Assembly: GCA_012523595.1 (NCBI GenBank)
Contig: JAAYIG010000150.1
Span: 1 to 32,437, forward strand
Length of the DNA: 32,437 nt
Direction: 5' to 3'
Source of the DNA: Fibrobacter sp.
Lineage (GTDB): Bacteria > Fibrobacterota > Chitinivibrionia > Chitinivibrionales > Chitinispirillaceae
How positions within the stretch are numbered: the stretch's first letter is position 1; the number at the start of each line of letters is the position of its first letter. Shown here piece by piece: positions 1 through 32,437 of this stretch. The notes below the pieces were generated by a model that worked only from the letters and a program-made list of their open reading frames with translations, did not search any database and had not been told where the DNA came from. The position numbers and the translations under genes are program-made.

Positions 1-335
1 AAATTGAGACTGGCATAATTGAACACCTGGTCTACCTTTCCGACCACTTCCAGAAATTTGGAGTTGCTTGCTCCATACACCAGGTACATTGCCATAGGCC
101 CGGCAGTTGAGATGACAGTGTTGTCACTTGAAAGGTGGAAGGCGGTGATAGGGAAGGCGATTTGATCCATAATGGAATACCCGTCCTCATCGTAGGCTTC
201 CGTTACCTGCCACACTCCTTCCATTCTGCTTTTAGTGGGCCGGTTATCAAAATCCAGAAGCCCGCAGTTAGCGAAAAGCAGGATGAAGATGGCACAGGAA
301 AAAAGTAAGGGTTTAAGCAGATGCACGGATTTCAT
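1..335 (-). CDS. Putative lipoprotein, truncated by the window edge
   Basis: An open frame reads leftward from an ATG at 335 to the edge, about 111 codons, so the C-terminus is missing. A good Shine-Dalgarno (GGAGG, 5 nt before the ATG) fixes the start. The product begins MKSVHLLKPLLFSCAIFILL and reaches FANC near residue 24, a lipobox-like site for lipid attachment after signal peptidase II cleavage. The mature part opens with a short linker and a segment (MEGVWQVTEAYDEDG) typical of small lipocalin-like or META-like secreted domains, but I cannot assign a family. It is transcribed away from the tag-ispD block. Function is unknown; that it is a lipoprotein is inferred from the N-terminus. 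Confidence 0.7.
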   Translation of the reverse strand, partial: MKSVHLLKPLLFSCAIFILLFANCGLLDFDNRPTKSRMEGVWQVTEAYDEDGYSIMDQIAFPITAFHLSSDNTVISTAGPMAMYLVYGASNSKFLEVVGKVDQVFNYASLN

Positions 336-441
336 CGTTTCCTCCGGAATGGGGTTTTCTTTGTAGACGCGGTTCGGCGGAAAATGCGCTCAACCGAAAC
401 GAAATACTAATAATATAGTTCATACTTCCGATTATCAAGGG

Positions 442-456
442 CAGGGGACGGACTAT
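442..456 (+). repeat. 15-bp dispersed repeat, copy 1 (inverted partner at 5267-5281)
   Basis: CAGGGGACGGACTAT followed by a T run lies between the edge lipoprotein and tag. The same 15 bp occurs exactly, in opposite orientation, at 5267-5281. The two copies bracket the tag-ispD-argG-argD-argB block. Confidence 0.75.
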
Positions 457-509
457 TTTTTTACTTTTATAAGCGCTTAAACAGATTTCTGCGGGCAGTT
501 ACGTCCTTG

Positions 510-1088
510 TCAGCTCTTTTTCTTCATAAACCTGAAACACCCTTCCAGATGATCATTGACCATTCCTGTTGCCTGCATAAAAGCATAACAGATTACGCTG
601 CCGACAAAGTTAAATCCGCGTTTCTTGAGATCCTTGCTCATCTGATCGGATTCAGGTGTACGGGCAGGAAGGTCTTTCCAGGTTTTGGGCGGCTTTGGAG
701 GAAAGAGGGCCTTATAATTGGTAAACTGCCAGATGTACTTGTCAAATGTGCCGAACTCTGCCCTGACCTCACGGAATCTCTTCGCATTGTTAACTGCTGA
801 GAGGATTTTCAACCTGTTGCGGATTATTCCGCTGTCAAGCATGAGCTCTTCAATCTTTTTATCGTTGAATGAAGCCACTTTCTCCCAGTCGAACCCTGCG
901 AATGCTCTGCGGAAATTCTCCCGTCTTTTCAGTATGGTGATCCAGGAGAGCCCGGCCTGAAACCCCTCGAGAACAAGCATCTCAAATAGTTTCCTGTCAT
1001 CGTGTACCGGGATTCCCCATTCCTGATCGTGATACCTGATATAATCGGGGTCATCACCCGCCCAGGAGCATCGATTTTTTTGCCGCAA
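510..1088 (-). CDS. tag: DNA-3-methyladenine glycosylase I
   Basis: 192 aa, the normal length for Tag, the base-excision enzyme that removes 3-methyladenine from alkylated DNA. The N-terminus (RCSWAG, then YHDQEWG) and C-terminus (VNDHLEGCF) supply the family's structural zinc ligands: Cys7, His20, His180 and Cys184. The segment GFQAGLSWITILKRRENF is the conserved helix-hairpin region. The gene starts inside the 3' end of ispD (35-nt overlap), so translation is probably coupled to it. The pairing with ispD looks incidental, as the two act in different pathways. Identification is from motif recognition over the whole protein. Confidence 0.95.
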   Translation of the reverse strand: MRQKNRCSWAGDDPDYIRYHDQEWGIPVHDDRKLFEMLVLEGFQAGLSWITILKRRENFRRAFAGFDWEKVASFNDKKIEELMLDSGIIRNRLKILSAVNNAKRFREVRAEFGTFDKYIWQFTNYKALFPPKPPKTWKDLPARTPESDQMSKDLKKRGFNFVGSVICYAFMQATGMVNDHLEGCFRFMKKKS

Positions 1089-1755
1089 CTATCGCCTCCG
1101 CAGTTTCCAGGTCGGAAAGAGTGGTGATTTTAAAATTCTTCGGGTCCCCCCAGGCAATTCCCACCTCCATACCCGCCTTCTGCATCAGTACGGCTTCATC
1201 GGTGGGAGGAGGTTCGGATTCCGACATGCTGTTTAGTGCTGCAATAAGAAGTTTTCTGCGGAAAAGCTGCGGGGTTCCCACTCTGACAAGTTTTTCCCTG
1301 TCAACTGTTTCCAGGGCTCTGTCCCCTTCAAAGGTCCGCACTGTGTCAACTTCAGGGGTGACTGTGATTACACAATCGTAACTGTCTCTTTTTTCCAGAA
1401 TCCTGTCAATCACAAGGTCAGTTACAAACGGTCTTGCTGCATCGTGGATCAAAACCCACTCAGACTCCAGACCACTCAGGCCATTGCTCACCGAATTCCA
1501 TCTCTGCTTTCCGCCGGCAACCACCTCTACTCTCTCGCAGGCATACTTTTCTTTTGCAGAATGGAGCATCTCTGATGGCACCACAAGAACAATTTTTACG
1601 ATGTCTTTACGCGAGAGAAAAAACTCTAAAGAATACTCCAGCATCGGTTTGCCGCCAAGGGGTACAAAGGCCTTGGGTTCCTTATATCCCAGCCGCGTTC
1701 CTGAACCGGCAGCTACGATTACCGCATCGATCTTCTGGTTTGTTTCTTTTTCCAT
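1054..1755 (-). CDS. ispD: 2-C-methyl-D-erythritol 4-phosphate cytidylyltransferase
   Basis: 233 aa, full length for IspD, which transfers CMP from CTP to MEP in the non-mevalonate isoprenoid pathway. The nucleotide-binding signature VAAGSGTRLG is at residues 14-23 with the catalytic Lys nearby (EPKAF). HDAARPFV, VGTPQLF, PTDEA and the C-terminal NFKITTLSDL are also present. The ATG at 1755 has no visible Shine-Dalgarno. It lies only 8 nt past the T run of the terminator that follows argG, so expression may depend on readthrough or on unusual initiation. The 3' end overlaps tag. Presence of ispD implies the MEP route in this organism. Confidence 0.95.
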   Translation of the reverse strand: MEKETNQKIDAVIVAAGSGTRLGYKEPKAFVPLGGKPMLEYSLEFFLSRKDIVKIVLVVPSEMLHSAKEKYACERVEVVAGGKQRWNSVSNGLSGLESEWVLIHDAARPFVTDLVIDRILEKRDSYDCVITVTPEVDTVRTFEGDRALETVDREKLVRVGTPQLFRRKLLIAALNSMSESEPPPTDEAVLMQKAGMEVGIAWGDPKNFKITTLSDLETAEAIVAAKKSMLLGG

Positions 1756-1763
1756 AGGGTATG

Positions 1764-1794
1764 AAAAAAAAGGGGCGTTCAGTACCGCCCCTTT
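1764..1794 (-). terminator. Rho-independent terminator after argG
   Basis: Read leftward, a perfect 9-bp stem (AAAGGGGCG pairing with CGCCCCTTT), an 8-nt loop and a run of at least 7 T. It sits between the argG stop (1806) and the ispD start (1755) and should end most transcripts of the arg block. Confidence 0.85.
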
Positions 1795-1805
1795 GGAAAT
1801 ATGAA

Positions 1806-3008
1806 CTACATCTTTCTTTCGACCAGACCTGCTACTTTCATCGGCAAGCCGAAGAGCTTTATAAACCCTGTGGCATCTTTCTGGTTGTACAGTTCTGTAT
1901 CGGTAAATGATGCCAGGTCTTCGAGATAGAGTGACTTTGGAGCCTTTGTACCGGCAGGTATGATATTACCCTTGTAAAGCTTGAGTTTCACTGTGCCGGT
2001 TACATTTCTCTGCGTCACATCAACAAAAGCGTCCAGAGCCTCTCTCAGAGCAGAAAACCACTGCCCGAAATAGACAAGTTCGGCATATCTGGATGAGATA
2101 ATCTCCTTGAAGTGGCTTGTATCTCTGTCAAGGACCAGCCTCTCAAGCTCCCTGTGGGCAAAGTAGAGTATTGTGCCACCCGGAGTCTCGTAAATGCCTC
2201 TGGATTTTATTCCAACCAGTCTGTTTTCAACCATGTCAATATGACCGATAGCATGCACAGCTCCGATTTTGTTTAGAGTATCGAGCAGTTCCACAGGTCC
2301 AATTCTGCTGCCGTTTACAGCCACAGGTGTTCCCTTTTCAAAAGCGATCTCCACGTATTCGGCTTTATCAGGAGCTTTTTCGACTGTATTGGAAAGCGTG
2401 TACACGTCATCCGGTGGTTCGTTTCCCGGACTCTCAAGAACACCGCCTTCATGGCTTATATGCCAGATGTTCCGGTCCTCTGAGTAGATTCTCTTCTTTG
2501 ACTGGCTGATAGGCACATTGTGTTTTTCCGCGTAAGCGATGCAGTCTTCTCTGGAATGCATGGTCCAGAGAGGATCTTTCCATGGGGAGATTATTTTCAG
2601 ATTCGGATCCAGCGCCATTATTGTGAGCTCAAACCGGACCTGATCATTTCCTTTCCCTGTAGCGCCATGAGCTATGGCACTTGCTCCCTCCTTATGTGCG
2701 ATCTCAACCGCCCGTTTGGCAATAAGCGGTCTTGCGAAGCTGGTTCCCAGAAGGTAAGATCCCTCGTAAACCGCTCCGGCCCGAAGGGTAGGGAAGATAT
2801 AATCGGCTACAAACTCACTGGTGAGGTCTTCGATGTACAGCTTTGATGCACCGGTTTTTAATGCTTTCTCTTCCAGACCGCTCAGTTCTTCCTGCTGCCC
2901 CAGATCGGCACACATGGCTATCACTTCACAATTGTAGTTCTCCTTGAGCCATGGAATCATTATTGAAGTGTCAAGACCGCCGGAATAAAGCAAAACTACC
3001 TTTTCCAT
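1806..3008 (-). CDS. argG: Argininosuccinate synthase
   Basis: 400 aa, the usual length. It joins citrulline and aspartate with ATP to give argininosuccinate, the penultimate step of arginine synthesis. The N-type ATP pyrophosphatase loop YSGGLDTS is at residues 8-15. [14 protein letters not shown] and the later [13 protein letters not shown] and [16 protein letters not shown] segments are characteristic of the family. The ATG at 3008 has an AAGGA Shine-Dalgarno 8 nt upstream. It follows argD by 34 nt and is the last gene of a leftward argB-argD-argG run that ends at the terminator. argH, argC, argJ and argF are not in the window. Confidence 0.97.
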
Positions 3009-3042
3009 AATATTAATCCTTTGTATTTAGTCAGTTTTGTAG

Positions 3043-4272
3043 TTACTTTCTGCTCAGAACTCCACTGAAAATGGCCACTGCCTTGTTGATCTCAGATTCA
3101 CTGACCGTCAAAGGCGGCATGAACCGGATTGTGTTTTTTCCCGCCTTCACTACCAGCAGTCCCTTCTTTCTGCACTCAGACACTACCGCTGCAGGATCGT
3201 CTTTCAGTTGTACCCCAAGAAGAAGACCTGTGCCTCTGATGTCCTCAATGTCCTGGAACATTTTTTTGAGAGCAGAGAGTTTCTTTTTGAGATAACTGCC
3301 TTTCTGCTTTACACCTTTCAGAAATTGCTTTTCTGAGATGATTTTAAGCAGTTCACATCCAAGTGCGCATGCTACCGGATTACCCCCGAAAGTGGTGCCG
3401 TGGTCGCCGGGTGAAATCGCTGATGCAAACTTTTCACTGCAGACCACTACTCCAAGAGGCAGCCCGCCACCTATCGGCTTGGCAAGTGTCATCATGTCCG
3501 GGATCACCTTATGCTGCTCATAATTCCAGAGAGTTCCGGTTCTGCCCATACCGCACTGGATCTCATCGAATATAAGGGCGATCGACTTTTTCTCCGTGTA
3601 TTCTCTTAAGAATTTCAGAAATTCGGTTGAAGCCGGATTGACTCCGCCCTCGCCCTGAAGAGGTTCAACTATGACAGCCGCAAACTTGTGAGAGTCAAGT
3701 ATCTTTTTTACAGCTTTTATATTATTGAGCTCCGAGGAGTGAAAACCCTCCAGAAGAGGCTCAAATCCCTCATGAAACTTCTTCTGAGGAGTGGCGCTTA
3801 GAGCCCCGTAGGTTCTGCCGTGAAATGCACTGCAAAACGAAAGAACATGATATTTCCCTTTAATTACTGATGCTTTTTTTCTGGCGAACTTTATAGCTGC
3901 CTCGTTTGCTTCGGTTCCACTGTTGCAGAAGAAAACCCTGTCGCCAAAACTGTGCTTCAGAAGCTTTTCAGCCAGGTCGATCTGTGCCTGTGAATAGTAG
4001 AGGTTCGATGTGTGGATAACCATCGAGCCCTGCTTTTTCAAGGCAGCGATAAGCGCCGGATGAGCATGGCCGAGTGCATTGACAGCTATTCCGGATCCGA
4101 AATCGAGGAATTTTTTATTATCTGAATCGTAAAGATAAACGCCTTTCCCCTTGACAATAGGGGCACCGTCCCGCTTATATGTGGGTACAAAAAGTGAATC
4201 GATATTTTTCATTTCATTTTTCCCGTTTGTGATGTGATTGTTTTTCCTGGTTGACTCATTTACAAGAGTCAT
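3043..4272 (-). CDS. argD: Acetylornithine aminotransferase
   Basis: 409 aa class-III PLP-dependent aminotransferase that converts N-acetylglutamate semialdehyde to N-acetylornithine. Visible family features are the cofactor loop NSGTEANEAAIKFAR, FDEIQCGMGRTG (Asp236 contacts the pyridine nitrogen) and the Schiff-base lysine in TLAKPIGGG (Lys265). The ATG at 4272 has AGGAG about 7 nt upstream and is my choice. A second start at Met21 (MKNIDSLFVPTYKR) matches the usual family N-terminus, so the first 20 Asn/Lys-rich residues may be an extension. Given the arg neighbours, ArgD is favoured over ornithine or succinylornithine transaminase. Confidence 0.95.
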   Translation of the reverse strand: MTLVNESTRKNNHITNGKNEMKNIDSLFVPTYKRDGAPIVKGKGVYLYDSDNKKFLDFGSGIAVNALGHAHPALIAALKKQGSMVIHTSNLYYSQAQIDLAEKLLKHSFGDRVFFCNSGTEANEAAIKFARKKASVIKGKYHVLSFCSAFHGRTYGALSATPQKKFHEGFEPLLEGFHSSELNNIKAVKKILDSHKFAAVIVEPLQGEGGVNPASTEFLKFLREYTEKKSIALIFDEIQCGMGRTGTLWNYEQHKVIPDMMTLAKPIGGGLPLGVVVCSEKFASAISPGDHGTTFGGNPVACALGCELLKIISEKQFLKGVKQKGSYLKKKLSALKKMFQDIEDIRGTGLLLGVQLKDDPAAVVSECRKKGLLVVKAGKNTIRFMPPLTVSESEINKAVAIFSGVLSRK

Positions 4273-4308
4273 TAGGAACTCCTGCCTGGTGTATTGTTTC
4301 CGGGCAGA

Positions 4309-5088
4309 TTACCTGTGAATCACTGTTCCGGTGGAAGTTGAAGTGGAAAGCTCGTTAAGAAGCGTCTCACTGCCCCTCCATCCGCAGATATGTACGCGTC
4401 CAACTCCGCGATGGACTGCATCAGCAGCCGAGCGGAGCTTAGGTATCATACCTCCTGTTATGTGACCGCGGGCAATTAGATCTTCTATTTCGGATGTGCG
4501 TATCTCTTTTTTCACTTCATCGTTTATCAGAACTCCTGGAACATCGGATACGAATATGAGGTCGTCAGCCTCCAGAGCCATTGCCAGTTCGCTTGCTGCC
4601 AGGTCAGCATTGACATTGTAGATGGCGCCATTATTATCCCGGGAGATCGGAGAGACCACTGGGACAATGCTGTTTTGTTTACAGATAGATATAAGTGTTG
4701 TGTTAACCTGTTCTATTTTGCCCACAAGACCGATATCCTGGCCTCTCATGGTCATCTTTGAGGCCAGAAAGAGATTGGAATCAACGCCGCTGAAACCGGC
4801 TGCTGAGACTCCTCCGAGAAGCAGTGCATTGACAATTCTTTTGTTTACATCGCCAGAAAGCACCATCTGTACGATTTTTACCATCTCGGCATCGGTAACC
4901 CGCATCCCTTCCACAAATGTAAATTCCTTGTTGAGCAGGTCCAGATGTCTTGCTATGTCTTTGCCACCTCCGTGTACAATGACCGGAAAAGATTGAGGCA
5001 TCAGCTTCTTTATACTTTGACCCAGTTGAATAAGAAGCCCCTCGGCATCGACTGTCGCTCCACCAATCTTGATACACACCGTCCTCAT
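4309..5088 (-). CDS. argB: Acetylglutamate kinase
   Basis: 259 aa amino-acid kinase that phosphorylates N-acetylglutamate with ATP, the second arginine step. The N-terminal KIGGATVD and VIVHGGGKDIARHL carry the phosphate-binding glycines and lysine. NVNADLAASELAMAL and GGMIPKLRSA near the C-terminus are the substrate and ATP-side motifs, including the conserved Lys of the MIPK segment. The ATG at 5088 has AAAGGAGAGG upstream. It is the first gene of the leftward arg block, about 90 nt downstream of a palindrome that overlaps a likely promoter. A related LysW-aminoadipate kinase is less likely beside argD and argG. Confidence 0.92.
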   Translation of the reverse strand: MRTVCIKIGGATVDAEGLLIQLGQSIKKLMPQSFPVIVHGGGKDIARHLDLLNKEFTFVEGMRVTDAEMVKIVQMVLSGDVNKRIVNALLLGGVSAAGFSGVDSNLFLASKMTMRGQDIGLVGKIEQVNTTLISICKQNSIVPVVSPISRDNNGAIYNVNADLAASELAMALEADDLIFVSDVPGVLINDEVKKEIRTSEIEDLIARGHITGGMIPKLRSAADAVHRGVGRVHICGWRGSETLLNELSTSTSTGTVIHR

Positions 5089-5178
5089 GCGATCCGAACC
5101 TCTCCTTTTGACAGAATTCCAGGGGATCGAAATCAGGGAAAGTCATATAAAATAAATAATGGGCTTTGTTGGTGGTGC

Positions 5179-5212
5179 CTTGTAATTATAAAACAGAGTT
5201 TTAAATTACAAG
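5179..5212. promoter_or_regulatory. 34-bp palindrome over the probable argB promoter
   Basis: Arms CTTGTAATT and AATTACAAG continue inward as TAAAAC and GTTTTA, giving 15 paired bases with one bulged A and a 3-nt AGA centre. On the minus strand the left arm contains TATAAT (5190-5185) with TTGTAA 15 bp upstream, so the palindrome covers a plausible argB promoter. It does not resemble the E. coli ARG box (TGAAT-N4-ATTCA). A repressor site is the natural reading, but the regulator is unknown. Confidence 0.6.
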
Positions 5213-5266
5213 TGTTTTCATCGAGGTGGCTTATCGAGTTTATTTGTTTTTGAGAAAAGCAAAAAG

Positions 5267-5281
5267 ATAGTCCGTCCCCTG
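5267..5281 (-). repeat. 15-bp dispersed repeat, copy 2 (inverted)
   Basis: ATAGTCCGTCCCCTG is the exact reverse complement of 442-456. Both copies have an A/T homopolymer flank on the same side of the motif. Confidence 0.75.
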
Positions 5282-5507
5282 GATTTTATATTTTCATCTC
5301 GAAGTCCCTTTTCAAACATATAGATATATGGAACCATAATCTTCCAACCCCAACCCCCGAAAAAAACTGTGTACAATTTTATTAACCTGTTTCAAGACAC
5401 TGATCGATACTTTAAATCTGTCACCCGGCTCTGAAAACACAATCAAATAACAAACATCAGAATTTAATTTATTTTGTCTTTTTCCCTTTACGTTATGAAA
5501 AACAAAG

Positions 5508-5536
5508 TTGTCAAAAACCAAAAAAAGAGGTATTAT
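5508..5536 (+). promoter_or_regulatory. Sigma-70-type promoter for the LacI/GGDEF gene
   Basis: TTGTCA (5508-5513), a 17-bp spacer, then TATTAT (5531-5536); five of six consensus bases in each box. The expected start is near 5543, giving a leader of about 98 nt before the ATG at 5641. Confidence 0.6.
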
Positions 5537-5640
5537 ATACAGGGGTGTTCTCTTTCAATCAAGAAATCTGAAATGATGCCGCTTCTCCATCTAGATGGGC
5601 CGGAAACTCAGGTTTCGTACAAGGATATTCCAGGGTTTTT

Positions 5641-7965
5641 ATGAAAAGAAGAAAGACCAGAAAATCCAGACCCACAGTTGGTCTTTTCATTTCTGACCTG
5701 GAAAATGCCTATACCTATAACCTCTATATGGGGGCCATGGATGCTGCGCAGAGAAGTGATTCAAATCTTGTAATTTTCCCCGGCAAATCTCCCAAAGCCC
5801 CCTATGAATTCGACTATCAGTTTAATGCCGTTTATGAACTACCCTCTGCTGAATCAATCGATGCTTTGATACTGGCTACAGGAACAATCACAAATTTTCT
5901 GTCGTATGAGGAGTTTGAGGCATTTTACAAGAGATATGAGGGAATTCCACTTATAAGTATCTCTATCCCGCTTAGCGGTATCTCCAGTGTCCTGATCGAC
6001 AACAAAATCGGCATGAAAAGAGCATTCTCTCATCTGATTAAGGATCACAATCTCAGGAAAATCGCCTTTATCCGTGGCCCGGAAAGCAATGCCGAAGCAC
6101 AGGAAAGATACCTGGTTTATAAAGAAGCACTTCAGGAAAACGGAATCGAATTTGATCCAGCGCTTGTCTATGAGGGAGATTTCACCTTTTACTCCGCTTT
6201 CAAAGCGATAAATGAGCTTCTGGAAGAGAGGAAAGTGAAATTCGATGCTGTTTCTGCTGCAAACGACGAGATGGCTCTCAGTGTAATGCAGGCATTGCAA
6301 AACAGAGGCTTCCGTATCCCGGCAGATGTAGCCATAATTGGTTTTGATAATGTGGAAAGTGCAAAATTCAGCACACCATCACTTACAACCGTTTCCCAGC
6401 CAATCTATGAACAAGCTCAGAAGGCATTTCAGATTGCACTCGACATGATAAACGGGGGACCTGTGGTAAACCATACCCTTGAGACACAGCTTGTGATCAG
6501 GGAATCCTGTGGATGCATGTCGCAATCTGTAAAAGCTATAGATCTCTGCAGTGTCAGGAAAAAAAGGTGTGCAACCTTAGACGATGATTCTCTTCATAAG
6601 AAATACTCCTTTGAAGACCGTCCCTTTATTCATGATAAGATGATGCAACTGCTTGGGGACCTTTGTAAACTCGATGTGTGCTGCAGTGAGGTCGACAGAA
6701 AATGTAGATGGATTAAAAGCAGAATCACGGAAATACTCTCATCGGAGTATATAGAGGAAGATGATATCCTTACATTTCATAATCTGATCACTGATCTGCG
6801 TCATAAGCTCCTTTGGGCTGCTGATGATGTGGAGAAGATTGCCAGGCTCGAGGACTTTTTTCACCAGGCCCGTGTCATTTTCATGGAATCAGCACTCAAG
6901 ATAAACTCCAAGAAATGGGCACTGCACAAGAAAGATTTTCGTGGTTTGAGAGTAATCCTGAATCTTCTTATTTCCAATGTTTATGACAGAAACAAGACCC
7001 TCAAGACGATAATCCCGCAGCTTAAGTCTATGGGGATATCAAGCTGCTATATCTATTTATATGAGAATTCCTATGTTCATGGAAGAACCGACCGCTGGAA
7101 GTTCCCTCGCAACATCAAACTGTCCATGTCCTACGGGCATCCTGAACTTGCTGAAAAACTGCTGAAAACCGGAACGATAGCTACAAAGAATATATTGAAA
7201 AAGGAACTGTTTACTGCTGAAAAACGCTACACGGCCGTTGTTCTTCCGCTGTTTTACATGGAGGAGCAGCTTGGGTTCCTGGTGTCGGAAATCGACTTTA
7301 TTGACAGTCTGCTTTTTGAATCACTGGTAGTGGAGATCAGCTGTGCACTGAAACTGATGTACCTGATGAAAACGAGGCAGGAGATCGAGGAGAAGCTAAG
7401 GTACGCTCTGTTAGAACTTGAGGAATATAATCAGCAGCTCAATGATATCTCACAGACTGATGAGCTTACCGGACTTCTTAACCGCAGGGGATTCCTGAAT
7501 CACTCCAGACACGATCTTAATGTGTCGAGGCGGATGGGGATAGACGGGCTGCTGTTCTTTGCGGATCTTGATGGACTGAAAAAGATCAATGATACTTACG
7601 GTCACGAGGAAGGTGACAACGCTATAAAAGCTGTGGCTGTAATCCTGAGAAAGACATTCAGGGAGGTCGATATAATCTCAAGAATCGGTGGGGATGAGTT
7701 CACTATCTTTACCATAAACACCTCCATGGATATGTTAGCAGATCTGCAGAAACGGATACACGACCTGTTGGAAGAGTACAACAGCACATCCGGAAAACCC
7801 TACAAGGTCTCTTTCAGCATCGGCGCAGTCCCCTTCTCTGCCACAGGGACGGAAAATATTGAAACCCTGCTTAGCCAGGCCGACCAGCTTCTTTACAAGC
7901 AAAAAAAATTGAACAAAATGAAGCAGAGAAAGCGTTTGCGCCTGGAAAAAACAGATAAACCGTAA
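5641..7965 (+). CDS. LacI-type ligand-sensor diguanylate cyclase
   Basis: 774 aa. Residues about 10-295 form a LacI/periplasmic-binding-protein fold (RPTVGLFISD, HNLRKIAFIRGP, DAVSAANDEMALSVMQAL, VAIIGFDN), ending in the VIRESCGC segment usual at the end of such sensors. There is no LacI helix-turn-helix and no signal peptide, so the sensor acts in the cytoplasm on an enzyme rather than on DNA. Residues about 300-610 are a mostly helical/GAF-like middle. The C-terminal GGDEF domain (from DELTGLLNRRGF) has an intact GGDEF at 683-687 and an inhibitory I-site RxxD (REVD) five residues earlier. It probably makes cyclic di-GMP in response to a sugar-like ligand. The ATG lacks a clear Shine-Dalgarno. 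Confidence 0.88.
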   Translation: MKRRKTRKSRPTVGLFISDLENAYTYNLYMGAMDAAQRSDSNLVIFPGKSPKAPYEFDYQFNAVYELPSAESIDALILATGTITNFLSYEEFEAFYKRYEGIPLISISIPLSGISSVLIDNKIGMKRAFSHLIKDHNLRKIAFIRGPESNAEAQERYLVYKEALQENGIEFDPALVYEGDFTFYSAFKAINELLEERKVKFDAVSAANDEMALSVMQALQNRGFRIPADVAIIGFDNVESAKFSTPSLTTVSQPIYEQAQKAFQIALDMINGGPVVNHTLETQLVIRESCGCMSQSVKAIDLCSVRKKRCATLDDDSLHKKYSFEDRPFIHDKMMQLLGDLCKLDVCCSEVDRKCRWIKSRITEILSSEYIEEDDILTFHNLITDLRHKLLWAADDVEKIARLEDFFHQARVIFMESALKINSKKWALHKKDFRGLRVILNLLISNVYDRNKTLKTIIPQLKSMGISSCYIYLYENSYVHGRTDRWKFPRNIKLSMSYGHPELAEKLLKTGTIATKNILKKELFTAEKRYTAVVLPLFYMEEQLGFLVSEIDFIDSLLFESLVVEISCALKLMYLMKTRQEIEEKLRYALLELEEYNQQLNDISQTDELTGLLNRRGFLNHSRHDLNVSRRMGIDGLLFFADLDGLKKINDTYGHEEGDNAIKAVAVILRKTFREVDIISRIGGDEFTIFTINTSMDMLADLQKRIHDLLEEYNSTSGKPYKVSFSIGAVPFSATGTENIETLLSQADQLLYKQKKLNKMKQRKRLRLEKTDKP

Positions 7966-8126
7966 AAATACGGCCTCCATTAAACCTTTTAACCCCTGTT
8001 TATACTTCCCCTTGCGTATCTCCCCCCGGGATCATACAATATTCTGGGGTTGGTCCCTACAACTGCTCTTGACTCTGTGTAAGATTCTGTTAATAAAGGG
8101 GATAGGGGGAGTTGAAGTAAAAAACC

Positions 8127-8155
8127 TTGACTCAATACCCAATATGTTGTATCTT
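8127..8155 (+). promoter_or_regulatory. Sigma-70-type promoter for smc
   Basis: TTGACT (8127-8132), exactly 17 bp, then TATCTT (8150-8155), about 70 nt before the smc start. The rest of the 7966-8227 gap shows nothing else I can name. Confidence 0.55.
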
Positions 8156-8227
8156 GAATACTTCTGATAGCAACGTATTGTATTTATAAGAAGATTACGC
8201 CCATTTTTCATAATTAGAGGAAAACAC

Positions 8228-11200
8228 ATGATCTTACGGAAGCTCTCGATTTACGGCTTCAAGTCATTCGCTGATAGGATAGAGTTGGAGTTTGGCGAGG
8301 GGATGACCGCTGTGATTGGTCCCAACGGCTGCGGAAAGAGCAATGTTGTCGATGCCATACGATGGGTTTTTGGTGAACAGAAGGCATCGTTGCTGCGCAG
8401 CAGCAACATGGCGGATGTGATCTTTTCCGGAACTCAATCCCGTCAGCCTCTCAATGTGGCCGAAGTGACTTTGACAATCGAGAACAATAAAAAGATCCTT
8501 CCTGTCGAGTACAGGGATGTATCGATCACAAGGCGGATATACAGAAGCGGGGAGAGTGAATATCTGATCAACAAGACCCAGTGCCGCCTTCGTGACATCC
8601 AAAACCTTTTCCTTGATACAGGTGTGGGGAGCAGCGCCTATACTACTATAGAAAATACCATGATTAACTCCATCCTCAGTGACAAGGCTGAGGAGAGGCG
8701 CATATTGTTTGAAGAAGCTGCTGGAATCGGCAAATACAAACACCGCAGAAAAGAGAGCCACCGTCAGCTCGAGAAAACCGCTCAGGATCTTCTCAGAATA
8801 AACGATAAAGTGCAGGAAGCCGACCGTCAGGTCCGTATGCTGGCCAGGCATGTTGAGAAGGCGAAGAGATACAAGGCCTATTATGATGATCTCAGATCTC
8901 TGGAAGTAGGGTTTGAATACCGGCGTTACCTTTCTCTCTCAGAGGCCATGAAAGCCCGTAATGCACAGCTCGAGGAACTGGAAAGCCGCAGGGAAGCTCT
9001 ACGGGCACGGATCGCTACATCAGAATCTCGCGTTGAAAAGATGCAGCTTAATGCTCTGGAACTGGAGAAGGAGCTTGAGATTGCCTCCCGCAATGTAAGT
9101 GAGGCTACCGAGAAGATTATCAGAATTGACCGGGATATTTCCGTCAACACAGAAAGGGCAACAAACCTGGGGCAGAATGCCGAAAGGTTTGATGCAGAGG
9201 TGATCTCTATTGACGGTCAGATTGAAGAGAACACTAATTTACGCACTCAGATTGAAAAGAGTATCATCGAGCGGGAGACACAGCTTCAGAAGAGTGTAGA
9301 GAGGGTTGACGGGGCTACAGACGAACTGGCCCGGTTTGATTCACAGATGCAGAAAAGCAGGGAGAAAGCTGACCAGCTTGGCCGTGACCAGATAGAAATC
9401 ATCAATGTACTGGGTGAGAGCAGAAACACTCTGGGATCTTTGAAGGCAAGATTGAGTAATCTCATCGAGCGCAGGGAACGTGGACTTCGTGAGCTTCATG
9501 GACTTCAGTCAAGGCTGGAGGAGTTTCAGGACGCGATAAGTATATGTAAAGAGCAACTGGCCGCTGTTGATGAGGAAAACCGGAACCTGCTTCAGTCCCG
9601 GGAAGTGCTTCTTGGCAGGATCGAGAAGGAGGAAAAACACTACCATACTTTGGTGGAGCGGGAAAAACATCTCGAAGCCCAGATTGCATCCTGTAAATCA
9701 CAACTGAAGTTTCTTGCCGGTCTTGAGTCTTCTTTTGAGGGATATCAAGCTGGAGTCAGGGAGATTATTACCCGCAAATTGCCCGGGGTAAAGGGCATCA
9801 TAGCTGACCTGCTTTCAGTGACCGATCCGCAATTGATCGGGCTTGTGGAGAGAGTGCTTGGGGACAGAATTCAGACAGTTGTCTTTGAAACAGAGGCACA
9901 GCTTTCCGCAGCGGTAGAGATTCTTGGCAGGGAGAAAATCGGTGTTGCCAGGATGATCTCTCTGGAGCGGCTGGCGGGCATGGCACCTTCAACTGAAGCA
10001 GCGCCCGAAAAAGGGATAAACCTGACGTCAATTGTAAAGGTAGCCGCCGGATGTGAGGTGATAGCTCAGAGGCTTTTAAGCGGTATTGTGATTACAGATA
10101 CTGCCGGAGAGGCGATGGAGTTATCACGTCGGGACAGTGGAAGAAGACTCTTTGTATCCAGGGATGGAGTGATCTGTGAAAGCGACGGCACTGTCACAGC
10201 GGGAACCGGTAAAAAGGAAAAGGCCGGAATACTGCAGCGTAAACAGCAGATCGAGAAATTGACTGCAGATATTGAGACTTTCGAAAAAGAGTACTCATCG
10301 GTGGTCAGTGAGAAGGATACCTGTATTATCAACAGAGACGAAGCGAAAATGGCTCTTATTGAAGTAGATGAGAAGCTTAACAGGGGCCAGCGTCAGCAGC
10401 AGGAACAGCAGACAAATATCAAGCATTACGAGACAGAAACTCAGAATATACTCACCCGCACCACTGCTCTGCAGCCGGAACTCTTGGAAATCGAATCTTC
10501 AATAAAGGAATCAGAAGAGAAAATCGCCACAACAGAGGCGGAGACTGCGACTCTTGAGAGCCGTCGGGATTTGCTTGAACAGCAGGTTGACGAGGCCAGA
10601 AACGAGGTAAGAAACCTGGAAGAGCAGAGACGCTCTCTGATGGAGCACCTGAAAAACGTCGAGCTTGAAACCCATGGACTGAAAAACAGGATCAATCAGG
10701 ACCGGGCAGATATAGAGCGTCTGGGAAGAGATATCAAGACTTTGGCAGAACGTAAAGCTGCCAAGATAGAGGATAAGCGTAAAGCTCTCAGTGAGAAAGA
10801 GGAACTGGAGAGGGGCCTGGAATCTCTGAGAATAGAGCTTGAGAATGCGAAACAGGTTCGTGCAGAGAAGGAAGAGGTGCGCGACAGGAAAAGAGAAGAA
10901 TACAACGGGAAACTGCTTGAGATAGAGGAGGTCAGAAAGGAATCCCGGACCGACCAGACTGATCTTGAACATGTCTCCAATCAGGTCCACGACTGCGAAA
11001 TAAAGCAGACCCGTGATGAGCAGGAGAGCCGCCGGATAAGAGAGAAGATCTGGGAGGCTTACGAGATCGATCTTGAATCTCCTCCGGAGAATATTCCTGT
11101 GATCGAACAGGAAGACAGTGATGTTGTCCAGAACATTTCCATGCTCAAAGAGCGTATAAAGCATGTCGGGCAGGTCAACATGGCTGCACTGGAGGACTAT

Positions 11201-11779
11201 GAGACAGAGAGCCAGAGATTAAAGGAGCTTACTGCTCAGCGTGATGATCTCCAGAATGCGGTTGATGATCTGGAGAGAGCCATAAAGAAACTTGACAAGG
11301 AAGCCAGGGTGCAGTTCCTGGAGACATTCGAGAAGGTAAAGCAGAATTTCTCCGAGATGTTTACTACTCTGTTTGAAGGGGGAGAGGCACATATAGCGAT
11401 GGAGGAGAATGTAGATCCTCTTGAGGCTCCCATTCATATAAATGTAAGGCCGGCAGGAAAGAAGATGAGAGGGGTTCAGCTTCTATCGGGTGGAGAGCGT
11501 GCACTTACCGCCATATCGCTGCTCTTTGCACTCTATCTTGTCAAGCCATCCGCTTACTGTATTCTCGATGAGCTCGATGCGCCTCTCGATGATGCCAATA
11601 TCGGAAGATTTGTCAAAGTACTCAGAAAGTTCGCGGAAAAGACCCAGTTTATCGTTATCACCCATAACAAGCGTACTATGGAAGCAGCCGATCTGCTCTA
11701 TGGGGTAACCCAGCAGGAGAAGGGCATCTCAACCATAGTGTCTGTCAAGTTCCAGGAAGCTGCACTGCAGGCTGCCTGA
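8228..11779 (+). CDS. smc: Chromosome segregation protein SMC
   Basis: 1183 aa, full length for bacterial SMC, the ATPase core of condensin (with ScpA and ScpB) that compacts and separates chromosomes. The N-terminal head has Walker A GPNGCGKS at residues 31-38. Long coiled coils flank a hinge at about 510-680 (FLAGLESSFEGYQAGVREI opens it). The C-terminal head has the ABC signature LLSGGERAL near 1085 and Walker B YCILDELDAPLDD shortly after. The ATG has an AGAGG Shine-Dalgarno 7 nt upstream and its own promoter. scpA and scpB are not adjacent. The many Glu/Lys/Arg-rich heptads produce long antisense frames that are not genes. Confidence 0.97.
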   Translation: MILRKLSIYGFKSFADRIELEFGEGMTAVIGPNGCGKSNVVDAIRWVFGEQKASLLRSSNMADVIFSGTQSRQPLNVAEVTLTIENNKKILPVEYRDVSITRRIYRSGESEYLINKTQCRLRDIQNLFLDTGVGSSAYTTIENTMINSILSDKAEERRILFEEAAGIGKYKHRRKESHRQLEKTAQDLLRINDKVQEADRQVRMLARHVEKAKRYKAYYDDLRSLEVGFEYRRYLSLSEAMKARNAQLEELESRREALRARIATSESRVEKMQLNALELEKELEIASRNVSEATEKIIRIDRDISVNTERATNLGQNAERFDAEVISIDGQIEENTNLRTQIEKSIIERETQLQKSVERVDGATDELARFDSQMQKSREKADQLGRDQIEIINVLGESRNTLGSLKARLSNLIERRERGLRELHGLQSRLEEFQDAISICKEQLAAVDEENRNLLQSREVLLGRIEKEEKHYHTLVEREKHLEAQIASCKSQLKFLAGLESSFEGYQAGVREIITRKLPGVKGIIADLLSVTDPQLIGLVERVLGDRIQTVVFETEAQLSAAVEILGREKIGVARMISLERLAGMAPSTEAAPEKGINLTSIVKVAAGCEVIAQRLLSGIVITDTAGEAMELSRRDSGRRLFVSRDGVICESDGTVTAGTGKKEKAGILQRKQQIEKLTADIETFEKEYSSVVSEKDTCIINRDEAKMALIEVDEKLNRGQRQQQEQQTNIKHYETETQNILTRTTALQPELLEIESSIKESEEKIATTEAETATLESRRDLLEQQVDEARNEVRNLEEQRRSLMEHLKNVELETHGLKNRINQDRADIERLGRDIKTLAERKAAKIEDKRKALSEKEELERGLESLRIELENAKQVRAEKEEVRDRKREEYNGKLLEIEEVRKESRTDQTDLEHVSNQVHDCEIKQTRDEQESRRIREKIWEAYEIDLESPPENIPVIEQEDSDVVQNISMLKERIKHVGQVNMAALEDYETESQRLKELTAQRDDLQNAVDDLERAIKKLDKEARVQFLETFEKVKQNFSEMFTTLFEGGEAHIAMEENVDPLEAPIHINVRPAGKKMRGVQLLSGGERALTAISLLFALYLVKPSAYCILDELDAPLDDANIGRFVKVLRKFAEKTQFIVITHNKRTMEAADLLYGVTQQEKGISTIVSVKFQEAALQAA

Positions 11780-11873
11780 ACATTGACAATATCTGGCTGA
11801 GAGGATCAGGAATTGCTTTCTGTTCCTGGTGAAAACTCGTTTTTTCTCCCTGAAATACGGCAGGAGTGATTTT

Positions 11874-12437
11874 ATGGCAAGAATAGCCCTGATTATTTCC
11901 GGTGTTGTGGTTATTGCGATTCTTCTGGTGTCTTTTTTTGCTGGTGTTTTCGATACCGTGAAATTTTCTACAGAAACTGCCGGGCCTTACAATCTCATTT
12001 ACAGGGAATTCCAGGGGCCTTTTTCCGGAATCAGGTTTACACTCAATGATGTTTTCAAGTATGTCAGGGATAAAAAGAAAATCGAGGCCAGCAGAGGTTT
12101 TGGGATCTTCTATGATGATCCGGGCAAAACTCCTTCGGACAGTCTCAGAAGCATCACAGGGGTGATAGTTGACTCAGTGATAGCAGTGGAAAAGCCATAT
12201 AAAAGCGGTGTTTTCGAAAAAACAGAAGCGGTTGTTGGGAGATTTCCGATAAGAAGCTTCTTATCCTATGTAATGGGGGCAGGTAAGTTTTATTCCAGGC
12301 TGCAGGAATATCTGAATCAGAACAACCTGAAAATGTCCGGACCGGTTTTGGAAGTTTACGATAACGGAGAGAGAATGATTATATATATTGCTCCTGTAAA
12401 CTCAGAGAAATCACCGGCTCCGGAGTTCGAGGGGTGA
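11874..12437 (+). CDS. Membrane-anchored GyrI-like domain protein
   Basis: 187 aa from an ATG at 11874, chosen because AGGAG lies 7-8 nt upstream; an in-frame GTG at 11829 would add 15 residues with no such site. Residues 1-25 (MARIALIISGVVVIAILLV...) form one membrane anchor. The rest resembles the GyrI-like/AraC effector-binding fold also found in TEX264: GPYNLIYREFQGPF, then GFGIFYDDPGKTPSDSLRS. That fold binds small molecules, but the ligand cannot be read from the sequence. It follows smc by 94 nt and may share its transcript. A stem-loop with a T run follows the stop. Confidence 0.75.
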   Translation: MARIALIISGVVVIAILLVSFFAGVFDTVKFSTETAGPYNLIYREFQGPFSGIRFTLNDVFKYVRDKKKIEASRGFGIFYDDPGKTPSDSLRSITGVIVDSVIAVEKPYKSGVFEKTEAVVGRFPIRSFLSYVMGAGKFYSRLQEYLNQNNLKMSGPVLEVYDNGERMIIYIAPVNSEKSPAPEFEG

Positions 12438-12441
12438 GATC

Positions 12442-12483
12442 GACAAGAATTGCATAGCAGGGTAATCACCCAATTGTCTTTTT
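12442..12483 (+). terminator. Probable terminator after the GyrI-like gene
   Basis: A nested hairpin (GACAA...AATTGTC outer pairs, GGGT-AATC-ACCC inner) is followed by TTTTT. It overlaps the 3' end of the convergent mazG. The outer stem has a 2-nt bulge, so strength is uncertain. Confidence 0.45.
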
Positions 12484-13245
12484 ACTCTCCTCCCAGTAAC
12501 GGTCCATCTCCTCCAGTGTCGCTATGGAGATATCCTTCCCTGATTCTCTGAACTTGTCTTCTATATAACGGAACCTTCTGGCGAATTTGACTGTAGTCCT
12601 CCGAAGGGCATCTTCGGCACTTATGCGGTGATGGCGCGCTACATTGACAAGGGCAAAAAGGATGTCACCAAGCTCCTCATCGGCGTTCTCCTGGTCTCCT
12701 TTAAGTATCGCTTCTCTGAATTCCCTGAATTCTTCTTCTACTTTGTCAAAAACAGGTTCTGTGTCTTTCCAGTCAAAACCCACCCGTGCAACACGGCGCT
12801 GCATCTTTTCCGCTTTGAAAAGTGCAGGCAGGGCTTCAGGAATATCGTCCACAAGGTACTTGCGGTGCTCTTTCCCTTTTTCCCCCTTCTTGATTCTCTC
12901 CCAGTTGTGGATTACCTCTGTCGATGAGGATACCTGTGTTTCGCCGAACACATGAGGATGACGTCTGATAAGTTTCTCACAGATCTCATACGCTACATCC
13001 TCCATGGAAAACTTTCCCTCCTCCTCAGCCATTCTGCTGTGCAGAACTATTTGAAGGAGAAGATCTCCAAGCTCCTCTTTCATCTTGTAATCATCTTTTT
13101 CATCAACTGCTTCGAAAAACTCATACATCTCGTCAAGAAAACACGACAGGATTGATTTATGAGTCTGTTCTCTGTCCCATGGACATCCGCCCGGACTTCT
13201 CAGCTTTGCTACTATATCGATCAGCCGTTCAATCTGTTTTCCCAT
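12466..13245 (-). CDS. mazG: Nucleoside triphosphate pyrophosphohydrolase MazG
   Basis: 259 aa, the usual length of two-domain MazG, a house-cleaning enzyme that hydrolyses (d)NTPs to NMP and pyrophosphate. The first domain begins LRSPGGCPWDREQTHKSI and has the magnesium-binding set DEMYEFFEAVDE and KEELGDLLLQIVLH. The second repeats it as VEEEFREFREAI and ADEELGDILFALVNVARH. The linker KKGEKGKEHRKYLVDDIPEALPAL is typical. It lies 46 nt downstream of a YciO/Sua5-like gene on the same strand, so the two are probably co-transcribed. The Shine-Dalgarno (AGAGAAAG) is weak. Confidence 0.95.
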   Translation of the reverse strand: MGKQIERLIDIVAKLRSPGGCPWDREQTHKSILSCFLDEMYEFFEAVDEKDDYKMKEELGDLLLQIVLHSRMAEEEGKFSMEDVAYEICEKLIRRHPHVFGETQVSSSTEVIHNWERIKKGEKGKEHRKYLVDDIPEALPALFKAEKMQRRVARVGFDWKDTEPVFDKVEEEFREFREAILKGDQENADEELGDILFALVNVARHHRISAEDALRRTTVKFARRFRYIEDKFRESGKDISIATLEEMDRYWEESKKTIG

Positions 13246-13291
13246 TTTTTCTTTCTCTGGTTTGGAATTATTTACTGCAGAAACTTCACAC

Positions 13292-13900
13292 TTATCCTTC
13301 CCAATTTCCTTTCCCGATTCTTATTACCTCGGGCTCTTCATTAGTGAGATCGATGATAGTTGAACCACTGGGATTATCCAGCGGTCCTGCATCCAGCATG
13401 ACATCGACCTCATTGATTACTGCCGGCCGTACCTCATCGGGATCGCCTCTCAGGTCTCCGGGAAGGCCTATCGATGTGTTGGCGAGCGGTTCGCCTATTG
13501 TTTTTACCAGTTCAAGCGTGATTACACAAGAGGGGATTCTGACTCCGACGGTCTTTCGTTTCGGGCAGATTTTCTTTGGAACAAGATTGGTTGCGGGAAG
13601 GATAAAGGTAAAGGGGCCGGGAAGGTATTTTTTCATCAGTTTGAAATGCGTGTTTGAAAGATGGCAGTAGGTTGAGATCTGTGAAAAGTCGCTGCAGATA
13701 AAAGAAAACAACCTGCTCTTATCCTTCATCAGGATTCTGCTTATCTTGTCAAGAGCTTTGGGATTGCTGATGCACGCTCCAATTCCGTAAACGGTGTCGG
13801 TAGGGTAGACAGCGATACCACCTTCATCCTTGAGGATGCGGGCGGTTGAATCAAGATATCTTCTCTGTGGATTGACAGGATGAACATTGTAGATAATCAT
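13292..13900 (-). CDS. Sua5/YciO/YrdC-family protein (threonylcarbamoyl-AMP synthase-like)
   Basis: 202 aa with the YrdC-type fold. GGIAVYPTDTVYGIGACISNPKALDKI is the family hallmark, and LPGPFTFILPAT and VGVRIPSCVITLELVKTIGEPLANTS follow in order. Sua5/TsaC members make threonylcarbamoyl-AMP from Thr, bicarbonate and ATP for tRNA t6A37. The wording after the first motif (KSRLFSFICSDFSQIS) is closer to the YciO branch, whose role is less certain, so no gene symbol is given. The ATG at 13900 lacks a clear Shine-Dalgarno. It is followed by mazG. Confidence 0.85.
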   Translation of the reverse strand: MIIYNVHPVNPQRRYLDSTARILKDEGGIAVYPTDTVYGIGACISNPKALDKISRILMKDKSRLFSFICSDFSQISTYCHLSNTHFKLMKKYLPGPFTFILPATNLVPKKICPKRKTVGVRIPSCVITLELVKTIGEPLANTSIGLPGDLRGDPDEVRPAVINEVDVMLDAGPLDNPSGSTIIDLTNEEPEVIRIGKGNWEG

Positions 13901-14003
13901 AAAACCGGTTCCGTGAAGATTACGCGATTCCTGCCGGATAATTGAACTCTGGAGTCCGGCATGAAAGGCTAAATATAATATCCTGAAAGCGCCTTTTGAA
14001 CTG

Positions 14004-14032
14004 TTGACTTCCTGTGCGACAAGAGATATTAT
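14004..14032 (+). promoter_or_regulatory. Sigma-70-type promoter for the STAS gene
   Basis: TTGACT (14004-14009), 17-bp spacer, TATTAT (14027-14032). The predicted start near 14039 precedes either candidate ATG. Confidence 0.6.
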
Positions 14033-14120
14033 TAGTTATTAAGAAACTTGTTTATACCCGGCCCCCGGAGATATGCTCCGGAAACGGGAAACACAGCGTC
14101 AAAGAGAAGAAGAAAATTTC

Positions 14121-14468
14121 ATGGTAGATGGAGAGAGTATGACCCTGGAAGTCACATTGAAGAAAACCGATGAAAATCCCGTACTGGAACTTGTAGGCAG
14201 AATCGTCGATGCGGATGTAAAAAAGTTTCAGAGAAAAATTGAGCAGTTATACAAGAAAAAACACAAACAGATAGTTGTGGATGTAAGCTGTGCCAGTTTC
14301 CTTGACAGTCACGGGCTGGGTACGATAGTGTACTATCATACCCTGATGCAGAAAGAAAAAAGGGAACTCATTATACTCAATGCCAACCCTGATGCCAATT
14401 CATACCTCAACAGGCTTTTTGAATTGACAAATCTTGACAAGGTGCTCAATATCGTTACACACCTCTGA
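14121..14468 (+). CDS. STAS-domain anti-sigma factor antagonist
   Basis: 115 aa from the ATG at 14121, which has a purine-rich GAGAAGAAG about 8 nt upstream. An in-frame ATG at 14073 has its GGAG only 2 nt away and adds a non-conserved basic tail. The product is a single STAS domain of the SpoIIAA/RsbV type: LELVGRIVDADVKKFQRKIEQL, then VVDVSCASFLDSHGLGTIVYYH. The Ser after Asp in DSHGLG matches the phosphorylated Ser of SpoIIAA (DSSGLG), so partner-switching control by a serine kinase is plausible. No kinase or phosphatase partner is adjacent. The stop lies 1 nt from the dapL stop, tail to tail. Confidence 0.85.
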   Translation: MVDGESMTLEVTLKKTDENPVLELVGRIVDADVKKFQRKIEQLYKKKHKQIVVDVSCASFLDSHGLGTIVYYHTLMQKEKRELIILNANPDANSYLNRLFELTNLDKVLNIVTHL

Positions 14469-14469
14469 T

Positions 14470-15699
14470 TCAGCGGTTTCCCAATGCATCCTGTATACGG
14501 CTGAGCGCCTTCTCTACTTTCTCTCTCATATTGAAAGCGCTTATCCTGATATAACCCTCTCCGCACCTTCCAAAACCTGCTCCGGGCGTACAGACCACTC
14601 CGGCCTTTTCAAGAAGCATATCGAAAAACTTCCAGGAATCCATTCCACAGTTGATCCAGATATAGGGAGCGTTTGTACCTCCGGTACAACTGAATCCAAG
14701 ACTGAGCATCTTCTCACGGATCAACCTGGCGTTTTCCATGTAATAATCCGACAATTCTCTTACCTGACGGGGTCCATCTCCGACGTAAACTGCTTCTGCA
14801 GCTCTCTGTACCGGGTAGGAGACTCCGTTGAATTTGGTGGAATGACGGCGGTTCCAGAGAGGATGAAGAAAATGAGTGTTACCGTTGCTGTCAAACACTC
14901 TGCAGCTTTTGGGAACTACAGTGCAGGCACAACGTGTGCCTGTGAAACCGGCTGTCTTTGAGAAACTTCTGAATTCTACCGCCACATCGGCCGCACCCTC
15001 TATTTCATAGATACTCTGAGGAATCGATTCGTCTCTGATAAAAGCCGAGTATGCCGCATCGAAAAGAATCAAAGCCTGCTCTTTTCGTGCGTACTCCACC
15101 CATTCACGAAGAATGTCCTTTGATGCGACTGCACCGGTGGGGTTGTTCGGAAAACAAAGATAGATAAGATCGACCTTTTCCCGGGGAATCTTCGGGACAA
15201 ATCCATTCTCCTCTGTACAATCCAGGTAGTGCAGTCCTGAATATCTCCCATCATCGAACGCCCCTGTTCGCCCTGCCATCACATTGGTATCGACATAAAC
15301 CGGGTAAACAGGATCAGGGACTGCGATGGTGATATCATTGGAAAAAAGTTCCTGGAAATTACCGGTATCACACTTGGCCCCGTCACTGATGAAAACTTCG
15401 TCAGCGCTGATTTCCGCTCCACGGGACTGGAAATCCTGTGCTGCGATTTTTTTTCGCAGAAAGTCATATCCCTGATCGGGGCCATAGCCCCGGAAAGTGG
15501 AATCATTGGCCATCTCGTCAACTGCGGCATGGAAAGCCTCTATGCAGGCTGGGGGAAGAGCTCTTGTCACATCTCCGATGCCAAGACGGATTATCTCCTT
15601 GTCCGGATTTTCTTTCTGGAAAGCGCTTACTTTTCTGGATATCTCAGAAAAAAGATAGGAAGATTTCAATTTAAGGTAGTTTTCATTTACCCTGATCAT
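14470..15699 (-). CDS. dapL: LL-diaminopimelate aminotransferase
   Basis: 409 aa fold-type I PLP aminotransferase that converts tetrahydrodipicolinate directly to LL-diaminopimelate, a short route to lysine and peptidoglycan. The DapL pattern runs from the start: [64 protein letters not shown] and [10 protein letters not shown]. The Schiff-base lysine is Lys248 in [21 protein letters not shown] Shine-Dalgarno stands about 9 nt before the ATG. DapL is found in Chlamydia, Leptospira, plants and a scattered set of bacteria, which gives a weak taxonomic hint. It is convergent with the STAS gene, with no room for a classical terminator. Confidence 0.95.
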
Positions 15700-15895
15700 T
15701 TCTGTTTCTCCCTGAAATTGTAATTAGAAATAAAGTATCAATGATAAATAATAGAAAGAAGAAAGTCAATATCTAGAGGCATCCAGATTACTCAATTGAT
15801 TTTTATAGAATAAGAAGAGCTGTTTCTGTTTCCGGGGCCAGATTTGAAGGCATCACGTATATTCCATTATTCCGGACTGAATCTGTCCTGGAGCT

Positions 15896-15942
15896 CACTG
15901 GGCGAAGTGCAGTCATGTTCACTGAGCGAAGCCGAAGTGAAC
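15896..15942 (+). repeat. Two tandem short hairpin repeats of the CACTGAGCGAAG...AGTG type
   Basis: Copy 1 (15896-15909) is CACT-GGGCGA-AGTG. Copy 2 (15917-15942) is GTTCACT, a 12-nt loop GAGCGAAGCCGA, then AGTGAAC. Copy 2 ends 2-3 nt before the Shine-Dalgarno of the DUF2179 gene, so in RNA the hairpin would abut the ribosome site. Confidence 0.7.
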
Positions 15943-15957
15943 AAGGGGAGGAGATAT

Positions 15958-16527
15958 TTGTTTGAGAATTTTAATATCAGCATAGCTGTCATAGTATTTC
16001 TTGCGCGGGTATGTGATGTAGGTCTCGGGACTTTACGTCATACTTTGATTATCCGCGGACGCAGGCGTTATGCGTTTATGATAGCATTTTTTGAATCCCT
16101 TATCTGGATTTATGCAGTGTCCCGGGTTATGACAAATGTTCAGGACCCGCTTACCTCCCTTGCTTTTGCATTGGGTTTTGCGACCGGGACATACGTGGGT
16201 ATGAGTATTGAGGGTTTTCTGAAAATTGGTGAACAGGTAATAAGAATCTTCTCAAGAAACGGAGAGATTGCCGCGGAAAAGCTGCGGGAGAACGGTTACA
16301 GGGTTACTACTTTTGATGGCAATGGACGTGATGGTGTTGTCAAAATGCTTCTTGTCCAGGTAAAGCGTAAAAACGTGATGAAAGTTACAGCTATGGCAAG
16401 AAAAATAGACCCTAACTGCTTTATCATTATTGATGACATTCGTTCTGTGTCAATTGGCGACAGTGCTGCAAGTCCTGGTGAGGAATTGACACCCGCTCCA
16501 ACGGCCATTACTGCGGAAAGTAAGTAA
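15958..16527 (+). CDS. DUF2179/UPF0316 membrane protein
   Basis: 190 aa from a TTG at 15958, chosen because a very strong GGGGAGGAG ends 4-5 nt before it and because the family begins here; the frame upstream is repeat sequence. Three membrane helices are visible: about 7-25 (ISIAVIVFLARVCDVGLGTLR), 40-56 (FMIAFFESLIWIYAVS) and 65-82 (SLAFALGFATGTYVGM). A cytoplasmic C-terminal DUF2179 domain follows (ENGYRVTTFDGNGRDGVVKMLLVQVKRKN, PNCFIIIDDIRSV). The family is conserved but its biochemical role is unsettled. The upstream hairpin repeat may affect translation. Confidence 0.85.
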   Translation: MFENFNISIAVIVFLARVCDVGLGTLRHTLIIRGRRRYAFMIAFFESLIWIYAVSRVMTNVQDPLTSLAFALGFATGTYVGMSIEGFLKIGEQVIRIFSRNGEIAAEKLRENGYRVTTFDGNGRDGVVKMLLVQVKRKNVMKVTAMARKIDPNCFIIIDDIRSVSIGDSAASPGEELTPAPTAITAESK

Positions 16528-16605
16528 CCATACTTGTCTGAATCATACACATTACGGTTTAAATATAACGCATAATTATTTATAGTCTTAAAGGAGCAGT
16601 GCAGT

Positions 16606-16987
16606 ATGAAAAAAATACAAGTACTCTGTTTTTGCTGCTTTCTGATCAGTTGTTCCCAGTATTACACTCTTAAGTCTTCTCAGGAGGTATTTCAAAAAAC
16701 CTCATTTGAAAAGATAGATTTTAGCAGGGTCCAGGATGGTACCTATACAGGATATTATGATATGCTTCTGGTTAATGCGATGGCTGAGGGCAACTGTAAA
16801 GGATGGAAAGCTTGTCAAACTGGATCTTCTTGAACACCGTTATAACCGGAATTTTAACGGGGAGCCGGTAATTAAGCAGATTCTGGAGAAGCAGTCATTG
16901 GAGGTTGATGGAGTATCGGGAGCGACCTACAGCTCTAAATCGATAATTAAGGCTACTGAACGGGCACTGAAGGTGGGGATTGAGTAG
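16606..16987 (+). pseudogene. FMN-binding-domain lipoprotein with one frameshift
   Basis: The first frame (16606-16833) gives MKKIQVLCFCCFLISCSQYY, a lipoprotein signal with lipobox LISC, then DGTYTGYYDMLLVNAMAE. The sense then moves to another frame: ATVKDGKLVKLDLLEHRYN and ending in DGVSGATYSSKSIIKATERAL. The DGVSGAT segment is the FMN-binding motif whose Thr carries covalent FMN. Removing one G from the GGG at 16788-16790 joins both halves into a 126-aa protein, MAE-ATVKDG, of normal size for a one-domain FMN_bind protein. The cause may be a true mutation, a sequencing error in a G run, or slippage. AAAGGAG lies 9 nt before the ATG. Confidence 0.8.
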
Positions 16988-17037
16988 AGGTTTTCATTTT
17001 TTGTATGGGCATATTGCCTTATGCGGGATAGAAGGGT

Positions 17038-17076
17038 GGATATTGTAGCTGAGGAGTTTAAATATCCCCTTTTTTA
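17038..17076 (+). terminator. Possible terminator after the FMN-binding gene
   Basis: GGATATT and AATATCC can pair across a 16-nt loop and are followed by CC and a T-rich run. The loop is long and the stem AT-rich, so this is tentative. Confidence 0.3.
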
Positions 17077-17197
17077 TTTCCCATTTGTTGGTCTTATTCT
17101 GCCAAGGTGAGGATGGTAAGTGCAAGGATCTGGGAGCATGTAATGGAGATGCTGTCCCTTGTGGTAAATACAGGGTAGTGTGGCAGAGATCATTATC

Positions 17198-19078
17198 TCA
17201 TCCGCTCAACGCATCCTGCACCGCCTCCGCCAACTGCGCGGAGACAAAGGGCTTCTGCAAAATCCCGATAACCCCTTCGTTTAGAATCTGCTGACGATCT
17301 TCGTCCATCCTGTAGCCTGTTGCAATAAGCGCCTTGATATCGTCCTTTATTTCCTTAAGACGGCGGAAGCACTCTCTGCCGTCTATACCCGGCATCATAA
17401 TATCAAGGATCACTAAATCGATATCCGAGGGGTCGCGTTTTAAAATCTCTATGGCATCATTGCCGTTATTGCATACAGTTACCTTGTATCCCAGCCATGA
17501 AAGCATCTCCTGCACTGCGTCAAGAAGAAATACTTCGTCATCCACAACAAGAATGTGCCCTTTACCATGCACGAATGCCCGGGGAGAATCCTTGTCACTG
17601 GATCGGGCCTTCCGATTGACTGGGAAATACAATGTAAAGGTGGTTCCGACACCTGGCTGGCTCTCGACATCTATGTAACCGTTATGACTTTTTACAGTCC
17701 CGTAAGCGCTTGCAAGCCCAAGCCCCGTTCCCTTGCCCACATCCTTGGTGGTATAGAAAGGCTCAAAGAGGTGGGAGAGAACTTTTTTATCCATTCCGGT
17801 TCCTGTATCTTTTACAGAAACAGCAACATAGTACCCTGGTGCGACAACATAGGCGTGTGATTTTGAAAAACTCTTGTCAAGGTCAACATTTTCTGTCTTG
17901 ATAACTATCTGCCCGCCATCAGGCATCGCATCCCTCGAATTGAGAGCCAGATTCATCACTGCGCTCTGAAACTGCGCCGAGTCGCCCATTATCACGTAGT
18001 CAGAAGCATTAAGTTCGCAGGATATTTTAATATTCTTGTCAATGGTGTGCTTAAGCAGCTCAATAACATCCCCAAGCACATTGTGAATATTAAACGATGA
18101 CATCTGGAGTTTGCCTTTTCTGGCAAAAGTCAGAAGTTTGCTTGTGAGATCTGATGCCTTGGTGGAGGCCGAAAGAATCATCTGGGCATATTTATCTAAC
18201 TTGGGATCCCTTCCATATCTGTGACGGATTATATCCGCGTAACCCGAGATAGCGCCCATTATATTGTTGAAGTCATGCGCTATGCCTCCTGCAAGCTGTC
18301 CCACCGCTTCCATTTTGTAAATGGCACGGAACTGCTCCTCCAGCTTCATTTTCTCTGCTTCTGATTTCTTTCTCTCTGTAATATCCCTTGCTATGCAGAT
18401 TACAGCCCCGCTTCCGTTATTTGATGCATTTACAAGTGAAAAATGGGCTTCAGCAGGAAAACTCTTTCCATCCCTTCCTTTCATCTGGCACTCTACCTTG
18501 ATCCGCTCCTTCTGTTTTATCTCTGTTAATATGGACTCCACCTTCTGACGGCTCTCGGAGGAAACCAGGTCCAGGATACTGATCTCTGTACCCGGTTCTG
18601 TGTAATCCCCGAACATCCTGTTTGAAGAACTCTGATTCCCCAACAGCACTGTCCCGCCGAGATCACAAAGCATTATGGCGTCAGGAGAGGTCTCCACCAG
18701 GCTTCTGTACCGCTCCTCACTCTCTCTCAAAGCACTCTCTGCTTTTTTACGCTCCGAAATCTCCTCCAGTAACTCCTCTCTCTGCTTGAAAAAACGGAGT
18801 GCCAGTGATGCCAATTGCCCGAAACCGTTGCCTTTGGCAGCCAGTCTTTTTATCTGAGAAAGATCTCCTGTGTCAAGAGCTTTCTGAATCTGCTGCAGGG
18901 GTCGGTTGACGAAAAAATGAAGGACTGGAAAAATGATAAAAAGCAGTACAACTATGCCTGTCAGAACCTGATAAAAATCGATTTTAAACTTCAGCGAAAT
19001 AAGGAAGAAGATCAGGAGAAGAACAGCGCAAATCAAAAGCAGACGGGAAAAGACACTAATATGTACCCTTGTATACAT
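17198..19078 (-). CDS. Hybrid sensor histidine kinase (PAS-HisKA-HATPase-REC)
   Basis: 626 aa. Two membrane helices lie at about 10-30 and 35-55 with almost no periplasmic loop, then a HAMP-like or linker stretch. A PAS domain runs from about 120 to 235 (ESEERYRSLVETSPDAIML to ICIARDITERK). The phospho-acceptor is His268 in LAGGIAHDFNNIMG. The ATPase has NSRDAMPDGG (N box), DTGTGM, and GKGTGLGLA. The C-terminal receiver (HILVVDDEVFLLDAV) has its phosphorylated Asp at 559 in LVILDIMMPG, and the KPF lysine. The ATG has GAAGGAG 5 nt upstream. The fused receiver lacks an output domain, so a separate partner is likely, and no response regulator is adjacent. Confidence 0.93.
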   Translation of the reverse strand: MYTRVHISVFSRLLLICAVLLLIFFLISLKFKIDFYQVLTGIVVLLFIIFPVLHFFVNRPLQQIQKALDTGDLSQIKRLAAKGNGFGQLASLALRFFKQREELLEEISERKKAESALRESEERYRSLVETSPDAIMLCDLGGTVLLGNQSSSNRMFGDYTEPGTEISILDLVSSESRQKVESILTEIKQKERIKVECQMKGRDGKSFPAEAHFSLVNASNNGSGAVICIARDITERKKSEAEKMKLEEQFRAIYKMEAVGQLAGGIAHDFNNIMGAISGYADIIRHRYGRDPKLDKYAQMILSASTKASDLTSKLLTFARKGKLQMSSFNIHNVLGDVIELLKHTIDKNIKISCELNASDYVIMGDSAQFQSAVMNLALNSRDAMPDGGQIVIKTENVDLDKSFSKSHAYVVAPGYYVAVSVKDTGTGMDKKVLSHLFEPFYTTKDVGKGTGLGLASAYGTVKSHNGYIDVESQPGVGTTFTLYFPVNRKARSSDKDSPRAFVHGKGHILVVDDEVFLLDAVQEMLSWLGYKVTVCNNGNDAIEILKRDPSDIDLVILDIMMPGIDGRECFRRLKEIKDDIKALIATGYRMDEDRQQILNEGVIGILQKPFVSAQLAEAVQDALSG

Positions 19079-19148
19079 CAGGCTCCTTCTTTACAACTAT
19101 ACACACATTCTACTATATACGGGAGATTGTTTCAAGTAGGTATCCGCG

Positions 19149-19202
19149 GAACCGGGGGCGGTATCGGAAGGGCATCTATACCGGTTCCGGTTCCGGGACC
19201 GG
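19149..19202. repeat. GC-rich hexamer-like repeat (CCGGTT / GGTATC units)
   Basis: The 140-bp gap between the kinase and the Bat operon holds GAACCGGGGGCGGTATCGG and then CCGGTT-CCGGTT-CCGGGA-CCGG at 19181-19202. A related GGCATC-GGTATC-GGTATC run occurs at 27450-27466. Confidence 0.55.
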
Positions 19203-19218
19203 ATCAGCATCCTGAAGC

Positions 19219-21792
19219 TTAGATCCGACCCAGATCCTTATTCTCTACCCAGCCGCTGACACCATTTGGAAGGCTGACCAGTGACCATCCGCCCTCGGTC
19301 TTTCTGATACGGAATTTTGTGCCTTCATGCACAGTAAAGAGTATCTTATTTCCGTCGGGCTGATTCCTGGCATCGGATGATGGAGCAAGGAGAATGGCAT
19401 AGGAGATCTTCTCAAGATCGTAAATTTTATAACCCACAGACAGCCCCGTTGTTCCAAGGAAGATTGCAAGAAGTACCGAGAGATAGATAAGCCAGAGACG
19501 TGCATTGCCGGAAAGATAAAAAGCTGCTGATACAAGGATAGATATCACAAGTAATACCGAGAATGAAAGCCACAGTTGTGTCTTGAGAGGCATCCAGATA
19601 TGCATCTGCCATAGCACAGTTTCCAGGAAACCACGCTCAGGATCAGGTACCCTGTCAACGATATTTGAGTTTACAAAACGGATATTACTCATGATATCCT
19701 GGTCTCCTGGGGAGAGCCTGGCTGCTTTCTCATAATACAAACGTGCCATGCCGATTTTTTTCAGACGATAGCAGGTATTGCCAAGATTGTAATAAACAGT
19801 ACTGTTGTTTATTCCTGACTCCACTATCTTCTCATAATAGTACATCGCGCTGTCGAACTGCTGCCCATCATAAAACCTGTTGGCTTTCTCAAACCAATTA
19901 TCTACCGGAGCTGCATTCGTGTAAAATGCAAATCCGGTCAGCAGAAGTAAAACAACCCCTGTCATTGTAACCTTACTCTTTTCTTTAGTGTTTTTCAGCC
20001 CTGTGATGAACGCTTCAGTTTTTGAGATCAGTTCTTTTCTGGTTTTCTCATCAAGACTCTTTCCCCCGAACCTGTAGCTGTCAATGTTCTCTATAAAAGA
20101 GGCCATATCTGACACTATCTTTTCATCTGCACAGTACTTTAACAGTTCGATTTTCAATTCTTCCAGAGTCCTTCCTGTAGCAGGAAAACCGAATTTTTCA
20201 GATATAAATCTCTCGATTACTTCGGAAATCCTTCCCAGAAATTCCGATGGCGGCATCTTTTGAGCGGATCTTCTGACAGAGGAGAGATTTTTCCTCGCCA
20301 GGCTGACTGCCCTTCGCCTGATCTGCTGAGCCGCGTTCTTCTGCTTCCGGTCCGCCTGGTATCTATATAGAATTGATATCGCGAAAATGATCAGCGGCAA
20401 TGGCAGGAGAAGGAAGAAGAGAGGTTCACGGTATGGACGTTCCTCCTGGTTGGCTATTTTTGTCCCTGTTTTGATATACCGTATATCCCTGCCCACCTCG
20501 CGGATCTCCTCCTGAGTCAGATATCTGGTCTGTGGTTTACTTCTAGCTTTCCCTTTTGTCACATTTATATTGATCTGTCCTGATGAGGCGGTTTTGAATG
20601 TTCCTGTCTGTGGATCAAAATAGGGAAAAGTCACAGGAGGAATAACAAGTGTACCCTCCTGTCTTGGGATAAGCAGGTATTTGTAAAACTTTCTTGCGGA
20701 TATTCCATTTGCTCCGGTATCGGAATAAACCTGACGTTCAGGTTTGAACACTTCACAATCATCGAGTTTGGGGAGAATTACATCACCCATGTCAGCCGGC
20801 CTTGTCGAACCCCTTACCGTCACTTTCAATGTCAAAGCCTCACCTGCCGGGACTTCCTGATGATCCGTGACAGCTTCAATCGAGAATTTACCCACAGCAC
20901 CGGAAAAACCGGCCGGTGCAGGGGGCAGCGGCTTTACAGTAATAGAAAGGGAGTTGGAATGTGCATTTTTCGGGACAGCCTGTACACCACCACCGAAAAA
21001 GTTCATATCGAAAAAATCATCGAAGAAGGGATCTATTCTGCGGCGCTGAGAACGTCTGAGTTCCTGGTATTCAAATGGAACCGGGGGAATCTCAAATTTC
21101 CCGGCACTCACCGGAAAAACCGAGTACTTCAGAGAGTATGTATTGTAAATTTCCCCGTTGATCCGCTCCGAAGCTGTTGTGATCTGGGTCGAAAAAAGTC
21201 TGCTGAGAGAAAAATTCTTTCCGAAAGCTTCCTCGAGCTTCTCCAGTACAGGCATGAAACTGTTGCGTACCTCTGTGGGTGAATTTGCTTTCTGCACAAC
21301 TTTAAGTGTGAGCATCGCCTGTTCACCTACATAAAGAGTCTTTTTATTGAGCAGAAGGCTGACTTTTATAGCAGGATTTTGCACTGGCTCATCAGTCACT
21401 TTAAAAGAGATCGGATCTGTCTGGTAAACCGTGCCATTGATTTCGACTTTCAGCGAAGGGAAAACGAAAGATCCTGTCGATTTCGGCGTGATAACATAAT
21501 AGAACTGGGTATGGATCTCGTTTTTCTGAGTCGCCCTTCCGTTGATGATCTGAATCGAAGAGGATGTTGATTGACGGGAATCGGTTTTAAGCAGTGAAAA
21601 CCCCTCAACAGGGGAGACCTGGGGGACAGGTATTGCACCAATTTTTTTACTGCTGACCAGTGTAGCTGTTATCACGATCTGCTCTCCCATGGTGACGATG
21701 GTTCTCTCTGTAGTGGCTGAGAACCGCACCTGTGCTCCGGCGCTGAAAACCGGGAAAAGCAGCAGAACTGGTATAAGCATTTTTGTTTTCAT
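19219..21792 (-). CDS. BatD-BatE fusion protein (oxygen-tolerance / Bat system)
   Basis: 857 aa in one frame. Residues 1-20 are a signal peptide (MLIPVLLLFPVFSAGA). About 20-430 is the beta-rich periplasmic BatD region with repeated Ig-like blocks (FSATTERTIVTMGEQIVITATL, IKVSLLLNKKTLYVGEQAMLTLKV, FSIEAVTDHQEVPAGEALTLKVTV). A membrane helix lies at about 455-478, with a cytoplasmic helical tail to about 605. A second hydrophobic start follows at Met610 (MTGVVLLLLTGFAFYTNA). Then come TPRs (STVYYNLGNTCYRLKKIGMARLYYEKAARLSP), two more membrane helices and a C-terminal SH3-like domain (GTKFRIRKTEGGWSLVSLPNGVSGWVEN), which is the BatE layout. BatE is normally separate. An internal TAAGG before Met610 could still allow separate translation. 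Confidence 0.85.
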   Translation of the reverse strand: MKTKMLIPVLLLFPVFSAGAQVRFSATTERTIVTMGEQIVITATLVSSKKIGAIPVPQVSPVEGFSLLKTDSRQSTSSSIQIINGRATQKNEIHTQFYYVITPKSTGSFVFPSLKVEINGTVYQTDPISFKVTDEPVQNPAIKVSLLLNKKTLYVGEQAMLTLKVVQKANSPTEVRNSFMPVLEKLEEAFGKNFSLSRLFSTQITTASERINGEIYNTYSLKYSVFPVSAGKFEIPPVPFEYQELRRSQRRRIDPFFDDFFDMNFFGGGVQAVPKNAHSNSLSITVKPLPPAPAGFSGAVGKFSIEAVTDHQEVPAGEALTLKVTVRGSTRPADMGDVILPKLDDCEVFKPERQVYSDTGANGISARKFYKYLLIPRQEGTLVIPPVTFPYFDPQTGTFKTASSGQININVTKGKARSKPQTRYLTQEEIREVGRDIRYIKTGTKIANQEERPYREPLFFLLLPLPLIIFAISILYRYQADRKQKNAAQQIRRRAVSLARKNLSSVRRSAQKMPPSEFLGRISEVIERFISEKFGFPATGRTLEELKIELLKYCADEKIVSDMASFIENIDSYRFGGKSLDEKTRKELISKTEAFITGLKNTKEKSKVTMTGVVLLLLTGFAFYTNAAPVDNWFEKANRFYDGQQFDSAMYYYEKIVESGINNSTVYYNLGNTCYRLKKIGMARLYYEKAARLSPGDQDIMSNIRFVNSNIVDRVPDPERGFLETVLWQMHIWMPLKTQLWLSFSVLLVISILVSAAFYLSGNARLWLIYLSVLLAIFLGTTGLSVGYKIYDLEKISYAILLAPSSDARNQPDGNKILFTVHEGTKFRIRKTEGGWSLVSLPNGVSGWVENKDLGRI

Positions 21793-22553
21793 TTAAAATG
21801 CTCCTGTGTCCATGAACGGATTGTCCGGCACAACAGCTTGACATCAGGAACCCGTGAGAAATTGTGGTCTGATCCATTTACGACATGGTAATCGGCAGGG
21901 ATTCCGGATCTTTCAGCACACTTTACATATCTTCCGGACTCCTCAACTGATATCGATTCATCTTTGTCACCCTGGAAAAGCAGGATCCGTCCTTTGAAAT
22001 CAGCACAGAGCGCTTCCACCGGATCGATGCCTTTGAGGCTGTCCAGAAATCCGATACTCATCTCGTGTGGGCCGTTTTCATAGTAACCATCTGAATTCGG
22101 GCCTGATTGAAGAAGGTTTTTTCTGCGGTGAATAAGACCTGTGGGATCGCCTACAGGGGAGAGAAGTACTATCCCCGATGCATCGAGAGGTCCTGCGCAG
22201 AATGCGGCTATCATCCCACCGAAACTGTGTCCCAGAAGAATCAGTTTTGAGGGCTTGTGTGTTTCCTTTAAAAAGGCTGCTACACCTCGAAGATCGGATT
22301 TCATCGTTTCCACGTTCATGTCCGCAAATAATCCATCACTCTCACCTGAACCGGTGAAATCGAATCTCATGGAGTTGACACCGGCACTTTCCAGTTCCCT
22401 GGCAATCTTCACAAACAGGTAACCCGGACCCATTCTCTGTCCTGTAAAACCATGACAGAACACAAACCACACCCCGTTTTGCGGTCCGGCCAGATGCAGG
22501 GAACCTCTGATTGTCTTTCCGCATACAGGCAATTCAAAATATTGAAACGACAT
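21789..22553 (-). CDS. Alpha/beta hydrolase (serine hydrolase)
   Basis: 254 aa single-domain alpha/beta hydrolase. The oxyanion segment FCHGFTGQRMGP precedes RFDFTGSGESDG. The nucleophile is Ser110 in GHSFGG, the acid Asp198 (FQGDKDESI) and the base His230 (GSDHNFS), so the triad is complete. No signal peptide is present, so it is probably cytoplasmic. Substrate cannot be assigned; the architecture resembles BAAT/dienelactone-type esterases and acyl hydrolases. It starts 7 nt after batC and its stop overlaps the BatD-BatE start by 4 nt (ATGA), so it is translationally locked into the Bat operon between batC and batD. Confidence 0.88.
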   Translation of the reverse strand: MSFQYFELPVCGKTIRGSLHLAGPQNGVWFVFCHGFTGQRMGPGYLFVKIARELESAGVNSMRFDFTGSGESDGLFADMNVETMKSDLRGVAAFLKETHKPSKLILLGHSFGGMIAAFCAGPLDASGIVLLSPVGDPTGLIHRRKNLLQSGPNSDGYYENGPHEMSIGFLDSLKGIDPVEALCADFKGRILLFQGDKDESISVEESGRYVKCAERSGIPADYHVVNGSDHNFSRVPDVKLLCRTIRSWTQEHFK

Positions 22554-22559
22554 AATTCC

Positions 22560-23441
22560 TTACCAGTCCTTTTCGGGTCTTGGTGCCTTTGCACCCTTTT
22601 TCTTCAATGGTTTGTTCAGCGAGTCCGCATCATCGGCGTAAAGTTCTATTATCCTTTCCGCCTCCTCTTTCTTCATATCCTTGCTGTCATCTTCCTGCTG
22701 CTGAGCGTTGGCCTGCTGCTCTTTCTGTTCCTGTTGCTTCTTGTTTTCATCACTCTGGTTCTGCTGTTCTTTATTCTCCTGCTGCTGGTCCTCCTTTTTA
22801 TCCTGCTCTTCTTTATTCTGCTGGTTCTGATCTCCCTGGTCTTTCTTATCCTGATTATTCTGATTTTCCTGTTTGTTCTGCTTATCTTTATCCTGCTTGT
22901 CCTGCTTGTTCTGGTTATTATTCTGGTTATTCTGCTTTTCCTGATTTTCTTTTACCTTCATATGCGCAAGCTGGAGATTCCACTTTGCGTCTTTGTCATC
23001 TGGACGAAGGTCCAGTGATTGAATATAGTTCTGCAGAGCCTCCTTATACTTTTCAAGTGCACCCTGATCCCCGCTCTGCTCCATCTGCTGGGCTTGCCGG
23101 AAGAGAATATTTCCGAGATTATAAAATGCGTCCGCACGCTTCTTTTTGTCCTCTTCGGAGAGAGCACCGGTGTATGCCTCTCCGGCTTTGTCGAACTCTC
23201 CCAGTCTGTAAAGGGCGGACCCTTTGTTCATCTTCAAACTGTTGTCGGAAGGGGAGAGCAGAAGTGCGTCATCGTAGAGCTTTAACGCTTCCTCATACCT
23301 TTTTTCATTGTAAATACGATTCGCCTTCTTGTTCTTTGAATAGACTTCGTCTGCCTCTGACACTGCTGCAGAGATAATAATCACCAATAATGGAAGGAGA
23401 ATCGTTCTGTTAAATATGTTACAGATTTTCATATCACTCAA
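22560..23441 (-). CDS. batC: BatC-like TPR protein with Lys/Gln/Asn-rich tail
   Basis: 293 aa. A signal peptide or N-terminal anchor (RTILLPLLVIIISAAVSEA) is followed by TPR units (ANRIYNEKRYEEALKLYDDALLLSPSD, DAFYNLGNILFRQAQQ, YKEALQNYIQSLDLRPDD) as in BatC. Residues about 165-265 are almost only Lys, Gln, Asn, Glu and Asp. The end (EAERIIELYADDADSLNKPLKKK) is conserved-looking. The frame begins with TTG at 23441, where AAAGG is well spaced. An ATG at 23432 (MKIC...) is the alternative, with a distant Shine-Dalgarno. It overlaps the batB stop by 8 nt. The antisense of the tail makes a spurious Leu/Ile-rich frame. Confidence 0.85.
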   Translation of the reverse strand: MSDMKICNIFNRTILLPLLVIIISAAVSEADEVYSKNKKANRIYNEKRYEEALKLYDDALLLSPSDNSLKMNKGSALYRLGEFDKAGEAYTGALSEEDKKKRADAFYNLGNILFRQAQQMEQSGDQGALEKYKEALQNYIQSLDLRPDDKDAKWNLQLAHMKVKENQEKQNNQNNNQNKQDKQDKDKQNKQENQNNQDKKDQGDQNQQNKEEQDKKEDQQQENKEQQNQSDENKKQQEQKEQQANAQQQEDDSKDMKKEEAERIIELYADDADSLNKPLKKKGAKAPRPEKDW

Positions 23442-24456
23442 AACGGCCTTTCCACTCGTGTTTTTTCACACTTCGTTCAGATATGAAAAATTCCACCATC
23501 AGCATTATCAGCGCTATCAGTAAAAATATCTGGTATCGCTCTTCGAAAGTAGCAAGATTGGCAGTTCCGAAATCTTTTTTTTCCATCCCGGAAATTTCCT
23601 TCATTATTTCCGACAGGGAGAGGTCTGTCCCGGCATGGAAATACTTTCCTTTCCCTTCTACCGCGATCTTCTCCAGTATAACCGGATCCAACCTTGTCAT
23701 CACAAGACTTCCGGACGCGTCTTTTTTGTAAATGACATTGCCTGAACCCCTGCTTACCGGCACCGGCACTCCGCTCTCTGAACCAACTCCTACGGTATAG
23801 ATCACCACTCCCTCTTCTGCGGCGGCTTTTGCCGTCTCCACAGCTTTCCCCTCGTGATCCTCACCATCGGAAATGAGAATCATCACTTTGTGCTTGCGTG
23901 CTTTGGAGCGGAAAGCCTCGGATGCCTGCTTTATGGCATCCCCGAGAGCTGTTCCCTGAATCTCTACCCATCCGGTAGATACCGCACTGAGAAACATCTT
24001 TGCAGCACCATAGTCAAGGGTAAGGGGACACTGAACATAACTCTCACCCGCAAATACAATTATTCCGATCCTGTCACCTTTAAGTATATCGATCAGTTTT
24101 GCTATCTCATGCTTTGCACGGTCGATTCTGTTGGGCGCGATATCCTCTGCAAGCATACTCTGTGAGATATCCAGGGCAACCATGATATCGATCCCTTTAC
24201 GCTCTACCATCTCCATCTTGGCTCCGAAACGGGGCCGGGTCAGCGCAATGGTCATGAAAAGGAAATACGCGCAGAAAAACAGGCATTTAACAACCTGCCT
24301 GGTGATGCTCGATGAGGGTGTTAATTTACCGATAAGATCGAGTGAGGCGAAACGGCGAAGTGCAGCACGCTTGCGCTGAAACGCCCAGATAAAAAATCCG
24401 GCGAACAGTGGCAGAAGAAAAAGAAGCAGAAAAAACTCAGGATTACCGAATCTCAT
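23434..24456 (-). CDS. batB: BatB, VWA-domain membrane protein
   Basis: 340 aa. Two N-terminal membrane helices (about 7-25 and 57-73), a von Willebrand A domain from about 88 to 280, and a C-terminal helix (FLLIALIMLMVEFFI). The metal-ion adhesion site DISQS has Asp96, Ser98 and Ser100 intact, with the distal Asp in ISDGEDHEG. The TALGDAI segment supplies the conserved Thr. In the Bat family BatA and BatB form a membrane complex with the VWA domain facing the periplasm. A GGGAG lies 4 nt before the ATG. It is second of the paired VWA genes, 10 nt after batA. Confidence 0.92.
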   Translation of the reverse strand: MRFGNPEFFLLLFLLPLFAGFFIWAFQRKRAALRRFASLDLIGKLTPSSSITRQVVKCLFFCAYFLFMTIALTRPRFGAKMEMVERKGIDIMVALDISQSMLAEDIAPNRIDRAKHEIAKLIDILKGDRIGIIVFAGESYVQCPLTLDYGAAKMFLSAVSTGWVEIQGTALGDAIKQASEAFRSKARKHKVMILISDGEDHEGKAVETAKAAAEEGVVIYTVGVGSESGVPVPVSRGSGNVIYKKDASGSLVMTRLDPVILEKIAVEGKGKYFHAGTDLSLSEIMKEISGMEKKDFGTANLATFEERYQIFLLIALIMLMVEFFISERSVKKHEWKGRFE

Positions 24457-24466
24457 CTCACTCCCG

Positions 24467-25471
24467 TTAAGGTATGCGTCTGAAACGGGTATGCTGAAGT
24501 ATCAACTCCAGCATCAGTAGAATAAAACCCGCCCACAGCCACATGTAAAAACGTTCATTATAGCTTGTGTAAATTGTTGTCTTTATCTCTGTTTTCTCGA
24601 GCTTGTCTATCTGATCGTATATTTCCTTGAGTTTTTCGGGGTTTTTTGCCCGGAAAAACTTTCCGTTGGTCAGTTGTGCTATCTCCTGAAGTGTTTTTTC
24701 GTCAAGATCCGATTCCATTTTCTGAATCTGACGGACGGTCTCTCCGGTAAAAGGATTCTTCATCTCTACCGGTATGGGCACCAGTCCCTCTCTGCCCACT
24801 CCTATTGTGTAAATCTTGATACCTAGTTCTCCGGCCGCCTTTGCTGCTGTTATCGGTGGCACTTCTCCGGCATTGTTGGCTCCGTCGGTTAAAAGTATCA
24901 TTACCTTGCTTTTAGCTCCTGAGTCCTTGAGCCGGTTGGCGGCTGTGACTATAGCTGTCCCGATGGCGGTCTGGGAACTGAAATCAGTAAATGTAACTTC
25001 ACTGACAAACCGGGAAAGGATATTGTAATCAAGAGTCAGAGGACACTTTGTAAAACTGCGGGCACCGAAAACCACCAGGCCTATGCGGTCATGCTGTCTC
25101 TTGCTTATAAAATCGACAATGGTCTGCTTTGCGACTTCGAGACGGTTGTCTGGCTGGAAATCCAGAGCCTTCATGGAGGTTGAGATATCGAGTACAAGCA
25201 TGATATCAACTCCCTCAGTGGTTACCTCCTCATCTGTGCGCCCCTCCTGAGGACGGGCGAGGGCAATGATAAGAAGGCCTGTTCCAAGCAATCTGAGAAC
25301 CAGAAGAATGTGGCGGCTCCGTACAAAAAAAGAGGGAGGTACCTGCTTGACCACTGATAGATCGGAAAAACGCACTGCAGGCCTGAATTTACGCTCTCTC
25401 CTTATATAAACCCAGATTATGGGAATCCAGAGCAGGAAAAGGAACAGAAATTCAGGATCTCTGAGTCTCAT
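24467..25471 (-). CDS. batA: BatA, VWA-domain membrane protein
   Basis: 334 aa with the same plan as its neighbour: membrane helices at about 6-22 and 54-72, a VWA domain from about 88 to 300, and a C-terminal helix (MWLWAGFILLMLELIL). The metal site DISTS (Asp95, Ser97, Ser99) is intact. TAIGTAI and LLTDGANNAG complete it. GLVVFGARSFTKCPLTLDY is the usual Bat/YfbK-type strand. The start overlaps the upstream gene by 4 nt (ATGA). batA and batB are clearly an old tandem duplication (CPLTLDY and the metal site are shared). BatA is assigned by position as the first of the pair. Confidence 0.92.
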   Translation of the reverse strand: MRLRDPEFLFLFLLWIPIIWVYIRRERKFRPAVRFSDLSVVKQVPPSFFVRSRHILLVLRLLGTGLLIIALARPQEGRTDEEVTTEGVDIMLVLDISTSMKALDFQPDNRLEVAKQTIVDFISKRQHDRIGLVVFGARSFTKCPLTLDYNILSRFVSEVTFTDFSSQTAIGTAIVTAANRLKDSGAKSKVMILLTDGANNAGEVPPITAAKAAGELGIKIYTIGVGREGLVPIPVEMKNPFTGETVRQIQKMESDLDEKTLQEIAQLTNGKFFRAKNPEKLKEIYDQIDKLEKTEIKTTIYTSYNERFYMWLWAGFILLMLELILQHTRFRRIP

Positions 25472-26409
25472 TTGCCCTGACCTCCCACTCCTGCCTCGAC
25501 CTTTTCCCCAAGAGGCTTCGTTGCCTCTAAAAACTCTCTCACCTCTGTGCCGAACCTTTCCAGAACAGCATCGTCGGGAATTTGACGGGCGAACTTGACC
25601 GGATCAGAAGCAGGGAAAAACCACTCAACCGATCTCCTGAGCTTGACTTCAAGGCCCGAAATCCCAACCCAGGCATTCATCTCCTCTGTTGTGAAATCTG
25701 AGGCATTGATCTCATACCGTCTCCCGATATATCGCTTGAAAATCTCGGAAAGCTCAAAAGTGTACTCCCTGATAAGACCTTTCTGAAGGTACTGCTTTGC
25801 CTCCAGCGCTCTCAATGCCTCAATAGCCTCTTCATAGGGCGGTTTGGGCGGGGGAGCAGTCTGCTCTTTGCGCAGCCGTTTCAATAAGAGCTTTGTCAGG
25901 TACACTCCTGCTGCAATGGCCACAGCGCCTGAAAGAAGCCATATCCACCAGAGCGGGGCTTTGCCGGCGCTTTGCTGAGGCTTTATGTCTTTCAGTTCAA
26001 GAATGCTGTCGTTAGTATTGAGTACAGAAATCACTTTCAGAGGGATACTGGTGGAAAACAGTGTGTCGATGCGGTTTTCCTGCTCATGGATGAATGGGAG
26101 GGAGGGGAGAGTGCAGCTCTCAGGTGTATAGGTGGTGATCACATATTCAAATGTCACACTGTCCGATTTCTCGCGCTCGGTACGGTGCATATTCCAATCT
26201 TTGATAATGATGTTACCGAAGCTGTTTTCATGCGCCGGAGGAGTAAGTGTGGTACCTTTAGGTATTATTGCGGAAACTTTAAAGAGGATCTTGTCTCCCA
26301 CAGTCAATTCTCTGCTGCTTACCGTGGTATAAAGAACAGATGAACTGGCTGAAAATGCAATCGAGATGACTAAAATGGCAATCCTGCTTATGGAATTTTT
26401 CCAGGTCAC
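25468..26409 (-). CDS. BatD-like/DUF4381-type membrane protein of the Bat operon
   Basis: 313 aa. A signal peptide (about 8-24, IAILVISIAFSASSS) is followed by a beta-rich extracytoplasmic domain (SSRELTVGDKILFKVSAIIP, then DSVTFEYVITTYTPESCTLP) that looks like a single BatD-type Ig block. A membrane helix lies at about 152-175 (WWIWLLSGAVAIAAGVYL). The cytoplasmic tail has PPYEEAIEALRALEAKQYLQ and YTFELSEIFKRYIGRRYEINASDFTTEEM, typical of DUF4381/BatD tails. In Bat clusters such a gene usually sits between DUF58 and batA; here DUF58 is missing. It overlaps the upstream DUF445 gene and batA by 4 nt each. Confidence 0.8.
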   Translation of the reverse strand: MTWKNSISRIAILVISIAFSASSSVLYTTVSSRELTVGDKILFKVSAIIPKGTTLTPPAHENSFGNIIIKDWNMHRTEREKSDSVTFEYVITTYTPESCTLPSLPFIHEQENRIDTLFSTSIPLKVISVLNTNDSILELKDIKPQQSAGKAPLWWIWLLSGAVAIAAGVYLTKLLLKRLRKEQTAPPPKPPYEEAIEALRALEAKQYLQKGLIREYTFELSEIFKRYIGRRYEINASDFTTEEMNAWVGISGLEVKLRRSVEWFFPASDPVKFARQIPDDAVLERFGTEVREFLEATKPLGEKVEAGVGGQGK

Positions 26410-27020
26410 GCTTTTATATCTCCCGCGATAATCATCCCTACCTGTACTAACCCGATCAGAAACCCCAGTACACCTCCCAGGTATTCAATCGCCTTCAGTT
26501 CACGGGAAGCGATTGAGAAGACGATTGACTCCAGTTTGGAGACTTCAAAATCCTTAATTTTATCATAGACGATTTTTCTGAAATCAAGTCTGGATTCCAC
26601 TGTTTCAAAGAGGGAATCGATAGTGCCGGGAATCTCCTTCTGCAACTCCTCCATCAGGGCATCGGTCAACCTGGATACTACCTCCGGAGATACAAGCATC
26701 ATAAGCAGTGTATTGGAAGTAATCTTTTCATCAATAAAATGACCGATTCTGGATTTTATCACTTTGCCGGTCTGATTGTGGAAATCTTCAGACTGGATAA
26801 TGGCGTGGATATCTTTGTTGGATATCAGTTCCTTTTCAACGGTTTCAGCGATTTTTTCCGCTAATTCCAGTTTCCGTTTGGGCAGAAGACCCATGATACG
26901 GAACCAGAGGAAGCGGATCTCCCTGCGGGGCCGGAAAATCATCTTAACGGCCAGGAAGTTTGTAAACCAGCCGATAAGCGCGGAGATAACAGGTATTGCA
27001 CAGTAAGTAGCGATCTGCAT
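26406..27020 (-). CDS. DUF445 family membrane protein
   Basis: 204 aa. The N-terminus (IPVISALIGWFTNFLAVKMIFRP) is the DUF445 hallmark: a membrane helix running into a TNxLA-K-x-FRP motif. A long helical cytoplasmic or periplasmic middle follows, then a C-terminal helix (LGGVLGFLIGLVQVGMIIA). It is the first gene of the leftward Bat operon and overlaps the next by 4 nt. The ATG has no Shine-Dalgarno, and a candidate promoter lies so close (27034-27063) that the leader would be very short. The function of DUF445 is not established. Confidence 0.85.
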   Translation of the reverse strand: MQIATYCAIPVISALIGWFTNFLAVKMIFRPRREIRFLWFRIMGLLPKRKLELAEKIAETVEKELISNKDIHAIIQSEDFHNQTGKVIKSRIGHFIDEKITSNTLLMMLVSPEVVSRLTDALMEELQKEIPGTIDSLFETVESRLDFRKIVYDKIKDFEVSKLESIVFSIASRELKAIEYLGGVLGFLIGLVQVGMIIAGDIKA

Positions 27021-27033
27021 GGATCAGAATACG

Positions 27034-27063
27034 ATTTTAGAGTAAAATTTATTCTTATTCCAA
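27034..27063 (-). promoter_or_regulatory. Candidate promoter of the Bat operon
   Basis: Read leftward: TTGGAA (27063-27058), 18-bp spacer, TAAAAT (27039-27034). Transcription would start around 27027, leaving about 7 nt before the ATG at 27020. Confidence 0.4.
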
Positions 27064-27088
27064 GCACTGAAATTGCAGATGGAATAAG

Positions 27089-27332
27089 GATTCAGTAATT
27101 CAGGAGTCAGAATTCAGGGGTTCAGAATTCAGCGTGGCCTGAGAATAAACCTACAGAAACTTCTATTTTAAGTTTTTATTGCCTGTATTCGGAACATTCT
27201 CAATATCGCAAGAATCAGATAGGTCTCGACCAGATGAAACCTTTGCCGGTTACCGCACTCTGTCTCCCGAATTCTGTCTTCTGAAACTGATTCTTGTTTA
27301 CTTAATTCTCAATTCTGAATTCTTTTTCCTGA
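27089..27332. repeat. GAATTC-rich repeats in opposed orientation
   Basis: The left part (27089-27132) has ATTCAGGAGTCAGAATTCAG- and TTCAGAATTCAG-type units. The right part (27269-27332) carries GAATTCTGTCTTCTGA and AATTCTCAATTCTGAATTC units, which read as the reverse complement type. The 140 bp between show no gene. Confidence 0.55.
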
Positions 27333-27449
27333 ACGGTATGCATAAATTAAGTTTCAGCAGGCCTTTTTTTCAATACTTTCCAGCCCTGGGATGCTTATTC
27401 ATATTAACAGGGCCTGAAATGTTCCATGTACTGCACGTTTCCGGGGTCG

Positions 27450-27466
27450 GCATCGGTATCGGTATC
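27450..27466 (+). repeat. GGTATC-type hexamer run
   Basis: GCATCGGTATCGGTATC, preceded by GGGGTCG. It is similar in style to 19149-19202 at the other end of the Bat operon. Confidence 0.5.
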
Positions 27467-27681
27467 GTAACGAATAGCTTCAGAAAAAAGCCCGGGGAGT
27501 GTTTATCAGAGACGCGGAAATAGTCTCGAACTGAGATTAAGCTGATTGATTATTATAAAGAAGAGAAAAATCACCAGAGACCCAGGGGGAGAATAGAATT
27601 AGTAAAGTGAGGGGAAGGGGGAAAGTGTTTATAAGGTTTCTTTGTAGGAAACGGTTTGTTCTTTTTGTATGTGGGTTGCTG

Positions 27682-27700
27682 TTTCACCTCAGAGGTGAAA
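27682..27700. promoter_or_regulatory. 19-bp perfect palindrome, copy 1 (operator-like)
   Basis: TTTCACCTCAGAGGTGAAA is symmetric around the central A at 27691, with 9-bp arms. It shares TTCACC-Y-CAGAGGTGAA with copy 2. Confidence 0.6.
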
Positions 27701-27742
27701 TAGTGATTTAACCTGTTAAAACTTGGCCTTACAACTTCATAA

Positions 27743-27761
27743 ATTCACCCCAGAGGTGAAT
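27743..27761. promoter_or_regulatory. 19-bp palindrome, copy 2 (operator-like)
   Basis: ATTCACCCCAGAGGTGAAT, with one mismatched pair. Its centre is 61 bp from copy 1, close to six turns of B-DNA. Confidence 0.6.
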
Positions 27762-28154
27762 CAAGGAACCTTCCACCCCCTCACCCCACTACACCCTCCG
27801 TTTCCCAATATCCCCATCAATAATAAAAAACATTGCTATTATAACAACAAACAGACTTTGCTAATATCAATTTCCCGATTCCTTCCTAATTTATTTACCA
27901 ACGGTAAAAATAAACCGCATCGGAGGTTTCCTTCCTGTCTACAAAACGCAAATCCGCTCTGCACTTCTCTATGTCAAACAGAAAAAGTACACCTATCATC
28001 CTCTCCGACTGGGTACAAACCAGAAAAGCCCCTCAGACACCCTTTATCTTCCCATCTCTTTAAAAATCAAAAACTTCCGTTATTTTAAACCCGGGTGTAC
28101 CCATTTTCAGTTCAAAAAAGCCCTAAACTATCCGGAAATTTTCGTTATGTTTTT

Positions 28155-28183
28155 TTGAAACCGGAAAAATGTCTCCGTATAAT
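28155..28183 (+). promoter_or_regulatory. Near-consensus sigma-70 promoter for the 58-aa gene
   Basis: TTGAAA (28155-28160), 17-bp spacer, TATAAT (28178-28183, perfect). Expected start near 28190, giving a 35-nt leader to the ATG at 28225. Confidence 0.75.
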
Positions 28184-28224
28184 CGTTATTAAAAGGTGAA
28201 GACAACCCGAAGAAAGGAGAGAAT

Positions 28225-28401
28225 ATGAGTAAAAAGGGGGAAGGTGTATTATATGGCATCGAGTACAAATTCCTCAGGAAAGAATTAAGGGCGGAAGCCG
28301 TAAGAAGAGCTGTTGAGCAGTTGGTTGGAAAAAACAAACCCCTGGCTGGCGATGATGAAAGGAAAAACGGAACCAGAACGACAAGAAGCTTGAAGGATTG
28401 A
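28225..28401 (+). CDS. 58-aa basic small protein, unknown function
   Basis: The ATG at 28225 has AAGGAG 6 nt upstream and a near-consensus promoter 40 nt further up, so expression signals are the best in the window. The product begins MSKKGEGVLYGIEYKFLRKE and continues as a charged, probably helical segment (LRAEAVRRAVEQLVGKN) with a basic tail (TRTTRSLKD). There is no signal peptide, membrane helix or cysteine. I do not recognise a family. It lies alone, convergent with the zinc-ribbon gene, about 460 bp downstream of the paired palindromes. It could be a small DNA- or RNA-binding protein, a remnant of a larger gene, or a standalone regulator. Confidence 0.6.
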   Translation: MSKKGEGVLYGIEYKFLRKELRAEAVRRAVEQLVGKNKPLAGDDERKNGTRTTRSLKD

Positions 28402-28477
28402 TTTCGGCCCAGCTACACCCGTTTCATCTTTAGACATTGTAAAAGCAGCGATTCCGGAAAGGCCGGGTTTTAGTCAT

Positions 28478-28729
28478 TCAGGGAGCTGATTTAAATCTCT
28501 CCCAGATCGATCTTCCTTTTCTTGATGGGCGCCAGATAAACTTGCATGCTGTGCATTTTATCCTGCGTTTACCCTTAAGAGTCCTGACAGGGGCAAAAAA
28601 GAAAGGATCGTAATATTCTGTTGCTTTACTTCCGCATTTAGGACAGCGGTCTGAGGGAGGCTGCCAGAAAGAATCCCAGAGATCAAAGAGTATCCATCCC
28701 GATGAATCACGGCGTTTCCGGCTAGACAT
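28478..28729 (-). CDS. Small zinc-ribbon protein
   Basis: 83 aa. Two CxxC knuckles, Cys29/Cys32 (RCPKCGSK) and Cys59/Cys62 (IKCTACKF), 26 residues apart, give a zinc ribbon. The N-terminus is Arg/Lys-rich and the middle aromatic (GWILFDLWDSFWQPP, YYDPFFFAP). It follows dgt by 19 nt with AAGGG about 5 nt before its ATG, so it is probably the third gene of the phosphatase-dgt operon. The fold suggests nucleic acid or protein binding. No closer assignment is possible. Confidence 0.7.
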   Translation of the reverse strand: MSSRKRRDSSGWILFDLWDSFWQPPSDRCPKCGSKATEYYDPFFFAPVRTLKGKRRIKCTACKFIWRPSRKGRSIWERFKSAP

Positions 28730-28748
28730 AGTACCCTTTCGTCAGATT

Positions 28749-29915
28749 TTATATCACCGGATCGGGCATGAATAGCTGCATGAATGTCCGCTGTGCAAAA
28801 GAGTCGGTCATACCGGCGATATAGTCGGTGACTATGCGCCATGACGGTGTCTCATCATTGTAGTTTGTATTCTTGATAAAATCGAAAAACACAGACATCA
28901 GATTTGACTCGCGGACAACAACACTTACAAATGAATGATTTCTCCCTCTCTCGGAGAGATCCAGAATTCTCTCCAGTTCATGGTACAGAAGTTCTATAAT
29001 GCTGGCGGCTTTGCGGGATTTACGCTCTACCTCAGGGTGACGGTAGATATGCTCGTAATTGAATTCTTTAAGAGCATGCATGTAACTGAAAACCTCTTCA
29101 CTCATCTCGATAGAATCTTTTCCCAGACTCGATGCAATGGTGTCGTTTACAAATGTCCCGATTATTTTTCCGTTTTCAGACCCCAGGTTTTTCACTATTA
29201 CCGCAGGGATATCGTTCTTCTTTATAAGATTTGCCTTGATCGCATCCTCGAGATCTCTTCCCAGATAGGCGATCCTGTCAACCAGCCTTACAAGGCAGCC
29301 CTCCAGGGTTCCAGGGTAGAAACAGCGGTCATCGATAGAATCCACATCCAGGAGGTCCCTTTCGCGGTCTGGAAAAACCGCCCTCTCGAAAGACTCTCCG
29401 CAGTGGGTGATTATTCCATCCCTTACCTCGTAAGTAAGATTTAGACCCGAACCGTAGTTGGTCAGTTTGTCAACAACCCTTAGTCCATGTATCTCGTGTT
29501 TGAAACCCTGTTTTACTCCGGCACTCTGAAGGATGTTGTCAAGCACCCGTTCTCCCGCATGGCCGAATGGTGGATGTCCCAGGTCGTGCCCCTTGGCGAT
29601 AGCGTTGATGAGGTCGATATTTAGATTGAGGCAGCGGCCTATCACAGAGGCGATACTGGAAACATGGAGAACATGCTCCATACGGGTACAGATATGATCG
29701 TTATTGGGAGAGAGAAAAACCTGCGTTTTGTGCTTGAGCCGTCTGAACGGGGGAGAGTGCAGAATCCTGGTCTCATCGCGGGCAAACTCCAGACGGAACG
29801 GATCACGTTTCATCGGATATTTCCGTCCTAAAGTCTCGCTGCTTTTTTTGGCAAATGGGCTTAGTTTTTCCTCGTCTTCCAGAAGAAAACGTCTGATATT
29901 GAATTCAGGATTCAT
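28749..29915 (-). CDS. dgt: Deoxyguanosinetriphosphate triphosphohydrolase-like protein (HD domain)
   Basis: 388 aa from the ATG at 29915 (MNPEFNIRRFLLEDEEKLSP). The frame stays open upstream to 30089, but that part is only the shadow of the phosphatase gene. The HD metal site is His81 (RMEHVLHVSSI), His110-Asp111 (AKGHDLGHPPFGHAGE) and the later Asp in the LVDRIAYLGRDLEDA helix. RDETRILHSPPFRRLKHKTQVF is the family's N-terminal hallmark. Dgt enzymes remove triphosphate from dNTPs, controlling nucleotide pools, and some homologues limit phage growth. It overlaps the phosphatase by 4 nt (ATGA). Confidence 0.93.
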   Translation of the reverse strand: MNPEFNIRRFLLEDEEKLSPFAKKSSETLGRKYPMKRDPFRLEFARDETRILHSPPFRRLKHKTQVFLSPNNDHICTRMEHVLHVSSIASVIGRCLNLNIDLINAIAKGHDLGHPPFGHAGERVLDNILQSAGVKQGFKHEIHGLRVVDKLTNYGSGLNLTYEVRDGIITHCGESFERAVFPDRERDLLDVDSIDDRCFYPGTLEGCLVRLVDRIAYLGRDLEDAIKANLIKKNDIPAVIVKNLGSENGKIIGTFVNDTIASSLGKDSIEMSEEVFSYMHALKEFNYEHIYRHPEVERKSRKAASIIELLYHELERILDLSERGRNHSFVSVVVRESNLMSVFFDFIKNTNYNDETPSWRIVTDYIAGMTDSFAQRTFMQLFMPDPVI

Positions 29916-30376
29916 GATTGTGTTTCCAGAAACTCTTGAACAAATCTCTCTTGTTCCGGAGTGTCTAAGGCTCTCCGGGTTTTTCTTACAGTTCCTATTG
30001 CCTTCCCTGCGCTGATTTCGAAATACTTTCCCACAACACAGGAGAGTACAAGCCCTGTCCGTCCTACTCCTGCGTGGCAGTGTACACATACCGGGTTTCC
30101 GGAATCAAATTTTGATATTATCTTGCTTATCAACTTCCCGAAACTCCAGGTATCCTGGGGGATATTGAAATCCGGGATAGGGAAATAGTTCCACTCCATG
30201 CCAGACTGACGGCACAGCAGGCGAACCTCTCCTGATGGCTTTTCCAGAGAAACCAGGTATTTTATACCCTCGCTGCTTAGCTGCTGGATATCTTCCTCCA
30301 GATCCGATCCTCTCCCGGGGATATCCGATCCGGCAAGCTTTCCAGGAAGCACCCATGAGAAGTTTTTCAGCGGCAT
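29912..30376 (-). CDS. DUSP23-like dual-specificity protein phosphatase
   Basis: 154 aa compact cysteine phosphatase. The catalytic loop HCHAGVGRTG has Cys100 and Arg106, and Asp69 (PIPDF) is the likely general acid. The N-terminus NFSWVLPGKLAGSDIPG closely follows that of human DUSP23/VHZ, from my memory of that protein, and the whole domain has that small, bare layout. It probably removes phosphate from Tyr, Ser/Thr or a small phospho-substrate. No signal peptide, so cytoplasmic. It heads a leftward operon with dgt and the zinc ribbon. The ATG is preceded by a C-run with no Shine-Dalgarno, but homology supports this start. Confidence 0.88.
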   Translation of the reverse strand: MPLKNFSWVLPGKLAGSDIPGRGSDLEEDIQQLSSEGIKYLVSLEKPSGEVRLLCRQSGMEWNYFPIPDFNIPQDTWSFGKLISKIISKFDSGNPVCVHCHAGVGRTGLVLSCVVGKYFEISAGKAIGTVRKTRRALDTPEQERFVQEFLETQS

Positions 30377-30525
30377 AGGGGGAAAATAATAATTGGCCTC
30401 GAGAGGGGAGGGGGGATAGGCTGTGCGAAGTGTTTTCTAATTGCTTGAATTGCTGTACAAAACAAGATTGTTTGTATTCGTGCTCTTCCATTCGATTTTC
30501 TTACAGAAAAGAAGAAAATTGACAT

Positions 30526-31576
30526 TTGTTCCTGGAGAATTCTATTGTGGGTTTACTGACTGTTAACAGTGGCAGGGTATCCGGATTCAGAGATTATGTT
30601 TTGTCCAGGAAACATTGTAAACTCAGTTTACTCCTCTCCATCTTTGCTGCTGCGATTTTCTTTTCCGGCTGCAGCGGGGAGATATACAGGGAATTAAGCT
30701 ACGGCGGCTCCTTTCTCATTGACAGCCTGACTGTCGGTTTTATCAGGACTGAAAATATAGAAAGAATAAGCTCAAATGCCTGGGATGAAGATGGGGGTAT
30801 ATCGATGGGACACAGGACCTTCTGATATACTCTTTACCACAGAAAAAAGTTATTAAAACTATCCGTATTGCTTCCGGTCTTGGGGCATCATTTCTGCAGG
30901 AGCAATACCTGTTACCTACAGTAAACCATGGATGATGTATGATAATGGCAATAGTATGCGCCTGTTGAACATTGAAACCGGTGAGGTGATAAGAATTGTC
31001 AGCAGCCATTCTTACCATTTTGGTGGGCTGAGCCCGGATGGAAAGTACGCGTTTTACAGTGAATCTGATAAAAGAATAGAAAATGGAATAATAAACGGAA
31101 ATACCTATATTTACAGTGTTACAAAGCGAACAGTAGAGTATAGAGTATACTGTACCTAAAAACACTTATTCTATGTTGCTAAAGATGCTGATTTCTACCT
31201 TTTCACAATTCCAGTCGATCCATTGTTCAATGATAGCCTAGATAAATAGTTAAGGCTGATTTTACTGAAAACTCATCCACTAATTATGATACGTTGGTTG
31301 CATTACCGGATAGCCTTTATCTATGGGGAGTAACTGATTTTTATCGGGCATTTATTTCAGGAGCATATACAAATCCTATTTTTCCATAGCATGGATAGTC
31401 TCATTCATGGCAAACTATTCCAGGTTTTTACTGCTGATACATATATGCCACCAAATGTAAGTATATGCCTGAAAAATGGTATATATTCATTTAATATCAG
31501 TTCCAATCTTTACATAAAAAGCTATTATAAAGATTATACCGACACATCATTCTTCTCCTCATACACCAGGGAGTGA
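30526..31576 (+). pseudogene. Decayed lipoprotein with TolB/PD40-like propeller repeat
   Basis: The sense of one protein is spread over several frames. The first frame has a lipoprotein signal (LSLLLSIFAAAIFFSGC) and runs to NAWDEDG, then shifts at the GGGGG near 30795 (VYRWDTGPSDILFTTEK). It shifts again near the A run at 30842 (VIKTIRIASGLGASFLQEQY) and once more near 30930 (WMMYDNGNSMRLLNIETGEV, FGGLSPDGKYAFYSES). Further breaks occur near 31158, 31246 and 31389, where FYVAKDADFYLFTIP, TNYDTLVALPDSLYLWGV and the last frame continue. FGGLSPDGKYAFYSES is a TolB/PD40-type blade. At least six lesions make a dead gene far more likely than sequencing error. TTGACA at 30519-30524 may be its old -35 box. 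Confidence 0.8.
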
Positions 31577-31965
31577 CAATGATTCTGATTCCACAGACAC
31601 CACCGGGTGGGCATAAGTGAAAAAGTTAAAGAAACTTATTATCCCAATTTTCTCTGCCTTTCTCCTTGCCTTATTTGCACAAGGCTGGGAATTCATTGTA
31701 AATATGTACCCGGCCGGCTGCTTGTGAAATTCAGTCTGCACATCCCCTGACGTAATCTTATCAATAGCAACATCATTTGGCCCTGTCACCGTTTGAAGTT
31801 TATTAACCATTCGGCAGGAACTATTTTCAATTCTGGTTTTCAGATAATGGAAACTCCTCAGATATACCAGCTTTCCTGATTTCTGAATACTTTCTCTAAA
31901 TAACCCTGCGGTTTGAACGAATTCTATTCCAATTCGCAGCCGCAAAAAAAGCAGGATTTAACTAT
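31577..31965. other. Stretch without a confident gene before lysS
   Basis: A rightward GTG frame at 31617-31730 begins KKLKKLIIPIFSAFLLALFA, which looks like a signal peptide, but stops after 37 codons. A leftward frame (31559-31945) has a TTG start and no Shine-Dalgarno. Both may be more debris of the neighbouring pseudogene region. Confidence 0.4.
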
Positions 31966-32437
31966 ATGGAGACACCGGCAGTGGAAACGCAAGCTGAATT
32001 AAACGAACAGATGAAGGTGCGGCTGGAGAAGGTCCCCCAGTTACGCAACGCAGGTTATCACCCTTATGCCGAACGCTTTGAGCGCACCCATCGCCTCCAT
32101 GAGGCATCCTCCCTTCCTGATGGTGAAAAGGGAGTACGGGTGGCAGGGCGAATCATCGCGCTCAGATATTTCGGCAAACTGGCTTTTGGACACCTTTACG
32201 ATATCGACGGGAAAATTCAGTTTACGCTGCAGAAAAACAAACTGGGCAAACAATTCGATGATATGAAAGATCTCGTGGATATAGGGGATTTTATCGGCGT
32301 CGAAGGCGAGATGATGACCACCAAAACCGGTGAGAAAACAATCGATGTAGATAAATTCACCTTTCTCTCAAAATCACTGAGACCACTGCCGGAGAAATTT
32401 CACGGTATCACCGACCCGGAACTCAAACTGCGTAAAC
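31966..32437 (+). CDS. lysS: Lysyl-tRNA synthetase, class II (N-terminal part)
   Basis: 157 codons are visible and the gene runs off the window. The start is the ATG at 31966 with AGGA about 9 nt upstream. The sequence is the anticodon-binding OB-fold of class II LysRS: RLEKVPQLRNAGYHPYAERF, VRVAGRIIALRYFGKLAFGH, LYDIDGKIQFTLQKN, and DIGDFIGVEGEMMTTKTGE. The catalytic motifs 1-3 lie beyond the edge. It charges tRNA-Lys with lysine using ATP. A class II enzyme is the common bacterial form. The end (KFHGITDPELKLRK) is the usual linker into the catalytic domain. Confidence 0.93.
   Translation, partial: METPAVETQAELNEQMKVRLEKVPQLRNAGYHPYAERFERTHRLHEASSLPDGEKGVRVAGRIIALRYFGKLAFGHLYDIDGKIQFTLQKNKLGKQFDDMKDLVDIGDFIGVEGEMMTTKTGEKTIDVDKFTFLSKSLRPLPEKFHGITDPELKLRK

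What the first reader, a model, noticed from the sequence alone, without database searches (positions are those of the whole stretch)
19219..27020. Rearranged Bat operon: DUF445 at the head, a hydrolase inside, no MoxR or DUF58
Seven genes overlap by 4-8 nt or are 6-10 nt apart. The canonical leaders MoxR ATPase and DUF58 are absent from the 1.2 kb upstream and replaced by DUF445. An alpha/beta hydrolase with a complete triad sits between batC and batDE. Such tight coupling suggests both newcomers act with the Bat membrane complex, possibly on a lipid, acyl or peptide substrate. This is the strongest candidate for a little-described variant system in the window.
Basis: partly seen in the sequence, partly recalled or inferred. 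Interest (0 to 1): 0.66.

Follow-up and report, generated by a model that had tools for sequence, protein, structure and literature searches.

The report
Split Bat operon with added genes
In one order of fibre-degrading bacteria the widespread Bat membrane-complex operon has been split in two: its ATPase genes sit elsewhere in the genome, and a small membrane-protein gene at the front plus an esterase gene in the middle are inherited with the rest, which makes them candidate parts of a poorly understood stress-protection machine.

Summary
The seven-gene operon is real, and nearly all of the described anatomy holds. It belongs to a Chitinispirillaceae genome (order Chitinivibrionales, Fibrobacterota) and is not unique to this assembly. 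Of 40 genomes of the order, 21 carry DUF445; each has one copy, and all 21 copies lie directly in front of the DUF4381-like gene and batA. The esterase occurs in 17, always directly before batD. Its Ser110-Asp198-His230 triad is invariant; its nearest solved relatives are a lipase and feruloyl esterases.

MoxR and DUF58 were not lost. They form a separate operon (MoxR-TPR-DUF58-M20 peptidase), and this DUF58 is the orthologue of the Bat-linked one in outgroup families that keep MoxR-DUF58-BatA. In one clade the head slot holds an unrelated membrane protein, DUF554, instead of DUF445.

Outside the order the link vanishes: none of 64 other DUF445 loci is Bat-linked, and in Bacteroidota only one of about 32 genomes shows a (convergent) neighbour.

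Best reading: a lineage-specific, bipartite Bat system with a variable membrane accessory at the head and an optional cytosolic serine esterase. The architecture is well shown; physical membership of the newcomers and any substrate are inference. New variant of a known kind.

The parts
26406..27020 (-). DUF445 (PF04286), short 204-aa form, first gene; two TM segments (7-25, 181-199), helical middle predicted cytosolic
   Evidence: (3e-29)
25468..26409 (-). DUF4381-like Bat protein ('CCX'): N-terminal signal/TM, middle TM 151-169, cytosolic tail; GTG start overlaps the DUF445 stop by 4 nt
   Evidence: PF14316 7e-5, below cut-off; same position in canonical operons
24467..25471 (-). BatA: BatA N-terminal domain + VWA with MIDAS D95-x-S-x-S
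23434..24456 (-). BatB: VWA with MIDAS D96-x-S-x-S
22560..23441 (-). BatC: TPR protein with Q/N/K/E-rich tail (start uncertain: TTG at -8 or ATG at +1 relative to the batB stop)
21789..22553 (-). alpha/beta hydrolase, serine esterase type, no signal sequence; triad S110-D198-H230
19219..21792 (-). BatD-BatE fusion, 857 aa (BatD part about 1-610, BatE TPR/SH3 part about 611-857)
   Evidence: fused in several genera, separate with 4-nt overlap in others

Best explanation
This is a lineage-specific, bipartite form of the Bat (MoxR-VWA) envelope system of Chitinivibrionales. One operon makes the cytosolic ATPase side: MoxR, a TPR protein, DUF58 and usually an M20 peptidase. The operon in this window makes the inner-membrane/periplasmic side: the DUF4381-like protein, BatA, BatB, BatC, BatD and BatE. 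I infer that MoxR and its DUF58 adaptor act in trans on the cytosolic tails of the DUF4381-like protein and BatD. ATP-driven remodelling would then pass through BatA/BatB (VWA domains with MIDAS sites) and the TPR proteins to maintain envelope proteins under stress. DUF445, made first, is most likely a small inner-membrane accessory that anchors or scaffolds the complex; the same slot is filled by the unrelated membrane protein DUF554 in one clade. The hydrolase is most likely an optional cytosolic serine esterase made in step with BatC and BatD, acting on an acyl ester at or near the membrane. Shown: gene content, order, conservation, orthology of the split-off DUF58, intact catalytic triad. 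Inferred: physical association, topology, substrate, stress role.
For: DUF445 is single-copy and directly upstream of Bat in 21 of 21 order genomes that have it, with a plausible start of the next gene at -8 to +12 nt in the 17 intact loci inspected. In f11 genomes with canonical MoxR-DUF58-Bat, DUF445 stands elsewhere. The esterase is directly before batD in 17 of 17 order genomes that have it, 4 of them on contigs broken near batC. The split MoxR-TPR-DUF58-M20 operon recurs through the order (L052-L071). The DUF58 tree puts the split-off gene with Bat-linked DUF58 and far from the genome's second DUF58. DUF554 sits in the head slot in 6 of the 7 genomes that have it, all in one clade of the BatA tree. 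MoxR-Bat stress roles: PMC11834572, PMC3557215.
Against: No interaction, expression or phenotype data exist for this lineage. DUF445 and the esterase are absent from many genomes that keep Bat, so neither is essential. Outside the order no Bat link was seen. The DUF445 model is poor (pLDDT 74, pTM 0.39) and has no structural match. Coupling of DUF554 is looser (-4 to 147 nt). The function of Bat itself is unsettled: in Leptospira biflexa bat mutants had wild-type morphology and growth.
Confidence: 0.55

Rival explanations
1. Hitch-hiking: after MoxR-DUF58 left, DUF445 (and in one clade DUF554) came to lie in front because it brought a promoter; it shares expression with Bat but no function. 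The esterase is likewise a passenger.
For: Both newcomers are dispensable and lineage-restricted. Two unrelated families occupy the head slot. DUF445 is free-standing elsewhere.
Against: No free-standing copy in any of 21 order genomes, although the DUF445 proteins have diverged to 43-50% identity; the close spacing is kept over that distance; both slot occupants are small inner-membrane proteins.
Confidence: 0.3
2. DUF445 took over the function of MoxR and/or DUF58, so the system works without the ATPase.
For: Position only: DUF445 stands where MoxR-DUF58 stand in outgroups.
Against: A strong DUF58 (E 1e-54 or better) is kept in 35 of 40 order genomes, and the 5 without are only 68-86% complete; it sits with MoxR in a conserved operon and is the orthologue of the Bat-linked one. 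DUF445 has no ATPase or VWA features.
Confidence: 0.03
3. The esterase is a feruloyl/hydroxycinnamoyl esterase for plant-fibre breakdown, parked in the Bat operon, and has no envelope role.
For: Closest solved folds are a Thermoanaerobacter lipase and feruloyl/cinnamoyl esterases; members of this order are described as chitin or cellulose degraders.
Against: At most 30% identity to those; always directly before batD and single copy in the order, not in another cluster.
Confidence: 0.25

Closest known systems
Bacteroides aerotolerance (Bat) operon with MoxR at its head (moxR-DUF58-batABCDE)
   Same: BatA, BatB, BatC, BatD, BatE in the same relative order; MoxR and DUF58 present in the genome
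   Different: MoxR-DUF58 in a separate operon; DUF445 at the head; esterase between batC and batD; BatD and BatE fused
Canonical Bat operon of other Fibrobacterota (families f11 and part of f8; L041, L043, L045, L047, L050, L051)
   Same: Same core proteins, BatA about 47-53% identical
   Different: MoxR-DUF58 in front, often two BatC-like genes, no DUF445, no esterase
Rearranged or fused bat clusters of spirochaetes (Leptospira, Borrelia; PMC3557215)
   Same: Bat genes with fusions and extra neighbours
   Different: In Leptospira moxR stays in the cluster; the neighbour named there is htpG
DUF445 family (PF04286)
   Same: Conserved N-terminal IGW-x-TN-x-x-A-x-x-M-x-FRP and C-terminal EL-x-x-IE segments
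   Different: Short 204-aa form; Bat-linked only in this order as far as tested
Feruloyl/cinnamoyl esterase and TTL lipase group of alpha/beta hydrolases (7q4h, 7wwh, 3pf8, 2wtm)
   Same: Fold (TM-score 0.76-0.86) and triad
   Different: 19-30% identity; encoded within bat; region 159-163 modelled poorly

Membership tests
Bat operon | BatA and BatB: N-terminal double TM, VWA with MIDAS DxSxS, C-terminal TM | tested here: met
Bat operon | TPR protein BatC after BatB | tested here: met
Bat operon | BatD domain and BatE TPR/SH3 at the end | tested here: met
   fused in one ORF
Bat operon with MoxR at its head | MoxR ATPase (and DUF58) at the head of the same operon | tested here: not met
   absent from the contig; present on contig C198. 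The original B. fragilis bat genes are the five batA-E (PMC3557215), so membership in Bat itself stands
Bat operon | Role in aerotolerance/stress resistance | not testable with these tools
   needs mutants
DUF445 (PF04286) | Match above the Pfam gathering score | tested here: met
   103.5 bits against 33.8
DUF4381 (PF14316) | Match above the Pfam gathering score | tested here: not met
   23.6 against 27.2 bits; described as DUF4381-like only
Feruloyl-esterase-like alpha/beta hydrolase | Fold and Ser-Asp-His triad | tested here: met
Feruloyl-esterase-like alpha/beta hydrolase | Activity on hydroxycinnamoyl esters | not testable with these tools
   needs enzyme assay

The most novel reading that the evidence does not exclude
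DUF445 and DUF554, two widespread families of unknown function, are interchangeable membrane subunits of a split Bat machine, and the esterase is its catalytic output, so that Bat in this order is an ATP-driven envelope acyl-processing complex.
Probability: 0.15. Interest if true: 0.65.

Novelty: new variant of a known kind. Interest (0 to 1): 0.42.

Why it matters
The Bat system is found in Bacteroidota, spirochaetes and relatives, but what it does is still open. Two families of unknown function (DUF445, DUF554) have almost no literature: 9 and 3 papers in the library hold the names, none with the name in title or abstract. A lineage in which DUF445 is found only at the head of bat, and in which DUF554 stands in its place in one clade, gives a direct genetic handle on both. 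The clean separation of the ATPase half from the membrane half also offers natural modules for reconstitution.

Tried and rejected
Loss of MoxR/DUF58: rejected. An arrangement unique to this assembly: rejected. Misassembly: rejected, since the same order recurs in many independent genomes. A structural clue to DUF445: a sequence search of the PDB and Foldseek on its model gave nothing. RNA elements in the window: no Rfam match; promoter-like sites near chance. Esterase outside the phylum: only weak relatives in 3 of 23 genomes, whose neighbourhoods were not examined. DUF445-Bat in Bacteroidota: of about 32 genomes with both, one (G168) has them about 2 kb apart, in convergent orientation and with the long DUF445 form.

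Full report
What is there. On the minus strand, 27020 to 19219, seven genes follow each other with gaps of -4, -4, +10, -8 (or +1), +6 and -4 nt: DUF445, a DUF4381-like protein (called CCX here), BatA, BatB, BatC, an alpha/beta hydrolase, and a BatD-BatE fusion. The VWA domains of BatA and BatB carry DxSxS. Upstream lie 1.7 kb without a convincing gene (the two ORFs tested there have no Pfam match; no Rfam match) and then a dGTPase-like HD gene. The window is the whole of contig C150 of a 4.1-Mb genome.

Which organism. The same-genus genome G001 has a Bat contig of the same length (16,936 nt) and the same layout as JAAYYB010000198.1, a MAG labelled Fibrobacter sp. Other close relatives are labelled Chitinispirillaceae and Chitinivibrionales. 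The group is therefore Chitinivibrionales, Fibrobacterota (inferred from labels).

MoxR and DUF58. Both are in the genome, on C198, as MoxR 6670-7659, a TPR protein 7669-8616 (weak peptidoglycan-binding match), DUF58 8613-9494 and an M20 peptidase 9491-10690. Of 19 further order genomes examined (L052-L071 without the f9 locus L066), 17 show MoxR and DUF58 together, apart from Bat, often with the TPR and M20 genes; L068 and L069 show DUF58 without a recognised MoxR in the stretch. In outgroup family f11 and part of f8, MoxR-DUF58 stands directly in front of CCX-BatA. A DUF58 tree groups the split-off and the Bat-linked proteins together, with the genome's second DUF58 on a very long branch. 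So the ATPase half was separated, not lost. The f9 genome G041 has the separate MoxR-TPR-DUF58 operon and no DUF445 hit, which suggests that the split came before DUF445 arrived.

DUF445. Among 40 order genomes, 21 carry it, all single copy, and all 21 copies lie one gene upstream of batA (positions compared). One copy (G005) holds an internal stop. In f11 it stands away from Bat. Of the best 80 DUF445 loci in the GTDB collection, 16 are from this group and all are Bat-linked; the other 64 (Planctomycetota, Bacteroidota, Verrucomicrobiota and others) show no Bat, MoxR or DUF58 gene within the fetched flanks, some of which are short. Of roughly 32 Bacteroidota genomes with both DUF445 and BatD, one has them close together, in convergent orientation. 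The link is thus real and, as far as tested, specific to this order.

An exchange in the head slot. In genera g4 and g11 the gene in front of CCX is DUF554, another small membrane protein of unknown function. Seven of 61 genomes have DUF554; in six it sits there, and the seventh (G009) has DUF445 in the slot and DUF554 elsewhere. On the BatA tree the DUF554 rows fall in one well-supported clade nested among DUF445 rows. Some g11 genomes have neither. Spacing is looser than for DUF445.

The hydrolase. Seventeen order genomes have it at E below 1e-50; in 13 it lies between batC and batD on one contig, and in four it lies near a contig end and is followed by batD. Two weaker hits (G004, G041) are not linked. 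The triad is invariant in 12 sequences. The model is good (pLDDT 88.5) and matches a Thermoanaerobacter lipase and feruloyl esterases (TM about 0.85, 27-30% identity for the best). It has no signal sequence, so it is probably cytosolic. The tree needs four changes for its presence and absence: most simply one gain after f7 branched off and later losses (direction is inference).

How it may work. From the literature, MoxR-Bat systems are tied to stress tolerance, and a large membrane complex has been proposed (PMC3557215, PMC11834572). Positive-inside hydropathy suggests that the VWA domains of BatA/BatB face the periplasm, that CCX and BatD have cytosolic tails, and that the DUF445 middle is cytosolic (inference). 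I therefore propose that MoxR-DUF58, made elsewhere, act on those tails, that DUF445 (or DUF554) serves as a membrane accessory, and that the esterase trims an acyl ester close to the complex. Only the architecture is shown. Hitch-hiking remains a serious rival for both newcomers.

Verdict. New variant of a known kind, moderate interest; the DUF445/DUF554 exchange is the most useful new lead.

Noticed in passing
L025:11228-11956, L024:6536-7264, L033:10945-11679, L030:11169-11987, L032:3291-4001: DUF554 (PF04474) takes the place of DUF445 in front of the Bat operon in genera g4 and g11; six of seven DUF554-bearing genomes have it there.
   Followed up: yes
L008:6670-10690 (G000 contig C198): Conserved second operon MoxR-TPR-DUF58-M20 peptidase; the TPR protein and M20 peptidase are additions relative to canonical MoxR-DUF58.
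   Followed up: partly
window 19219-21792: BatD and BatE are fused in this and several other genera and separate with a 4-nt overlap in others, a flickering fusion that suggests they act together.
   Followed up: partly
window 23434-23441: The apparent TTG start of batC at -8 is produced by the last codons of batB (F-E-stop); the ATG at +1 is the likelier start.
   Followed up: yes
L013:10208-10633: The Bat-linked DUF445 of G005 is interrupted by an in-frame TAA (141 aa); pseudogene or assembly error.
   Followed up: no
window 27021-28748: 1.7 kb between the dGTPase-like gene and DUF445 without convincing genes or known RNA; 0.8 kb in the same-genus genome.
   Followed up: partly
window 5641-7965: Protein with a LacI-type periplasmic-binding-like domain joined to a GGDEF diguanylate cyclase domain.
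   Followed up: no
window 17198-19078: PAS-histidine kinase-receiver hybrid just downstream of the Bat operon; a similar gene follows Bat in several relatives.
   Followed up: no
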